A DNA stretch of 64,000 nucleotides from Arcobacter sp. F2176 (GTDB lineage Bacteria > Campylobacterota > Campylobacteria > Campylobacterales > Arcobacteraceae), in assembly GCF_004116465.1 (NCBI RefSeq), contig NZ_PDJV01000006.1:1-64000 (forward strand), given 5' to 3'. Positions within the stretch are counted from its first letter, which is position 1. Each line of letters begins with the position of its first letter. Under the pieces are notes generated by a model. The model was not told the origin of the DNA. It did not search any database and worked only from the letters and a program-made list of their open reading frames with translations. A program made the translations under genes and the position numbers. Shown here piece by piece: positions 1-64,000 of this stretch.

Positions 1-112
1 AGCGAAAGCTATTGCTGCTGATATGAAAAATCAAGCTGTAAAAGATGCCGTAGCAAACGGTCAGATTCCTGAGATTGTAGCGCTTATTGCGTATTTGAAT
101 TCTTTAAAATAA
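1..112 (+). CDS. ccoO: cbb3-type cytochrome c oxidase subunit II, C-terminal end (partial)
   Basis: Only the last 36 codons are in the window, read in the frame that starts at base 2 and ending in TAA at 110-112. The tail ends in an IPEIVALIAYLNSLK-like helix, which is the usual end of the mono-heme CcoO subunit, where the cytochrome c domain closes with an 'iaYlnsL' helix. It lies 9 bases before ccoQ and is followed by ccoP, so the order is ccoO-Q-P. CcoO passes electrons from CcoP to the CcoN catalytic subunit in the inner membrane. The assignment rests on the C-terminal motif plus the neighbours, because the heme motif lies outside the window. Confidence 0.85.
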   Translation, partial: AKAIAADMKNQAVKDAVANGQIPEIVALIAYLNSLK

Positions 113-121
113 GAGGTTATT

Positions 122-346
122 ATGAGTCATGAAGAACTAGTTGATTTACAAGGGTATTTGAAATTTTTTCTTTTACTTGTAGTATTTATTATATTTTACT
201 CTTACGCTTATTCTATATATAAAAGGGATAAAAAAGGTAAGAGAGATTTTGAAAAATATTCAAACTTAGTACACGATGATTCGATTGACTCTGAACCTCT
301 TGAAGATAGAAACAACAATTTAGACGAAAAAGAGAAGGAGAAATAG
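122..346 (+). CDS. ccoQ: cbb3-type oxidase small subunit CcoQ (FixQ-like)
   Basis: A 74-residue protein with a single transmembrane helix at about residues 13-32, followed by a charged cytoplasmic tail rich in Lys, Asp and Glu. The helix ends in a SYAYSIYKRDKKGKRDFE-like segment typical of CcoQ/FixQ ('Y.iY...k.g..d.E.y'). CcoQ stabilises the cbb3 oxidase. The gene sits between ccoO and ccoP, with one base before the ccoP start, and is preceded by a Shine-Dalgarno-like AGAGG. Family and position agree well. Confidence 0.9.
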   Translation: MSHEELVDLQGYLKFFLLLVVFIIFYSYAYSIYKRDKKGKRDFEKYSNLVHDDSIDSEPLEDRNNNLDEKEKEK

Positions 347-347
347 T

Positions 348-1238
348 ATGAAATCTATGGTAATAGGTGGAATTATTCTTATCGTCGCTTTATTAGCAGG
401 AACTTACTTCGTTGCAGGTGATGCTTTTAATAGTGATGATTATATCAACAGTTTAACAATGCTTGGAGCAGTTGCAATTATTACAATTACAGTATTTGTT
501 GCTCTTAAGTATATTAATCAAATGAAAAATGATACTGCTGGTGGTGATTTAGCAGAAGAAAAATGGGATGGTATTGGTGAGTATAAAAATCCAATTCCTA
601 CAGGTTGGGGTTTAGCATTTATAGGAACAATTGTTTGGTTATTTTGGTACATGACAATTGGTTATCCAACAAATGGATTCTCACAAATTGGTCAATGGAA
701 TGAAGAAACTATTGAATTTAATAAAAAGTTTGAGTCAAAATGGGAAAACCCATCTAAAGATACTTTAACTGCAATGGGTGAATCTGTATTCTTAGTACAA
801 TGTTCTCCTTGTCATGGTGTTGATGCAGAAGGTATTAATGGAAAAGCTCAAAACTTAACAAAAAGAATGTCACAATCTTCAGTTGAGTATGTGATTAAAA
901 ATGGTGCAAATAACCTTAAAACAGTATACCCAGGTGGTATGCCTCCTATGATGTTAACAGATGAAAAAGATATTAAAGATGTATCTTCATATGTTGCAGG
1001 TGGGTTTAAGGGTGAACAACCAGCTTCATTTGGTGTGTGTGCAGGTTGTCATGGTGCAGATGGAAAAGGTATGGCATATGTTGCTCCTAATATCAGAAAC
1101 TATACAGCAGATTTAATTTCAGCAGTATTAGAAAATGGTAAAAAAGGTGAAATTGGTCAAATGCCAGCATTCAAAGGTAGATTAAATGCTACTCAAGAAA
1201 AAGCAGTTGCTGCTTATATTCAAAGTTTAGGAGAGTAA
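348..1238 (+). CDS. ccoP: cbb3-type cytochrome c oxidase di-heme subunit III (CcoP/FixP)
   Basis: A 296-residue membrane-anchored di-heme cytochrome c. Two transmembrane segments are visible (about residues 4-24 and 38-56), then a third around 88-102 with the FixP-type W-rich 'GWGLAFIGTIVWLFWY' sequence. Two heme c motifs follow: CSPCH at residues 152-156 and CAGCH at 231-235. Methionine-containing 'GGMPPM' and 'GQMPAF' segments supply the likely sixth ligands. CcoP receives electrons from periplasmic cytochromes or the bc1 complex (petABC is at 43578-46372) and hands them to CcoO. It is co-transcribed with ccoO and ccoQ. The DUF4006 gene starts two bases after its stop. Confidence 0.96.
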   Translation: MKSMVIGGIILIVALLAGTYFVAGDAFNSDDYINSLTMLGAVAIITITVFVALKYINQMKNDTAGGDLAEEKWDGIGEYKNPIPTGWGLAFIGTIVWLFWYMTIGYPTNGFSQIGQWNEETIEFNKKFESKWENPSKDTLTAMGESVFLVQCSPCHGVDAEGINGKAQNLTKRMSQSSVEYVIKNGANNLKTVYPGGMPPMMLTDEKDIKDVSSYVAGGFKGEQPASFGVCAGCHGADGKGMAYVAPNIRNYTADLISAVLENGKKGEIGQMPAFKGRLNATQEKAVAAYIQSLGE

Positions 1239-1239
1239 T

Positions 1240-1482
1240 ATGGCTGGAAATTCTCAAATGAACGAAAATGAGAGAGGTATCTTTGCTCTTAGTGGAATTA
1301 CTGGTATGTTGATTGCTACAGTTTTATTACTGTCAATTCTTGCTTTTTTAACTATAAATGCAATAGGTGTTCAACAGAATGAAGCGCAAAACTTCTATAA
1401 AATCAACCAAGACTTAAATGGTCTTAAAGCTAATAGTCCTGATAATTCTAGTCAGTACGAGCTTGTTGGTAAAGTGAAGTAA
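1240..1482 (+). CDS. DUF4006 family small membrane protein of the cbb3 cluster
   Basis: An 80-residue protein with a conserved-looking N-terminus (ERGIFALSGITGML) and one transmembrane helix at about residues 17-40. The rest is a short hydrophilic tail. I recognise this as the DUF4006 family, which as far as I know is found mainly in Campylobacterota directly behind ccoP. Its function is not established. The position suggests a role in assembly or stability of the cbb3 oxidase, which is inference from context only. It starts 2 bases after ccoP, so translational coupling is likely. Confidence 0.8.
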   Translation: MAGNSQMNENERGIFALSGITGMLIATVLLLSILAFLTINAIGVQQNEAQNFYKINQDLNGLKANSPDNSSQYELVGKVK

Positions 1483-1492
1483 GGAGTAAACA

Positions 1493-1585
1493 ATGGATAA
1501 AATTATCGGACTATTATTATTAGGTTCAGCTTTACTTACTGCCTATTTATCATTCTTTGATTCTTCAAGAATTTTTGTAGGATAA
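1493..1585 (+). CDS. 30-residue single-helix membrane peptide in the cbb3 operon
   Basis: A very short reading frame that encodes MDKIIGLLLLGSALLTAYLSF and then nine polar residues (DSSRIFVG end). It has an AGGAG ribosome binding site 6-7 bases before its ATG. It begins 10 bases after the DUF4006 stop, and its TAA is immediately followed by the ATG of the next gene at 1586. The tight packing and good ribosome site argue for a real gene. The product is one hydrophobic helix of about 18 residues. I do not recognise a family. Small single-helix subunits such as CcoQ, CcoM or CydX are known to stabilise terminal oxidases, so an accessory subunit is a reasonable guess. Confidence 0.6.
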   Translation: MDKIIGLLLLGSALLTAYLSFFDSSRIFVG

Positions 1586-2224
1586 ATGAAAGCTTTCAAT
1601 ATCTTAAAAATAGCAGTGTTATCACTGCTATTTTTTTTAATCCCACTAAATGCAAGCATAAACAAGTATGTATTATCAGATGATGTTGTAATTGATCCAA
1701 GAACAGCACAAAAAATACTTGAAATTGGATCTGAAGTAAAAGATAAAACAAATGTAAATTTATATGTATATGTAAAAACTGATTTAGGAATAGATAAAAA
1801 TATACCTATAAAAGAAAAAATGCAATTAATTAAAAAAGAAGAGGCTGAATTAACTTCAACTCTAAGTGAACCTTATGCAGTATTAACAATAGCAGTGGAA
1901 CAAATGCATGTTAATCTACTTATGTCTGAAAAACTCAAAAGTATAATTAATAAAAATGATATTTTAGATGGTTATGTTGTGCCATTACTTGCTTCAAAAG
2001 ATAAAAATACACTTTTTACAAAAATTAGTGCTGCTGTACTAAATGGATATTCTGAAATGGCTGATGATGTTGCTCATGCCAATGGAATTGAAAAACTTGA
2101 ATCCGGAATTCCAAGTTCAGGTAAAACAGCTGGAACTATTTGGAAAGTATTTATGTATACTTTAGTTATACTTGGTGTGTTTTTATATACTTTTGCAGTA
2201 TTGAAATCAAAAAAGAAAAAATAG
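1586..2224 (+). CDS. TPM-domain-like periplasmic protein with C-terminal membrane anchor
   Basis: A 212-residue protein with an N-terminal signal or membrane segment (about residues 7-24) and a C-terminal transmembrane helix (about 186-206) followed by a Lys-rich cytoplasmic end. The middle part has the pattern of a TPM fold: 'vlsDDVViDprtaqkIleigsEvkdkTnvNLYVYVktdlG', then a strand 'AVLTIAVEQMHVNLLMS' and a helix-rich end. Homologues occupy the same place behind ccoP in Campylobacter (Cj1485c-like, from memory). TPM proteins act in repair or assembly of membrane complexes in other systems. A role in oxidase maturation is inferred from location. The start directly abuts the previous stop. Confidence 0.55.
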   Translation: MKAFNILKIAVLSLLFFLIPLNASINKYVLSDDVVIDPRTAQKILEIGSEVKDKTNVNLYVYVKTDLGIDKNIPIKEKMQLIKKEEAELTSTLSEPYAVLTIAVEQMHVNLLMSEKLKSIINKNDILDGYVVPLLASKDKNTLFTKISAAVLNGYSEMADDVAHANGIEKLESGIPSSGKTAGTIWKVFMYTLVILGVFLYTFAVLKSKKKK

Positions 2225-2231
2225 GTAATAA

Positions 2232-2792
2232 ATGAAAAAAAGAAATTATTGGCCGTTATTTTTTATAGCTATATTTACATTTACATTTTCAATGGTTATT
2301 TGGACCGTTATGTCAGCTATAAAAACACCAGTACACGAGGATAAATCATTTTTAAGTTCATATCACATTATGGATGTGGAGTTTAATGAAATAGTTGATT
2401 ATAATGAAAAATTTTCTAAAAAATATAATCTTAAAATGAAAATCAATGATAAAGAGTTTGATGGCATTGTATTAAATGATGTCTTTTTATCTCAAAGAGT
2501 GATTGACCAAAAATCAATGCATAAAGATATCTTTAAAATGGGTATAAACAATATCTCTTTTGATTTAACAACTAAAGATGGAGTAAAAGTTCCAAATTTT
2601 AAAATTAGTTTTAAAGTTACTAGAACTACAAATAGTTATTCTGATATTGATATAAACAATGATGAAACTAAGAATGATAAATTTACTTTTAATCTAGAAA
2701 AAGCAGGTAATTGGAATATAACTGGAATACTTGAGACAAATGATGGAGAAAAAGGTTTCTTTTATATAAAATCAAATGCTACAAACAAGTAA
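2232..2792 (+). CDS. FixH-like membrane protein
   Basis: A 186-residue protein with one N-terminal transmembrane helix (about residues 7-29, with NYWP just before it) and a periplasmic beta-rich domain. The features 'ARNYWPlffiaiftftfsmvIWTv' and 'Sshhimdvefneivdynekfskky' match the FixH/CcoH family that assists cbb3 oxidase assembly. FixH is usually linked to copper or heme insertion in the cco operon. It begins 7 bases after the TPM-like gene, and its last 17 bases overlap the start of addB. A GGTAAT element precedes the ATG. Confidence 0.65.
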   Translation: MKKRNYWPLFFIAIFTFTFSMVIWTVMSAIKTPVHEDKSFLSSYHIMDVEFNEIVDYNEKFSKKYNLKMKINDKEFDGIVLNDVFLSQRVIDQKSMHKDIFKMGINNISFDLTTKDGVKVPNFKISFKVTRTTNSYSDIDINNDETKNDKFTFNLEKAGNWNITGILETNDGEKGFFYIKSNATNK

Positions 2793-5136
2793 AACACTTA
2801 TAGTATACCCAACTTCTAGAGCTATAAGAGAATCTATAAAAAGAAGAAGCAGTGAAAATTTATTGCTTCCTTCTTATTTAACAATCGATGAATTCTTAAA
2901 AAAATCCATATCCATAAAAAATAATAAATATATTGATGAAGAGCAAAGGTTTTTATATTTAAAAGATGCTTCTGATATAAAAAATCTTAATAAACTTGGT
3001 ATTTCAAACAACTTTACTTCCTTTTTAAAACAATCAGATTATTTATTTAGATTTTTTGGCGAATTAGCTGCTGAAAAAGTATCAATTGACAGTATTGATG
3101 AAGTTGATACCTATGAATACTATAAAGAACATATAACAATATTAAAACAAATATATAATAACTATATAAAAATACTTGATGATAATAATGTTGTCGATAA
3201 AATAAATCTACCAAATAATTATGAAATTAATCAAAACTTTTTAAATAGATATGAAAGTATAGAAATATATTTTGAAGGATATTTTACTAATTTTGAATTG
3301 GAAATTATATTTGAAATATCAAAACATACTAAAATAATAGTTAATCTATTTTCAAATAAATACAATCAAAAATCAATACAAAGTTTTATTAATTTTGGTT
3401 TTGAATTAGAAGAAGGTTATGAATATAAAATCGACTTATCAAACAAAAAAATAATAGAAAAACATAAAGAAATATCAAACTTGAAAAATACAAAAGCAGT
3501 TGCATTTACAAGTAGAATAAATCAAATAGCTTTTATAAAAGAGTCAATAACAGATGCTATAAATGATGGAATAAGACCTGAAAATATAGCATTAATAGTT
3601 CCTGATGAAAAGTTTGTAGAACTATTGGAACAATTTGATGATGAACAATATTTTAATTATGCTATGGGTAAAAGCATAATTAATAGTAAGATTTATAAAG
3701 TGATAAATTCCATATACTCTTATTTAAACGAAAATGAGAGAAAAACAAAAGAATCAATAGAGTTTTATAAAATCAATTTTGAAATGATTGATAGTATTAA
3801 AAAAATATGGAATAAAAAACTAGATAAGATAAATTTTGATATTCTGATTGAGTATTTAAAATCAATAGAACACAATAAAGAGTTAATAGAAAAATTTGAT
3901 GAATTAACTTATAAATTAAATCATCTATTTTTTAATAGTTTTCAAAATATACTTTTCAAAGAAGCTGTAAAAATACTTATTCAAAAGATACAAAAAATAA
4001 CTCTTGATGATATTAATTCTGGTCTTATTACAGTAATGGGTTTACTTGAAACTAGAGCTGTTGAGTTTGAAGCAATTATAATCTGTGATTTCAATGAAAA
4101 CTATATACCAAAATCAAGTATTAAAGATAAATTTTTATCATCAATTATTAAAAAAAGAGTAAAGCTTCCTACTCAAAAAGATAGGGAGAATTTACAAAAA
4201 TACTACTATTATAGATTGATGAATAAAGCTAAAAATCTCTATATCTCATATATTCAAAATGAGACAATGCAAATAAGTAGATTCGCAGATGAATTGTTTA
4301 AAGACAAAATCAACTCAGCTACAAAAGATAAACAATATAAACAAATACTTTATAAGAACAGATCAATAAATCATTTTAGTGAAAATATTGAACATGAGAT
4401 TGATTTATCAAAGCAAGAATGGTCAGCTACTTCACTTAAAAAGTATTTAGAATGTAAAAGAAAGTATTACTTAGAGTATATATGTAAAATAAAAGAGCAT
4501 AACATAAGCTTAAAGCCAAAAGGTTTTGAATTGGGAAGTATGGTTCACAAAACACTAGAAAGTGCATATAAGAGCTTTGAGATACAAAATATTAATTATG
4601 AGCTAATAAAATCAATATTTGAAAAACAGATAAATGAAAATCCCTTTTTACTTTTGGATAAAGAAATATTTTTAAAAAAATTAAATACTTTTGTAGAGTT
4701 TGAAAACAAAAGATTTGAAGATAAAAGTTTGAGTGTATTAGAAATAGAAAAAGACTTTAAATTTGATTACAATGGAATAATTTTAAAAGGAAGTATTGAT
4801 AGAATTGATAAAAAAGATGATAAGTATTTATTGATTGATTATAAGACCTCTTCAAGTCTAAAAATTGATAGTCTTAAAACTTATGAAAATAGCGTTGACT
4901 TTCAATTGGAATTTTATTATTTAGCATGTATAGAACTCTTTGGATATGAGAATATAAAAGCATTTTATTATGATTTAAATAGTTCAAAACTACTTGAAGA
5001 AGTTATGTTAATAGAAAAGTTAGAATTACTAAAAGAGATATTTTTAGAGTTAAAAACAAAAAAAGTAAATTTTGAAAAATGCGACAAAACATCTACTTGT
5101 CAGTATTGTGAGTTTAAAACTATTTGTGATAGGTAA
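2776..5136 (+). CDS. addB: AddB-like helicase/nuclease subunit (PD-(D/E)XK family, Fe-S)
   Basis: A 786-residue protein. The N-terminal three quarters looks like an inactive UvrD-type helicase fold, with no clear Walker A motif. The C-terminal quarter is a RecB-type nuclease: 'GSMVHKTLE' followed by 'GSIDRIDKK...LLIDYKTSSS' (Asp and DYK catalytic residues) and a later Gln-x-x-x-Tyr. A Cys in 'LKKYLECKRKYYLEY' together with the C-terminal CX2CX5C (CQYCEFKTIC) forms the AddB 4Fe-4S staple. With AddA (49039-51774) it would process double-strand ends for RecA. It overlaps the fixH-like gene by 17 bases. In C. jejuni the two add genes are adjacent, but here they lie about 44 kb apart. Confidence 0.88.
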   Translation: MLQTSKTLIVYPTSRAIRESIKRRSSENLLLPSYLTIDEFLKKSISIKNNKYIDEEQRFLYLKDASDIKNLNKLGISNNFTSFLKQSDYLFRFFGELAAEKVSIDSIDEVDTYEYYKEHITILKQIYNNYIKILDDNNVVDKINLPNNYEINQNFLNRYESIEIYFEGYFTNFELEIIFEISKHTKIIVNLFSNKYNQKSIQSFINFGFELEEGYEYKIDLSNKKIIEKHKEISNLKNTKAVAFTSRINQIAFIKESITDAINDGIRPENIALIVPDEKFVELLEQFDDEQYFNYAMGKSIINSKIYKVINSIYSYLNENERKTKESIEFYKINFEMIDSIKKIWNKKLDKINFDILIEYLKSIEHNKELIEKFDELTYKLNHLFFNSFQNILFKEAVKILIQKIQKITLDDINSGLITVMGLLETRAVEFEAIIICDFNENYIPKSSIKDKFLSSIIKKRVKLPTQKDRENLQKYYYYRLMNKAKNLYISYIQNETMQISRFADELFKDKINSATKDKQYKQILYKNRSINHFSENIEHEIDLSKQEWSATSLKKYLECKRKYYLEYICKIKEHNISLKPKGFELGSMVHKTLESAYKSFEIQNINYELIKSIFEKQINENPFLLLDKEIFLKKLNTFVEFENKRFEDKSLSVLEIEKDFKFDYNGIILKGSIDRIDKKDDKYLLIDYKTSSSLKIDSLKTYENSVDFQLEFYYLACIELFGYENIKAFYYDLNSSKLLEEVMLIEKLELLKEIFLELKTKKVNFEKCDKTSTCQYCEFKTICDR

Positions 5137-5162
5137 AAGTACAAGATAACTCTTGCACTTTT
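5135..5162. terminator. Convergent terminator-like hairpin between addB and prfB
   Basis: AAAGTACAAG at 5136-5145 pairs with CTTGCACTTT at 5152-5161, with one G-T pair and a 6-base loop. It lies between the stops of addB (+) and prfB (-). The T tract is short, so efficiency is uncertain. Confidence 0.55.
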
Positions 5163-5165
5163 GGC

Positions 5166-6260
5166 TTATCTAGCCGTTGCTATTAAAACATCTTCAATCA
5201 TTTTTGTAATATCTCCATCCAAAATTGCTTCAACATTTGAATATCCAATGTTGCTTCTTGTATCTTTTATTTGTTGATATGGTTGCATTACATAAGATCT
5301 AATTTGATGTCCCCAACCAATCTCGCTTTTTTCAACACCATCTTTTACAGCTTGTTGTTTCTCTAACTCATATTCATAAAGTCTAGATTTTAGCATCTTC
5401 ATGGCACTTGCTTTATTTTTATGTTGAGATCTATCATTTTGACACTGTACAACAATATTTGTGGCAATATGAGTGATTCTAATAGCACTTTCTGTTTTAT
5501 TAACATGTTGTCCACCAGCACCACTTGATCTATATGTATCTATTCTAATATCTTTATCTTCCACAACAATATCAATGTTGTCATCAATTTCAGGACTTAC
5601 CATAACTGATGCAAATGAAGTATGTCTTTTAGCATTTGAATCAAAAGGAGAGATTCTTACAAGTCTATGAATACCATTTTCAGCTTTTAAATATCCATAG
5701 GCATTTTCACCTTTTATGATAAAAGAAACATCTTTAAGGCCTGCTTCTTCACCATCTTGATAATCAAGAACTTCTATTTTGAAATCCATTCGTTCAGCCC
5801 ATCTTAGATACATTCTATAAAGCATACTCGCCCAATCTTGAGACTCAGTTCCTCCAGCTCCTGGATGAATAGAAATAATAGCATTAGATGAATCATCAGG
5901 ATTACTTAGCATTACAGATATCTCAGTAGATCTTATAAGATTATCTAACTCTTCAGCTTCCCCATAAAGTAATTCAAAAGTATCTTCATCTTTTTCTTCA
6001 AGTGCCATCGCATAAAGTTCATTTGTACCACTTAAAGACTCATTAGCTTTGTTAAATTTAGATAATTTACTCAATATTCTATTTTTTTCAATACCTATTT
6101 TTGTAGCAGTTTCCACATCATTCCAAAAGTCTTGTGAAGACTCTAACTCTTCTATCTCTTTTAGTCTTGATTTTAATACATCAGGTTTGAGTATATCTTT
6201 TATATTTTGAAGTTTTTTATTTAATAATTTGATTAATTCAGAGTATTCGTATGCATCCAT
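5166..6260 (-). CDS. prfB: Peptide chain release factor 2
   Basis: A 364-residue class I release factor. It contains the GGQ peptidyl hydrolase motif in '[17 protein letters not shown]' and the tripeptide 'SPF' in '[21 protein letters not shown]', which marks RF2 (UGA/UAA) rather than RF1. It acts on the ribosomal A site. The reading frame is uninterrupted from ATG to stop, so there is no programmed +1 frameshift site near codon 25. The gene points towards addB and is preceded by AAGGAAAAACT (AGGA) before the ATG. Length is standard. Confidence 0.97.
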
Positions 6261-6335
6261 TTAGTTTTTCCTTTAAAATGGAATTATACTAAAAATAAGT
6301 ATAAGAAGCGTTTAGACTAAACTAAGAGTAAACTC

Positions 6336-6965
6336 TTAGTTAGATTTTGGTTTTTTTTCGTCTTTTTGGTTAATAGCTTGAAGATATACATATACATTAT
6401 TTATATCATTTGTATCCATAATAGATGCATATTGAGCCATTTGAAAAGCTGTTCCTCTATCATACCCACTTCCATTTACATAGTCTCTAATAGTAGCAGT
6501 AAAATCAAATAGATTTAATTTATTTATTGCTCTTGATCTTCCTGGAAGTTTTTCACCATTGATTCCATGACATGTTTCACATTTTTTGATATATAGATTT
6601 TTACCAGAAATAGACATTTTGATTCTTTTTTCTTCTTTTGAAGCTATTTGTGAGGCAACATCTTTTTGCTCTAGTCTTTGTATGATTTGATTTTCTAAAG
6701 CTTGCATATCAATATTTTGCATATTTACTTCATCTTTTTTTAATATATAAATATAATTATTTCCATCTATTTTTATATCATCAATTTTCCAGCCATCTTT
6801 TTTCATATCTTTTAGTGATTTATTTCCATTACATAGACCACCATCTAGATTTATAGACTCTATAGTAGAAAAATCAGTATGATTTTGTTTATAGCACATA
6901 GTAGTTTGTGCAAAACTTGAAGTTATAAGAAATGCTAATAGTGAAAATGGTTTTATAAGATTCAT
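6336..6965 (-). CDS. Periplasmic mono-heme c-type cytochrome with extra N-terminal domain
   Basis: A 209-residue protein with a signal peptide (about residues 1-19, ending near SSFAQ). An N-terminal domain of about 60 residues follows, starting 'MCYKQNHTDFSTIESINLDGG', with two Cys and no heme motif. A helical linker rich in Gln, Glu and Lys leads to a C-terminal class I cytochrome c domain with CETCH. The sequence ends in a PKSN tail. It is likely an electron carrier for respiration, but the partner is not visible. An 8-bp stem hairpin at 6321-6340 overlaps the stop codon and may be its terminator. The N-terminal domain is not one I can name, although similar Campylobacterota cytochromes carry it. 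Confidence 0.8.
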   Translation of the reverse strand: MNLIKPFSLLAFLITSSFAQTTMCYKQNHTDFSTIESINLDGGLCNGNKSLKDMKKDGWKIDDIKIDGNNYIYILKKDEVNMQNIDMQALENQIIQRLEQKDVASQIASKEEKRIKMSISGKNLYIKKCETCHGINGEKLPGRSRAINKLNLFDFTATIRDYVNGSGYDRGTAFQMAQYASIMDTNDINNVYVYLQAINQKDEKKPKSN

Positions 6966-7022
6966 TTTTGTCCTTTAAAATTATTGCAATATTTTAGCGT
7001 AATTTTATAAAAAGTGCATAAA

Positions 7023-7051
7023 AAAAGGCTGGAATATTATTCCAGCCTTTT
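7023..7051. terminator. Strong bidirectional terminator behind the porin gene
   Basis: A perfect 13-bp inverted repeat (AAAAGGCTGGAAT / ATTCCAGCCTTTT) with a 3-base loop. It is flanked by A and T runs, so it works on either strand. It lies 27 bases beyond the porin stop and ends the leftward porin transcript. Confidence 0.9.
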
Positions 7052-7078
7052 ATCACATAAAATAAATAAACTCTAAGA

Positions 7079-8293
7079 TTAGAATTTATATTGAACGTGA
7101 ATTCTTCCTCTAGTACTATCATTGTTTTCTGTAGAACCAGTGTCTTTTGTATATTGTCCATATCTTAAGTATGCACTTAAGTTTTTACTCATAGAGTAAT
7201 TAAATTGTGCATAATATTCTTCTTCTTCTACATCATTAGATGTAGCAGTAGAATAATCTACATTAGCATAGTTAGCAGAGATATTTAAAGAAGGTAATAC
7301 TTGGAAACCAAGTCTTACTTGCCAGTAATCAGCATCAGCTTTACCATTAGCATCTACAGACCAAGCAGAGATACTTGTAGTAGCATCAGTATCTAGAGCA
7401 ACTAAACCACCATCATTATCTGTAGTAGCATAAGCAACTTTTGCATCAAAGATACCAGCTTTTGCAGTTACAGTAAGTTGTAATAAATCATTATCATCAC
7501 TTGAACCATCTAAATCAAGAGATGTATATCTGATGTCTCCACCTAAAGTTACAGCATCAAGATCAAATGAAGCATTTGCACCAAGTGTATATGTATCAAA
7601 TACATTATCCATATCTAAGTACCATGCATCTAAAGCAACAGGACCAACTTTACCCATTACACCAACAGTATAAATATCTTTTGAACCAAATTTTTGTCCA
7701 ATAGCATCATTTACTGCATCAGAATTAGTACTTTTTTTACCAAAAGTTGATTGTGCATCTCCACTATCACCAAGATTTGTTTGGTTAAAGTAAGCACCAG
7801 CAATAGTAACAGGTCCAACAGTAGTTAATGCTAAGATACCTGTACCAGTTTGCTCATTTCCTGAAGCATCAACAGCTACAGTCCAAGGAGTAGTTAAACC
7901 TTGTTTACCAACGATAACTGTAGTATTTGCAATACCAGTATATGCGAAGTTAGCATTTGTTAATTCTACATCTAAGTTTGTGTCACCATTTGATTGAGTG
8001 TCAAGTTTTCCAAAGTTTGCAGAAGCATCTTGGCTACCAATTACAAATCTTGTATTTGCAGTAACATCATCATTAACTTTTGATTTTAGATTTAAACCAA
8101 TTTTATAGTGATTAACTGTATTTGAATGATTTGTACCAGTTTGTTTAACATCATCTTGATAATCATTATATCTATATACCATAGTTCCTGATACATCTAC
8201 ATTTTTGATAGCTTCTGTTAAAGGTTGTGCACTAGCAGTTGTTCCAGCTACAGCGATTGCAGCTATTAAACTCATTTTTACGAATTTTTTCAT
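7079..8293 (-). CDS. Outer-membrane porin (MOMP-like)
   Basis: A 404-residue protein with a typical signal peptide (MKKFVKMSLIAAIAVAGTTASA, cut about residue 22). Alternating beta-strand sequence rich in Asp, Asn, Thr and aromatic residues follows, ending in a terminal Phe (IHVQYKF), as expected for a Bam-assembled beta barrel. It resembles the Campylobacterota major outer-membrane porins: 'VDVSGTMVYRYNDY' near the start and 'SLNISANYANVDY' near the end. It would allow passive uptake of small hydrophilic solutes. The codon use is strongly biased and even, suggesting high expression. It is preceded by an AGGAG site and a leader of about 95 bases, and followed by a strong terminator, so it is monocistronic. 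Confidence 0.9.
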   Translation of the reverse strand: MKKFVKMSLIAAIAVAGTTASAQPLTEAIKNVDVSGTMVYRYNDYQDDVKQTGTNHSNTVNHYKIGLNLKSKVNDDVTANTRFVIGSQDASANFGKLDTQSNGDTNLDVELTNANFAYTGIANTTVIVGKQGLTTPWTVAVDASGNEQTGTGILALTTVGPVTIAGAYFNQTNLGDSGDAQSTFGKKSTNSDAVNDAIGQKFGSKDIYTVGVMGKVGPVALDAWYLDMDNVFDTYTLGANASFDLDAVTLGGDIRYTSLDLDGSSDDNDLLQLTVTAKAGIFDAKVAYATTDNDGGLVALDTDATTSISAWSVDANGKADADYWQVRLGFQVLPSLNISANYANVDYSTATSNDVEEEEYYAQFNYSMSKNLSAYLRYGQYTKDTGSTENNDSTRGRIHVQYKF

Positions 8294-8395
8294 TTGATCT
8301 CCTGAAAGGGTTATTTTTAAATCAGTTCCTCGGACGCGCGAACAATCTTCTTGTATAAATACTTGAAAGATACTTTCCGATTCACCGTTGCGAAA

Positions 8396-8403
8396 ATTTT
8401 ACA
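8396..8403 (-). promoter_or_regulatory. Likely -10 element of the porin promoter
   Basis: On the minus strand the sequence TGTAAAAT (extended -10, hexamer TAAAAT) lies about 100 bases before the porin ATG, behind T-rich sequence. Campylobacterota sigma-70 promoters depend on an extended -10 and periodic T tracts, which fits here. The implied leader of about 95 bases holds the GC-rich block at 8324-8343. No better candidate was seen nearer the start. Confidence 0.45.
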
Positions 8404-8490
8404 TGCTTTAAAATTAAAGTTTTCTTAATTTGAAGGTTTTTGAGTAATTTAATCTATTATTTTAAGTTTTATTTATAAAAAGGCCATATT

Positions 8491-8802
8491 TTATAGGCTT
8501 ACGCTTACTTTGCAATTAGGCAAAATATCTGGTTTTTGTATACTTATTTTTAGGTTTTTTATAGAATATTTTTTATTTAAATGTTTTTTTAAGTTTAAAA
8601 GAGCATCTTCAATTAGTTCAAATTTATTTTTTATCATTATTTTTTGAATGCTTGATGCTACTTTTGAATAATCTATAAATTCAAAATTTGAGTAGTTATA
8701 AGAAAAAGAACAGTTTATTATCACCCTTTGTTTATTCTTTCGCTCAAAGGGTAATATTCCAATAATGCAATCAAAAGTAAGATCTTCGATTTTTACTTTC
8801 AT
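8491..8802 (-). CDS. folB: Dihydroneopterin aldolase family protein
   Basis: A 103-residue small T-fold protein. 'KVKIEDLTFDCIIGILPFERKNKQRVIINCSFSY' is the N-terminal FolB signature (catalytic-site 'GilPfEr'), and 'KISIQKPDILPNCKVSVSL' supplies the second conserved 'iqKP.i'. FolB splits 7,8-dihydroneopterin to 6-hydroxymethyl-dihydropterin in folate synthesis. The protein is slightly shorter than usual (about 115-120 residues). Its start overlaps the stop of plsY by one base, so the two genes form a leftward operon. Confidence 0.88.
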   Translation of the reverse strand: MKVKIEDLTFDCIIGILPFERKNKQRVIINCSFSYNYSNFEFIDYSKVASSIQKIMIKNKFELIEDALLNLKKHLNKKYSIKNLKISIQKPDILPNCKVSVSL

Positions 8803-9422
8803 TATACTGCTTTTAGCTCTTCTTTTTTGATAAGTCTTATTATATTTGGAATATGTTTATAAAAAATTATAAATGAAATCAAATACATAGGTGCATTTGA
8901 ATTTACTCCTAATTCATTGTTAAATATAATTGCTGCAATTATTACAGCAACTAATCCTAAAAGAGAAGATAAAGAAGAGATTTTTAAAACTTTTGCACAA
9001 AATCCCCAAACAATAGCACCAATAAGTGTAGGAATAGGAATTAGTACTAAAAATACACCAAGTCCAGTAGCAACCCCCTTTCCACCTTCAAGTCCTAAAT
9101 AAATACTATAACAATGCCCAACCACAGCTAACACAGCAATAGTCCAAAGTGTAGCTTCACTTACTCCATAGGCTTGTGCGATAAGAAGGATGATTGTACC
9201 TTTTATGGCATCAAGAATAACAGTTGCAAGACCTAGTTTTTTTGCTAAGCTTGGATTTGTCTGCTTTACTACTCTTAGAACATTTGTGGCACCTATTGAT
9301 TTACTTCCATGCTTTTTTATATCTACCCCTGCAAATGTTTTAGCTAGAAGTAAACCAAAGGGAATAGACCCTATTAAATAAGCTAAAATATAAAAAATAA
9401 GATTTGTATTTAAAAAATCCAT
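8802..9422 (-). CDS. plsY: Glycerol-3-phosphate acyltransferase PlsY
   Basis: A 206-residue membrane protein with five or more helices. It shows the PlsY motifs 'YLIGSIPFGLLLAK' (motif 1), 'KHGSKSIGATNVLR' (motif 2, phosphate binding) and 'VVGHCYSIYLGLEGGKGVATGLG' (motif 3). The enzyme acylates glycerol-3-phosphate with acyl-phosphate at the inner membrane, the first step of phospholipid synthesis. It leads the plsY-folB operon and is transcribed away from nadA. The promoter must lie in the 102-base gap shared with nadA. Confidence 0.95.
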   Translation of the reverse strand: MDFLNTNLIFYILAYLIGSIPFGLLLAKTFAGVDIKKHGSKSIGATNVLRVVKQTNPSLAKKLGLATVILDAIKGTIILLIAQAYGVSEATLWTIAVLAVVGHCYSIYLGLEGGKGVATGLGVFLVLIPIPTLIGAIVWGFCAKVLKISSLSSLLGLVAVIIAAIIFNNELGVNSNAPMYLISFIIFYKHIPNIIRLIKKEELKAV

Positions 9423-9462
9423 TATGACCTCAATTAATTTTTTTGATTATGTTTAAATGGAT

Positions 9463-9483
9463 TATAACAAAAATTTTGTTATA
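9463..9483. promoter_or_regulatory. 21-bp palindrome between plsY and nadA
   Basis: TATAACAAAA and TTTTGTTATA are perfect inverted arms around one central A, in the intergenic region of two divergent genes. It could be a repressor operator overlapping one promoter's -10. It is AT-rich, so chance is possible. No regulator family is assigned. Confidence 0.4.
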
Positions 9484-9524
9484 TTCCCGTTAAATGTTAA
9501 ATATTATAAACCTAAGGGTAAATT

Positions 9525-10514
9525 TTGAATTTAAAAGATGAAATAATAAAATTAAAAGAGGAACTTGACGTAACTTTAGTCGCTCACTTTTATCAAAGAG
9601 ATGAAGTGTTTGAATTAGCAGATATTACAGGAGATTCTTTAGAATTAGCTAAAAAAGCTATGGAAACAAGTAGTAAATATATAGTATTTTGTGGTGTTGG
9701 ATTTATGGGTGAGAGTGTAAAAGTTATGAGTCCACAAAAAAGAGTTCTTATGCCAAAAATCGCATGTTGTGCGATGGCTAGAATGATTGATGTGGATTAT
9801 TTTGATGAATCATTAGCCAAACTAAATGCAATGGGAGTATCAAGTGATGAACTTCTTCCTATAACATATATTAATTCAAGTGCAGCAGTAAAAGCTAGAG
9901 TTGGAGAAATGGGTGGTATGGTTTGTACCTCTTCAAATGCATATAAAATCATAGAAAAAGGTTTAAAGTCTGGTAAAAAAATATTTTTTGTACCAGATAG
10001 ATGTTTAGGACAAAATTTTGCAAAAAGTCTTAATCTAAAATCAACTGTTATAGGTGATGGAACTGATCCAAAAGAAGCAGATATTATTTGTTATGATGGT
10101 TTTTGCTCTGTTCACCAACTCTTTTCAACTGATGATATTGAGTTTTATAGAAATAAATATCCAGATATCTTAATTGCAGTTCATCCTGAATGTGATCCAA
10201 AAATTTGTGATATGGCTGATTTTGTAGGTTCTACTTCTCAACTTATCAAATTTATAAAAGAGTTACCAGCTGAACAAAAGGTTGCAGTTGGAACTGAGTA
10301 TAATATGGTAAATAGATTAAGAGAGAAAAATACTTATATCTTAAGTTCAACAAAACCAGAATGTCCAACTATGAATGAGACAACTTTACAAGATGTTTAT
10401 AATTGTTTAAAAGAGATAAAAGATGGTAAAGAAGTATTTTCAAATGAAATTTTTGTAAATGACAATGTAATAAAATGGGCAAAAGTAGCACTACAAAGGA
10501 TGTTTGAAGTATGA
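9525..10514 (+). CDS. nadA: Quinolinate synthase A
   Basis: A 329-residue protein starting at TTG. Visible NadA elements are 'VAHFYQRDEVFELADITGDSLELA', 'FCGVGFMGESVKVMSPQK', 'AHPECDPKICDMADFVGST' and 'GTEYNMVNRL', with Cys residues in 'KIACCAMARM', 'GMVCTSSNA' and 'KPECPTM' for the 4Fe-4S cluster. It condenses iminoaspartate with dihydroxyacetone phosphate to quinolinate in de novo NAD synthesis. nadC overlaps its stop by 4 bases, and nadB is not in the window. 'AAGGGTAAATTT' before the TTG is a reasonable ribosome site. Confidence 0.97.
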   Translation: MNLKDEIIKLKEELDVTLVAHFYQRDEVFELADITGDSLELAKKAMETSSKYIVFCGVGFMGESVKVMSPQKRVLMPKIACCAMARMIDVDYFDESLAKLNAMGVSSDELLPITYINSSAAVKARVGEMGGMVCTSSNAYKIIEKGLKSGKKIFFVPDRCLGQNFAKSLNLKSTVIGDGTDPKEADIICYDGFCSVHQLFSTDDIEFYRNKYPDILIAVHPECDPKICDMADFVGSTSQLIKFIKELPAEQKVAVGTEYNMVNRLREKNTYILSSTKPECPTMNETTLQDVYNCLKEIKDGKEVFSNEIFVNDNVIKWAKVALQRMFEV

Positions 10515-11332
10515 TTAATATTAAAAAGTTTGTAAAAAATGCTATTATTGAAGATAATGGTAGAGGGGATTTATTCTTTGATGTTGCGCCTAAAGGAAGA
10601 TTTACAGCAAAAGTTATCTCAAAAGATGATGGAATCTTAGCTGGTGAGATTTATGCAAAAGCCTTATCAAAAACTGAAAAATTTGATTGTAAGTTTTTAA
10701 AGCATGATGGGGAAGTAATCAAAAAAGGTGATATTATCGCAAAGCTTGATGGGAAAGCAGCTGTTTTACTCTCAAGCGAGCGAACATTTCTAAATATGCT
10801 TCAACATGCTTCGGGAATAGCTACTATGGCTAATTCATATGCTTCTTTGATAAAAGATTTAGATGTAGTTTTACTTGATACTAGAAAAACAAGACCACAA
10901 CTTAGAGATTTTGAAAAATATGCAAGTAGAGTAGGAGGAGCTATTAATCACCGACTTGGACTTGATGATTGTCTGATGTTAAAAGATACTCACCTTCGAA
11001 CAATTATGAATCTAAAAGAGTTTATTCAAAGAGCAAGAAAGAGAATCTCTTGGGTTACTAAAATAGAGATTGAGTGTGAAAGCTTAGAACAAGTAAAAGA
11101 TGCAATGGAAGCTGGTGGTGATATAATTATGTGTGATAATATGACTCCAGAACAAATAAGAGAAGTTGTAAAATATAGAAATGAAACCCATCCTCATATA
11201 GTATTAGAAGCTAGTGGAAACATTAATTTAAATACTGTAAGAGATTATGCTTTAACAGGGGTTGATGCATTGAGTTCTGGAAGTATTATACATCAAGCAA
11301 CTTGGTTAGACTTTTCTATGAAATTTGATTAG
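10511..11332 (+). CDS. nadC: Nicotinate-nucleotide pyrophosphorylase (carboxylating)
   Basis: A 273-residue protein with the quinolinate phosphoribosyltransferase signatures 'EDNGRGDLFFDV', 'LSSERTFLNMLQHASGIAT', 'LDTRKTRPQLRDFEKYA', 'GGAINHRLGLDD' and 'LEASGNINLNTVRDYALTGVDALSSGSI'. It converts quinolinate and PRPP to nicotinate mononucleotide, using the product of NadA. The ATGA overlap with nadA indicates coupled translation. Length is typical. Confidence 0.97.
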   Translation: MINIKKFVKNAIIEDNGRGDLFFDVAPKGRFTAKVISKDDGILAGEIYAKALSKTEKFDCKFLKHDGEVIKKGDIIAKLDGKAAVLLSSERTFLNMLQHASGIATMANSYASLIKDLDVVLLDTRKTRPQLRDFEKYASRVGGAINHRLGLDDCLMLKDTHLRTIMNLKEFIQRARKRISWVTKIEIECESLEQVKDAMEAGGDIIMCDNMTPEQIREVVKYRNETHPHIVLEASGNINLNTVRDYALTGVDALSSGSIIHQATWLDFSMKFD

Positions 11333-11393
11333 TGGTTAACTTTTGATTAGTGTTATTATGATAGGATTAAAATGATTTTAAAAAGGAGCGTAT

Positions 11394-12374
11394 TTGAGTA
11401 AAGATTTTATAACAAATAATAAAGTAAATACTGCCTCTTTTGTGAGTGCTTTAAAATTGATTGAGAAATCAAAATATATTTTAATAATCACTCATGTAAA
11501 TCCCGACCCTGATACTATTTGTTCAGGACTTGCACTTTCAAACTATTTATCTGAAAATAAAATTAAACATAAAGTTTTTAATGCAGGAAAAAATCTTCCT
11601 GCGAAATGTGATTTTATAAATAGATATGAAAAAATAACAGATCAAATCCCAAAATTTTATGATTTGGTTATCTCTGTTGATTGTGGTACTTCAAATAGAT
11701 TTGGAATAACACTTCCTGAAGATATACCTTTGATAAATTTTGACCATCATAAATCAAATGATGATTTTGGAACTATAAATATAGTAGATATTAATAAGTC
11801 TTCAACTTCTGAAATAGTATATGACTTTTTTAGATTTAATGGATTGTATATTACAAAAAATACAGCAGAAGCACTTTATGTGGGAATATATGATGATTCA
11901 TTGGCTTTTACAACTCCAAGATGTGATGAATTTACTTACGAAAAAATTAATTTTTTAGTTAAATGTGGAGCTAGTCCTGTTTATATTGCTGATAAGTTTA
12001 TAAAAAGAGATTCTTTAGCAAAATATAGAATTTTGCCTAAGATTTTCAATAGTTTGGAACTTCTTGATGAAGGTAAAATAGCAACAATATATGCAACAAA
12101 AGAGTGGTTTGAAGAGAGTGGGGCAACAACACTTGAAACAGAAGTTGCACTAGATATGGTTTTAAATATTGCTATTGTAAAAGTAGCGATTTATTTTAGA
12201 ATTGTAAATGATAAAGTTAGAGTCTCTCTTAGATCAAAAGAGAAAATAGATGTTTCAAAAGTAGCTTCTACTTTTGGTGGAGGTGGGCATTTAAATGCCG
12301 CAGGATGTGTTATACAAACTGATGATATTTTTGAAGCAAAAGAGATTATATTAAAGGAAATTCTTGAGAAATAA
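11394..12374 (+). CDS. DHH/DHHA1 family phosphoesterase (NrnA-like)
   Basis: A 326-residue protein from a TTG start with an AAGGAG site 8 bases upstream. The DHH domain carries 'THVNPDPDTICSGLALSNYL' and the eponymous 'NFDHHKSNDDFG'. The C-terminal DHHA1 domain carries 'FGGGGHLNAAGC'. Members degrade nano-RNA or pAp, or cyclic dinucleotide breakdown products, with Mn2+. The exact substrate cannot be read from sequence. Its end overlaps the M23 peptidase gene by 11 bases. A TATGAT at about 11357 may be its own -10 element. Confidence 0.88.
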   Translation: MSKDFITNNKVNTASFVSALKLIEKSKYILIITHVNPDPDTICSGLALSNYLSENKIKHKVFNAGKNLPAKCDFINRYEKITDQIPKFYDLVISVDCGTSNRFGITLPEDIPLINFDHHKSNDDFGTINIVDINKSSTSEIVYDFFRFNGLYITKNTAEALYVGIYDDSLAFTTPRCDEFTYEKINFLVKCGASPVYIADKFIKRDSLAKYRILPKIFNSLELLDEGKIATIYATKEWFEESGATTLETEVALDMVLNIAIVKVAIYFRIVNDKVRVSLRSKEKIDVSKVASTFGGGGHLNAAGCVIQTDDIFEAKEIILKEILEK

Positions 12375-13734
12375 AAGTAGTTTTGGGAAAGTAGTATTAT
12401 TTATATTTATAATAGGTGCCATTGTAGCTGGTTGTTTTGTTTATTTATCGCCTATGTTTGAGAAAAATCCCCCGAAAGTAGATTTTAAAGATAATATATA
12501 TTGGAATTTAAAAAGCAAACTAAACCTTGGTATTAGTGATGATAGTGGTGTTAAATTTTATAAAGTAATATTTAAAGATGGAAATAAAGAGATAGTATTA
12601 GATTCAAAAGTATTATTAGAACCAGAAAAAAATATCAATTTGGAACTAAAATCACCAGAACTTGATATGTTCTTTAAAAGTAATGATGTTGAAATCATTG
12701 TTGAAGCAGTTGATAGTAGTAAATGGAACTTTTTAGAAGGAAATAAAGTTGTTGATACTTTTCATTTAAAAATTGATAGAAAAAAACCTGTAGCTTCAGT
12801 TGTTGCTAACTCTTTTGCAGTTAGAAGAGGTGGAAGTGCTTTAGTTATAGTAAAAGTTGAAGATGAAAATTTAAAAGACTCATATATAACATTTAACAAT
12901 GAACAAAGATTTGATTTGGTTCCTTTTTATAAAAAGAATTATTATGCAGCATTAATTGCTTGGCCAATAAAAATAGAAAAATTTAATATTGTAAATTTAG
13001 TTGCAATCGATAAAGCAGATAATAAATCAATAATAAAAGTGCCTTTATACATAAGAAATAGAAAAGATGATAAATCCAAAATAAAAATTAGTGATACCTT
13101 TATTCAAAATGTAAGTACAAAAGTTTTAGAACAAAGTGGAAAAGATGTACCTGATAATCTAGCTGATATTTTTTTAAAAGAAAATGAAGTTTTAAGAAAC
13201 CAAAATGTACAAAAGATAGAAGAAACATCTAAAAAATTTATGGATAGAGACTTAGTAAGTGGTTTTAACCTTATTCCTTTCAAAAGATTAGAAAATGCTG
13301 CAACTGCTGGGCGATTTGGACAAGAAAGATCATATTATCATAATAACATAAAAATAGATGAAGCTTGGCATTTAGGAATTGATTGGGCAAGTGTTAAAAA
13401 AGCTGATATTTTTACTACAAATAAAGGTAGAGTAATATTTAATGACTATTTAGGAATTTATGGAAATGTTATTATAATAGATCATGGGTTTGGTTTACAA
13501 TCACTTTATGCTCATACAAGTTCTTCAAATGTAACTGTAGGTGAAGAAGTTAAAGAAAATCAAAAAATCGCTAATACTGGTGCAACTGGTGCTGTTTTAG
13601 GAGATCACTTACATTTTGGTGTTTTAGTTCAAGGTTTAGAAGTAGATCCTTTAGAATGGATGGATAAAAATTGGATAAAAACAAGAATAACAGATATCAT
13701 AAGTGATGCAAAAAAGGTAATAGATAGCAAATGA
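12364..13734 (+). CDS. M23 family membrane-anchored metallopeptidase
   Basis: A 456-residue protein from a TTG start. It has one N-terminal transmembrane helix (about residues 8-29), a long periplasmic beta-rich region and a C-terminal LytM/M23 domain at about residues 310-440. Zinc-ligand motifs are 'HLGIDWAS' (His and Asp) and 'GDHLHFGVLVQG' (HxH). All ligands are present, so it should be an active peptidoglycan endopeptidase, likely affecting cell shape as in other Campylobacterota. The upstream overlap of 11 bases and downstream overlap of 4 bases place it in one operon with the DHH gene and lpxC, as in C. jejuni (Cj0131, from memory). Confidence 0.88.
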   Translation: MRNKSSFGKVVLFIFIIGAIVAGCFVYLSPMFEKNPPKVDFKDNIYWNLKSKLNLGISDDSGVKFYKVIFKDGNKEIVLDSKVLLEPEKNINLELKSPELDMFFKSNDVEIIVEAVDSSKWNFLEGNKVVDTFHLKIDRKKPVASVVANSFAVRRGGSALVIVKVEDENLKDSYITFNNEQRFDLVPFYKKNYYAALIAWPIKIEKFNIVNLVAIDKADNKSIIKVPLYIRNRKDDKSKIKISDTFIQNVSTKVLEQSGKDVPDNLADIFLKENEVLRNQNVQKIEETSKKFMDRDLVSGFNLIPFKRLENAATAGRFGQERSYYHNNIKIDEAWHLGIDWASVKKADIFTTNKGRVIFNDYLGIYGNVIIIDHGFGLQSLYAHTSSSNVTVGEEVKENQKIANTGATGAVLGDHLHFGVLVQGLEVDPLEWMDKNWIKTRITDIISDAKKVIDSK

Positions 13735-14639
13735 AACAAAGAACAATAGCAAAAGCAGTAGAAATAGTTGGAATTGGACTCCATAAAGGTGTTCCTGTAA
13801 AAATGAGATTAGAACCTTTGGAAGCTAATCAAGGAATAATCTTTTATAGGTCTGATGAAGCTTTGACAATTCCTCTAAAAATAGAAAATGTTGTTGATAC
13901 AAAAATGGCGACAGTTATTGGAAAAGATGGAATTGTTATTTCAACTATTGAACATCTTTTGTCTGCTGTTTATGCTTATGGCATTGATAATTTGCGAATT
14001 GTTCTTGATAATGATGAGGTTCCAGTGCTTGATGGTAGTTCATCTGGGTATTGCATGCTAATTGATGAAGTTGGCATAAAAGAATTAAATGAATCAAAAA
14101 AAGTAATTAAGATAAAAAAAGAAGTTGAAGTTACAACTGAAGATGGCAAAAGAGTATCTTTAAAGCCCTCTAATCATATTGTTTATGATTTCTCTATTGA
14201 TTTTGAAAATCCTGTAATTGGACAACAAAATTATCATTTTGATTATAGTATAGATGAGTATAAAGAAAATATCTCAAAAGCTAGAACTTTTGGATTTTTA
14301 CATGAAGTGCAATATTTACGAAGTATAGGATTGGCTCAAGGTGGTAGCATGGAAAATGCTATTGTTGTAGATAATGATAAAATCTTAAATCCAGAAGGTT
14401 TAAGATATGAAAATGAATTTGTAAGACATAAGATTCTTGATGCAATAGGTGATATGTCACTTTTAGGTTATACATTAATAGGTGAATATGATGCCCATGC
14501 TGGAAGCCATCATTTAAATCATTTATTGACAAAAAAAGTTTATGAATCAGAAGATAACTATGAAATTTTAGATTTAGAAGAAGCACAAAAAGAGAGTTAT
14601 GTTTTCCAAAAAGCATATGCTCTAGTTGATGCTAATTAA
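13731..14639 (+). CDS. lpxC: UDP-3-O-acyl-N-acetylglucosamine deacetylase
   Basis: A 302-residue enzyme that commits UDP-acyl-GlcNAc to lipid A synthesis. LpxC landmarks are 'QRTIAKAVEIVGIGLHKGVPV' at the start, zinc-binding 'STIEHLLSAVYAYGIDNL', 'DNDEVPVLDGSSSGYC', 'KARTFGFLHEVQYL', and 'RHKILDAIGDMSLLG' with a terminal 'AHAGSHHLNH' that holds the other zinc and catalytic His residues. Length is standard. It overlaps the M23 gene by 4 bases (ATGA) and is followed 8 bases later by the tsaB-like gene. Confidence 0.97.
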   Translation: MKQRTIAKAVEIVGIGLHKGVPVKMRLEPLEANQGIIFYRSDEALTIPLKIENVVDTKMATVIGKDGIVISTIEHLLSAVYAYGIDNLRIVLDNDEVPVLDGSSSGYCMLIDEVGIKELNESKKVIKIKKEVEVTTEDGKRVSLKPSNHIVYDFSIDFENPVIGQQNYHFDYSIDEYKENISKARTFGFLHEVQYLRSIGLAQGGSMENAIVVDNDKILNPEGLRYENEFVRHKILDAIGDMSLLGYTLIGEYDAHAGSHHLNHLLTKKVYESEDNYEILDLEEAQKESYVFQKAYALVDAN

Positions 14640-14647
14640 GGGATTAT

Positions 14648-15100
14648 TTGATAGATATAGTAGTTATTTCAATATCAACACCAATAAAAATTGGGATTTA
14701 TGAGAATCAGGTTTTAATTAAAGAGATTGAAGAAGAAGGAAAAACATCTGATATTTTACCTATAATTTTTGAAAAATTATTACAAGAGTATGATATAAAA
14801 TCTATAACTTATGTAAATACACCAGGTTCTTATATGGCAATAAAAGTTGCTTATGTATTTTTAAAAACTGTTTGTATTGCTAAAAAAATAGAGTTAAATG
14901 CAACTAGTGGATTTTTGTTTAATGAGAATTCACCAATAAAAGCTTTGGGTAAAAAGTACTTTTTTAATAAAAATGGTGAAATAATTATAGATTTTTTAGA
15001 AGAAAAGAGTATAATTTCGGATTTTAAATTACCAAAAAGTTTAGATAAAACAAAATTTTCATCTAATACTTTGCCAATTTACAATTTACCAGCAGTATAA
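14648..15100 (+). CDS. tsaB: Short TsaB-like protein (tRNA t6A biosynthesis)
   Basis: A 150-residue protein from TTG. It has an actin/ASKHA-like N-terminus ('IDIVVISISTPIKIGIYENQ'), 'LPIIFEKLLQEYDIKSITYVNTPGSYMAIKVAYVF' and 'LNATSGFLF', matching the TsaB pattern 'GPGSfTGlRi...'. TsaB binds TsaD and TsaE to form threonylcarbamoyl-adenosine at tRNA position 37. The protein is much shorter than E. coli TsaB (231 residues), and the GPGS motif is replaced by TPGS. Campylobacterota homologues (Cj0133-like) are also short and sit between lpxC and thrB. Function is likely but not proven. Confidence 0.65.
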   Translation: MIDIVVISISTPIKIGIYENQVLIKEIEEEGKTSDILPIIFEKLLQEYDIKSITYVNTPGSYMAIKVAYVFLKTVCIAKKIELNATSGFLFNENSPIKALGKKYFFNKNGEIIIDFLEEKSIISDFKLPKSLDKTKFSSNTLPIYNLPAV

Positions 15101-15111
15101 AAGGAATATAA

Positions 15112-15993
15112 TTGAGAATTAGTGTGCCAGCTACGAGTGCAAATCTAGGGCCAGGTTTTGATACCCTAGGATTAGCTTTAAAAATAAAAAATCAAGTAAC
15201 AATAAGACCAGCAAAATTTCATAGTGTATCTTTAAAAGGTGAGGGTTCAAATAATCCTATACTAAAAGATAACAATATGTTTATTGCTATTTTTAATGAT
15301 TTTTATAATAATTTATCACAAAAAAAGAGATCTTTTAGATTTGAATTTGAAAATCAAATTCCACTATCAAGAGGTTTAGGAAGTTCGTCTGCTGTAATTG
15401 TTAGTGCAATTGCATCAGCATATGCTATAGAAGAGATGGAATTGCCAAAAGAAAAATTACTTAATTTAGCGCTTGCTTATGAGTCTCATCCAGATAATAT
15501 TACGCCAGCCGTTATGGGTGGGTTTACAGTCTCATCAGTTGAAGATAATGAAGTAAAATTTATAAATAAATCTATTCCTAAAAGTTTAAGTGCGGTAGTT
15601 GTTGTTCCTAATAGACCAATTTCTACACAACTTTCAAGAAAAACTTTACCATATAAATATTCTAAAGAAGATGCTATATTTAATCTATCTCACTCTTCAT
15701 TATTAACAGCTGCTTTTATGAGTGAAAATTGGGAAATGTTAAAAATAGCTTCTCAAGATAAATTTCATCAAAGTTATAGAATGAGACAAATGCCAGAGCT
15801 TTTTGAGGTTCAAAAATGCTCTTTAAATAGTGGTGCTTTAATGAGCACTTTATCTGGTTCTGGTTCTACACTTTTTTCTATTTGTTATTTTGAAGATGCA
15901 AAGAAAATTGAGAAAGAATTAAGAGCAAAATTTCCACATTTTAAAGTTTTTATTTCTGGTTTTGATAACTATGGAATTAAAGTTGAAGCATAA
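15112..15993 (+). CDS. thrB: Homoserine kinase
   Basis: A 293-residue GHMP kinase starting at TTG with AAGGA upstream. It opens with '[22 protein letters not shown]' and carries the ATP-binding motif '[20 protein letters not shown]' and the C-terminal '[18 protein letters not shown]'. It phosphorylates homoserine for threonine synthesis. The next enzyme, ThrC, is encoded at 46551-48029 on the other strand. It lies between the tsaB-like and ylxR-like genes in the infB strip. Confidence 0.96.
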
Positions 15994-16027
15994 AAATTGG
16001 AAATTTAATAAATTTTGGATATAATCA

Positions 16028-16294
16028 TTGCCTAAATTAGAAAAACCTATAAGAACTTGTATAGTTTGTCGTAGTAAACTAAGTAAAGAAAACCTAGTGA
16101 GACTTCAATGTAAGGATTACAAACTTATCAGTTTTGATGGAATAGGTAGGAGTTTCTATATTTGTAAAGAGTGTCAAGAGAAAACTCTTTTAGACGAAGA
16201 AACAAAAAAAATTGAAAAAGCACTTTTTAAACAGTGTAAAAAAAAAGACGAGTACTTGGTACAACTTAAGGAGATAATAACGCATGTCAGATAA
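16028..16294 (+). CDS. YlxR-family RNA-binding protein (DUF448)
   Basis: An 88-residue basic protein from TTG with the family hallmark 'PIRTCIVCRSKLSKENLVRLQ' and 'GRSFYICKECQEK'. Two CxxC pairs may form a metal site. YlxR-family proteins bind RNA (reported to modulate RNase P in Bacillus) and are nearly always encoded upstream of infB, as here, where its 3' end overlaps infB by 11 bases. The exact role in this organism is not known. Confidence 0.9.
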   Translation: MPKLEKPIRTCIVCRSKLSKENLVRLQCKDYKLISFDGIGRSFYICKECQEKTLLDEETKKIEKALFKQCKKKDEYLVQLKEIITHVR

Positions 16295-18947
16295 CGTAAG
16301 AGTATATGAAATTGCAGAAGAAGCTGGGGCTAGCAGCAACCATGTCATAAATAAAGCAAAAGATTTAGGAATTGAACTTAAATCACCTCAAAGTCAAACA
16401 ACTGTTGAGGATGCAGAAGAGATAGTAAACTATATAATGACTGGAAAAAGTAAAAAACTTCCACAAAAGAAAAAAGTAGTTAAGAAGGCTGAACCTAAAA
16501 TAGTCAAAGAAGAACCTGTGGTAAGCGAAGAAACTAAGCCAAAAGAAGAACTTACTGTTAAAGAAACTAAGGTTGAAGAACCAAAAGAAGAAATTAAGCC
16601 AGTAATTGAAAAACCTAAAAAAACTGAAGATACTAGCCCTAAAAAAACTGATGATACTCAAGAAGTTACTGATACTTTATCTGTTAAAAAAGTTGTACCT
16701 AAAAGAAGAGGTTTAAAAATTGTTAAAAAGAAAAAACCTGAAGAACCAAAAATAGAAAAAAAAGAAGAACCAACTTTCTCTTCAGCTGATTCTTCTCAAG
16801 TAAAAAAACCTATGAAATCTCTTAGTGAAATTCTAGGTGGAAATAATAATCAAGAAAATCAATCAGAAGCGGCAAAAGCAAAAGCTAAAGTTCAAAAGAA
16901 AAAAGCACCACCACGAGCTCATGAGCATGGAAAAGTATTAGAAATATCAAAACAAGAGTTTAAAGAGTCTGATGATTCATTATTAGGTGAAGAAGTTGTT
17001 TTACTTGATATGGGATTAACTGATACATCAAAACTATTTGATGATCCACATAAACCAGCAAAAAATAATAATGATAAACAAACTAGAAGTTCAAAACCTG
17101 CTGCCTTTGGAAATAGACCTCAAGGTTTAAAAAGAGGTAGAAGAAAGAAAAGAATTAAAAGAGAAGTTGAAGCAGCAGAAGTAACTGAAATCACAATACC
17201 TGAAGATGTTAGGGTTTATGAGTTTGCAGAAGCTTGTGGGAAAAGTGCTTCAGAAGTAATTACAGTACTATTTTCTTTAGGAATGATGGTTACAAAAAAT
17301 GACTTCTTAAAACAAGATGAATTAGAAATTCTTGGTGAAGAGTTTGGTATTGAAGTAACTGTAAAAGATGCTTTAGAAGATGTTAATTATGTAGAAGATT
17401 TCGATGAAGAAATTGATAAATCTAATTTCGTAACTAGGCCACCAGTTGTAACAATAATGGGACATGTTGACCATGGTAAAACTTCATTATTAGATAAAAT
17501 TAGAAGCGCAAAAGTTGCAAAAGGTGAAGCTGGTGGAATTACTCAACATATTTCTGCTTATACAGTTGAACAAAATGGTAAAAAGATCACTTTCGTGGAT
17601 ACTCCAGGACATGCTGCTTTTAGTGAAATGAGATCAAGAGGTGCAAGTGTAACTGATGTTATTATCATAGTTGTTGCAGCTGATGATGGTGTTAAACCAC
17701 AAACTGAAGAAGTAATCGCACATGCAAAAGCTAGTGGTTGTCCAATCATTGTTGCAATGAATAAAATGGATAAAGAAACTGCAAATCCTGATATGGTTAA
17801 ATCACAAATGGCAGAAAAAGAGATGCTTCCTGTTGATTGGGGTGGAGACATTGAGTTTATCGGTGTTTCAGCTCATACTGGTGAAGGTATTGATGATTTA
17901 CTTGAAAATATTTTAATTCAAGCAGAAATGTTAGAATTAAAAGCAGATCCTAGTTCAAAAGCAAAAGCTACAGTTGTGGAAGCTACACTTGAAAAAGGTA
18001 GAGGTCCAGTTGCAACTGTAATCGTGCAAAGTGGTACGCTAAGAGTTGGTGATAATATTGTTAGTGATACTACATATGGTAGAGTGAAAGCTATAACTAA
18101 TGATATGGGACAACCTGTAAAAGAATTAGGACTTTCAGAAACTGGTAATGTATTAGGATTAAATGATATTCCTACATCTGGTTCAGTTATGGTTGTTCAA
18201 GATAGTGAAAAAGAAGCTAGAGATATTGCTACTACTAGAGCTGAACATGCAAGAGCAAAAGAGTTATCTAAATCAACTAAAGTATCTTTAGAAGAGATGA
18301 GTGGATTAATTGCAGAAGGAAAAATCAAACAACTTCCAGTGATTATTAAAACTGATGTTGGTGGTTCTTTAGAAGCAATTAAAGGTTCATTAGAAAAAAT
18401 CCAAAATGATGAAGTAAAAGTTAAAATTTTACATGCAGCAGTTGGTGGAATCACTGAGTCTGATGTGGTTTTAGCAGGAGCTAGTGAAGGTTGTATTATC
18501 TTAGGGTTTAATGTAAGACCTACTGGTTCTATTAAACAAAAAGCTAAAGCTGATGGAATCACAATCAATACTTACAGTATTATTTATGACTTAATTGATG
18601 ATATCAAAGCTACATTATCTGGTATGATGAGTGCAGTAATTAGAGAAGAAAATACTGGTCAAGCAGAAGTTAAAGATACATTTGTTGTACCAAAAGTTGG
18701 AACTGTTGCTGGATGTTTAGTAACTGATGGTAAAGTTATCAAAGGTGGACATGCAAGAATTATTAGAGATGGTGTTGTTACATATACAGGTAAAATCTCA
18801 TCACTTAAAAGATTCAAAGATGATGCAAAAGAAGTTGTTAATGGATTTGAATGTGGTATTATGTTTGAGAAATTCAATGATATAAAAGTTGGAGATTTTA
18901 TCGAAACATTTATTCAAATTGAAGAAAAAATCAACATAGATTTATAA
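16284..18947 (+). CDS. infB: Translation initiation factor IF-2
   Basis: An 887-residue protein. IF2-N like modules are at residues 1-55 and about 310-370, with a long Lys/Glu/Pro-rich disordered linker (about 55-300) between them. The G domain starts about residue 388 with 'VTIMGHVDHGKTSLLD', 'DTPGHAAF', 'NKMDKE' and 'SAHTGEG', followed by domains II-IV. It brings fMet-tRNA to the 30S subunit and drives 70S joining. The ribosome site is AAGGAG before ATG 16284. rbfA starts two bases after its stop. Confidence 0.98.
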   Translation: MSDNVRVYEIAEEAGASSNHVINKAKDLGIELKSPQSQTTVEDAEEIVNYIMTGKSKKLPQKKKVVKKAEPKIVKEEPVVSEETKPKEELTVKETKVEEPKEEIKPVIEKPKKTEDTSPKKTDDTQEVTDTLSVKKVVPKRRGLKIVKKKKPEEPKIEKKEEPTFSSADSSQVKKPMKSLSEILGGNNNQENQSEAAKAKAKVQKKKAPPRAHEHGKVLEISKQEFKESDDSLLGEEVVLLDMGLTDTSKLFDDPHKPAKNNNDKQTRSSKPAAFGNRPQGLKRGRRKKRIKREVEAAEVTEITIPEDVRVYEFAEACGKSASEVITVLFSLGMMVTKNDFLKQDELEILGEEFGIEVTVKDALEDVNYVEDFDEEIDKSNFVTRPPVVTIMGHVDHGKTSLLDKIRSAKVAKGEAGGITQHISAYTVEQNGKKITFVDTPGHAAFSEMRSRGASVTDVIIIVVAADDGVKPQTEEVIAHAKASGCPIIVAMNKMDKETANPDMVKSQMAEKEMLPVDWGGDIEFIGVSAHTGEGIDDLLENILIQAEMLELKADPSSKAKATVVEATLEKGRGPVATVIVQSGTLRVGDNIVSDTTYGRVKAITNDMGQPVKELGLSETGNVLGLNDIPTSGSVMVVQDSEKEARDIATTRAEHARAKELSKSTKVSLEEMSGLIAEGKIKQLPVIIKTDVGGSLEAIKGSLEKIQNDEVKVKILHAAVGGITESDVVLAGASEGCIILGFNVRPTGSIKQKAKADGITINTYSIIYDLIDDIKATLSGMMSAVIREENTGQAEVKDTFVVPKVGTVAGCLVTDGKVIKGGHARIIRDGVVTYTGKISSLKRFKDDAKEVVNGFECGIMFEKFNDIKVGDFIETFIQIEEKINIDL

Positions 18948-18948
18948 T

Positions 18949-19305
18949 ATGAAAAGTGTAAACTTACAAAGAACAGAGTCTCTACTTATGGAATTAATTC
19001 CTGAGGCTCTTGCTACTTTAAATGATAGTAGAATTAAATCATTGGGAATTACTGAAGTAAATTGTAGAAATGGTAAATATGATGCTATAGTTTATTATGA
19101 TGGAAGTGATTATGATAAAAAAGAACATCAAATACTAAATAATTTATTAAGTAAAGCAAATGGACATATTAAAACTTATTGTTTAAATGCAACAGGTTGG
19201 TACAAATGTCCAAACTTTAAATTTCAAGCTGATGACAAACTAGAAAAAGACTTAAAAATAGAGTCTTTATTTGAAAAAATAAAAAAAGATACAAAAGAGG
19301 ACTAA
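18949..19305 (+). CDS. rbfA: 30S ribosome-binding factor A
   Basis: A 118-residue protein. It has the RbfA layout of an N-terminal '[32 protein letters not shown]' segment and a beta strand 'DAIVYYD'. RbfA binds 17S precursor rRNA and helps mature the 30S subunit, especially in the cold. It lies between infB and rimP, with no gap on either side (one-base overlap with rimP), which is its classical place. The sequence is divergent, so context carries part of the call. Confidence 0.88.
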
Positions 19306-19733
19306 TGACTTTAGAAGAATCAATTGAAATGACTGTAAAAGGTTGTGGAGTTGAATTATATGATATTTTGACTACTAAAGAAAATGATAGAGACATATTT
19401 AGAATTTATATAACATCTAAAGATGGTGTTTCACTTGATAAATGTGCCGAAATTTCAAGATTAATTTCACCTATTTTAGATACAAATGAGCCAATGTATG
19501 GAAAATATAACTTAGAAGTAAGTTCTCCTGGAATTGAGAGAAGACTAAAAAGAACAGCCCATTATATCTCTTCAGTTGGTGAAAAAGTTAAAGTAAAAGA
19601 TTTTGATAAAAATGTATTAAAAGGTGAATTGGTTTTTGCCGATGAAAATGAAATAAAAGTGAAAACTCTAGAGGGTGAAGAAACTATTACCTATGATAAA
19701 ATATCTTCAGCTTCAACTTATTTTGAATGGTAA
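19305..19733 (+). CDS. rimP: Ribosome maturation factor RimP
   Basis: A 142-residue protein with RimP motifs '[14 protein letters not shown]...[28 protein letters not shown]' and '[31 protein letters not shown]'. RimP helps assemble the 30S head domain. It starts at the rbfA stop with a one-base overlap. A new gene, LysE-like, follows after 15 bases. Confidence 0.95.
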
Positions 19734-19748
19734 TATAAGGAAATATGT

Positions 19749-20375
19749 ATGAGTTTTGAAAGCTCATTAACTTTTTTCTTAGCAATATTTATTTTTAGCA
19801 TTACTCCAGGACCTGGAGTTTTTGCTCTTTTGGCAAGAGGAATGACTCTTGGCACTAAACAATGTATTCCCCTAGCTTTTGGTATGTCTATAAGTGATAT
19901 TATTTACTTAATCTTCGCATGCCTAGGATTAGCAACAATCGCACAAAATTATGCTTTATTGTTTGAATTTATAAGAATAGCTGGAGCACTTTATCTATTT
20001 TATTTGGGTTATAAGATGTTTACCACACCTATTAAAATTGAAACTGTTTCAAAAGATAAAGCAGCTAAAAAAGATTTTTTCTTAGGTTTTATGCAAGGCT
20101 TTTTAATCTCAGCTTCTAATCCAAAAGTTATACTATTTTATATAGCTTTTTTACCAACATTTTTAGATATAAAATCCCTAAGTGGTTATGACATTTTTCT
20201 AGCTTCTACTTTAACACTTTTTGCATTGATGATTGGGTTAATGTTTATATCAATTTTAGCAGCCCAAGCAAAACAAGTTTTAAAATCTAAAAAAGCATTA
20301 AAAAGGTTAAACTATACAGCTGGTTCAATTATGATTGCGGCTGGAAGCTTTTTATTATTTAACAGGCAAACATAA
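19749..20375 (+). CDS. LysE/RhtB family amino-acid exporter
   Basis: A 208-residue inner-membrane protein with six likely helices. It shows the family signature 'IFSITPGPGVFALLARGMTLGTKQC' near the N-terminus and 'FLGFMQGFLISASNPKVILFYIAFLPTFLD' in the middle. Members export lysine, homoserine, threonine or related compounds. The substrate is not evident. The linked thrB is a hint at threonine or homoserine export but does not prove it. The last base of its stop codon is the first base of the ribD start, so the two are co-transcribed. Confidence 0.88.
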   Translation: MSFESSLTFFLAIFIFSITPGPGVFALLARGMTLGTKQCIPLAFGMSISDIIYLIFACLGLATIAQNYALLFEFIRIAGALYLFYLGYKMFTTPIKIETVSKDKAAKKDFFLGFMQGFLISASNPKVILFYIAFLPTFLDIKSLSGYDIFLASTLTLFALMIGLMFISILAAQAKQVLKSKKALKRLNYTAGSIMIAAGSFLLFNRQT

Positions 20376-21379
20376 TGAAAATAGATGATAAGTTTTATAT
20401 GAAGCTTGCTATTGATGAAGCATGGAAATATCAACTTCTAACTTACCCAAATCCAGCAGTTGGTTGTGTAGTTGTAAAAAATGGTGAGATTTTAGCTATA
20501 GAAGCTCACAAAGAAGCAGGAATGCCACACGCTGAAGTAAATGCATTAAAAGCAGCATATTTAAAAAAATACCCAAAAGATGATTTAAAACTAAAAAAAA
20601 CTTCCCATGAAATACATGATTACTTATTAAAAAATCATAATAACTTTTTCAATGATTGTGAAATTTATGTAACCCTAGAACCATGTAATCACATAGGGAA
20701 AACTCCCTCTTGTGCAAATCTATTAAAAGAGTTAAAACCAAAAAGAGTAATCATAGCCCATGAAGATACAAATAAACAAGCCTCAGGGGGCATACAAACT
20801 CTAGAAAGTGTAAATATAGATATAAGTCTAGATTGTATGAAAAAAGAAGCCTATGACCTTCTATATCCTTTTATAAAGTGGAGCAGCGGGACATTTATAT
20901 TTTATAAAATGGCACAAACCCTAAATGGCTGTATAGATGGAAAAGTATCATCTACCATGACTCAATTGTATGTACACACTCTAAGAGATAAAATAGACCT
21001 AATGCTAATAGGTGGAAATACAGTAAGAACAGACAAACCAACTCTAGACGCAAGATATATAGCTGGGAATGCCCCAAATGTAATGATCTATAGTAAAAAT
21101 AAAATCTTCGATAATAATATCCCACTATTTAAAGTACCAAATAGAGAAGTAATAATAAGCGATGACTTATTTAAACTATTAGATTACAAGTTCATAATGG
21201 TAGAAGGGATTTACAACTTAATGAATATCCTAAAAGAAAGAATTGACTATATGATACTTTTAGTTAGCCCAAAAATCAGAAATGGAATCAATGCTCTAAA
21301 TGAAATAGACATGGACTTCGAAATAGTTCACGAGAATTATATAGGTGAAGAAAAAATAGTTTTTTTAAAAAGAAAGTAA
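20375..21379 (+). CDS. ribD: Bifunctional riboflavin deaminase/reductase
   Basis: A 334-residue two-domain enzyme. The N-terminal cytidine-deaminase-like domain (about residues 1-150) has 'NPAVGCVVVKNGEI', the zinc ligand 'MPHAEVNAL' and 'LEPCNHIGKTPSCANLL'. The C-terminal half (about 160-334) is the RibD_C reductase, with 'YKMAQTLNGCI' and 'DLMLIGGNTVRTDKPTLDAR'. Together they deaminate and reduce the pyrimidine intermediate of riboflavin synthesis. It overlaps the LysE gene by one base. The structured repeat at 21383-21493 begins 3 bases after the stop. Confidence 0.95.
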   Translation: MKIDDKFYMKLAIDEAWKYQLLTYPNPAVGCVVVKNGEILAIEAHKEAGMPHAEVNALKAAYLKKYPKDDLKLKKTSHEIHDYLLKNHNNFFNDCEIYVTLEPCNHIGKTPSCANLLKELKPKRVIIAHEDTNKQASGGIQTLESVNIDISLDCMKKEAYDLLYPFIKWSSGTFIFYKMAQTLNGCIDGKVSSTMTQLYVHTLRDKIDLMLIGGNTVRTDKPTLDARYIAGNAPNVMIYSKNKIFDNNIPLFKVPNREVIISDDLFKLLDYKFIMVEGIYNLMNILKERIDYMILLVSPKIRNGINALNEIDMDFEIVHENYIGEEKIVFLKRK

Positions 21380-21382
21380 AAA

Positions 21383-21493
21383 GCCATCTTTTGGATGATT
21401 TCTGCGTTAAATCTTTAAATTTAATCGGTCACATACTTTAGTATGCTCCCTCATAAATTTAAACCTTCGCCTTGAACTAATCCAAAATATGAC
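21383..21493 (-). repeat. Structured repeat element, copy 1 (minus orientation)
   Basis: A roughly 110-base imperfect inverted repeat. Outer arms TTTTGGAT near 21389-21396 and ATCCAAAA near 21479-21486 pair. Inner arms AAATTTAA pair across the centre. The tip is a perfect CATAC-TTTA-GTATG hairpin at 21432-21445. In minus orientation the elements GAGGGAGC, GTGACCGA and CGCAG appear in order, as they do in the copy at 22111-22213. It follows the ribD stop directly. Confidence 0.7.
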
Positions 21494-21566
21494 TTTTTTG
21501 CATAGGTATATTTAGGTAGGGAGTTTATAATTTGATGTACAAACTTAATAAAGAAATAGTAAATAA

Positions 21567-22082
21567 ATGAAATTCTCAGATATTATGAATATACCCTTTG
21601 AAGATGTAGGTGGTAGGCCAGATTATAATTTTTTGAAAAAACTTTTACCTAATATTCCAGAAGATGTATTTATACAATTTTTTTATGACCATGGTAGAAA
21701 AAGTGAATTTCAGTTACAGTATTCTACTTTAGAAATTCTAAATATTAAATGGATAGAGGTTGACTTAACTATAAATGAACTATCAAATTTAAGTATATAT
21801 AGTGGTTTTATTGATTGGGTTGACATAGTAGAGAATAGAGCAAAAAAATGTAAGATAAATAATTTTAATTCAATTGATATTAGAAAAGAAGTTGTAAAAC
21901 ATTGGCAAAAAAATTATACATGGATAAAACCACCTATTTTAATTCTAGGTAACATAATAAATTCTAATAGAAAATATCATTTAGTAGAAGGGCATACTCG
22001 TATTGGTACATTAAAAGGACTTTTTAATCAAGGTTTATTGAAAAATACACAAACTCATAAAGTTTGGCTAGGTAAATATTAA
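21567..22082 (+). CDS. Hypothetical protein with C-terminal EGHTR motif
   Basis: A 171-residue protein I do not recognise as a named family. It is soluble, with no signal peptide or membrane helix. The N-terminal half is helical with several aromatic residues ('LPEDVFIQFFYDHG'). The C-terminal part reads 'ILILGNIINSNRKYHLVEGHTRIGTLKGL', which recalls the ParB/sulfiredoxin-type nucleotide-binding loop ('.v.GhhR..a...'). The ribosome site is weak. It is the only gene in the segment bounded by two inverted copies of a structured repeat (21383-21493 and 22111-22213), between ribD and efp. Its base composition is like its neighbours. Confidence 0.7.
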   Translation: MKFSDIMNIPFEDVGGRPDYNFLKKLLPNIPEDVFIQFFYDHGRKSEFQLQYSTLEILNIKWIEVDLTINELSNLSIYSGFIDWVDIVENRAKKCKINNFNSIDIRKEVVKHWQKNYTWIKPPILILGNIINSNRKYHLVEGHTRIGTLKGLFNQGLLKNTQTHKVWLGKY

Positions 22083-22110
22083 AATAAAATTTTAATTTTA
22101 AAAGGTTAAG

Positions 22111-22213
22111 ATTTATCGTCGAAATCAAGATAGAGTTTTATTTGAGGAGGAAGCTGACAACTGTCAGTGACCGAAGAAAAGAAAGCTATATCGCAGTATT
22201 TCCACGATAAAGC
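22111..22213 (+). repeat. Structured repeat element, copy 2 (plus orientation)
   Basis: Arms TTTATCGTCGAAAT (22112-22125) and ATTTCCACGATAAA (22198-22211) pair with one mismatch. The tip is a perfect CTGACA-AC-TGTCAG hairpin at 22153-22166. The ordered words TCAAG, GAGGAGG, GTGACCGA and CGCAG match those of copy 1 with nearly the same spacing, while the stem bases differ but co-vary. Together this marks one repeat family. It ends about 10 bases from the efp stop and may also act as a transcription stop for efp. Confidence 0.7.
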
Positions 22214-22222
22214 TTTGCCTTT

Positions 22223-22786
22223 TTATTTTACTTTTTCTATGTACTCACCGATTCTAGTGTCACATTTAATAATGTCACCTTCTACTAAGTGAAATGGTAT
22301 TTGTACAACTGCACCTGATTCAAGAGTTGCAGGTTTTTTACCACCTTGAGAATCACCTTTAAAGTTAGGTGGAGTTTCTACGATTTTAAGTTCAACTGTC
22401 ATAGGTGGTTCAACTGTGATTGCACTTCCATTGAAGAACATCATATCACAACTCATACCATCAATAATCCAATCAAATGCTTCCCCAACTTGATCATAAG
22501 TTAAACCAATTTGTTCATAAGTATTGTTATCCATAAATTGTAACAACTCACCATCATCATATAAAAACTGCATAGTTTTTTGTTGTAAGTCAGGAGTTTC
22601 ACATTTATCACCAGCGTGGAAAGTTTTTTCAATAACTTTTCCATTTAGAAAAGACTTAATTTTACATCTTACAAATGCTGCACCTTTTCCAGGTTTTACA
22701 TGTTGATATTCAGTAATTTTGTAAGGGATTCCATCAAGTTGGATTTTCATTCCCTTTTTTAATTCACTCATTCCTATATTTGCCAA
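22223..22786 (-). CDS. efp: Elongation factor P
   Basis: A 187-residue three-domain protein. It starts at TTG with '[43 protein letters not shown]' in the usual place; the loop residue for modification is the Lys in 'KPGKGAAF'. The end motif '[18 protein letters not shown]' is standard. EF-P relieves ribosome stalling at proline stretches. An internal ATG at residue 6 is possible, but homologues keep the longer start. It follows serA after a 12-base gap. Confidence 0.96.
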
Positions 22787-22798
22787 AGTTACCCCTTA

Positions 22799-24382
22799 TT
22801 ATATTTCTACATAAGAAACTGAAATTGCAGCTTCTAAGTTTTCTAATTGTTTTAAAACATCGTGAGAAACAAATGAATCAACTAAAATAACAGCCAATGC
22901 AGAGTCTTTTCCACGAGATAATCTAAAGTCAGCGATATTGATATTATTATCACCTAAAGTTTTTCCAACTGTTCCAATTACTCCTGGGATATCAGAATTT
23001 CTTAAAAATATCATATTACCTTTTGGAGCAATATCAAATACGAAGCCATTAACTTCTACTATTCTTTGAACATCTTCATCAAATACAGTTCCTGAAATAG
23101 TATTAACACCTTTTTCAGTAGTAATTTTTACAGTTACTTTATTGCTATAGCCACTGCCATTTATGATTTCACAAGTGTCAACTTTGATGCCTTTTTCTTC
23201 AGCCCAAAATTTTGCATTTACATAATTAACTTCATCACCACCAGCGACTTTTAAAGCACCAACAGTAGCAAAAGTTAAAAGTGAATCTAAGTACTCTTTG
23301 ATTTCACCTTGTCCACTAACAGTTATTGATCTAATAGCAGTTTTATCAGTTTGGGCACTTAAGAATGCAATTTTTTGAGTTAATTCAATATATGGTTTAA
23401 CAAAAGAAGGAATTTTGCTTTCATCTATTGGAAGATTTAGAGCATTTGGGTACGAAATACCTCTTGCTGACTCAATTGCATTTCTTGCAGCTTGAACTGC
23501 TATTTCTTTTTGTGATTCTCTTGTATTTGCACCTAAGTGGGCAGTTACAGTTATATTTGGTAAATCTAATAATGGATTATTTATTGCTGGCTCTTTTTTG
23601 AAAACATCAATTCCTGCCATTGCAATTTTACCTGATTTTAGGTTGTTAAATAATGCTTCTTCATTATATAATCCACCTCTTGCGCAGTTGATTAGAATTA
23701 CTCCATCTTTCATCTTTGCAATTTCATCTTCTCCAATCATATCGATTGTTTCTTGATTTTTTGGTGTATGTATAGTAATAATGTCGCAAGATAAAATATC
23801 ATCAAAGTTTGTAGTATACTTAATACCTAAATCAGTCGCTTTTGTTGAAGGGATATATGGGTCATATGTAACTACATCCATCTCAAATGATTTTGCTCTA
23901 AGTGCAACTCTATGTCCTATGTTTCCAAAACCAATAACACCTAGTTTTTTCCCAAATAGTTCATTACCATACCAATCTTCTCTTTTCCATACTCTTTCAT
24001 TTTTCAATTGATTGTGAGCATATGGAAACTTTCTCATACAAGAAAGCATATGTGTCATTGTAAGTTCAACTGCTGCTATAGTATTTGCAGTTGGAACATT
24101 CATAGCAATAATACCTCTTTTGCTACAACCTTCCATATCTACATTATCATAACCAACACCAGCTCTTATAATAGCTTTTAAGTTTACTGCTGCATTTAAG
24201 AATTTCTCATCAACATCAGTTGAAGATCTTGTAATTGCGATGTCAGCATCTTTAATTACATCTAATAATGCAGTTTTATCAATGTCTGCTGCAAAAACAT
24301 AATTAATGTCTTCAGCAGCTTTAAGTATATTTAGTCCATTTTCATGGATATGATCACAAACTACAATTGTATGTTTACTCAT
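22799..24382 (-). CDS. serA: D-3-phosphoglycerate dehydrogenase
   Basis: A 527-residue long-form SerA. The catalytic NAD-binding part has 'LGVIGFGNIGHRVALRAK' (GxGxxG), 'NCARGGLYNE', catalytic 'DVFKKEPA' and 'TAHLGANTRESQ' (His). An intervening domain follows, and then a C-terminal ACT domain at about residues 455-527 ('LRNSDIPGVIGTVGKTLGDNNINIADFRLSR') that should sense serine. It makes 3-phosphohydroxypyruvate for serine synthesis. It lies 17 bases behind rpsA and 12 bases before efp in a leftward operon. Confidence 0.97.
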   Translation of the reverse strand: MSKHTIVVCDHIHENGLNILKAAEDINYVFAADIDKTALLDVIKDADIAITRSSTDVDEKFLNAAVNLKAIIRAGVGYDNVDMEGCSKRGIIAMNVPTANTIAAVELTMTHMLSCMRKFPYAHNQLKNERVWKREDWYGNELFGKKLGVIGFGNIGHRVALRAKSFEMDVVTYDPYIPSTKATDLGIKYTTNFDDILSCDIITIHTPKNQETIDMIGEDEIAKMKDGVILINCARGGLYNEEALFNNLKSGKIAMAGIDVFKKEPAINNPLLDLPNITVTAHLGANTRESQKEIAVQAARNAIESARGISYPNALNLPIDESKIPSFVKPYIELTQKIAFLSAQTDKTAIRSITVSGQGEIKEYLDSLLTFATVGALKVAGGDEVNYVNAKFWAEEKGIKVDTCEIINGSGYSNKVTVKITTEKGVNTISGTVFDEDVQRIVEVNGFVFDIAPKGNMIFLRNSDIPGVIGTVGKTLGDNNINIADFRLSRGKDSALAVILVDSFVSHDVLKQLENLEAAISVSYVEI

Positions 24383-24399
24383 TCTTCTAAATCCTTGAA

Positions 24400-26052
24400 T
24401 TATTTCATTTGGTCTTTTAATAAATCACCTAAAGTCATAGACGAATCATCGTTTACAGATTTTAAGATTTCTCTTTCTTGTTGTTGTTCTAATCTTTTGA
24501 TTGATAATCTAACTCTATTTCTATTAGTATCAATATTTACAACAACAGCTTCAATTTCTTTTCCAATTTCGATATTTTCAGCAGTAGTAGGTGCAAAATC
24601 TTCATTTCTAACTAGTCCGTCTAAATTGTCTTCAAGTTTAATGAATAATCCGAAATCTTTAAGATCTTTGATTGTTCCTTTAACTATATCACCAATTTTA
24701 TGAGTTGATTGGAAGTTTTTAGCTGGAGAGTCTGTAATGTCTTTGATTGATAATGAAATGTTTTCTTTTTCTCTATCAATTTTGATAATTTTAACTTCAA
24801 GCTCGTCACCTTTTTTATAAAGGTTTTTACATTTTGCATTACCTTCCCAAGAAGCTTCTTCGTTGTGTAATAATCCATCAACATCACCTAGAGTAACAAA
24901 TGCTCCAAATTCAGTTAAAGTTGCTACTTTACCAGTAACGATGTCTCCAACTTTATGCTCTTTTGTAAATTTTGCAAAAGGTTTTTCTTGAAGATTTTTT
25001 AAAGATACTCTTAATCTTTTTTTATCAACATCTAGTTCAATAACTTCAACATTAACTTCATCACCCAATGTTAATAAATCTTTTGGATTTTTAAGATTTT
25101 TATTCCATGAAATTTCAGAGATATGTAATAAACCTTCAATATCATTTCCTAAATCAACAAAGGCACCATAAGATTCAAAGTTAGAAATAGTAACAGTAAT
25201 AGTATCACCTACATCTAATTCGTCTCTAATCTCTTCCCAAGGGTTAGAAAGTGCAGCTTTAACTGATAATGATAAGTGTTGTTTAGTTTTGTCATAAGAT
25301 AAAACTTTAACAGTAACTTCATCACCTTCAGCATAATAATTAGATGGATTAACAGGACCTTTGTAAGAGATTTCATTGTAGTTTACTAAACCATCAATTC
25401 CACCTAAATCTACAAACATTCCATAAGATGTGATTTTTTTGATTGTTCCATTGATTAGACCATCATTTTCTAAAAATTGTGCAACTTTTGCATCTTTTTC
25501 TATTTTAGATTCTTCAATAAGTTTTTTTCTTGAAACTATGATTGAGTTTTGTGCTTCATTGATTTTTAAAACTTTCGCTTTAACTTTTTTACCAAGTGCA
25601 CCTTGAGCTTTTAAGTATGATTGAGCCATTGGCATAAAATACTCACAACCATTGTCATCTTCAATTATAAATCCACCTCTAGGTTTAATAGAGATAATTT
25701 TACCTTCAATAGTAACATCTTCTAAATCTTCAGTATGTTCTTTTACAAAAGCATCAAATTTTTCTTTTTGTAAAACTTTTTTGTGAGAGATAGAAGGTTT
25801 TTCACCTCTAATACCAGTTAATATAACAGGGATTGTATCACCTACTTTATATTTAACTTCACCACCAATAGTAATTTCAGAGATATGTAGTCTTCCTTCA
25901 ACTTTTTGACCAACATCAACAGAAACGTTTTCACCAGAAATTTCAACAATAACACCATCAACTACAGAGTTGTTCTCTGCATTTTCGAAAGACTCATTAA
26001 GCATTTGCTCAAAGTCAAAGTCTTCACCAATTTCAATATCTTCGATACCCAT
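24400..26052 (-). CDS. rpsA: 30S ribosomal protein S1
   Basis: A 550-residue protein made of six S1 OB-fold repeats, each with a core such as 'VGDTITVTISNFESYGAFVDLGNDIEGLLHISEISW'. S1 binds mRNA leaders and the 30S platform. I choose the ATG at 26052 (MGIEDIEIG) because GAAGGAAAAAT stands just before it. The upstream ATG at 26073 would add seven residues without a ribosome site. The gene is part of the serA-rpsA-ispH-aroA-pheT-pheS strip also seen in C. jejuni. Confidence 0.95.
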   Translation of the reverse strand: MGIEDIEIGEDFDFEQMLNESFENAENNSVVDGVIVEISGENVSVDVGQKVEGRLHISEITIGGEVKYKVGDTIPVILTGIRGEKPSISHKKVLQKEKFDAFVKEHTEDLEDVTIEGKIISIKPRGGFIIEDDNGCEYFMPMAQSYLKAQGALGKKVKAKVLKINEAQNSIIVSRKKLIEESKIEKDAKVAQFLENDGLINGTIKKITSYGMFVDLGGIDGLVNYNEISYKGPVNPSNYYAEGDEVTVKVLSYDKTKQHLSLSVKAALSNPWEEIRDELDVGDTITVTISNFESYGAFVDLGNDIEGLLHISEISWNKNLKNPKDLLTLGDEVNVEVIELDVDKKRLRVSLKNLQEKPFAKFTKEHKVGDIVTGKVATLTEFGAFVTLGDVDGLLHNEEASWEGNAKCKNLYKKGDELEVKIIKIDREKENISLSIKDITDSPAKNFQSTHKIGDIVKGTIKDLKDFGLFIKLEDNLDGLVRNEDFAPTTAENIEIGKEIEAVVVNIDTNRNRVRLSIKRLEQQQEREILKSVNDDSSMTLGDLLKDQMK

Positions 26053-26135
26053 ATTTTTCCTTCGTATAACCATTATTTATAAAATGCAGTGATTATATCG
26101 AAGATTGGCTTAAACAAATTAATTTTAAAAATTAG

Positions 26136-26969
26136 TTAGTATGCTTCTACTTGGTTTACAACTTTTTGAATAACCCAATCAGGCGTTGAAGCACCCGCTG
26201 TTATGCCACAAAGTTTTTTATCTTTGAACCATTGAGGGTCTAGTTCTCTTTCATCTTCTAAAAGATAACTATCTATACAATTTTCTTTTGAGATGTTTAG
26301 TAACTGTTTTGTATTTGAAGAGTTTTTCCCACCAATTACAATCATAATATCTACTTCTTTTGATAATTCTCTTGCAGCATCTTGATTTTCAAATGTTGCA
26401 TCACAAATTGTATTAAATACTCTTACTTCCTTATTTTTTGGAATTAGGGTATTTACTATTTCAAGATATTTTTCTTTCTTTTTTGTTGTTTGTGCAATTG
26501 TTGCAATTTTTGAGTATTTAAATTTTATTTTTTTTAAATCTTCTGGTTCTAGTATTACAAATACATCATCTTGATCTTTTGCATAAGATTGTACACCTAA
26601 AACTTCTGGATGGTCTTTATCACCAAAAATAACAATTGAATACTCTTCTGCTGACATCTTTTTTACTATTTGTTGAGGAGTTGTAACAAATGGGCAAGTT
26701 GCATTGATAACTTTTGCATCTTTTGCTTTTAGATTTTTTAAATCAAATTTTGGAATACCATGTGTTCTAATAATTATTGTATCGTTATCTTTTACTTCAT
26801 CTAATGAGGTATATAATCCTACATTATAATCATTTTTAAGTCTATCTATTTCATTTGTATTATGAATAAGAGGTCCCATAGTTGCAGAGTTTTTATACTC
26901 TTCTGCAATTTTAATTGCTCTTTTTACTCCAAAACAAAATCCATAAGATGATGCTAATTTTACTTTCAT
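26136..26969 (-). CDS. ispH: 4-hydroxy-3-methylbut-2-enyl diphosphate reductase
   Basis: A 277-residue IspH (LytB). The three cluster cysteines are seen in 'GFCFGVKRAI', 'NATCPFVTTPQ' and 'FNTICDATFENQ'. The substrate-binding 'HPEVLG' and 'TAGASTPDWVI' are also present. It completes the MEP pathway to IPP and DMAPP. It lies between the aroA terminator and rpsA, leftward. Confidence 0.97.
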   Translation of the reverse strand: MKVKLASSYGFCFGVKRAIKIAEEYKNSATMGPLIHNTNEIDRLKNDYNVGLYTSLDEVKDNDTIIIRTHGIPKFDLKNLKAKDAKVINATCPFVTTPQQIVKKMSAEEYSIVIFGDKDHPEVLGVQSYAKDQDDVFVILEPEDLKKIKFKYSKIATIAQTTKKKEKYLEIVNTLIPKNKEVRVFNTICDATFENQDAARELSKEVDIMIVIGGKNSSNTKQLLNISKENCIDSYLLEDERELDPQWFKDKKLCGITAGASTPDWVIQKVVNQVEAY

Positions 26970-26981
26970 AAATTGTCCTTA

Positions 26982-27016
26982 AAAATGTCCCTATCTTTTG
27001 AGGGACATTTTTTTAT
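26982..27016. terminator. Bidirectional terminator behind aroA
   Basis: AAAATGTCCCT (26982-26992) pairs perfectly with AGGGACATTTT (27001-27011) around an 8-base loop, flanked by A and T runs. It separates aroA from ispH and ends the leftward pheS-pheT-aroA transcript. Confidence 0.85.
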
Positions 27017-27076
27017 AATTTCTTTTATCAAGATAACAAAGCTAGCTCTAAAAAAGTAAATCCTAAAGAGAATAAC
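27001..27076 (-). repeat. Intergenic repeat behind aroA, partner of the copy behind queE
   Basis: This stretch and 35602-35678 share AGGGAC, then T-rich sequence with CTTTTATCAAGA / CTTTTAACAAGA, then a 19-base identical block AAATCCTAAAGAGAATAAC. Both lie directly after the stop of the last gene of a leftward operon and begin with one arm of a GTCCC/GGGAC hairpin. No inserted element or coding capacity is seen. It is probably a small dispersed repeat. Confidence 0.55.
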
Positions 27077-27087
27077 TTGTTGTCCTT

Positions 27088-28368
27088 TTAGGCTTTTAGT
27101 GTGTCTAATATTTCTTTGAAGTTTGGGAATGATGTCAATATACAATCAACATCTTGAATCTCCATACTTGAATTTAATCCTGCTATTGCAAAGCTCATTG
27201 CAATTCTATGGTCACCATGAGAATTTATTGTTGCTTTTTTTAACTTTCCACCAATTATTTCATAACCATCTTCAAATTCTGTGTAATTTACTCCACAAAG
27301 TTTTAGATTATTTACAACTGAGCTTATTCTATCACTCTCTTTTACTCTTAGTTCTTTTGCATTTGATACTTTTGATTTTCCATTTGCCAAACTCATAGCA
27401 ATACTTAATGCTGGAAGCTCATCAATAAGCCATGAAATATTTTCGCTAACATCTACCCCATTTAACTTATTTGCAGATACTACAATATCTCCCATAGGTT
27501 CATAGACATTCTCTTTTTCGATAAATTCAACATCTGCACCCATTCTTTTTAATACTACATAGGCTTCTGTTCTTGTAGGGTTTAATGTCACATTTTTAAT
27601 TGTTACTTTTGCATTTGGAGTAATAGCAGCTGCAACTGCGAAGAAAAATGCAGAACTTGGATCTGTTGGAACGGTTATATTTAAAGGTTTTAAGGCTGAA
27701 GTTAAAGGATGAATATGTATAAAACCATCACTATCATTTTCTAACTTTGCGCCCATTCCTTTTAACATTCTTTCCGTATGATCTCGTGTTAGTTCATTTT
27801 CTTTATATTTAGATACTCCATTTGCTCTTAAAGCTGCTAAAATCATTGCTGATTTTACTTGTGCTGAATCAACAGGTGAGTGATAAGTAAATGCCTTTAA
27901 CTCTTTTACGCCTCTTATAAAAAGTGGTGCTTTATTACCATCTTCTCTACCATCAATTTTAGCTCCAATGCTTCTAAGTGGATCAGCAACTCTTTTCATT
28001 GGTCTTGAGTGAAGATATTTATCTCCTACAAGGGTAAATGCTCCATCAATAGATGCTAAAAAACCACAAAAAAGTCTCATCGCAGTTCCCGAATTCCCAC
28101 AATCAAGTACATTAGCTGGTTCACTTAATGTACCTTTTGGAGTAATTGTAACTGTTGAACCATCTCTTTTAACCTCTGCACCTAATTGCTCTACAATTGA
28201 AAGCGTATTTAGAGTATCTTCTGCTGTTAAAAAATTCTTGATATGTGATGTTTCATTACTCAAAAGTGAAAACATAGCACATCTATGTGAGATTGATTTA
28301 TCACTTGCAATATTGTCAATAACAATATTAAATGGTTTTGTTAAAGCATCTATATTAAAGCTTTGCAT
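27088..28368 (-). CDS. aroA: 3-phosphoshikimate 1-carboxyvinyltransferase (EPSP synthase)
   Basis: A 426-residue enzyme with '[26 protein letters not shown]' at the N-terminus, '[18 protein letters not shown]', '[21 protein letters not shown]' and the C-terminal '[16 protein letters not shown]' and '[16 protein letters not shown]'. It joins shikimate-3-phosphate and PEP in aromatic amino-acid synthesis. It starts right after pheT (stop and start directly adjoin) and is followed by a strong terminator. Confidence 0.97.
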
Positions 28369-30687
28369 TTATCTTATTCCTATTCCTAATGCCAAATTCA
28401 ATTTTTCTAAAATAGAGTTTATAGTAGCATTGATATCATCTTCTTCAAGTGTTTTATCAAAGCTTTGTAAAACAAATCTTATTGTTAAACTCTCTTTATT
28501 ACCTAATTTTTCATCACTATATGTATCTACTAAATTAAATTGTTGGATTGTACCATCTTCAATACTATTAATTACATTTCTTATTTTAGAATAGGGAATA
28601 TCTTTAGGTACGATTAAGCTTAAATCTCTTTTTGAAGCTTGAAACTTAGAATATTCATTTGCTTTTATTAAATTATTTGCAATTTTGTCAAAATCAATTT
28701 CAGCAATAAAAGTATTAGGTAAGTCATAATCTTTTGCAACATTTGGATGAAGTTTTGAAATAAATCCAATTTTTTTATTATCAACTATGATATGTGCATT
28801 TTGATATGGATGAACTAATAAATTATTGATTTCATTCATTGGCTCTAAATCAAATTTACCAATAGTATTAGCAACTTTTTTTGAGAATCCAAAAAACTCT
28901 ATGTTTGCTGGTTTTCCATTATTTGTAAATGATTCATACTCGCTATCACCACTAAAGATAAATGAAATTTTTTGTGATTCTATTCTTTGGTTATCAAATA
29001 CTGTTCCAATTTCAAAGAAAGCAACTTTTTTGAATCCTTGTTTAAAATTATTTGAACAAGCTTCAATAAGATTTGTCAACATTGTAGTTCTAAATGTATT
29101 TAGCTCATTTACTATTGGATTTAAAATATCTAGTTTTTCATTTACAGTTTCAAGATTATATTTTTCAAGAGTCTCTTTATTTGTGAAAACATAAGTTAGT
29201 GTTTCAAAAAAACCATTTTCTATGGCTTTTGTTCTTACTTTATTTTTCTTAGTAATTTTATTTGATGCTTCATTTAATCTATTTACTTCTTCAATTTGTA
29301 AAGGAGTTGATTCAATATTATCAATACCTACTATTCTCACAATTTCTTCAGTTATATCAGCAATATTTTTAATATCATGTCTAAACAGTGGAACTTGAAC
29401 AGATAATACACCTGACCCACCATCTTTAACAATAAATCCTAAACCACTTAATATTTTTTCAATTTTAACTTTTGTAAAAGTTTTTCCAACAATTGAACTA
29501 ACTCTTTTAATACTTACATCTATAGATAATCTTTCTTTATCTTCTGTAAATACTTCATATCCTCTATAAAGTTTTGCACCAAATTTTGAAATTAAAGTAG
29601 TAAAATACTCCATTCCTGATTCAATATTTGGCTCACTTCCCCTTGAAGTTTTATAATAAACTTCTCCTGTTTTTATCTTTTTATCAAATACATTTTTTGA
29701 TAATTCCTCAGGATTATTATAAGATGCTTCCAATATATAAGTTACATCATCTTTATTTATAATCTCATTTTTTATACTAATTGTGCTTAATTTTTCTTTT
29801 CCATAAACTTCATCAAATCCATCTTTAGATTTTTTAATATGAAGAACAGATAAATCATTTAAAGTATCACAATCAGCTTTTGCATAAGCGTGCATCGTTA
29901 CGCCAGTTGCATGTGTCGCATAAGATAAAATATTTTCTATGTCACAATCTTTGTATAAATCTATAGTTGCAACTCTTAATTTATATAATAAGGGAACTTT
30001 TAATTCTGTAAAATCTCCAGCTTTATAAATTAAAGATGATGAGATAGAACTATCACTTTCTATTTCAAGAAGTTGCCCAATACCAATATCATTATATTCT
30101 AAGTTTTTTTCTTGTTCACATAAAGTTACACCATAACAAACACTTAATTCTCTTGCAACTCCATGAATACTTAAACAATCACCCCTATTAGCTGTTAATT
30201 CTATTTCGATGACATCGTCATTGATAAGTCTATATTCATTTAGTTCTTTTCCAATAACTAACTCACCAATAGAATCATCAAGTTCTAGTATTCCATCATT
30301 TAATTTAGGTAGACCAATTTCAGTAGAAGAACAAATCATACCATTTGATTCAAGACCTCTTAGTTTTGCTTTTTTTATTTTAAAATCAGCTCCAAGAACA
30401 CATCCAACAGTAGCAACAGGTACATATTGACCAGCTGCTACATTTTTAGCTCCACAAACGATTTGTGTAACTTCACTACCTATGTTTACTTGACAAACTG
30501 ATAGTTTATCAGCGTCTGGATGTTTTTCTTTTGATTCCACATATCCAATTACAACACCTGAAGGTATTCTAACTTTTTCTAATGAATCAACTTCTAAACC
30601 AATAGAGTTTAATTTTTTGCAAATATCATTTATATCTATTTTAGAGATGTCTATAAAATCTTCTAACCATCTTTTTGTAACTATCAT
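28369..30687 (-). CDS. pheT: Phenylalanyl-tRNA synthetase beta subunit
   Basis: A 772-residue beta chain. Domains seen in order: N-terminal EMAP/tRNA-binding domain ('[26 protein letters not shown]', residues about 45-150), B3/B4 editing-like region, B5 ('[27 protein letters not shown]'), core catalytic-like domain and C-terminal FDX-ACB anticodon-binding domain ('[27 protein letters not shown]'). It pairs with PheS to charge tRNA-Phe. The pheS 3' end overlaps its start by four bases. Confidence 0.97.
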
Positions 30688-31676
30688 TTGAACTGTCCTA
30701 ATAATCTTAAATCACTTTCAAATAGAGATCTTAAATCTCCAATATTATGAATTAGCATTGCAAATCGCTCAACACCCAATCCAAAGGCATAACCAGACAT
30801 GTTTTCATATCCAACTGCTTTAAATACATTTTGATCAACGATTCCACATCCTAAAACTTCAAGCCATCCTGTATGCGAACAAACACGACAACCATCACCT
30901 TTACAAAATACACATGAAATATCAACTTCAGCTGATGGTTCTGTAAATGGGAAGAAAGAAGGTCTAAATCTAACTTCAACATTTCCAAACATATGTTTTA
31001 AAAACTCTTCAAGTACATGTTTTAAGTTTGAAAATGAGATTTTATCAGAACTATCTACTACTAATCCTTCTATTTGATGGAACATAGGTGTGTGAGTAAG
31101 GTCGAAATCTCTTCTAAATACTGTTCCTGGTGCTATCATCCTAATAGGAGGCTTTTGCGCTAACATAGTTCTAATTTGCACAGGAGAAGTGTGCGTTCTT
31201 AAAAGTGTATAATCTTTATTGTAAAAAGTATCTTGCATATCTCTTGCAGGGTGATATTTTGGAAGATTTAAAGCTTCAAAGTTATGGAAGTCATCTTCTA
31301 CTAAAGGTCCTTCTTCAACTGCAAAATTTAAATTTTGAAAATAAGAGATAATTTTATCCATAGTATCAACAACTGGGTGAACAGCACCACAAGTTAATTT
31401 GTTATTAAATCTTGATACATCAATTTTTTCTTCTTCAAGTTTTTTATTTAATTCAATTTTTTCTAAAATTTCTTTTTTTGACTCTAAGGCACTTGTTGCT
31501 TCAATTTTTTTTGTATTTAGATTTTGTGCAAATGCTTTTTTCTCTTCATTTGGAATATCTTTTAATCTTGCAAATTCTTTAGTTAAAAAACCTTTTTTAC
31601 CAAGTATCTCAATTCTTAGATTTTCTAAGGTTTCTATAGAATCAGCAGATTCTATTTTTTCGATCCACTCTTTCAC
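30684..31676 (-). CDS. pheS: Phenylalanyl-tRNA synthetase alpha subunit
   Basis: A 330-residue class II synthetase chain starting at GTG. An N-terminal coiled coil (about residues 1-85) precedes the catalytic motifs '[21 protein letters not shown]', '[25 protein letters not shown]' (motif 2) and '[22 protein letters not shown]' (motif 3). [13 protein letters not shown] cluster is typical of several bacterial PheS. It heads the pheS-pheT-aroA operon. Confidence 0.97.
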
Positions 31677-31778
31677 TTATTTCCCCTGTTTTCATTTATA
31701 TAAAAGGTGATTATTGTACTTAAGTTTTTATTAGAGTTTGGTTATAATAAAAATTAATACTATTAAAAGGAACGGGAT

Positions 31779-32123
31779 ATGTGCATTTTTTGTAAAATTG
31801 TGAATGGGGAAATTCCAAATAAAACTATATTAGAAGATGAAAGATTTTTAGCCTTTGAAGATATAAATCCAGCTTGTAAAGTTCATGCCTTAGTTATACC
31901 AAAAGAACATTATACTTCATTTGATGTTGTACCTCCAAAAATAATGGCAGGAATGACTGAATTTATTCAAAAAGTTGCTTCAAAATTAAATCTAAGAGAT
32001 GATGGATATAGACTTATTACAAATATTGGAGATCAAGGTGGACAAGTTGTACATCACTTGCATTTTCATATTTTAGGTGGAGAATATGTGGGAAGTTTAG
32101 TTGGGGAAAAAACCAAACAATAA
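31779..32123 (+). CDS. HIT family hydrolase (HinT-like)
   Basis: A 114-residue histidine-triad protein. It begins 'MCIFCKIVNGEIPNKTILED' and ends its active site in 'GQVVHHLHFHILGGEYV', carrying the H-x-H-x-H triad. It likely hydrolyses adenosine phosphoramidates. The Cys pair CIFC is common in the family. It has AAGGA before the ATG, runs divergent from pheS, and ends at a terminator shared with accA. Confidence 0.93.
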   Translation: MCIFCKIVNGEIPNKTILEDERFLAFEDINPACKVHALVIPKEHYTSFDVVPPKIMAGMTEFIQKVASKLNLRDDGYRLITNIGDQGGQVVHHLHFHILGGEYVGSLVGEKTKQ

Positions 32124-32145
32124 AAAAGAGGTTTTCCTCTTTTTA
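32123..32145. terminator. Bidirectional terminator between the HIT gene and accA
   Basis: AAAAAGAGG (32123-32131) pairs with CCTCTTTTT (32136-32144) around TTTT. It lies exactly between the two convergent stop codons. Confidence 0.85.
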
Positions 32146-33084
32146 TTATTTTTGAGAGTAACTACCTAATGACATAAGTTTTTGGTATCTTTTTTCATAT
32201 CTTTGTTCTTGGGACATATCTCTTAACTCTTTTACTGATGTTAAAAAATAATCTGCTAGAGCTTTTATAGCTTCATCTTTTGACCTATGTGCACCAATTA
32301 ATGGTTCATTTATTACATCATCAATTAAATCAAGACTTTTTAAAGATTCAGCAGTAATTTTTAAAGAATTTGCAGCAGTTTCAGCTTGTGCAGGGTCATT
32401 CCATAGAATTGCAGCACAACCTTCAGGAGAAATAACAGCATAAACTGAATATCTCATCATTGCTAATTTATCAGCAACAGAAATAGCTAGTGCTCCTCCT
32501 GAACCACCTTCACCAATTACAACAGAAATTGTAATAGTATTTAAATCAGAAAATTCATATAAGTTTCTAGCAATAGCCTCTGATTGATTTCGCTCTTCTG
32601 CTCCAATACCCGGATATGCACCCGGAGTGTCTACTAACATAAGAATTGGTAAATTAAATTTTTCAGCTATTTTTGCAGCTCTTAGTGCTTTTCTGTAGCC
32701 TTCAGGACTTGGCATTCCAAAATTTCTTTTTAGTTTATTTTTAGTACCTCTACCTTTTTGTTCACCTATTACTACTACTTTTTCATCACCAATTTTACCT
32801 AAGTAACAAATTATCGCATTATCATCATTGAAGTGCCTATCACCATGAATTTCATAAGCATCAGTTAAAAGACCTCTAATATAATCTAAGGCATAAGGTC
32901 TATCTGGATGACGTGCTAATTGAAGTTTTTGATAATCAGTTAAATTCTTAAAAGTTTTTTCAACTTCTTTTTCTAGCTTTTTATCTAATATTTCAACTGC
33001 ATGTTCATCTGACTTTGATTTTGCTACTAGTATATCTTCTTCAATAGCTTTTATTTTTTCTTCAAATGTTAAATAAGTTGACAA
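32146..33084 (-). CDS. accA: Acetyl-CoA carboxylase carboxyltransferase subunit alpha
   Basis: A 312-residue protein with the AccA features '[12 protein letters not shown]', '[14 protein letters not shown]', '[32 protein letters not shown]' and '[28 protein letters not shown]', with an oxyanion '[11 protein letters not shown]'. It transfers CO2 from biotin to acetyl-CoA to form malonyl-CoA, with AccD not in this window. It follows fabF by 40 bases in the leftward fatty-acid cluster. Confidence 0.97.
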
Positions 33085-33124
33085 TTTATTCCTTTATTAA
33101 AAAGATTTAATCTTTTAATATAAA

Positions 33125-34384
33125 TTATTTTGTAAATTTTTTAAATATGATTGAACCGTTTGTTCCACCAAAACCAAAGTTATTACTCATAACCGTATTT
33201 AATTCTATTTTTCTTGCAACATTTGGTACATAATCCAAGTCACATTCTTCATCAGGATTAATCATATTAATTGTTGGAGGAATGATACCTTCATTTAATG
33301 ATTTAATTGTAAAGATTGCTTCAATTGCTCCAGCAGCTCCTAAACAATGTCCAATTTGACCTTTTGTTGAAGTTACAGGAGGACAATTTTCTTTTCCACC
33401 AAATAATTCTTTTATTGCTTTAGTTTCATTTGCATCTCCTACAGGAGTAGAAGTACCATGCGTATTTATATAATCAATTTTTGGATATTCACCTGTGTTT
33501 GATTTTACCATTTCAAATGCAGCTCTCATAGCTCTTAATGGACCATCCATTACAGGAGCAGTGATATGATTTGCATCAGCACTTTCTCCAAATGCAATTA
33601 TCTCTGCATAAATTTTAGCACCTCTTGCAAGTGCAGAATCTAAAGTTTCTACAACTAAAGCACCAGCACCTTCACCCATAACGAAACCATCTCTTTCTTT
33701 ATCAAAAGGTCTTGATGCTGTTTGAGGGTCATCATTTCTAGTAGATAGCGCTTTCATTGCAGCAAATCCACCAATCCCTGCACCACAAATTGCAGCTTCA
33801 GCACCAACTACTAAAATATTATCAGCACCACCTAAAGCAATAGTTTTAACAGCATCTGATAAAGCATGAGTTGAAGCAGAACAAGCAGTTACATGAGATA
33901 AATTAGGTCCTTTTAAACCATGTTCAATAGAAATAAATCCACCCAGCATATTTACTAATGATGAAGGAATAAAAAATGGAGATATTCTTCTAGGTCCTTT
34001 TGTATCACAAACTACAGAATTTTTTTCAATTGTTGATAATCCACCAATTCCAGAAGCAGAAATTACTCCAAATCTTGGAGCAAGTTCATCATTCACTTTA
34101 TTATTATCTTCACTTGCAAAACCAGAGTCAATCATAGCTTCTTTTGCAGCTTTAATACCTAATTGGATAAATCTATCAGCTTTTTTTACTTCTTTTTTAT
34201 CCATAACTGTTGTTGGGTCAAAATCTTTTACTTCTCCTGCAAACTTTACTGAATATTCAGTTGAATCAAAAAGAGTAATATCTCTAATTCCACATTTACC
34301 TGCAACTACTGCATCGAATGATTCATTTACATTATGTCCTAAAGAATTTATAGTACCTAGACCAGTTATTACAACTCTTTTCAT
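33125..34384 (-). CDS. fabF: 3-oxoacyl-[acyl-carrier-protein] synthase II
   Basis: A 419-residue ketosynthase. It carries the nucleophile Cys in 'LSHVTACSASTHALSDAV', the first His in 'YINTHGTSTPVGDANE' and the second His in 'GQIGHCLGAAGAIEAIF', plus 'NNFGFGGTNGSIIFKK' near the end. It elongates acyl-ACP with malonyl-ACP in the cytoplasm. It follows acpP, separated by a hairpin at 34459-34488. Confidence 0.97.
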   Translation of the reverse strand: MKRVVITGLGTINSLGHNVNESFDAVVAGKCGIRDITLFDSTEYSVKFAGEVKDFDPTTVMDKKEVKKADRFIQLGIKAAKEAMIDSGFASEDNNKVNDELAPRFGVISASGIGGLSTIEKNSVVCDTKGPRRISPFFIPSSLVNMLGGFISIEHGLKGPNLSHVTACSASTHALSDAVKTIALGGADNILVVGAEAAICGAGIGGFAAMKALSTRNDDPQTASRPFDKERDGFVMGEGAGALVVETLDSALARGAKIYAEIIAFGESADANHITAPVMDGPLRAMRAAFEMVKSNTGEYPKIDYINTHGTSTPVGDANETKAIKELFGGKENCPPVTSTKGQIGHCLGAAGAIEAIFTIKSLNEGIIPPTINMINPDEECDLDYVPNVARKIELNTVMSNNFGFGGTNGSIIFKKFTK

Positions 34385-34458
34385 CTATTTAAGCTCCATT
34401 TGTGATTATAATTTAATTATTTAAATTGTTCAATTTTCTTCTAAAAATTCAAAAATTT

Positions 34459-34488
34459 AAATAAAGAGTTAAAAGTAACTCTTTATTT
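34459..34488. terminator. Hairpin between acpP and fabF
   Basis: A perfect 13-bp stem (AAATAAAGAGTTA / TAACTCTTTATTT) with an AAAG loop, 29 bases after the acpP stop. On the minus strand it is followed by AATTTTTGAATTTTT, so partial termination can raise acpP over fabF expression. Confidence 0.7.
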
Positions 34489-34516
34489 GAGTCAAGAATA
34501 ATGTCTTATTACTTGA

Positions 34517-34747
34517 TTATTTATTATCTTCGATGTATTTGATAGCATCTGAAACAGTTAAGATTTTTTCTGCATCTTCATCAGGTATTTCGATGTCAAA
34601 TTTTTCTTCTAAAGCCATAACTAGCTCAACAACATCTAACGAATCTGCCCCTAAGTCTTCAATGAATTTTGAATCTTCTTTAACTTCAGCTGGATCGCAA
34701 TCTAATTGCTCAACTACTACTTCTTTCACATCATCTAATAATGCCAT
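34517..34747 (-). CDS. acpP: Acyl carrier protein
   Basis: A 76-residue acidic protein with the phosphopantetheine site Ser in '[31 protein letters not shown]'. It carries growing acyl chains for FabF, FabG and PlsY. A good AGGAAAG site stands before its ATG. It lies between fabG and fabF, an arrangement usual in Campylobacterota and proteobacteria. Confidence 0.97.
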
Positions 34748-34827
34748 TTTCTTTCCTTTTTTAAAATTGTCCTAGAATTATACCTAAAAGCCTTTAAATA
34801 TTCTTTTAAATAAAAAATTTTAACTTT

Positions 34828-35571
34828 TTAAACGTATAAGCCACCATTAACTTTTAATATCTCTCCTGTTATATAAGAAGAGTGATCACTTAATAAAAAT
34901 GCAACCGCATCAGCGATTTCACTTGGTTTCCCAAATCTACTTAATGGGATATTTTTTTCATATTCTGCTTTTACTTCATCTTTTAATTCATCAGTCATAT
35001 CTGTTTGAATAAAACCAGGAGTAACTGCATTATATCTTATACTTCTTGAAGCTGCTTCTTTTGCAAACGATTTAGTCATAGCATTTAATCCACCTTTAGA
35101 AGCTGAATAATTAGTTTGACCAGGATTACCCATTTCTCCAACTATTGATGAAATATTAACAATTGAACCAAATCTTTTTTTACCCATTATTTTTAATGCA
35201 GCTTTACAACCAATAAATGCTGATGTTAAATTTGCACTGATTACATCATTGAAATCTTGAACAGACATTCTAAGTGCTAATTTATCTTTTGTAATACCAG
35301 CATTGTTAACTAAATATGATAATTCACCATCAGAATCAATAATTGTATTAATTGCACTTACAAACTCATCTTCATTTGTAACATCTGCTTTTATAATTGC
35401 AGCTTTTCCACCAGCAGCTTCAATCTCTTCTTGAATTTTAGAAGCTTCATCTGCTTTACTTCTATAATTAATCCATACTTTAAGTCCATGACTTGCAAGA
35501 GTTTTGGCAATTTGGGCACCTATTCCTCTGCTAGCACCAGTAACTAGTACATTTGAACCTGTAAATTTCAT
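34828..35571 (-). CDS. fabG: 3-oxoacyl-[acyl-carrier-protein] reductase
   Basis: A 247-residue SDR protein with the cofactor motif 'VTGASRGIGAQIAKTLA', 'NNAGIT', the catalytic Ser in 'VNISSIVG', and 'YSASKGG' (Tyr, Lys). The C-terminal 'SDHSSYITGEILKVNGGLYV' is typical of FabG. It reduces beta-ketoacyl-ACP with NADPH. It heads the fabG-acpP-fabF-accA run on the minus strand. Confidence 0.95.
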   Translation of the reverse strand: MKFTGSNVLVTGASRGIGAQIAKTLASHGLKVWINYRSKADEASKIQEEIEAAGGKAAIIKADVTNEDEFVSAINTIIDSDGELSYLVNNAGITKDKLALRMSVQDFNDVISANLTSAFIGCKAALKIMGKKRFGSIVNISSIVGEMGNPGQTNYSASKGGLNAMTKSFAKEAASRSIRYNAVTPGFIQTDMTDELKDEVKAEYEKNIPLSRFGKPSEIADAVAFLLSDHSSYITGEILKVNGGLYV

Positions 35572-35601
35572 CTTTATCCTTTTAATTAGTCCCTAATTAA
35601 A

Positions 35602-35678
35602 AGGGACCTCTCTTTTTTGACTTCTTTTAACAAGAGAAATAAATTCTCTTTAAAGAAACAAATCCTAAAGAGAATAAC
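35602..35678 (-). repeat. Intergenic repeat behind queE, partner of the copy behind aroA
   Basis: It aligns over about 77 bases with 27001-27076 and shares the 19-base block AAATCCTAAAGAGAATAAC at 35660-35678. A GTCCC (35589-35593) / GGGAC (35603-35607) hairpin stands at its edge. It lies after the queE stop on the leftward strand, as the other copy lies after aroA. Confidence 0.55.
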
Positions 35679-35732
35679 GAGTTATTCTTTATAAATTAGC
35701 TTCTTTTAAAATGATATTATATCTATAATTAA

Positions 35733-36482
35733 TTAAACACCTCTTTTATTATCCCAAACCCTTATATGTAGTCTATCGCAATATTTATATCCTGAGTTAA
35801 TTGCCATGTTTATAACGCTCTCAGAATGTTTATTTATCTCATAAGCACTATCACCCATTGGCATAAGATAAATGTCACAATTTGGTATTATTGAAGAGAT
35901 TAATTCAATTTCTTCTTTTGCTTTTGTAATAAATTCTTTGCTAATAACAAATTTTAAATATGACTCTTTTGTATTTGTGATAATTTTTTTTAGAGTCTCT
36001 TCATTAACCCTTTTTTTAAGTGGTTCAAGTGAATTAGAAAGTTTAACGCTCATGGAAAATATTAATTCTTTTTGATACTCTTTTGTAAAATCTATATTTA
36101 ATGAGCCATTTGTCTCTATTGTTACTTTATATCCATTTGATATATAATATTTTAAAATTTCTTGAAACTCTACATCTTTCCAATATAAAAGTGGTTCACC
36201 ACCTGTGATTACTATATCTGCTTTATATGAAGGTTCTAACTTTTTAACTTGCTCTATGATTTCATTTTTATTCATCTTATGCCATTGGTCTTTAAATGCA
36301 GGATCAACTGCATAAAATGAATCACAAGAACATTTTTTCACTCCACTTGGAGTCTCATATTCAACCGCAAAGCCTTCGCATCTAAAATTACATTTTCCAA
36401 ATCTTATAAAAATAGATGGATTTCCAACATACTTTCCTTCTCCTTGTATCGTTGGTCCAAATATCTCATTTACTTCAAGCAT
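35733..36482 (-). CDS. queE: 7-carboxy-7-deazaguanine synthase, radical SAM
   Basis: A 249-residue radical SAM enzyme. It opens 'EIFGPTIQGEGKYVGNPSIFIRFGKCNFRC', a QueE hallmark, and has 'ITGGEPLLY' for SAM binding and 'SVKLSNSLEPLKKR'. It turns CPH4 (from QueD) into CDG for QueC, for queuosine in tRNA. The cysteines are C31, C35, C51 and C53: the CX3C pair is not closed by the usual CX2C but by one of two Cys about 16-18 residues later, just before 'DSFYAVD'. It overlaps queD by 8 bases and is last in the moeA-queC-queD-queE operon. Confidence 0.93.
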   Translation of the reverse strand: MLEVNEIFGPTIQGEGKYVGNPSIFIRFGKCNFRCEGFAVEYETPSGVKKCSCDSFYAVDPAFKDQWHKMNKNEIIEQVKKLEPSYKADIVITGGEPLLYWKDVEFQEILKYYISNGYKVTIETNGSLNIDFTKEYQKELIFSMSVKLSNSLEPLKKRVNEETLKKIITNTKESYLKFVISKEFITKAKEEIELISSIIPNCDIYLMPMGDSAYEINKHSESVINMAINSGYKYCDRLHIRVWDNKRGV

Positions 36483-37014
36483 ATACTGTACTTTTACTTT
36501 TGGGAGTCTCTAAAAATTCTACATGTGATACTTCTATTGGTAATTCATTCATTTTAGTTTGAATAATTTCTAAAAGCCAAGCAGAAAGGTTTTCACTTGT
36601 TGGAACAAAATCAACAAGTACATATCCTTCATACAATTCACGAATATGTATTGGTTCATCTTTTATACTATTTAAATCAAAAGTATAAAATCCTTCTTCA
36701 TGGAAAAATAACTCTTCTTTATTTTTAAAATGAGGTAATAAAGTTTCAAATAAGGGATCATTTAAATCTAAAACAAATTTATGATCTAAAGTATCATCAA
36801 GAAATTTTTTGAACCAATTTAAGTGTTTAAAATCAGTTACCATTCCATTTTTTAAACTTGAACTCTCTAAGTGAACTATTACTTTTCCTTGATGTCCATG
36901 TAGATGTCTACACATCAAACAAGTATCTAGTGAAAAGTCTGGGTTTAATTCTTGTGACCAAACTCTATGACCATAACAAAAATCAAACTCTTTTGAAATA
37001 TTCCATTTCATCAA
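36475..37014 (-). CDS. queD: 6-carboxytetrahydropterin synthase
   Basis: A 179-residue T-fold protein. It contains the zinc ligands 'FCYGHRVW' and '[16 protein letters not shown]', the catalytic Cys in '[15 protein letters not shown]' and the conserved '[25 protein letters not shown]'. It is longer than E. coli QueD (about 120 residues) because of an extra middle region (about residues 85-130). It makes CPH4 from dihydroneopterin triphosphate. It overlaps queC by 4 bases and queE by 8. Confidence 0.93.
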
Positions 37015-37682
37015 GAACCTTTATATGGTATTGGATCTTTTGAATTTGCTTGTTCAAATCCATTTAATCGCAATCTACAAGAATCACAAACTCCACAAGC
37101 TTCTTTTTCTTCCTTATAACAAGACCAAGTAAGCTCAAGTGGAACATTTAGTTTAAGAGCTTTTTTTACAATCTCACTTTTGTGAAGTTTAACTAAAGGA
37201 GTTTTAATATTTATATGTGTTGCTTCTTTTGTCCCTTCATTAATTGCATTTTTAATTTGATTAATAAATGAATCTGTACAATCAGGATACCCACTACTAT
37301 CTTCTTCAACAACTCCAATAAACATTGCTTCTGCATTCTCTTTTTCTGCAATTGCAGCTGCAATTGAAAGAAAAATACCATTTCTAAATGGTACATAAGT
37401 AACGGGAACTCCGGGTTTAACCCCATCAATTGGAACATCGATATTGGCATCTGTTAGTGCACTTGCTCCAATTTGTGTGAAAAATGGAATATCAATTTCA
37501 TATTTATTTTTCACTTTTAAATCTTCACAAACATCTCTAAATGCTTTTAATTCTCTGTTCTGTGTTCTTTGTCCATAATTAAAATGAACAGCAATTATTT
37601 CATATCCTTCATTTTTAGCAATATATGAAGCAAGTGTAGAATCCATGCCTCCACTTAAAATACAAATAGCTTTTTTACTCAT
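37011..37682 (-). CDS. queC: 7-cyano-7-deazaguanine synthase
   Basis: A 223-residue PP-loop ATPase with '[32 protein letters not shown]' and the C-terminal zinc site '[15 protein letters not shown]' (four Cys). It converts CDG to preQ0 using ATP and ammonia. It overlaps the moeA end by 8 bases and the queD start by 4. Confidence 0.97.
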
Positions 37683-38895
37683 AAGTTATATAGTCCTTTT
37701 TTTCATCGCAAAAGAATTTCCAATTTATTGGAATAACTTTTACTTCTTGATTTTTATTTAGTTTTGATACATTTTCATCTAAAACAATAAATGAATTACA
37801 TTCACTTAAAATAGATACCATTCCAGGGCTTTTTTTATCAGAAGGAGTGAAGTTTTCTCCGTTAAAGAAGCCTGGAATAAAAGTAAATTTCCCTTTTTTA
37901 TTTATTAAATCATCACTTATTTTTGTATAAATAAAGTTATGATAAAAATCTTTTGCTCCAATTAATTTTTGAATAATTATTTTCCCAAGCATTTCAAAAA
38001 TCAAAGCAGAGGCTAGAGGATTACCTGGTAAATTTAAAATAAAAGTATCTTTTATTTTACCAAAAATTGTAGGTTTACCTGGCTTTGCATATACTCCATC
38101 AAATAAAGTTTCTAAACCAACTTGTGTAAATGATTCTCGTGTAAAATCAGCTTCTCCCACTGATACTCCACCTGATGTGATTATTAAATCTGCATTTAAA
38201 GAGTTGTATATATGTTCTTTTATTGATTCAATAGAATCTTTTGCTTGTCCTACAAAACTCACATCACAGCCTAATTCTTTAGCTCTTGCTATAAAAGTAG
38301 GAGTATTAGAGTTATATATTTGATAATCTTTGATTGATTGATAATGGAGTTTCAACTCTTCACCTGAAGCAAAAACTACAATTTTTGGTTTATTATAAAC
38401 TTTTATATGAGAAATACCTTGAGAAGCAAGAAGAGTAATTTTTGCAAAATTTAATTCTTCTCCAACTTTAATTAATAACGAATCTTTTAGAATATCTTCA
38501 CCAACAAATTTTATGTGTTGCATTTTTTTTACAACAGAGGTAATTTTAATTTTATCATTAATTATTTCAGTATTTTCTTGTGGAACAACCGCTTCACAGT
38601 TTGGAGGAACCATAGCTCCTGTCATCACTTTTATTGTTGTACCTGATTTTAAAAGGTTTTTATTATTATCTCCTGCGAATATTTTGTCAGATAAAGTCAA
38701 TTCTTTTTCTTTATCATCTAAAAGTATTGCATATCCATCCATTGCAGAGTTGTTAAATTTTGGTAGAGAGCTTGTTGCGTAAATGTTTTGGGCACTTATT
38801 CTTGATGTCGCATTTTCAATAGGAACTATTTCAAAATCTTTTACTTGAATTGAGTTAATGATTATTTCTAATGCTTTTTCAATTGATACACTCAT
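37675..38895 (-). CDS. moeA: Molybdopterin molybdenumtransferase
   Basis: A 406-residue MoeA. Visible motifs: '[14 protein letters not shown]' near residue 45, '[20 protein letters not shown]', the MoCF-binding '[16 protein letters not shown]', and '[26 protein letters not shown]'. It inserts molybdate into adenylated molybdopterin. The link to the queuosine genes is a physical operon (8-base overlap with queC). No metabolic reason is apparent beyond shared pterin origin. Confidence 0.95.
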
Positions 38896-38932
38896 ATTAA
38901 ATCCTTTTACTTCAACCTATGCTTAAGTTTGA

Positions 38933-38938
38933 TATAAT
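38933..38938 (+). promoter_or_regulatory. -10 box for the membrane protein / rsmE operon
   Basis: A perfect TATAAT preceded by TTTGA, 28 bases before the chosen ATG at 38967. Its position makes an upstream ATG at 38919 unlikely as a start, since that ATG would lie upstream of the expected transcript start. Confidence 0.6.
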
Positions 38939-38966
38939 AGCAAAATTTCTTAAAAGTGAGATAAAC

Positions 38967-39371
38967 ATGGATTTTAGTAGTTCAACAATTGATACACACG
39001 TTTTTTTTGTATACCTTTTTATATCGGTTATGCTAATTAATTTTTATAGTGTTTATAATATAAATAATTTTATAAAACTAGCAAAAAGATTAAAATTTTT
39101 TACCCCTTTATATCATACTTTAAATGCAATTATTATTTATACAGGAACAATTGTTGCTTTTTATCAAAAAACATTTTCTTTTACTATATTTATAATGATA
39201 GCAGCAGCAATTGCAGTTATGGTGTTGGAGATAAAAAGATTTAAAAAGATGAGAGTTATAAAAAGTGATGATACACAACTGCAAGAAGAGTTTTTTAAAT
39301 TTTCTAGAAAGATTTATCTTATTGAGATTATTATAATTATTTTAACATATATTATAAGTAAGATTTTTTAG
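38967..39371 (+). CDS. Hypothetical four-helix membrane protein
   Basis: 134 residues from the ATG at 38967. I prefer this start because GTGAG precedes it and a TATAAT at 38933-38938 would lie inside a longer frame from 38919. Four hydrophobic segments are seen, at about residues 11-30, 48-66, 72-88 and 115-133. A basic loop 'EIKRFKKMRVIK' sits between helices 3 and 4. I do not recognise a family. It overlaps rsmE by one base (TAG/GTG), so it is co-transcribed with rsmE. Confidence 0.75.
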   Translation: MDFSSSTIDTHVFFVYLFISVMLINFYSVYNINNFIKLAKRLKFFTPLYHTLNAIIIYTGTIVAFYQKTFSFTIFIMIAAAIAVMVLEIKRFKKMRVIKSDDTQLQEEFFKFSRKIYLIEIIIIILTYIISKIF

Positions 39372-40039
39372 TGCAGTTTGTTTATTTACCTGAGGCCTCC
39401 CTTGAAACAATTAAAGTTGAAGGTGATATTTATAAATATCTTTTTAAAGCAAGAAGAGAAAAAATTGGTTCAACTATTTTTTTTAGAAATTTAAGTGATA
39501 ATTTTATTTATTCCTATGAAATATTTGATATAAATAAAAAAGATGCAAGTTTAAGACTTATAAAAAAAGAAGAGAAGATAATAGAAGTAGATAAAAAACT
39601 TCATATTATTTGGGCTATTGTTGATCCAAAAACAATTGAAAAACAACTTCCTTATTTAAATGAAATAGGGGTTGATAAAATCACTTTTTTTTATGCAGAT
39701 TATTCACAAAAAAACTTTAAACTAAATATAGAAAAGTTTGAAAAAATACTAATAAACTCTTCTCAACAGTGTGGAAGAAGTTCAATTATTAAATTAGAAA
39801 TATTAAATTCTTTAGATGAGGTTTTAACCTCTTATAAAGATAGTTTTGTATTTAATTTTTCTAATAATAGTGTAGATGATAATAAAGATATAAAAAGTAT
39901 AATTATAGGTTGTGAAGGTGGTTTCTCACCTAAAGAGTTAGAAAAATTTACAGAAGAAAAGACTGTTGGGATTAACTCAAATTTGATTTTAAGAAGTGAA
40001 ACAGCAGTTACAATTATTGCAGCAAAATTGATAGTTTAA
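39371..40039 (+). CDS. rsmE: 16S rRNA (uracil-1498-N3)-methyltransferase
   Basis: A 222-residue SPOUT enzyme starting at GTG, with an N-terminal PUA-like part ('EASLETIKVEGDIYKYLFKARREKIGSTIFFRN'), 'AIVDPKTIEKQLPYLNEIGVDKITFFYADYSQ', and the knot 'IIIGCEGGFSPKELEKF' ... 'LILRSETAVTIIAAKL'. It methylates U1498 of 16S rRNA. It is shorter than E. coli RsmE (243) but all core elements are present. Confidence 0.93.
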   Translation: MQFVYLPEASLETIKVEGDIYKYLFKARREKIGSTIFFRNLSDNFIYSYEIFDINKKDASLRLIKKEEKIIEVDKKLHIIWAIVDPKTIEKQLPYLNEIGVDKITFFYADYSQKNFKLNIEKFEKILINSSQQCGRSSIIKLEILNSLDEVLTSYKDSFVFNFSNNSVDDNKDIKSIIIGCEGGFSPKELEKFTEEKTVGINSNLILRSETAVTIIAAKLIV

Positions 40040-40079
40040 AACTAACACTTAATTAACACTAATACTTTATAATTATAAT
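40040..40079 (+). promoter_or_regulatory. Promoter with candidate operator, facing right after rsmE
   Basis: Directly after the rsmE stop stands AACTAACACTTAATTAACA (40040-40058) with CTAA behind it. Within it the words ACTAACA and ATTAACA repeat at an 11-base spacing. Five bases after the block come two abutting TATAAT hexamers (40068-40079). A near copy of the block lies at the same distance (28 bases, block start to -10 start) from the likely -10 of the CydA-like operon at 43455-43480. Confidence 0.55.
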
Positions 40080-40085
40080 GTTTAA

Positions 40086-40167
40086 ACAAAAAGAATAAGA
40101 TAAACTCCTACTAATTTTTATCTATTCACAAGAACGCTAAAGCCACTAAACACCAATTGGCTTTAGC
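40086..40167 (+). ncRNA. Possible small RNA
   Basis: From the expected start after the double TATAAT, about 80 bases run to a 10-bp perfect hairpin GCTAAAGCCA/TGGCTTTAGC (40136-40145 and 40158-40167). A first hairpin AGATAAA/TTTATCT (40098-40104 and 40117-40123) exposes CTCCT in its loop, able to pair with ribosome binding sites. There is no plausible reading frame. The final hairpin lacks a good U run, and the RNA would be antisense to the end of the response regulator gene. It is based on sequence signals only. Confidence 0.35.
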
Positions 40168-40817
40168 TTATATCCTCTATTTTTTTGTGATTCAATAATA
40201 TCACCACCTAATATTTTTCTTAAATGCCAAATATGATATCGAATGACATCAGCTTTTGAGTTACTATTAGTGGGATAAACATTTTTTTCTAGAATCTCTT
40301 TACTTACAAACTCTCCTCTTTTTTTAATCAAGTAGTTTAGTACTAATAAAGCTTGTGTTTCTATTTCTAGGGCTTTATTATTATAAAAAAGTTCTTTTGA
40401 AAAAATATTGTATGAAATTTTGTCATTAATAGTTATGCATTCGTAATATGTTCGGTATGCTCTTTTGATTAGGGATTGAATTCTTAGAATTAGTTCTTTA
40501 TTATTGCCTGTTTTATTTAAAAATCCATCGCAACCACTTTTAAATGATCTAATGGTACTATTGGGGATAGAGGTTAAAACTAACCGTATAGTTTCATCTT
40601 GATATTCTGTTAATATCTTCATTATCTCATAACCATTAATTTGAGGTACGTTTATATCAAGTATGTATAAGTCGTATATATTGTCATATATTTTATTTAA
40701 AAATTCTTCTCCATTGGAACAAGTGTCCACAAAAAAGTTTTCTTCTTCAAGTAGGTCTTTTATAGTTTCTTGAAAGAGTTTATCATCTTCTAAAAATAGT
40801 ATTTGAGTACCAATCAT
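40146..40817 (-). CDS. OmpR-family response regulator (orphan)
   Basis: 223 residues. The receiver domain (1-115) has the acidic pair D11/D12, phospho-acceptor D54 in 'LYILDINVPQ', T82 and K102. The C-terminal winged helix (about 125-222) ends 'RYHIWHLRKILGGDIIESQKNRGYKL', typical of OmpR/PhoB DNA-binding domains. No histidine kinase gene lies in the window. It follows the two CydA-like genes on the same strand, separated by a terminator-like hairpin, so read-through from that operon is possible. A role in oxidase control is inferred from place. Confidence 0.9.
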   Translation of the reverse strand: MIGTQILFLEDDKLFQETIKDLLEEENFFVDTCSNGEEFLNKIYDNIYDLYILDINVPQINGYEIMKILTEYQDETIRLVLTSIPNSTIRSFKSGCDGFLNKTGNNKELILRIQSLIKRAYRTYYECITINDKISYNIFSKELFYNNKALEIETQALLVLNYLIKKRGEFVSKEILEKNVYPTNSNSKADVIRYHIWHLRKILGGDIIESQKNRGYKLKPIGV

Positions 40818-40841
40818 ATTTTACTCCAATTGTAAAAAGTC

Positions 40842-40870
40842 AAAGAGTAATAAACTCTTTAACTTTTTTT
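40842..40870. terminator. Terminator-like hairpin between the CydA'-like gene and the response regulator
   Basis: AAAGAGT (40842-40848) pairs with ACTCTTT (40854-40860). A T run follows on the + side, and GACTTTTT follows on the minus side. On the minus strand it would partly end the oxidase transcript before the regulator gene. Confidence 0.6.
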
Positions 40871-40879
40871 AATAAATAT

Positions 40880-42073
40880 TTAGAGTATATTCATAAAGAG
40901 TATTGTCATACCCCAACCAAAATAAATAACCATCCATAAAACCATTATAGATAAGGTATAATTACCTAATTTTGTAACAGCTTTATCTTTTGTACCATCA
41001 AAAACGCCTTGGTTTTTCCCAACTTTCCAAGCTAATGTTAGAAGATATGCAACTCCTACTCCTCCTAAAACTAAGAAAGTAAGTAAGAACATTACAATAG
41101 TAGGGATTTCTAAATTAACTGGATATTCATAAATGCTATATCCCAGTTTTGCCATAATATCAAACCTTATAAGTTCTCTCATAGAAGAGATTAACAGAGC
41201 AACAACAACTAATACTATAGTTGTAATATAACTATTACTGTTTTTCAAAATCATAAATAATAAAATAACAACACCTACAACAATAGCAATAGATAATGGA
41301 TGTAATAAATATCCAACTTGTATCATCCATGCTACAAAGGCAACGGCACTTATAATTAAACCTACTACTCCAATTTTTGTTCCAAGCTTTGCACAATAAT
41401 CTATAAATATTTCACTAAAATCTCTCCTTGTACTTAAAAATCTACTATAGTTTTGTAAGAATAATCCAACAACTGGAATTGATAAACTTAACATAAAAAT
41501 CAATCTTACAGTATCTACATTAAATGTCCACCCACTATTGTCAACTATTCCATTTGGTGCATACATATTCATCCAATCATTTGGCATAAGAGAAGTTACT
41601 GCAAAATTATGCATTAAAGTTCCTGCAAATATTAAAATTAGAAATGAAATAATACCTATTAGTTTTCCTCCACCTTGATTTTTCTTGTTTGCAAAATAAT
41701 ACCAATAATAAAGAATATAACCAAGAACTAATGTATATATAAATATAAATACCCACATTCCAGATAATGTATTTGTTACATACCAATTTGGATCATAAAT
41801 AACTTGTGTAAATAATAAAGGTGCAACCCCTAAAACTATAAGTATAGAAATACTTATTTTCCCTGTTTGGATTAAATGGGGTGTTAATATCTTCCAATTG
41901 TCATCACTTTTTTGTTTAAAAGTACCATATAATGAAAGTCCCATTGAACCTAATGCAAGAAAAACAAAGGCTGCATGTAATGCCCATGTTAAAACATACA
42001 GCGCTTGGAATACTACCGGATAAAAAGGTACTCCTGCTGGATCTCTTAGAGCTAATAATATTGATGCGTCCAT
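40880..42073 (-). CDS. CydA'-like second membrane subunit (cytochrome bd superfamily candidate)
   Basis: A 397-residue protein with about nine transmembrane helices. Its first helix has 'LTWALHAAFVFLALGSMGLSLYG' with H33 in the place of the CydA heme-ligand His. 'ISILIVLGVAPLLFTQVIYDPNWYVTN' recalls CydA helix 2, and 'SSMRELIRFDIMAKLGY' recalls the CydA GRQPW region. So it looks like a second, diverged CydA-like chain rather than a classical CydB. No quinol Q-loop is seen. It follows the heme c-bearing CydA-like gene by 8 bases, with AGGAGG before its ATG. Substrate and heme content are not provable here. Confidence 0.6.
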   Translation of the reverse strand: MDASILLALRDPAGVPFYPVVFQALYVLTWALHAAFVFLALGSMGLSLYGTFKQKSDDNWKILTPHLIQTGKISISILIVLGVAPLLFTQVIYDPNWYVTNTLSGMWVFIFIYTLVLGYILYYWYYFANKKNQGGGKLIGIISFLILIFAGTLMHNFAVTSLMPNDWMNMYAPNGIVDNSGWTFNVDTVRLIFMLSLSIPVVGLFLQNYSRFLSTRRDFSEIFIDYCAKLGTKIGVVGLIISAVAFVAWMIQVGYLLHPLSIAIVVGVVILLFMILKNSNSYITTIVLVVVALLISSMRELIRFDIMAKLGYSIYEYPVNLEIPTIVMFLLTFLVLGGVGVAYLLTLAWKVGKNQGVFDGTKDKAVTKLGNYTLSIMVLWMVIYFGWGMTILFMNIL

Positions 42074-42081
42074 AATTCCTC

Positions 42082-43419
42082 CTAATATTTCATTGATGCA
42101 AAATATTGGGCAATTGCATCAGTTTCATTTTCTGGTAATTTTAATGTTGGCATGTATGGCATACCACCTGCACCTATTGCATATAAAATAGACTTGATAG
42201 CTTCTTTATCCATACCGGCTAATCTATCTTTTAAAGGTCTATATTTACCAGTTTTTTCTAAAGAGTGACAATTTGAACATGCCATTCTTGCTAAAAGTTT
42301 TCCAACTTCATGTTTGTTCTCTTCTGTAATTACCTTTAAATTTTTTGGAACAAATGGATTAACTTGTAAAAGTCCTTTTTCGGCGATTATTGGAAGTTCG
42401 CTTTTTATTCCTTTCCCTGGTACATCACGACTAATTATTTGATTTGAATAAATATATTGACCCGCAACATAAGGTTTTCTCATAGATTCTCTTAGTTTCT
42501 CACCTGGCCATATTCCTGCAATTAATATTATAAAAACCATAACTCCTGCTAATGGTGTACTTATAAATTGTGGTTTTACAATTGCAACTAAAAAATAAAT
42601 AGAAAAAACAACTGTAAGAATAATTCTACTTTGAATAACATCTGCTTTTGTTATATTAAATACAGCATGTGCATTGTCAGGTAGAGTTCCCATATACCAC
42701 ATAAAGAAGAATAGAACTAAAAATCCTCCAAGCATACTTACATAACCCATTTTTTTAGTTAATTCACGTGAAAGTTCTAGATTGTCTTTTTTCATTGCAC
42801 TTGAAATAATAAGTCCAATTACACCTGATAACATAATCATAAAACCAATTCGTAAAAACATATGAGGGAAGGTATTTGTACCAAAAAATGCATCACTTGC
42901 ACTTCCTGTTGTATAGTATTCTTGAGTACCTGGCCACATCATAAAACTAATAATCCCAATGATCAATGCTAAAGTACCAACTGAAGCCATTGCAAATGAG
43001 AATGTAAGTTTTAAATGAGTTTTCTTATCGATTTTATCTATAAAGTAAACAAGAACAAAGACTCCTATTACTTCAAAAACAAAAAATACCCACTCAGTCG
43101 CCCAAACCCAAACAAAGTTATGTATTAAAGCACTAATACCCCTTGGACTTGCTGCAGTTGCCGTGTACCAAATACCTGGACCGGTAATTGAACCTATTAC
43201 ATACGAAAAAATCAACAAAAACATACCGTATTTTTTCATATACGGATATAAATCAGTTCTATTTTCTTTATATGCTTTATATGACAAATATGCAAATAGC
43301 ATTGCTGCACCAACAGAAGTATGTGATGCTAAGATGTGTATAGTTCCTGTCATACCCATCATCCAAGCACTTCCGTATTCTGGAAAATAAAACAACGGAA
43401 ATTGTCCTATAATATCCAT
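42082..43419 (-). CDS. CydA-like protein fused to cytochrome c domain
   Basis: 445 residues. The N-terminal membrane part shows CydA-like features: H28 in 'TGTIHILASHTSVGAAML', a helix-2 motif 'VIGSITGPGIWYT', the acidic pair E109/E116 in 'ATEWVFFVFEVIGVF', H186 in 'FPHMFLRIGFMIML' and, around residue 310, 'GEKLRESMRKPYV' like the GRxPW region. The C-terminal 100 residues carry CSNCH at 381-385 with a possible Met ligand in 'GGMPYMP'. There is no obvious quinol-binding Q-loop, so the donor may be cytochrome c or the nearby bc1 complex. AAGGAGG precedes the ATG. It could reduce O2 or another small molecule such as NO, and sequence alone cannot tell. Confidence 0.65.
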   Translation of the reverse strand: MDIIGQFPLFYFPEYGSAWMMGMTGTIHILASHTSVGAAMLFAYLSYKAYKENRTDLYPYMKKYGMFLLIFSYVIGSITGPGIWYTATAASPRGISALIHNFVWVWATEWVFFVFEVIGVFVLVYFIDKIDKKTHLKLTFSFAMASVGTLALIIGIISFMMWPGTQEYYTTGSASDAFFGTNTFPHMFLRIGFMIMLSGVIGLIISSAMKKDNLELSRELTKKMGYVSMLGGFLVLFFFMWYMGTLPDNAHAVFNITKADVIQSRIILTVVFSIYFLVAIVKPQFISTPLAGVMVFIILIAGIWPGEKLRESMRKPYVAGQYIYSNQIISRDVPGKGIKSELPIIAEKGLLQVNPFVPKNLKVITEENKHEVGKLLARMACSNCHSLEKTGKYRPLKDRLAGMDKEAIKSILYAIGAGGMPYMPTLKLPENETDAIAQYFASMKY

Positions 43420-43454
43420 GTAGCCTCCTTAATTTAATTAGAGGTTAGTTTACT

Positions 43455-43480
43455 CTTAGTATGTTAATTTAATGTTAGTT
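43455..43480 (-). promoter_or_regulatory. Candidate operator of the CydA-like operon
   Basis: On the minus strand: AACTAACATTAAATTAACA followed by TACTAAG. It matches the block at 40040-40062 closely (AACTAACAYTWAATTAACA). The start of the block is 28 bases upstream of a weak -10 (TAAACT, at 43447-43452), the same distance as at the other site. Two ACTAAC/ATTAAC words repeat with 10-11 base spacing, as expected for OmpR-type regulators. Confidence 0.5.
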
Positions 43481-43523
43481 TTTGAAATTTTTGTAGTATT
43501 TAATATTAAGAAAATTTTTATAT

Positions 43524-43556
43524 AAAAAAGGGGACTAATAAAAATTAGTCCCCTTT
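43524..43556. terminator. Terminator behind petC
   Basis: AAAGGGGACTAAT (43527-43539) pairs perfectly with ATTAGTCCCCTTT (43544-43556), with a 4-base loop. An A run on the left side becomes the U run for the leftward transcript. It ends petABC. Confidence 0.9.
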
Positions 43557-43577
43557 GAGTTAAATAAAAGATGATGC

Positions 43578-44606
43578 TTAGTGCATCTCTCTCCATTGTT
43601 TAGATTTCCATAACCAAGCAAAAATTGCAAAAATTGCTAAGTAAATTAAGAACTTAGGTCCTAATTCTTCTCTTTGTGCTTTTTTAGAATCACCAACTTC
43701 TTCTAAATAACCAACAACTTGTTTTTCAGATTCTAGCGTTAAACCAACTCTTGGCATAGCAGTACCTTCTAAATGTTTTTGAGGGTCATTAACAAGTTCA
43801 TGAATATATTCATGTCCTCTTGATTTAATGTATTGAGATAAATCAGGTGGAATTTTACCCATGTAAGTTTTTATATCTTTGTCAGGTGTATATGCTTGCA
43901 TAGTTCCACCTTTCATATCTCCATATTTAATAGAGTGACATCTTTGACAAGCATTGTTAAATACTTCTTTATCTGTCATAGTTTTTGGTGCAATTGATTG
44001 TAAGTATGCAACCATATCAGCTATTTCTTGTGGTTGCATCCAATCATAACCTGGCATTGGGTGAACTCTTCCATCAACAAATTTATGTGTAACTTTAGAA
44101 GCTCTAGCAGGATTCATAACAAAACCAGCAAGATATTCTTTAGTATATAATTTACCAGCAGTTCCTAAATCAGGTGGTACTACACCATAAGCTGCAGCAG
44201 CACTTGCATCATCCATAACTTTTGGAAAACCTTTTGACTCAATAGAGTGACAAGCAGTACAGTTACTAGTAACTAATACTTCACCATTTGCTACATTACC
44301 TTTGTCAGAAACTGCTTCTTTAGTTGTTGCCCAAAAAGCATTAGTGTCTTTTTCAAAGTTTTCAGCATTTGTTAAATCAGCAGTTGCACTTTTAATTGCT
44401 TTTTTATCATCTGATTTTTTTGCATTTTCTAATGCAACTTTTGCTTTTTCTACATTTTCCGCAGTTATCATTTTGTCTGCTTGTGCAAAATCATAATTTG
44501 GTGCATCTACATGAGGGTGCATTTGAGAGTGAGCAAAAGGTTCAACTCCCCAGTAAGTTATTAGTGTTAAAGCTACAACTACTGCTAATATTTTTAATTC
44601 TCTCAT
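43578..44606 (-). CDS. petC: bc1 complex cytochrome c1 subunit, di-heme type
   Basis: A 342-residue protein. It has an N-terminal helix (about residues 6-22), a region rich in Ala, Lys and Asp, and two heme c motifs, CTACH (about residue 116) and CQRCH (about 220). A C-terminal membrane anchor follows ('FLIYLAIFAIFAWLWKSKQW', about 318-336). Two hemes rather than one is usual for Campylobacterota cytochrome c1, from memory. The complex oxidises menaquinol and reduces periplasmic cytochrome. It overlaps petB by 4 bases. Confidence 0.93.
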   Translation of the reverse strand: MRELKILAVVVALTLITYWGVEPFAHSQMHPHVDAPNYDFAQADKMITAENVEKAKVALENAKKSDDKKAIKSATADLTNAENFEKDTNAFWATTKEAVSDKGNVANGEVLVTSNCTACHSIESKGFPKVMDDASAAAAYGVVPPDLGTAGKLYTKEYLAGFVMNPARASKVTHKFVDGRVHPMPGYDWMQPQEIADMVAYLQSIAPKTMTDKEVFNNACQRCHSIKYGDMKGGTMQAYTPDKDIKTYMGKIPPDLSQYIKSRGHEYIHELVNDPQKHLEGTAMPRVGLTLESEKQVVGYLEEVGDSKKAQREELGPKFLIYLAIFAIFAWLWKSKQWREMH

Positions 44607-45853
44607 ACGTCACCCCTTTTCTTAGCATCAGATTTCGAAACAATTGGTAATGCTAAGAATATTAAAATAAATGAAAGTGCAGCTGCAAATCCAATATATG
44701 CATTTGTACCTGTTGGAGGTAATTTACCAAAAACAGTTAATACAATTAAGTCAATCATTAAAATCCAGAACCAAATAAAGAATTTAGGTCTTTTATGTGC
44801 TGGTAAGATTTTAGGATCTCTATCTAAAAATGGTAATAATAAGAATATAACATTTGCAAATCCAAATGCCATTAATCCAATATCAAATGCTTTTAAAGGA
44901 CCAACATTAAAGAAGAAACCTCTTAATACTTCATATGACCATAAGAAATACCACTCAGGATAAATGTGAGTTGGAGTAACCATATTATTAGCTGGATCAA
45001 AGTTAACTGGATCCATAGCAAAGTCATAATGGAAAAATACTAAGTAAAAGTAGAATATTAAGAAAATTCCCATGACTGCTAAATCTTTAGAGATAAATAC
45101 AGGCCAGAAAGGAATAACTTTTGATTCTTTTTTATTTCCAGAAAGATATTTTTCAGCTTCAGCATCAAAATCTAACTCTTCTGAATCTTGATTATTAACA
45201 TGAGGAACTCTTAAAGTATAGAAGTGTAATGCAATTATTCCCATTATAACAACAGGTAATAAGAATACATGTAGCATAAAGAATCTAGTTAATGTAGCAT
45301 CAGCAACATTAAAGTCACCTCTAATCCATACAACTAAAGCATCACCAATAAAAGGAATACCACCAAATAAGTTTGTAATAACCATTGCAGCCCAATAAGA
45401 CATTTGTCCCCAAGGTAACATATATCCAGAGAATCCAGCAGCACTAAATGTCATAAATAATAACATTCCAGAAATCCAAATCATTTCTCTTCCTTGTTTA
45501 TAAGAACCATAATAGATACCTGTAAACATGTGAATATAAATAATTAAGAATACAACAGAAGCTGCAACACCATGCATATGTCTAAATAGCCAACCATATG
45601 CAACTTCTTGCATAATTGTATAGTTAACAGAATCAAATGCTAAATTAATATCTGGTTTGTAGTACATCATCAAGAAAATTCCTGAGATAATTAAAATACT
45701 AAATGTTGTAGCTAAAAGTACACCCATAGCCCATAGAAAGTTAATATCTTTTGGAATCCAATATTCAGTCATCATAACTTTATTGAATGCTGTAAGATTT
45801 AATCTTTGATCTAACCACTCACCAACTGAGTTTGCTTTTTCAAATTTTGCCAT
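44603..45853 (-). CDS. petB: bc1 complex cytochrome b subunit
   Basis: A 416-residue membrane protein with 8 or more helices. The heme-ligand His pairs appear in 'RHMHGVAASVVFLIIYIHMF' and 'RFFMLHVFLLPVVIMGIIALHFYTLR'. The Qo-site motif is 'TPTHIYPEWYFLWSYEVLRGF' (PEWY). It is the quinol-oxidising subunit. The start has AGGAAGG upstream. It lies between petA and petC in the order petA-B-C. Confidence 0.97.
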   Translation of the reverse strand: MAKFEKANSVGEWLDQRLNLTAFNKVMMTEYWIPKDINFLWAMGVLLATTFSILIISGIFLMMYYKPDINLAFDSVNYTIMQEVAYGWLFRHMHGVAASVVFLIIYIHMFTGIYYGSYKQGREMIWISGMLLFMTFSAAGFSGYMLPWGQMSYWAAMVITNLFGGIPFIGDALVVWIRGDFNVADATLTRFFMLHVFLLPVVIMGIIALHFYTLRVPHVNNQDSEELDFDAEAEKYLSGNKKESKVIPFWPVFISKDLAVMGIFLIFYFYLVFFHYDFAMDPVNFDPANNMVTPTHIYPEWYFLWSYEVLRGFFFNVGPLKAFDIGLMAFGFANVIFLLLPFLDRDPKILPAHKRPKFFIWFWILMIDLIVLTVFGKLPPTGTNAYIGFAAALSFILIFLALPIVSKSDAKKRGDV

Positions 45854-45865
45854 TTTATTTCCTTC

Positions 45866-46372
45866 CTACGCTTCTGTTGCTACAAAAGCAGCAATTTCTT
45901 TGTATTCAGGACTAGATTCACCTAAAACAACTTTAGTACCTTCTAATTTAAATGGAGGCACATCAAGTGGTCTTGGTGGTGGTCCAAAAACATTTTCAGC
46001 ACTTGCATTAAACTCACCACCGTGACAGGCACATTTCCAATGAGTTTTTTTCCATGCAGGAATACATCCTAAGTGTGTACATAATCCAATAGCAATAATA
46101 AATCTATCGCTTCCTACAATTAAATCTCTTTTTGATTGATCCATATCTGCTGTTTTTTTAAGAACAAATACTGGTTTACCTCTCCATACGAAAGTTTCTG
46201 GTTCACCTGCTTTTATAGTAGATAAATCTACAGTTGTAAATCCACCAGCTAAAACACTAGGAAGTGGATCCCATGCTTGTTTCATCCCAACAAGCGAAGC
46301 AGCACCACCTACTGCAGCAACTGCAGCAAATGAATAACCAATAAAATCTCGTCTATTAGTTTCGTTAGACAT
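45866..46372 (-). CDS. petA: Rieske iron-sulfur subunit of the bc1 complex
   Basis: A 168-residue protein with an N-terminal membrane segment after a Tat-like 'NRRDFIGYSFAAVAAVGGAASLVG' (RRDF). The cluster motifs CTHLGC and CACHGGEF hold the Cys and His ligands. 'FGPPPRPLDVPPFKLEGTKVV' completes the Rieske fold. It heads petABC, with a TATAAT -10 on the minus strand at 46405-46410. Confidence 0.97.
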   Translation of the reverse strand: MSNETNRRDFIGYSFAAVAAVGGAASLVGMKQAWDPLPSVLAGGFTTVDLSTIKAGEPETFVWRGKPVFVLKKTADMDQSKRDLIVGSDRFIIAIGLCTHLGCIPAWKKTHWKCACHGGEFNASAENVFGPPPRPLDVPPFKLEGTKVVLGESSPEYKEIAAFVATEA

Positions 46373-46404
46373 AATTTGGTTTCCTTTTAAAATAAAATCT
46401 TCCC

Positions 46405-46455
46405 ATTATATTTAAAGATGTCTTAAATTTTTATGACTAAGGTCAAAACTAAGGT
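46405..46455 (-). promoter_or_regulatory. Promoter of petABC with two direct repeats
   Basis: On the minus strand TATAAT lies at 46405-46410, about 33 bases before the petA ATG. ACTAAGGT occurs twice on the + strand at 46436-46443 and 46448-46455, a 12-base spacing just upstream of the expected -35. The repeats could bind an activator. No regulator is assigned. Confidence 0.45.
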
Positions 46456-46550
46456 ATAAAATAGCAAATTGTCTCATATTTACACAAAAGATTAGCTATA
46501 TTGAGCTTCTAAGGTTAAAAATAACCTCAGAATTATAAGTTTAAGTTATA

Positions 46551-48029
46551 TTATTTAGTAATAAATTCGATTATTTTTGATTCTATTTCTTCTTTTTCTA
46601 CTACTTCATCATGCAGAATTTTTGAGTTAAATAGTTCTGAAATTGAATCAGGAATTTTCACTTTACAATCTTTTGAGATATTTTCTAAAGCAGTTTTATC
46701 ATCATATTTTTCATTATTTTGTGAAATAGCATTTAGAACTGTTGGTGAGAACTTTGTCCATTCAGCAGTTGAATACATAACTGTTTTTAAATCTTTTTCT
46801 TTTAAAGTCTCATATGCTTTTAAACAAGTTGCAGTATGGGGATCCATAATATAATCTTTGTCTGTATATCTTTTTATGATTTTTATTCCATATTCATCAT
46901 CAGAGTTTACGGCAGAAAAATATTTTTGTAGTTCTTTTGTCTCTTCTTTAGTCATTTCAAAAAATAGATTTTCATTTAGTGCTTCCATTAATTCTTTTGT
47001 TCTTTTAGCTCCATAAAGACTATAAATAACTCTTTCTATATTAGAAGATTTAAGGATATCCATTGCAGGAGATTTTGTAAGTTGTAGCTCTTTTCCTCTA
47101 ATATCATAGATACCTGTATTAATCCATTGAGTTAAGATATTATTTTTATTTGAAGCAACTAAAAGTTTTTCAATTGGTACACCCATATTAAGTGCATAAA
47201 AGCCCCCTAAAACATTTCCAAAGTTTCCACTTGGAACTATTAAGTAAATTTTTTCTCCAAATGTTATTTCATTTTGTTTAAGCAATTGAATATATGACCA
47301 AAAATGATAAATAATTTGGAATATGATTCTTCCAAAATTAACTGAATTTGCCGCACTTAATTTTATGTCATCCTTTTTCAACTCATCTCTAAATGTATTT
47401 GATGCAAGCAATTTTTTTAATGCTGTTTGTGCATCATCAAAATTTCCTTTTATCCCTATTACTTTTAAGTTTGCTCCATCTTCTGTAACCATTTGAAGTC
47501 TCTGTACATCACTAGTACCACCACTTGGATAAAGACAAGCAACTTGAATATTATCTTTATTTTTAAAAGTATTTAAGGCAGCTGGTCCTGTATCTCCAGA
47601 AGTTGCAGCTAAAATTAAATATTTTTCATCTTTGCTTTTTGCAATTGAACTTAAAATAGAACCAAAAGGTTGTAGTGCCATATCTTTAAAAGCCCTTGTT
47701 GGTCCATGATATTGCTCATGTACAAATAAGTCATTTTCTATTTTAACTACAGGGCAAGGATTTGATGCATCATCAAAACTATCATATAAATCTAAAGCTT
47801 TTTTTATTTCACTTTCATCTATATCAATATCAAAAGCTTTAAGTATGTCATACGCTAGTTCTTTATAGCTTGAGTTAATATGATTTTGTAAAAAGTCATC
47901 TTCAAGTTTTGGTAAACTTTTGGGTACATAAAGTCCTCCAAAAGAAGCACTCGGGCTTAAAATTGCTTCGCTAAAACTTACTTCATTAGCTTTAACACCA
48001 TCATTTCCTCTTGTTTCTATAAAATTCAT
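46551..48029 (-). CDS. thrC: Threonine synthase
   Basis: A 492-residue PLP enzyme of the long (fungal/proteobacterial) type. It has 'FVHEQYHGPTRAFKDMALQPFG' (PLP Lys), 'LAATSGDTGPAALNTF' and 'YLIVPSGNFGNVLGGFYALNMG'. It makes threonine from phosphohomoserine, the product of ThrB (15112-15993), which is not in the same operon. It follows argB after a 14-base gap. A small hairpin at 46511-46526 lies beyond its stop. Confidence 0.96.
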   Translation of the reverse strand: MNFIETRGNDGVKANEVSFSEAILSPSASFGGLYVPKSLPKLEDDFLQNHINSSYKELAYDILKAFDIDIDESEIKKALDLYDSFDDASNPCPVVKIENDLFVHEQYHGPTRAFKDMALQPFGSILSSIAKSKDEKYLILAATSGDTGPAALNTFKNKDNIQVACLYPSGGTSDVQRLQMVTEDGANLKVIGIKGNFDDAQTALKKLLASNTFRDELKKDDIKLSAANSVNFGRIIFQIIYHFWSYIQLLKQNEITFGEKIYLIVPSGNFGNVLGGFYALNMGVPIEKLLVASNKNNILTQWINTGIYDIRGKELQLTKSPAMDILKSSNIERVIYSLYGAKRTKELMEALNENLFFEMTKEETKELQKYFSAVNSDDEYGIKIIKRYTDKDYIMDPHTATCLKAYETLKEKDLKTVMYSTAEWTKFSPTVLNAISQNNEKYDDKTALENISKDCKVKIPDSISELFNSKILHDEVVEKEEIESKIIEFITK

Positions 48030-48043
48030 ATTAGTCCTTACTT

Positions 48044-48943
48044 TTAGTCATTTAATAATTTTTCTAAATTTATTCCATTATTTGGATTGTCTTTTCTTAC
48101 AAATTGTGTACCAATTCCATCACTTGTAAATAGTTCAAGAATAATTGAATGTTCAACTCTTCCATCAATTATGTGAGCTTTGTTTACACCATTGTAAATA
48201 GCTTCTATGCAAGAGTCAACTTTTGGTATCATACCACCAGCTATTGTTCCATCTTTTTTATAAGACTCAACATCTGATTTGTCTAGTGAGTTTAATAGAT
48301 TTTTATCTTTATCAAGAACTCCTACTGTATCAGTCAAAAATAGAACTTTTTGTGCTCCAAGTGCAATGGCTATTTTACTAGCTGCCACATCTGCATTTAT
48401 ATTAAATCCAGGGTGTCCAGGCTCTTTTGCATCGGCAATTGGTGCAATAACTGGAACAAATCCTTCATTTATAAGATTTGTAATCATTTTTCCATTGATT
48501 TGAGTAATAACACCTGTATATCCAAACTTTCCACCATCTTTTGCTTGGGCTTGTATAATAGAAGAATCTTTTCCTGAAATACCTATGGCTTTTGCTCCAT
48601 GATAGTTTAAAAGTGAAGTTATATTTTTATTGATTTCTCCACTTAAAACCATTTCCACAACTCTCATACTATCACCACAAGTTACCCTATGTCCATCAAT
48701 AAACTCAGAGTGAATTTCAAGTTTTTTCAATAATTCAGAAATTCTAGCTCCTCCACCATGTACGATTACAGGTTTGATTCCCACAAGTGAAAGTAGGGCA
48801 ATATCTTGAGCAAATTTTTCTTGTAAATCAGGAGAAGTTTGCGCGCTTCCCCCATATTTGATAACAATTATTTTTCCATAGAATTTTTTAATATATGGAA
48901 TGGCATCAAGTAGTGTTTCTACAGTTGTATTTTTTCTTTGCAT
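48044..48943 (-). CDS. argB: Acetylglutamate kinase
   Basis: A 299-residue amino-acid kinase: 'IVIKYGGSAQTSPDLQEKFAQDI', 'KPVIVHGGGARISELLKKL', 'DGHRVTCGDSMRVVEMVLSGEINK', 'NINADVAASKIAIALGAQKVLFLTDTVGVLD' and 'GGMIPKVDSCIEAI'. It phosphorylates N-acetylglutamate in arginine synthesis. It is the first gene of the argB-thrC pair on the minus strand and stands divergent from addA. Confidence 0.97.
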   Translation of the reverse strand: MQRKNTTVETLLDAIPYIKKFYGKIIVIKYGGSAQTSPDLQEKFAQDIALLSLVGIKPVIVHGGGARISELLKKLEIHSEFIDGHRVTCGDSMRVVEMVLSGEINKNITSLLNYHGAKAIGISGKDSSIIQAQAKDGGKFGYTGVITQINGKMITNLINEGFVPVIAPIADAKEPGHPGFNINADVAASKIAIALGAQKVLFLTDTVGVLDKDKNLLNSLDKSDVESYKKDGTIAGGMIPKVDSCIEAIYNGVNKAHIIDGRVEHSIILELFTSDGIGTQFVRKDNPNNGINLEKLLND

Positions 48944-49038
48944 AATTTTAAAACCTTATTAAAAAGTGAGGCATTATACAACAAATTTTCTTTTTGTAAT
49001 ATAATGCAATATTTGGTAGATTTTTAGTATCATTTTTC

Positions 49039-51774
49039 ATGAAAAATTATTTGGCATTAAAAGCTAGTGCAGGAAGTGGAAAAACCTTTGCATTAACTGT
49101 AAGATACATTTCGTTGTTATTAAAAGGGGCTAGTCCCACTGAAGTTTTGGCTTTAACTTTTACTAATAAAGCTGCAAAAGAGATGAGTGAAAGAATCTTT
49201 AAGACTTTGAAGAGTTTGGGTGAAGATAAGATTTATCTTGAGCAGATTTCAAATGTATCAGAACTATCAGTTGAGCAAATACTCAATAAAAAAGATTATC
49301 TTATAAATTTATATTTAAATTCCGAACTCTCTATTTATACAATTGATAAATTTGTAAATAAAATCTTAAGAGAGTTTAGTGGATATATAGGCGTTGATGA
49401 TGATTTCTCAATTAAGCAAGATAATATAGAAAATCTTGAATATAAATTCTTACAATCACTAAATTTAGAAAATTTTGATAAATTGATTAACTTCTCATAT
49501 TATGAAGCTAAAAAGTTTAACTCTATATTTGATATTTTTTTAAATTTAAATGAAAAGAATGAAGATTTTAAAATAGTTCCAATAGAAGAAAATTTAATAA
49601 ATTTACAAAAAAACTTAGCTTTAGAAATCGCATATAAATTAAAAAAACATATTCAAAACTGTCCAAGTGCTTCAAACGCGGCTTTAAAATCTGTTGATTT
49701 TGATAACTTTGAAGAGTTGTTGCTTAAAGGAAAAACTTGGCTTACAAAAGAGGTATCTACAGATTCACGGGATTTTAAAAAGTGTTCTAATGAAGAGTTT
49801 GAACAAAACTTTCAAGAATTAAAAATGCAAATAAGTAATTACTATAAATTAAGATCTTCTTATTCCCTTAGCTCTTTATATGAGTTATACAAATTGTTTA
49901 AGGATTTTAAAAAGAGTTATAATAAAAATAAAAACTATTTCACTTTTAATGATATTTCAAATTATGTATATGAACTACTCTCAAGTAAAATTGATAAGGA
50001 CTTTTTATACTTTAGACTAGATAGTAAATATAACCATATTTTAATAGATGAGTTCCAAGACACTTCACTTTTACAATACAAAATTTTAGAACCACTTATA
50101 GAAGAAGCACTTTCAGGTAATAGTGAAAAGTTCAAGTCATTTTTTTATGTGGGTGATATTAAACAATCAATTTATAGATTTAGAGGTGGAAAAAGGGAAC
50201 TTTTTGATTTCGTAAGTAAAAAACACAATCAAATAGAAACAGAGATTTTAAATACAAATTTTAGAAGTGCTAAAAATATAGTTGAGTTTGTAAATAGGGC
50301 CTTTATAAATTTAAATAATTATGAATACTATGAACAATTAAGTAATATTGAAAATGGCTATGTGGAAGTAATAAGCGATGATAAACTAAAAGAAGAGGAA
50401 AAATATCAAACAATAGCAAGTACAATTGCTAAACTTATTAGAAAAAATATTGATCCAAATTCAATTGCTATTTTAACATATACAAATGATGATGTTCTGG
50501 AACTTTATTCATACTTAAGTAAGATGTTTCCAACCCTTAAAATCTCTACAGAGATGACTTCAAAACTTATTAATCAAGAGAATGTAAAAGCTTGTATAAA
50601 TGCTATAAAATATCTTTATTATAAAGAAAATATTTATAAAGAGAATTTAAATGCAATAATTGGAAATGCTCCAAATACAAAATTAGATTTTGATTTCGAC
50701 TTAGAAGAAAATAGGGTATTTGAACTTGTTTTAAAAGTGGCAAAATATTTTAATATCTTAGATGACAATGTAATAAAATTTGTTGAAGAATCAAAAAACT
50801 TCACTGATATTGTTGATTTTGTTTATGAAGTTGATTTAATGGAAACCCCAATTGAAAATAAAGAACAAATTGGTTTACAAATTTTGACTATCTTTAAATC
50901 AAAAGGGTTGGAATTTGATACTGTAATTTTACTTGATAGAATTAAAAATAAAAATGCCGATAGAAGTTCATTATTGTTTGAATATAGTGGAGTTTATTTG
51001 GATAATGTATATTATAAAATCTCAAATCTAGAAAACTTTGATGAAAACTATAAACGTGCATTAAATAAAGAAAAAGCACTGCAAGCAGAAGATGAGATAA
51101 ATATTTTATATGTGGCTCTAACAAGGGCAAAAAGTAATTTGTTTATTTTCAAAAAAGAGGAAAAATCTGTTTTTGATTTGCTCGGATTAGAGTCTTGTAA
51201 GATAGGTGAGTTAGTTATAAATCAATTTACAAAAGATTCTAATGAAAAAATAGAAAAAGTAGAGTATAAACCTTTGAGTTTAGGAAGACAAACAAATAAA
51301 TCTGTAAAAAATTATGAAGAAGATTTTGAATTAAAAGCAAGATATTTTGGAATAACAACGCATTATTGTTTAGAGATGATGAATGACTTTACAATTGAAC
51401 AATTAGAATACTCTTTAAATCTCACTAAAAGTAGATATTCTGTCTATTTAAAGGATAAAGAGTTTGATGATATAAAACAAAGGATATCTTTATTAATTCA
51501 AAATGAAGAGTTTAATAGCTTTTTAGATGATGCAAATTTTTTAAGGGAGCAATCTTTAATTTATAATGGTGAAATCAAAATAATAGATTTACTTATAGAG
51601 AAAGAAAATAAATATTATATTTTTGATTATAAGACAACAGTTCAAGAAAATAAAGAACACGAAAAACAAATATCATTTTATAAAAAAGCAATTAAAGAGA
51701 TAATCAACAGTGATGAGGTGTATGCTTATTTAGTGTATTTAGGAAATGAAAAAGCTTATTTAAAATCTATTTAA
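49039..51774 (+). CDS. addA: AddA-like UvrD-family helicase/nuclease
   Basis: A 911-residue UvrD-type protein. Walker A is ASAGSGKT at residues 9-16, followed by 'LALTFTNKAAKEMSERI' (motif Ia). Motif II is 'HILIDEFQDTSLLQYKIL', later motifs include 'VGDIKQSIYRFRGG' and 'NILYVALTRAKSNLFIF'. A C-terminal RecB-type nuclease has 'HYCLEMM', the catalytic 'YIFDYKTTVQENKEH' and Q-x-x-x-Y. It is shorter than Bacillus AddA (about 1230), as is usual for Campylobacterota. With AddB (2776-5136) it would repair double-strand breaks. Confidence 0.88.
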   Translation: MKNYLALKASAGSGKTFALTVRYISLLLKGASPTEVLALTFTNKAAKEMSERIFKTLKSLGEDKIYLEQISNVSELSVEQILNKKDYLINLYLNSELSIYTIDKFVNKILREFSGYIGVDDDFSIKQDNIENLEYKFLQSLNLENFDKLINFSYYEAKKFNSIFDIFLNLNEKNEDFKIVPIEENLINLQKNLALEIAYKLKKHIQNCPSASNAALKSVDFDNFEELLLKGKTWLTKEVSTDSRDFKKCSNEEFEQNFQELKMQISNYYKLRSSYSLSSLYELYKLFKDFKKSYNKNKNYFTFNDISNYVYELLSSKIDKDFLYFRLDSKYNHILIDEFQDTSLLQYKILEPLIEEALSGNSEKFKSFFYVGDIKQSIYRFRGGKRELFDFVSKKHNQIETEILNTNFRSAKNIVEFVNRAFINLNNYEYYEQLSNIENGYVEVISDDKLKEEEKYQTIASTIAKLIRKNIDPNSIAILTYTNDDVLELYSYLSKMFPTLKISTEMTSKLINQENVKACINAIKYLYYKENIYKENLNAIIGNAPNTKLDFDFDLEENRVFELVLKVAKYFNILDDNVIKFVEESKNFTDIVDFVYEVDLMETPIENKEQIGLQILTIFKSKGLEFDTVILLDRIKNKNADRSSLLFEYSGVYLDNVYYKISNLENFDENYKRALNKEKALQAEDEINILYVALTRAKSNLFIFKKEEKSVFDLLGLESCKIGELVINQFTKDSNEKIEKVEYKPLSLGRQTNKSVKNYEEDFELKARYFGITTHYCLEMMNDFTIEQLEYSLNLTKSRYSVYLKDKEFDDIKQRISLLIQNEEFNSFLDDANFLREQSLIYNGEIKIIDLLIEKENKYYIFDYKTTVQENKEHEKQISFYKKAIKEIINSDEVYAYLVYLGNEKAYLKSI

Positions 51775-52331
51775 ATAAAGTATCTAATTGAGGCGAAACC
51801 AAAAACTTTGCAATCTTGTACTTGTTTTATTTGTGAATCATCAATAATACCACCAAGTGCTATTATTTTTATATTATAATTTTTTTGCATATCTTTTAAT
51901 ACTTTAACTCCCTTTGCTTGACCTTTATTTGGGGTATAAAAAATAGGAGAGTAAGTTATTGCATCTGCTCTTTCTTGTATTGCTTTTTTTATATCTTCTT
52001 CATTGTGGCAAGAGATTATTGTGTATAGATTTTTTTCTTTTGCAATTTTTATTTTATCAAATTGTTGTGAAGTGAGGTGAATGCCACAATTTAGATTTAT
52101 TGCTAATTCTAAATTTCCATTTAGAATAATTTGTTTTACATTAAATCTTTTGCAAGTGTTTATAAATATATTTGCAAGCTCTTCATAATTTGATGATTCC
52201 TTATCTCTAAAACATGCCATATCAACTCTTTTATTGGTTAATACATCTTCTAGTTTTTCTTCAAATATATTTTTATCATTTGTATAATATTGGGGGTCAG
52301 TAATAAGATAATAGTTAAAAATTTGATTCAT
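51771..52331 (-). CDS. ThiE/TenI-like protein
   Basis: A 186-residue (beta/alpha)8-type protein. It has 'YYLITDPQYYTNDKNIFEEKLEDVL', the phosphate-loop-like 'KIIALGGIIDDSQIKQVQDCKVFGFASIRYF' and 'YSPIFYTPNKGQAKGVKVLKDM', matching the thiamine-phosphate synthase superfamily (ThiE/TenI). The usual ThiE catalytic residues are only partly visible. It is either a short ThiE or TenI, and no other thi gene is near. It overlaps the addA end by 4 bases, tail to tail. Confidence 0.7.
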   Translation of the reverse strand: MNQIFNYYLITDPQYYTNDKNIFEEKLEDVLTNKRVDMACFRDKESSNYEELANIFINTCKRFNVKQIILNGNLELAINLNCGIHLTSQQFDKIKIAKEKNLYTIISCHNEEDIKKAIQERADAITYSPIFYTPNKGQAKGVKVLKDMQKNYNIKIIALGGIIDDSQIKQVQDCKVFGFASIRYFI

Positions 52332-52353
52332 CTTTAGCCTAATTATTGGATAT

Positions 52354-52390
52354 AAAAAAAGGGGAAGACTTTTTGTCTTCCCCTTTTTTA
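52354..52390. terminator. Bidirectional terminator behind atpB
   Basis: AAAAAAGGGGAAGAC pairs with GTCTTCCCCTTTTTT around TTTTT. It is a strong stem with A and T runs on both sides, between the ThiE/TenI-like gene start and the atpB stop. Confidence 0.9.
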
Positions 52391-52433
52391 GGAGTCATTT
52401 ATTAATGATTCTCAGACCATAGTGCTTTCAGAT

Positions 52434-52465
52434 CATTAAAAGTGACCTTAGTCACTTATTAATGG
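52434..52465. terminator. Hairpin at the atpB stop
   Basis: AAGTGAC (52440-52446) and GTCACTT (52451-52457) form a perfect stem with a CTTA loop, extended by CATTAA/TTAATG. It overlaps the atpB stop and precedes the stronger terminator at 52354-52390. It may protect the mRNA end. Confidence 0.5.
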
Positions 52466-53145
52466 TCTTCATGCTCCATCATGATAGAACCTGCGATATA
52501 TACGTAAGTTAAAATCATGAAAATAAACGCTTGTAAAAATGCAAACGCTGTTAATAGGAAAAATCCTGGAAGTGGTAATAACCAAGGCACTAACATTAAA
52601 AGTACCATTAAGAACATATCATCCCCTCTAATTGAACCAAAAAGTCTGAATGATAATGAAATAATTCTTGACAAATGAGAAATAATTTCAATAGGGAACA
52701 TTAAAGGTGCTAGTATTGGCATAGGTCCCATAAAGTGTGCAAAGTAACCTACAAAACCATTTTTCTTAATACCTAAGTAGTTGTAATAAACAAATACTAT
52801 TAATGCTAACGATAAAGTAAAGTTGATATTACTAGTAGTAGATTCAAAACCTGGAATTACACCCATTAAGTTTCCAACAACAACAACTAGACCTAATGAA
52901 CCAATTAATGGTAAATATTTTCTAGCATTCTCTTCACCCATAGTATCTGCACCCATAGATACAACACCACCAATATATGCTTCCATTACATTTTGTGCAC
53001 CAGTTGGGACAAGTTGCATCTTTCTTGTTGCTGCTCTAGCAACTAAAAATATAATCGCAATTACTAAAACATAATGCGACAGGATAATCCATTCTTGACT
53101 ATGACCACCGATAGCGCCTAAGAATGTAAATAATCTTCCTTCCAT
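52459..53145 (-). CDS. atpB: ATP synthase F0 subunit a
   Basis: A 228-residue membrane protein with five or six helices. The proton-channel Arg is in '[27 protein letters not shown]', and the last helix contains '[32 protein letters not shown]'. It forms the proton half-channels with the c-ring. atpB stands alone, apart from the other atp genes, as in other Campylobacterota (from memory). AGGAAG precedes the ATG. Confidence 0.96.
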
Positions 53146-53236
53146 TTTCTTCCTTCTATGTGATTTCTTCTATTTTATTATGGTGCCTATTATATACTGA
53201 AATTTCTAAATTTTTTATAAATAGTATAAAAAATAA

Positions 53237-54442
53237 TCAGATTTGTTTAAATCTGTAACCATTTTGTTTCAAATTTTCTCTTATTACTTTTTGATGTTCT
53301 TCACCTTTTGTTTCTAATGAAACAGTAAGATAAGCTTCCCCAAACTCCAGTTTTATAGAGCTTCTATCGTAATCTATTTGAACAATATTTGCATCACTTG
53401 ATTGAAAAATTGATGTTAGATGCATCAAAGAACCTGGTTTATCAATAAGTGTTACCATAAGATTCATTTTTCTATAAGATTTTACTAAACCTTTTTCAAT
53501 AATCTGAGATAACATAGTTACATCAATATTACCTCCACTAATAATTGCACAAACTTTTAAATTTTCTACTTCTATTTTCTCATGCATAAGTGCTGCAACT
53601 GAAACAGCACCTGCTCCTTCAACTACAAGTTTATGTTTTTCAAGTAAAAATAAAATTGCATTTGCAATTTCATGCTCTTCTACATCTATTATTTCATCAA
53701 CATATTCTAAAGCATAGTCAAGTAGCTTTGGTGTTACAACTTTTACGGCAATTCCATCTGCTATAGTTTTTACAGATGTTGAATCAATAGGTAGTCTTGC
53801 TTCAAAAGAGTCTTTCATCCCCCTAGCACCACTTGCAACAACTCCTACAATTTTAATATTAGGATTTATTGATTTTGCAGCAACAGCAGCACCTGCAATC
53901 AATCCTCCTCCACCAATTGGGATTACTAAAACATCTAAGTCTTCAATTTGTTCTACTATTTCTATTCCAATAGTTCCTTGTCCTGCAATTACTTTATCAT
54001 TAGCAAAAGCATGAATAAATGTTTTACTCTTCTCTTCGCAAAATTTAATTGCAGCTGCATATGCTTCATCATAGTTTTGTCCAGTTAGAACAACATTTGC
54101 TCCATATTGTTTAACACCACTTACTTTTGTAAGGGGTGTAGCTTCAGGCATAAATATAGTTGCATCACATCCAAAATAGTTTCCTGCATAAGCAATACCT
54201 TGTGCATGATTTCCAGCACTTGCTGCTACTATTCCTATATTTCTAGTCTCTTCATCTAGTGATGCAACTTTATTAAAAGCACCTCTTATTTTGAAACTTC
54301 CTGTTAATTGTAGATTCTCTTTTTTTAAGAAAACATTACTATTAAGTTTCTCACTTAAAAATGGCGCATATGTAAGGGGCGTTTTTAATATGATTCCTTC
54401 TAGTTTTGTTTTTGCTTCTTGTATATCTTTTAATGTAATCAT
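53237..54442 (-). CDS. ilvA: Threonine ammonia-lyase (threonine dehydratase)
   Basis: A 401-residue PLP enzyme from the second ATG (MITLKDIQEAK). An upstream ATG at 54457 adds five residues but has no ribosome site. The PLP Lys is in 'LTGSFKIRGAFNKVA'; 'AASAGNHAQGIAYAGN' and 'PIGGGGLIAGAAVAAK' bind the cofactor. A C-terminal ACT-like domain (about residues 325-401) is present. It turns threonine into 2-oxobutanoate for isoleucine synthesis. It lies behind metE on the minus strand, with two hairpins between them. Confidence 0.93.
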   Translation of the reverse strand: MITLKDIQEAKTKLEGIILKTPLTYAPFLSEKLNSNVFLKKENLQLTGSFKIRGAFNKVASLDEETRNIGIVAASAGNHAQGIAYAGNYFGCDATIFMPEATPLTKVSGVKQYGANVVLTGQNYDEAYAAAIKFCEEKSKTFIHAFANDKVIAGQGTIGIEIVEQIEDLDVLVIPIGGGGLIAGAAVAAKSINPNIKIVGVVASGARGMKDSFEARLPIDSTSVKTIADGIAVKVVTPKLLDYALEYVDEIIDVEEHEIANAILFLLEKHKLVVEGAGAVSVAALMHEKIEVENLKVCAIISGGNIDVTMLSQIIEKGLVKSYRKMNLMVTLIDKPGSLMHLTSIFQSSDANIVQIDYDRSSIKLEFGEAYLTVSLETKGEEHQKVIRENLKQNGYRFKQI

Positions 54443-54480
54443 TTTATATCTTTTCATATTTTTTGTTTGAAATGTTATCT

Positions 54481-54523
54481 AAAAATAGTTTTTACTATTA
54501 TTATTTGAGTAAAAACTATTTTT
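54481..54523. terminator. Hairpin A between metE and ilvA
   Basis: AAAAATAGTTTTTAC (54481-54495) pairs perfectly with GTAAAAACTATTTTT (54509-54523). It is AT-rich but long. On the minus strand the stem ends in a T run, so it would act as a terminator for metE. Confidence 0.65.
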
Positions 54524-54550
54524 AAATAAGGGGTAAATTACCCCTTATTT
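54524..54550. terminator. Hairpin B overlapping the metE stop
   Basis: AAATAAGGGGTAA (54524-54536) pairs perfectly with TTACCCCTTATTT (54538-54550) around a single base. It contains the metE stop codon (54545-54547), and hairpin A follows directly. Confidence 0.65.
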
Positions 54551-56824
54551 ATTCTCCTTATTTATAATTTCTACTGCTTTTACCATATTTTTTAGGCTAG
54601 GAATTACTTCTTCCCATTTTCTAGTTTTTAAACCACAATCTGGATTAATCCAAAGTTGTTCTTTGGGTAAAACTTCCAAAAGTGCTTTGATTTGTTTAAC
54701 AATTTCTTCCACACTTGGAATTCTTGGGCTATGGATATCATAAACACCAGGTCCAACTTCTTGTTTATAACCATGTTTTTTAAATATTTTTAAAAGTTCA
54801 TTTCCACTTCTAGCTGTCTCTATTGAAATAACATCTGCATCCATGTTTTCTATTGTTTCAATAATATCATTGAACTCACTATAACACATGTGAGTATGAA
54901 TTTGAGTCTCTTTTTTTGCACTACTTACACAAATTCTGAAATCTCTAACTGACCAATCTTCATAAATTTTAATTTTCTCTTTTCTTAGTGGATATCCTTC
55001 TTTAAATGCAGCTTCATCTACTTGAATTATTTTGATACCTGCATTTTGTAAGTTATTTACTTCATCACTTAGTGCAATTGCTATTTGTTTTGATACTTCA
55101 TCTCTTGGTTTATCATCTCTTACAAATGACCAGTTAAGTATAGTAACAGGACCTGTTAGCATTCCTTTCATGATTTTTTTAGTTTTACTTTGAGCATAAG
55201 TAATCCAATCAACTGTCATAGCTTTTGGTCTAGATATATCTCCATATATAAAAGGAGGTTTTACACATCTACTTCCATAACTTTGTACCCAGCCATTTAA
55301 AGTAAAGCCATAACCTTTTAGTTGTTCACCAAAATATTCAACCATGTCATTTCGCTCAGGTTCTCCATGAACTAAAACATCTAAATTACACTCCTCTTGA
55401 AAAGCTACACATTCATCAATATAATCTTTCATAGATTTTGTATAATCTTCTTTTGTGATTTTATTTGTTTTAAAATCACTTCTTGATTTTCTTATTTCAC
55501 TTGTTTGTGGAAAAGAACCAATAGTTGTTGTAACAAGAGCATCATACTTTAAAGCCTCTTTTTGTATCTTAATTCTCTCTTCATACTTTCCTTCTCTATT
55601 AAATGTTTTAAAGTTTTCAACTCTAGTTTGTACTTCTTTATCATGTATTAAAGGTGAAATTTTTCTGCTTTTGTTAGCATCTTTATTTTTATTTAACGCA
55701 TCAAGTTCTTTATCGTCTAAATTCCCAATTCCTTTATAAAAAACTTTTGAAAGAAGTACAACTTCATCAAGTTTTTCGCAAGCGAAACTCAACCAATTTT
55801 TAATTTCTTCATCAAGTTTATTTTCATATTTTAGTGTAAAAGGAGTATGTAGAAGTGAACAAGATGATGAGATTATGATTTTATCTTTATCAATTACTTC
55901 TGATATCTTAGTTAATAAATCAAAAGATCTTTTAATATCGTTTTTCCAAATATTCCTTCCATCAACTACTCCTGCAATTAAGTTTTTCCCTGAATTTGCA
56001 ATGATTTCTAATGAGTCTATATTTTCACTTCCATATAAAAAGTCAAGTCCTAATCCCCATATTGGAGTATTAACTAAAATCTTTGTTGCTTCATTTGAGT
56101 GTTCAAAATATGTAGTAACTATTAGTTTTATATTGTTTGTTGTAAGGCATAGTGCATCATATGTTGGTTTTATAAGACTTAAAATTTTTGCCTCATTATC
56201 TTTTACAAAGATTGGTTCATCTATTTGGATTGTCACAACTTCATCAAGTTTTGATAACTCATAAAATAGCTCTATATAAATTGGTAATATTTTGTGTAAC
56301 AACTCAAAAGTATCACCCCTATCAACTCTTTTTGATAAAGCTAAAAATGTAATAGGACCAATAAGGTTTATTTTTGTTTTTATTCCTAGTTTTTTTGCTT
56401 CTTTGTATTCATTAATTATTTTTGAAGCATTTAGTTTATACTCATCTTCTAAACTAAGTTCTGGAACTATATAGTGATAATTTGTATTAAACCATTTTGT
56501 CATCTCCATAGCAACTGAAGATTTATTTCCCCTAGCCATTGCAAAATATAGCTCTTCACCTCTTAAGTCTTTAAATCTTTTTGGAATAGCATTTAACATA
56601 ATTGCTGTGTCTAAAACATTGTCATAAAGACTAAAGTCATTTGAACTTATATATGAAATACCAGCTTCTTTTTGATAATTCCAATGTCTTTTTTTAAGTT
56701 CACTTGCAACTTTTTGCACTTCATTAAATGAGCAGTTTTTTGCCCAATAACTCTCTAATACTTTTTTTAACTCTCTTTGTTCTCCAATTCTTGGAAAACC
56801 TACGATATATGTGCTTTCTAGCAT
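54545..56824 (-). CDS. metE: Cobalamin-independent methionine synthase
   Basis: A 759-residue two-barrel enzyme. The N-terminal 'YIVGFPRIGEQRELKKVLESYW' and the C-terminal catalytic barrel ('TTIGSFPQTSEIRKSR', 'LVHGEPERNDMVEYFGEQLKGYGF', 'GVYDIHSPRIPSVEEI') are typical. Zinc ligands are in 'HTHMCYSEF' (His, Cys) and 'INPDCGLKTRKW' (Cys). It methylates homocysteine with methyl-tetrahydrofolate. AAGGATAATAAA precedes the ATG. A cysteine-rich small gene lies 47 bases upstream on the same strand. Confidence 0.97.
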   Translation of the reverse strand: MLESTYIVGFPRIGEQRELKKVLESYWAKNCSFNEVQKVASELKKRHWNYQKEAGISYISSNDFSLYDNVLDTAIMLNAIPKRFKDLRGEELYFAMARGNKSSVAMEMTKWFNTNYHYIVPELSLEDEYKLNASKIINEYKEAKKLGIKTKINLIGPITFLALSKRVDRGDTFELLHKILPIYIELFYELSKLDEVVTIQIDEPIFVKDNEAKILSLIKPTYDALCLTTNNIKLIVTTYFEHSNEATKILVNTPIWGLGLDFLYGSENIDSLEIIANSGKNLIAGVVDGRNIWKNDIKRSFDLLTKISEVIDKDKIIISSSCSLLHTPFTLKYENKLDEEIKNWLSFACEKLDEVVLLSKVFYKGIGNLDDKELDALNKNKDANKSRKISPLIHDKEVQTRVENFKTFNREGKYEERIKIQKEALKYDALVTTTIGSFPQTSEIRKSRSDFKTNKITKEDYTKSMKDYIDECVAFQEECNLDVLVHGEPERNDMVEYFGEQLKGYGFTLNGWVQSYGSRCVKPPFIYGDISRPKAMTVDWITYAQSKTKKIMKGMLTGPVTILNWSFVRDDKPRDEVSKQIAIALSDEVNNLQNAGIKIIQVDEAAFKEGYPLRKEKIKIYEDWSVRDFRICVSSAKKETQIHTHMCYSEFNDIIETIENMDADVISIETARSGNELLKIFKKHGYKQEVGPGVYDIHSPRIPSVEEIVKQIKALLEVLPKEQLWINPDCGLKTRKWEEVIPSLKNMVKAVEIINKENK

Positions 56825-56871
56825 TTTATTATCCTTAATATATTTTATGTTTATGATTTTTTGTTTGTTGA

Positions 56872-57219
56872 TTAAAGAGTAATAAGTGGGGGATGAACGC
56901 CAGTACGTCTAAAGGCAAAATGCGTTGAATAGTATGGACATCTTGGAATAAATTTAAAGTTTGAGATTGCTAGTTTTGTTTTTAATCTAAAGACACAATC
57001 ACAATAACAAGGTTTTGAATATGCAGCATAAGTTGCAGTGTTTAAAATGAGTTCTTCTAAAGGAGGGGATTCTTCTTCATCTTCATCGCAAAGACTTGAG
57101 TAGATAAAAGCAGTTTTTTTAGAGCGTACTTCATTGTCATTAAGTTTTTTTGCAGTCGAATATGCAGTGATTGCTGATAATGAAAAGTAGTTTTTTCTAA
57201 AACCTTTTAAATGTCTCAA
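56872..57219 (-). CDS. Hypothetical cysteine-rich protein upstream of metE
   Basis: 115 residues starting at TTG with AAGGGAA upstream. There is no signal or membrane segment and no family I recognise. It holds an acidic patch 'CDEDEEESPPLEEL' and a cysteine cluster 'KPCYCDCVF', then a 'PRCPYYSTHF' Cys. It ends 'RRTGVHPPLITL'. The codon use matches neighbouring genes. It lies 47 bases before metE on the same strand and may be co-transcribed with it. A metal- or redox-related role is only a guess from the Cys residues. Confidence 0.6.
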   Translation of the reverse strand: MRHLKGFRKNYFSLSAITAYSTAKKLNDNEVRSKKTAFIYSSLCDEDEEESPPLEELILNTATYAAYSKPCYCDCVFRLKTKLAISNFKFIPRCPYYSTHFAFRRTGVHPPLITL

Positions 57220-57343
57220 TTGTTTTTCCCTTTTTAAAAATAGAATATATGTTATTAAAGCTTAATTACAAATAAAAATTATTATGCTAGACTTTCAAAA
57301 AAGAAAAGGGGTAACATACTTTTTTAAGTATGAAAATAATAAT

Positions 57344-58033
57344 TTGAAATTTACATTTGTAACACTGTTTCCAAATCTTATTGAGCCTTATTTTTATGAT
57401 TCAATATTAAAAAGAGCAGTAGAAGATAACTTTATATCATATGAATTTTATAATCCAAGGGATTATACAGAAAATAAACATAAAAAGACAGATAAACAAA
57501 TGGTTGGCGGAGGAGCAGGGATGTTAATGACCCCCCAACCACTATTTGATTGTTTAGATGAAATAAAAATCAAAAATCCTGATGCTTACATTATTTTTCC
57601 ATTAGCTGCTGCAAAACCTTTTAATCAAAAAGATGCAAAAAGATTAGCAAAGAAAAAAAACATAGTTATTGTAAGTGGAAGATATGAAGGAATTGATGAA
57701 AGAGTTATAGAAAAGTATGCAAATGAAGTATTTAGTATAGGTGAATATATACTAACTGGTGGAGAATTACCTTCATTAGTTATGGCAGATGCAATTTCTA
57801 GAAATGTTGAAGGTGTACTTGGAAATGCTGACTCATTAGTAATGGAAAGTTATGAAAATAATCTTTTAGAGGCTCCATCTTTTACAAAACCTGAAAATTT
57901 CCAAAAATTAAGTATAGTTAAAGAATTTTTAAAGGGAAATCATAGTAAAATTGCCGACTTGAAAAATAATCTGGCTATTTGCAAAACAAAATATTATAGA
58001 CCAGGTTTAATCACGAATAAAAAAATAAAATAG
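57344..58033 (+). CDS. trmD: tRNA (guanine-37-N1)-methyltransferase
   Basis: A 229-residue SPOUT enzyme from a TTG start giving '[17 protein letters not shown]', which is where TrmD proteins begin. A longer frame from ATG 57284 would add 20 residues of low complexity with no ribosome site, so I consider it less likely. Motifs are '[17 protein letters not shown]', '[40 protein letters not shown]' (knot, SAM binding). It methylates G37 of tRNAs and prevents frameshifting. The rplS leader begins at its stop codon. Confidence 0.93.
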
Positions 58034-58070
58034 AAGTGTGATACCCCGCAACTTGCAAATGCGGGCACTT
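58034..58070 (+). promoter_or_regulatory. Structured leader before rplS
   Basis: Two stacked stems: AAGTG (58034-58038) with CACTT (58066-58070), and CCCGCA (58045-58050) with TGCGGG (58060-58065). A 6-base left bulge separates them and a 9-base loop closes them. It lies between the trmD stop and the rplS start at 58089, in a GC-rich island. It may be an autoregulatory site for ribosomal protein L19. The AAAGGG ribosome site follows. Confidence 0.45.
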
Positions 58071-58088
58071 TCACCAAAGGGAAATACA

Positions 58089-58445
58089 ATGAAAAATAGA
58101 TACATTGCGAGCTTTGAAGCAGCGCAAATTGCAGAAAAAGAGATTCCTCAATTTAGAGCGGGTGATACTGTTAGACTTGGTATTGAAATTAAAGAGGGTG
58201 AGAAAAAAAGAGTTCAGTCTTTCGAAGGTATTGTTATTGCAAGAAGTGCTGAAGGTGTAAGCGCTACTCTTACAGTAAGAAAAATTGGAGCTAACTCAGT
58301 TGGTGTTGAAAGAATTTTCCCATTATATTCAGAGTCAATTAAAACTTTTGAAGTAATAAGAAGAGGTAGAGTAAGAAGAGCTAAACTTCATTACTTAAGA
58401 GGATTAACTGGTAAAAAAGCTAGAATTAAAGAGCTTAAAAAGTAA
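58089..58445 (+). CDS. rplS: 50S ribosomal protein L19
   Basis: 118 residues from the ATG at 58089 ([14 protein letters not shown]), with AAAGGG upstream. A GTG frame from 58038 would add 17 residues that overlap the leader hairpin and do not occur in L19. Signatures are '[32 protein letters not shown]' and '[35 protein letters not shown]'. L19 lies at the 30S-50S interface. It ends before a strong terminator. trmD-rplS is a conserved pair. Confidence 0.97.
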
Positions 58446-58454
58446 TCTTTTATT

Positions 58455-58480
58455 AGTCGAAGTTTTTACTTCGACTTTTT
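58455..58480 (+). terminator. Terminator behind rplS
   Basis: AGTCGAAGT (58455-58463) pairs with ACTTCGACT (58468-58476) around TTTT and is followed by TTTT. It closes the trmD-rplS unit. Confidence 0.9.
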
Positions 58481-58486
58481 CTTCTT

Positions 58487-59011
58487 ATGCTTGACTTTAA
58501 AGTCTTAATTCATACAGCACTTCAACCAGAAGCACAATATTTAATCAACTACTATAAACTCAAACAAGACATTTCTGTTCAAAATTTCAAACTATTTTTT
58601 AATGATAATATTATTTTAATAGTTTCAGGTATGGGTAAAAAAAATACTATAGATTCTTTAAAATATGTATTTGAAAACTATAATATTAAAAAAGCTATAA
58701 ATGTTGGAATTGTAGGGTGTTGTGATGAAAGTGTAAAAATAGGGACACTATTTTGTACAAATAGAATACTACTAAATATAAATTTTGCACCAATTACTAC
58801 AGTTGAGGAACCTCTTAATAGTGATGAAAACTTAGAAACACTCTTAGTAGATATGGAAAGTTCACATTTTAAAGAAATTTGTTTAAAATATATAAAAGAT
58901 GTATATATTTTTAAGGTGGTTTCTGATTATTTAGATGTAACAATTCCTAAAAAATCATTTGTTATTGAGCTTATTCAAAAAAGCTTTAAATCGTGGGAAA
59001 AATATATATGA
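58487..59011 (+). CDS. Short nucleoside phosphorylase/MTAN-like protein
   Basis: A 174-residue protein of the PNP_UDP_1 fold. It starts 'FKVLIHTALQPEAQYLINYY', has a strand 'NIILIVSGMGKKNTIDSLKYV' and 'INVGIVGCCDESVKIGTLF', and ends its active site in 'VDMESSHFKEICLKYIKDVYIFKVVSDYLD', which mirrors the MTAN 'VDMEs.A' and 'SD' catalytic segments. It is about 50 residues shorter than classical MTA/SAH nucleosidases. Substrate is not readable. Its stop overlaps the SPL-like gene in an ATGA, a strong sign of joint function. Confidence 0.7.
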   Translation: MLDFKVLIHTALQPEAQYLINYYKLKQDISVQNFKLFFNDNIILIVSGMGKKNTIDSLKYVFENYNIKKAINVGIVGCCDESVKIGTLFCTNRILLNINFAPITTVEEPLNSDENLETLLVDMESSHFKEICLKYIKDVYIFKVVSDYLDVTIPKKSFVIELIQKSFKSWEKYI

Positions 59012-60249
59012 GTATAGAAAAATTTAATGAGCACATTACAAAAACTAATTATGAAAATCTAAAAGAGAAAAATAAAGAGTTTATCAAAGAGATATATTTA
59101 AAATATCTTTTTTCATATCAAGAGTTAAAACAACTAATCGATTTTGCAATTGATTTTAATATGTGGAATGAAAAAGAGCTTTATGAAGTTTTTGAAGAAA
59201 AGTATCCTTCAAGAAAAAATGCCTTTAATCATATAAGAAAGATTTGGGAAGAGTTAAAGTCATCTTCAAACTCATATAAAAGTTTTGATGAAAAAGCTTA
59301 CGAAAAACCTAGAAGATTCTCTTTTAATGAGATAAAAAAAGAGAGTGTTGGTCTTGGTTCTTGTCCTGTTGCAAGTGAAAGTACTAGATGTTGTAATTTA
59401 CTAACTTTAGATGCGGTTCAGTCTTGTGGTTTTGATTGCTCTTATTGTTCTATTCAATCCTTTTACAATCAAGATAAAATAGGCTTTGATGTAAATTTCA
59501 AAGATAATTTAAAAAAACTAAAACTTGATCCAAATTATACTTATCATATAGGAACAGGACAGAGTTCTGATTCTCTTATGTGGGGAAATAAAGATGGTCT
59601 TTTAGATGCACTATTTGATTTTGCAAGAAAAAACCAAAATGTTATTTTAGAGTTTAAAACAAAATCAAACAACATAAAATACTTTTTGGAAAATGATGTT
59701 CCAGCAAATATTATTTGTACTTGGTCCTTAAATACACCTACAATCATAAAAAATGAAGAACATCTAACAGCAACATTAGAGCAAAGAGTTGATGCTGCAA
59801 AAGCTTTAGCAAGTAAAGGTGTAATTGTAGGCTTTCACTTTCATCCAATTGTTCATTATGAAAACTATTTAGATGAGTATAAAGAGGTTTTTGATAAATT
59901 AATAGCTGAATTTAATCCAGATGATGTAGCTTTAGTATCCTTTGGAACACTTACCTTTATAAAACCAGTTATAAATAAAATAAAAAGTAGAGATTTTAAA
60001 TCAAAAATCTTACAAATGCCCTTTGAAGAGATAAATAAAAAACAATCATATCCCTATGAAATAAAAAAAGAGATGTTTAAATTTGCCTATGACTCTTTTA
60101 AAGCATGGCACAATAAGGTATACTTCTATTTATGCATGGAAGACCACAAACTTTGGAAAGATTGTTTTGGTTATGAATATTTTTCTAACAATCAAATGGA
60201 AGATATGATGAAAATGTCGTATTTAAGCAAAATAAATAAAAGAAGATAA
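59008..60249 (+). CDS. SPL-family radical SAM protein (spore photoproduct lyase-like)
   Basis: 413 residues from the ATG at 59008, which overlaps the previous stop by 4 bases; a GTG at 58993 is less likely. The cluster motif is CGFDCSYC (CX3CX2C). Downstream alignment with B. subtilis SPL, from memory, matches 'RFVTKF' to 'LEFKTKS', 'TRFRFSVN' to 'IICTWSLN' and 'EQRVDAAKALASKG' to its counterpart. At the site of the SPL hydrogen-donor Cys141 ('ACTSD') this protein has 'GQSSD', so the Cys is Gln. A different reaction is likely. An N-terminal helical domain of about 100 residues precedes the barrel. Confidence 0.75.
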   Translation: MSIEKFNEHITKTNYENLKEKNKEFIKEIYLKYLFSYQELKQLIDFAIDFNMWNEKELYEVFEEKYPSRKNAFNHIRKIWEELKSSSNSYKSFDEKAYEKPRRFSFNEIKKESVGLGSCPVASESTRCCNLLTLDAVQSCGFDCSYCSIQSFYNQDKIGFDVNFKDNLKKLKLDPNYTYHIGTGQSSDSLMWGNKDGLLDALFDFARKNQNVILEFKTKSNNIKYFLENDVPANIICTWSLNTPTIIKNEEHLTATLEQRVDAAKALASKGVIVGFHFHPIVHYENYLDEYKEVFDKLIAEFNPDDVALVSFGTLTFIKPVINKIKSRDFKSKILQMPFEEINKKQSYPYEIKKEMFKFAYDSFKAWHNKVYFYLCMEDHKLWKDCFGYEYFSNNQMEDMMKMSYLSKINKRR

Positions 60250-61008
60250 ATGAATATACTTGAAATAGATAAATTAAGCTTTTCGTATGATAAACAAGTT
60301 ATTCTTGAGGATATAAGTTTAACAATAAAAGAGAATGATTTTTTAGCAATTATTGGACCTAATGGTGGAGGAAAATCTACCTTATTAAAAGCAATTTTGG
60401 GAATAAACAAAGTTAAAAAAGGGAAAATTAAATTCCTAGGTTCTAAGGTTGAAAAAAATATTTCTACAATAGGGTATGTTCCTCAAAATACAAATGTAAA
60501 TGTAAATTTTCCAATAAAAGTAATTGAAGTAGTAATGATGGGCCATGTTGGACATAAGCGACCATTACTTGGCTATAAAAAAGAAGAGATTGCTTGTGCT
60601 ATGGGTGCTTTAGAACAAGTTGGTATGCAAGATTTTGCCAATGTAAAAATTGGAACACTTTCAGGAGGGCAAAGGCAAAGGGTAATGATAGCCCGTGCAC
60701 TTTGTGCTCATCCTAAAATTTTACTTTTAGATGAACCAACAGCTAGTATTGATGTTGATGGACAAAAACAGATTTATGATTTATTAAAACTTTTAAATAA
60801 ATCAATTACAATTGTTGTAGTTAGCCATGACATTTCGGTTATTTTGGGGTATGCTTCAAAAGTAGCTCATATAAATAAAAAATTGACTTTTCATGATATC
60901 TCAAATAGAAAAAGTGATATTCCAAATGCTGATAATCATTTTTGTGAAGTTGAAATGCTTCAATTACTTGGAACTAATGTTGGTACTAAAAAGAGTTGCA
61001 GATGTTAG
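60250..61008 (+). CDS. Metal ABC transporter ATP-binding protein (ZnuC-like)
   Basis: 252 residues: Walker A 'GPNGGGKSTLLK', signature 'TLSGGQRQRVMIARAL', Walker B 'ILLLDEPTASID' and switch His in 'VVSHD'. The family is the zinc/manganese/iron (Znu/Mnt/Tro) type. It directly follows the SPL-like gene (no gap) and overlaps the permease gene by 7 bases. No solute-binding protein lies in the window, so the metal is not determined. Confidence 0.9.
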   Translation: MNILEIDKLSFSYDKQVILEDISLTIKENDFLAIIGPNGGGKSTLLKAILGINKVKKGKIKFLGSKVEKNISTIGYVPQNTNVNVNFPIKVIEVVMMGHVGHKRPLLGYKKEEIACAMGALEQVGMQDFANVKIGTLSGGQRQRVMIARALCAHPKILLLDEPTASIDVDGQKQIYDLLKLLNKSITIVVVSHDISVILGYASKVAHINKKLTFHDISNRKSDIPNADNHFCEVEMLQLLGTNVGTKKSCRC

Positions 61009-61811
61009 AAGCATTAAATTATTCATTTATTCAAAATGCAATTATTGCAGGATTGTTAGTTAGTATTGCTGCTGGAATTATTGGCTCATTGATTGTTGTA
61101 AATAGAATGGTATTTTTAGCAGGTGGGATGGCACACACTTCTTATGGTGGAATTGGTATTGCTATTTATTTTGGACTTCCTATTTTTTTAGGAGCTACTG
61201 TATTTTCAATTGGGGCTGCACTTTTAATGTCATATTTGACTCTTTATCAAAGGGAAAGAATAGATACATTTATTGGTCTTATTTGGGCTTGTGGTATGGC
61301 TATTGGAATTATATTAGTTGATTTAACACCTGGGTATAATGTGGATTTGATGAGTTATTTGTTTGGATCAATATTAGCAGTTGGAAAAGATGATTTAGTT
61401 TTTATGGGAACATTAGTTGCTTTTATAATTACTATTGTAAGTTTTTTTTATAGGGACATTTTGGCTGTCTCATATGATAGTGAATATGCCTCATTACGAG
61501 GAATAAATGTAAAAGTATTCTATACACTTATTTTAGTTTTATCAGCATTAACTGTTGTAATTGCAATTAAAGTTGTGGGATTGATTTTGGTAATTGCTCT
61601 TTTGACAATTCCCATATATATTGCTGAAAAACTATCAAATTCTCTGTATGGAATGATGATAATATCAGCTCTTTTATCTTCACTTTTTACGCTAGTTGGA
61701 CTCTATTTATCTTATACATATAATTTAACTTCAGGGGCAACTATAATAATTGTAAGCGCAATGTCACTATTTATGTTTATAATATATAAAAAAATTAGAG
61801 TTGGTGCTTAA
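61002..61811 (+). CDS. Metal ABC transporter permease (ZnuB-like)
   Basis: 269 residues from ATG 61002; a TTG two codons earlier is possible. About 8-9 helices. The family signature '[47 protein letters not shown]' is present, with '[15 protein letters not shown]' the coupling motif. It forms the channel for zinc, manganese or iron with the ATPase at 60250-61008. It overlaps the DedA gene by one base. Confidence 0.9.
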
Positions 61812-62419
61812 TGTTACATGAAATAGTTGACTTCATCGTTCAAACAGTTGGGAGTTTAGGCTATATAGGAATATTTATTATGATGTTCCTAGAAAGCTCT
61901 TTTTTCCCTTTTCCTAGTGAAGTAGTTATGGTACCAGCTGGATATTTAGCCTTTAAAGGCGAGATGAGTATGAGTATTGCAATTATTTGTGGAGTATTGG
62001 GAAGTTTATCTGGAGCTTTGTTTAACTATTATTTAGCCGTAAAATTTGGAAGAAAGTTTTTAATTAAATATGGAAAGTATTTTTTCATAAATGAAGAGAC
62101 TATAAATAAAATGGAAAAGTTTTTTAAAGATCATGGGAATATTTCAACCTTTTCAGGAAGATTGATTCCAGCTGTTCGTCAATATATTTCATTTCCAGCA
62201 GGTTTAGCAAAAATGAATATATTTTTATTCTCTTTGTATACTAGTTTAGGTGCTGCTATTTGGGTTATAATATTAGTTTTAGTAGGGTACTTTATAGGAG
62301 ATAATCAACTTTTAATCAAAGAGTATTTAAGAGTTATTATTATTGCTATTTTAATAGTATTAAGTATAGTTGCATACCTTTATTATAAAAATTTTAAAAG
62401 AAAAAGTTTAAAAGTATGA
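61811..62419 (+). CDS. DedA family membrane protein
   Basis: A 202-residue protein with the DedA/SNARE-associated region '[22 protein letters not shown]' and '[22 protein letters not shown]', plus four or more helices. DedA proteins act in lipid carrier recycling and membrane potential. Which role applies here is unknown. It starts at the permease stop with one-base overlap and overlaps the SDR by 4 bases. Confidence 0.9.
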
Positions 62420-63051
62420 AAGCAATAGTTACAGGATATAACTCAGGAATTGGAAAAGCTATTTCTGATATTTTAGAAAGTAATGCTTATGAAGTTATAA
62501 AACTAAAAAGTAGATTAAATGATTTTGATTCTTTAGAAAAAGAGATAAAATCTTTACTTAAAGAGAACGATATCAATATTTTGGTAAATTGTGCAGGTAT
62601 TGGTATTTTTAAACCCCATGAAGAGATATCTTTAGCTAAAATAAAAGAGTTAATTGATGTAAATTTAACAGCACCAATAATTTTATCAAATTTACTCCTT
62701 AGAAGTTTGAAAAAGACAAAGGGACATATTATAAATGTAGCTTCAATTGAAGCTACAAGACATTCAAAGTTTTCAGCACTTTATACTGCTACAAAATCAG
62801 GACTTAGGAATTTTGGTTTAGCACTATTTGAAGAGCTTAGACGAAGTGATGTAAAAGTTACAACAATAAATCCAGACCTTACAAAAACAAATTTTTTCGA
62901 CGATTTTAATTTTGAACCAGGAGATAGTAAAAATTCATATCTAATAGCAGACGATATTGCAAAAAGTGTATTAGAAATCATAAATTATAATGGTGTTATT
63001 ACTGATATAACAATTAGGCCTCAAAAACTAGAGATAAAAAAGAAGATTTAA
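62416..63051 (+). CDS. Short-chain dehydrogenase/reductase
   Basis: A 211-residue SDR. Cofactor motif '[16 protein letters not shown]', 'VNCAGIG', catalytic Ser in '[15 protein letters not shown]' and 'YTATKSG' (Tyr, Lys). It is shorter than classic SDRs, lacking a substrate lid. The substrate is unknown. It overlaps DedA by 4 bases and is followed one base later by mgtE. Confidence 0.88.
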
Positions 63052-63052
63052 T

Positions 63053-64000
63053 ATGAATGATAAAAACATAGAACAGCTTGATCAATTAGTTGAAATACTT
63101 AATAGTGAAATATTAGAGTTTAAAACAGATAATAACAATAGCGTTCACCCTTATGATATCTCTGAACAACTTTTAAAACTTAGAGATATTGATGAAGATG
63201 AATACTCTAAAATGCTTAAAAGAATTCCAAGTGCTCTTCTTGCTGAAGTTTTATCTGAGATGCCAGATATTGTTCAAGAAGAGATTAGTGATCATATCAG
63301 TACTAAAAAAATAGTTGCAATTACATCGAGTATGGATACCGATGATGCAGCTGACTTTATCCAAAATATTTCTGAAGATAATGAAGAATTAGCACAAGAG
63401 ATTTTAGAAAGTTTTGATGATGAAGATAAAGAGTTACTTGAACAACTTATCTCTTATAATGATGATGAAGCCGGTGCTTATATGCAAACAGAGCTTTTTA
63501 GTGCAAGAGAAGATGAAAAAATTGGTGATGCAATAAAAAGGTTAAAAGAGTTAAAAGAGATTGGAGAAGTTGATAATATTTGGCATTGTCATATTACAGA
63601 TAAGCGTGGCGTTTATTTAGGAAGTGTTGGATTAGAAGAGCTTATTATTTTTGAACATGATATGAAGTTTTCTGATGTTCCAAGCGATAAACTAAGAAAT
63701 TATAATGTATCCCATAAAGCTGACCTAAAAGAAGTGGTAGATATGGTTACAAACTATAACTTATCTAGTTTACCTGTTGTGGATAATAGAAATAGACTTA
63801 TTGGTAGAATTACTTCAGATGACGTTTATGACATTATCCAAGATAGTGCAACTGAGCAAATCTATAACATGGCAGGGGTTAATGATGAAGCTGAGCAAGA
63901 AGAGAGTATGTATCAAATCGGTAAAAGTAGAGCGATTTGGTTAGGTGTAAACTTGCTTACTGCAATCGCTGCTTCTATTGTAATTGGTATGTTTGATGCA
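63053..64000 (+). CDS. mgtE: Magnesium transporter MgtE (N-terminal part, cut by the window end)
   Basis: 316 codons from the ATG at 63053 to the end. The N-terminal MgtE_N domain has 'LKRIPSALLAEVLSEMPDIVQEEI' and 'DDAADFIQNISEDNEELAQEIL'. Two CBS domains follow ('DEAGAYMQTELFSAREDEKIGDAIKRL' ... 'SLPVVDNRNRLIGRITSDDVYDII'). The membrane part begins near residue 300 ('SRAIWLGVNLLTAIAASIVIGMF'). It gates Mg2+ entry by cytosolic Mg2+ binding. The pore is outside the window. It starts one base after the SDR stop. Confidence 0.96.
   Translation, partial: MNDKNIEQLDQLVEILNSEILEFKTDNNNSVHPYDISEQLLKLRDIDEDEYSKMLKRIPSALLAEVLSEMPDIVQEEISDHISTKKIVAITSSMDTDDAADFIQNISEDNEELAQEILESFDDEDKELLEQLISYNDDEAGAYMQTELFSAREDEKIGDAIKRLKELKEIGEVDNIWHCHITDKRGVYLGSVGLEELIIFEHDMKFSDVPSDKLRNYNVSHKADLKEVVDMVTNYNLSSLPVVDNRNRLIGRITSDDVYDIIQDSATEQIYNMAGVNDEAEQEESMYQIGKSRAIWLGVNLLTAIAASIVIGMFDA

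Follow-up and report, generated by a model that had tools for sequence, protein, structure and literature searches.

Two adjacent genes for membrane proteins in Arcobacter sp. F2176 raise the question of what enzyme they encode, where it would draw its electrons from, and under which conditions the cell would use it. The genes lie in a stretch of 64,000 nucleotides (the window; Table 1) from an Arcobacteraceae-like genome of 3.27 Mb, and both open reading frames are present where the first-pass annotation had put them. That annotation saw in the pair (subunits A and B hereafter) an enzyme of the cytochrome bd superfamily without a quinol loop and with cytochrome c as donor, all of which we retain; we part from it on His186 as a heme ligand, on bc1 as an operon partner and on NO as an acceptor. 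Judging from sequence, we think it fairly likely that the pair is a copper-sparing cytochrome c:O2 oxidoreductase of the bd superfamily that replaces the cbb3 oxidase when copper is scarce.

We evaluated the family membership of each chain with sequence profiles and with predicted structures. The comparison with PF01654 that had been proposed for both proteins gives matches for 36 of 45 relatives of A (best 6.1e-11); of the window proteins, A matches weakly (17.4 bits against a curated cut-off of 26.2) and B has no Pfam match. Single-sequence searches of the PDB and NCBIfam recovered the cytochrome c part alone for A and gave no match for B, and a PDB profile search with a diverse set of A sequences reached Geobacillus CydA (5doq_A, 9.4e-11). 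Shallow alignments gave hhalign probabilities of 3.5 for A against E. coli CydA and 0.3 for A against B; a wider family set rescued both comparisons (A versus CydA, probability 94, E 1.3e-7; A versus B, probability 95.6, E 1.3e-8, covering most of B), and B versus CydA stayed at probability 0.7 even with this set. With AlphaFold models of A and B (mean pLDDT 77 and 87), Foldseek placed CydA chains at the top for A (5doq_A, E 7.3e-6, probability 1.00) and ranked CydA and CydB chains almost equally for B. VIA, the better of the two fold comparisons, gave Z 25.5 to 6rx4_A for A (3.3 A over 300 residues) and Z 25.4 to the CydA chain 7ose_A for B, with alternative complex III as the next family at Z of about 17. 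Because VIA ranks CydA chains first for each, both chains are CydA-type on these models, and B is no CydB. The earlier view that both are CydA-like members of the bd superfamily agrees with these folds (Z of about 25) and with the paralogy of A and B; neither a chain outside the superfamily nor a true CydB was found. By its sequence, then, B is a CydA paralogue encoded beside A, in a pair of the CydAA' type.

A scan of 84,980 species genomes yielded 124 loci encoding A, the best 80 of which were kept for all counts given here; these fall in Campylobacterota, in beta-, gamma- and alphaproteobacteria, and in Methylacidimicrobium (Verrucomicrobia). B directly follows A in tandem in 79 of these best 80 loci (the contig of the remaining one stops inside A), and the two chains diverge in step (distance correlation 0.98). 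Remoter pairs are carried by plasmids of Thermus (33% identity) and Agrobacterium (26%). Some Arcobacteraceae-type genomes also carry a second, distant A/B-like pair with 31-35% identity to A (Table 1); wherever the partner is complete, each of the two chains has a heme c site, and one such locus (L021) has a gene for an OmpR-family response regulator upstream of the pair.

Table 1. Features of the A/B locus and of related loci (positions are those of the window unless a locus or genome handle is given)
Feature	Position	Strand	Remark
Subunit A (CydA-type catalytic chain, 8 predicted TM helices, C-terminal heme c domain predicted to be periplasmic)	42082..43419	-	445 aa
Subunit B (CydA', CydA-type paralogue, 10 predicted helices, without heme c)	40880..42073	-	397 aa
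His28 of A (equivalent of CydA His19)	43336..43338	-	80/80; aligned to CydA His
Glu109-Glu116 of A (G. thermodenitrificans Glu101/Glu108; E. coli Glu99/Glu107)	43072..43095	-	80/80; 5doq_A alignment
E307-x2-RE-x2-RKP of A (307-316), equivalent of CydA E445...GRQPW	42472..42501	-	80/80
CSNCH heme c attachment site of A (residues 381-385)	42265..42279	-	C381/C384/H385 80/80
Direct repeat TAACA-N5-TTAACA (shared copper-regulon box)	43462..43477	-	42 bp upstream of A
Intrinsic terminator (13-pair stem and T run), ends bc1 unit before A	43527..43556	-	Identical in nearest relative, L002
OmpR-family response regulator, directly downstream of the pair	40146..40817	-	PF00072 and PF00486
Box near ccoN match	G043:C1:396929, G057:C1:1113913, G066:C1:296610, G020:C41:11757		
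Second, distant A/B-like pair	L020:1013-3726, L021:158-2886, L022:1-627		Arcobacteraceae-type genomes

The best clue to the role of the pair, missed by the first-pass annotation, is a copper-acquisition regulon, together with the neighbours of the pair in other genomes. The sequence about 42 bp upstream of A, TAACATTAAATTAACA, is an 11-bp direct repeat, and a perfect TAACA-N6-TAACA repeat occurs in 22 of 47 Campylobacterota upstream regions, mostly 58-85 bp before the start. We derived the box pattern from the window locus together with close relatives, after which eight further genomes served as a test. In the window genome TAACA-N5-TTAACA occurs 12 times (the reversed pattern, eight times), and five of the 12 boxes lie 39-44 bp before a gene, namely those for subunit A, ExbB, a PCuAC copper chaperone, a TonB receptor and an unnamed 182-aa protein. 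Across all nine genomes, 28 of 80 box sites (a count that includes, for some genomes, only part of the sites) are followed by a start codon at a distance of 36-52 bp, as against two of 21 control sites, both at unrelated genes. These 28 boxes precede subunit A (seven), copper-type TonB receptors (eight), PCuAC (five), NosL (four), ExbB (three) and one other gene, such that in 27 of them the same box at the same distance precedes subunit A or a copper-type gene. The word is short and AT-rich, and genome-wide counts alone are not clearly above control, so the specificity of the box rests on position and gene identity. For the boxed TonB receptors the top model is the TonB copper receptor TIGR01778 (7e-66), with scores below its cut-off. 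Taken together, the sequences suggest a response to copper starvation rather than to copper excess.

The downstream OmpR-family response regulator, a homologue of which adjoins the pair in about 10 other loci, is a candidate reader of the box. In one genome (L172; G003:C1:339677) a gene for an OmpR-family response regulator is itself closely preceded by a box, possibly a case of autoregulation. A further perfect copy of the box lies in the window at 40043-40058 (+), between the 3' ends of the rsmE-like and response-regulator genes; it is conserved in the nearest relative, and no gene start lies downstream of it. The 182-aa protein is anchored at its N-terminus, has a box 43-44 bp upstream (L161:246-791, L157, L148) and no Pfam or NCBIfam match; relatives of it are encoded close to A/B at three other loci in Campylobacterota (L039, L041, L056). 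The box TAACAAAAAATTAACA is found repeatedly about 130 bp upstream of the ccoN match, oriented away from ccoN (Table 1).

Beyond Campylobacterota, 11 of 36 loci have a PCuAC, DUF2946 or SCO1 gene in the neighbourhood of the pair, mostly no more than 1 kb away, where a rough estimate (a few copies per 4-7 Mb genome) puts the chance expectation well under one. Betaproteobacterial copies adjoin genes for all three; DUF2946, which we take to be copper-related, lies beside PCuAC and SCO1 in locus L083. A Bordetella-type genome has the gene order TonB receptor-PCuAC-A-B, and in Methylosinus the mbnF gene of methanobactin is near the pair. Genes for copper-type TonB receptors, NosL or ExbB are rare or absent in the flanks of the pair loci. 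The Thermus plasmid copy (L134) is beside ZnuA and CobW, and among this locus and two of Thiomicrorhabdus (L094, L098) the pair adjoins ZnuA, CobW-type GTPases or a Fur/Zur-like regulator; given these zinc-type neighbours, the metal may not always be copper.

The Methylosinus pair is followed by RegB/RegA redox two-component genes (ActS/PrrB and ActR/PrrA family), which makes a redox-responsive regulon the main rival to copper, and the Agrobacterium pair is likewise followed by a kinase/regulator pair. On that account A/B would be a cytochrome c:O2 oxidase working beside cbb3 rather than replacing it, and copper-uptake genes would be co-induced to supply the copper that cbb3 and nitrous oxide reductase require at low O2; NosL, which serves nitrous oxide reductase, does belong to the boxed regulon. 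The best-supported members of the regulon are nevertheless those for copper uptake at the outer membrane (TonB receptor, ExbB) and PCuAC, as expected for copper shortage, and other classes repeatedly have methanobactin or DUF2946/PCuAC/SCO1 genes next to the pair. We therefore regard an oxygen or redox regulon as rather unlikely and prefer the copper-starvation reading.

What the enzyme would reduce can be judged from the residues of the active site. Throughout the best 80 of the 124 loci, H28, E109, E116, E307, R310, E311, R314, K315, P316, C381, C384 and H385 of A are invariant (80/80), as are H33, M154, H155, R299 and E300 of B (79/79), and so the motif residues are not there by chance. The equivalents in A of E. 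coli His19, Glu99, Glu107, Glu445 and Arg448 are H28, E109, E116, E311 and R314, the Glu445 region being weakly aligned: the 307-316 motif meets LAEVGRQP of 5doq_A in a sub-threshold second domain of the profile alignment, which sets Glu311 and Arg314 against the E445/GRQPW motif. Glu109 and Glu116, which align with the two glutamates in TM3 of CydA, have the seven-residue spacing of Geobacillus (eight in E. coli, with an inserted leucine). The first-pass annotation had listed the CydA residues as present in order, which holds in 80 of 80 loci for His28, Glu109/Glu116 and the RKPY region (314-317) and fails for His186, as described below. O2 is probably the acceptor.

Co-regulation with copper import genes and a heme-only electron path to the periplasmic face would also suit an enzyme in which cytochrome c drives the reduction of Cu(II), or of another metal chelate, for copper import, and PepSY-type redox proteins do go with copper uptake elsewhere (PMC13038864). 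Such a reductase is very unlikely given that the bd O2-site set (H28, E109, E116, E311 and R314) is invariant and the fold is that of a bd oxidase throughout. We think it highly improbable that A/B is a cytochrome c-fed NO reductase or an enzyme of NO/peroxide detoxification: bd-type enzymes are generally known to react with NO and peroxide, but no tool result points there, no recurrent NO-related gene was recognised beside the pair, the regulon is one of copper and not of nitrogen oxides, and a NorB-like COX1 homologue (460 aa, so named by inspection) is encoded separately in the window genome. Nor did we find any pointer to NO as acceptor, which the first-pass annotation had entertained alongside O2.

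The likely donor can be read from what A has gained and lost relative to CydA. The CSNCH site is present at 381-385 as first reported, and Met423, kept in 77 of the best 80 loci, is the likely sixth ligand of a His/Met-type heme c; the domain is class I-like (CxxCH, Met423), and a Cytochrome_CBB3 domain is found in 39 of 45 A family members. Positive-inside charges give A an N-out/C-out topology with eight TM helices, and the heme c is therefore placed in the periplasm. The Q-loop is absent from A, in line with the earlier reading, and no intact quinol loop was found: the predicted TM6-TM7 connection measures three residues in the model, at the place where E. coli CydA has its long Q-loop. The heme b558 ligands of CydA are His186 and Met393 (PMC6853902). 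Among the best 80 loci, residue 186 of A is His in 63 cases and Gln in 17; the profile alignment to Geobacillus CydA puts it three residues ahead of the CydA His, and no equivalent of Met393 was seen in the alignment to CydA; we accordingly rejected His186 of A, variable and out of register, as a b558 ligand. As far as these alignments reach, A is without heme b558 ligands.

The partner chain keeps His33, as first noted (79/79), and R299-E300..R303, both aligned with heme-ligand motifs, as well as the invariant Met154-His155, and it may hold one or more hemes; its TM3 lacks the acidic pair. Its tail, which had been called related to that of A, is so in the short RExxR motif alone; the C-terminus consists of two additional TM helices and has no site for heme c.

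A small c-type cytochrome gene lies just 3' of B in many proteobacteria, and in two Arcobacteraceae such genes separate petC from A. Because the Q-loop and b558 ligands are gone, a periplasmic heme c is in place and small c-type cytochrome genes are nearby, the donor is probably cytochrome c and not quinol. That A/B instead oxidises quinol at a novel site, its heme c being regulatory or an electron outlet, would have a precedent in archaeal CydAA', which reportedly oxidises quinol despite having two CydA-type chains, and is hardly to be expected of a protein that lacks the Q-loop and both b558 ligands and has an invariant heme c.

The first-pass annotation had named cytochrome c or the neighbouring bc1 complex as donor, and the first of these remains likely. 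The terminator sits directly between petC and subunit A, and adjacency of bc1 to the pair is restricted to a few close relatives, so we rejected bc1 as an operon partner as unlikely. Since the terminator separates the units, bc1 is a neighbour and a plausible electron source, and the pair is, on sequence, a transcription unit of its own. An Rfam search of the region gave no match, and the literature search found no biochemistry on the A/B pair.

The window genome also encodes a canonical CydAB elsewhere and a cbb3 oxidase (a ccoN fragment), and a COX1-family oxidase is present in 18 of 18 other carrier genomes tested, from which we conclude that A/B is auxiliary. With no carrier lacking COX1 (0/18), A/B was rejected as a sole oxidase, and O2 reduction by A/B is not forced by the absence of other oxidases. 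Two partial COX1-family genes in this assembly are cut at contig ends with the same coordinates (L026, which is ccoN, and L027, at the ends of C37 and C8 of G000); they are probably two near-identical copies splitting the assembly, and the relative G001 has two complete ones. A 523-aa, very weak COX1 homologue (19 bits) lies beside ABC-transporter genes (L028:1027-2595) and occurs in many related genomes.

In the copper-sparing reading, A and B would pair up in the membrane as an OR-C-like, CydAA'-type heterodimer of the cytochrome bd superfamily, with B as structural partner in place of CydB, perhaps with one or more hemes of its own. A soluble or membrane c-type cytochrome, fed by bc1 in this genome, would reduce the periplasmic heme c of A. 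The electron would move on to a periplasm-side heme near Glu311 and from there to the other heme of the active site, near His28/Glu109, at which O2 would be reduced to water. The copper-free enzyme would have a promoter of its own and belong to one regulon with the outer-membrane copper receptor, ExbB, PCuAC and NosL; under copper scarcity it would take over from the copper-requiring cbb3 as terminal oxidase of the bc1/cytochrome c branch. It is because the enzyme would be copper-free and is co-regulated with copper import that replacement of cbb3 at low copper appears most likely. A quinol bd oxidase bypasses bc1 energy conservation; the gain of A/B over CydAB would be that bc1 is kept in the path.

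By its features, A/B fits OR-C, an uncharacterised type within the bd superfamily. Murali, Gennis and Hemp are said to have described OR-C in 2021 as a bd-type family without the quinol site, with a c-type heme and with cytochrome c as predicted donor; on this description it shares with A/B the fused C-terminal c-type heme and the missing quinol site. The same work reportedly describes the archaeal CydAA' (Caldivirga) as CydA plus a CydA paralogue, which takes the place of CydB as in A/B, but with quinol as donor and without heme c. Canonical CydAB shares the fold, the active-site ligands of A and the copper-free nature but differs in its Q-loop, its b558 (His186/Met393), its CydB and its lack of heme c. 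The cbb3 oxidase serves the same branch (cytochrome c to O2) and has membrane-bound c-type hemes, but it is a heme-copper enzyme of unrelated fold. The excerpts of two papers describe OR-N CydAA' of Nitrospirales/Nitrospinota as putatively cytochrome c-oxidising (PMC10839748, PMC12342949); like A/B it has two CydA-type chains, no CydB and a putative cytochrome c donor, but it belongs to OR-N1/OR-N2 or OR-N5 clades, a fused heme c goes unmentioned in those excerpts, and, as far as they tell, it is often the main oxidase of its hosts, whereas A/B is auxiliary to cbb3 and CydAB. OR-C itself appears by name alone in the excerpts of the literature searched, and that literature (mostly outside subscription journals) yielded no copper link for such enzymes. 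Quinol-oxidising relatives do have one: in Bordetella pertussis the quinol bd oxidase CydAB is essential under copper limitation (PMC12914433), and in Pseudomonas the CIO serves under copper limitation (PMC10256816).

New here are the copper box and the proposed copper-linked role; the kind of enzyme is known but uncharacterised. Public records for the Thermus, Agrobacterium and Methylosinus chains are annotated as 'cytochrome c' and 'hypothetical protein', and the enzyme is for this reason overlooked in genome-based predictions of respiration. Terminal oxidases that oxidise cytochrome c are generally regarded as heme-copper enzymes. We lean, somewhat cautiously, to the view that bacteria of several phyla possess a cytochrome c oxidase dedicated to copper starvation, heme-only and built of two CydA-type chains, which is switched on with copper import and sustains the bc1/cytochrome c branch without cbb3 or aa3. 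If this is true, A/B would be a copper-free counterpart of complex IV that preserves bc1 energy conservation under copper limitation, and the uncharacterised OR-C-type enzymes would gain a physiological role.
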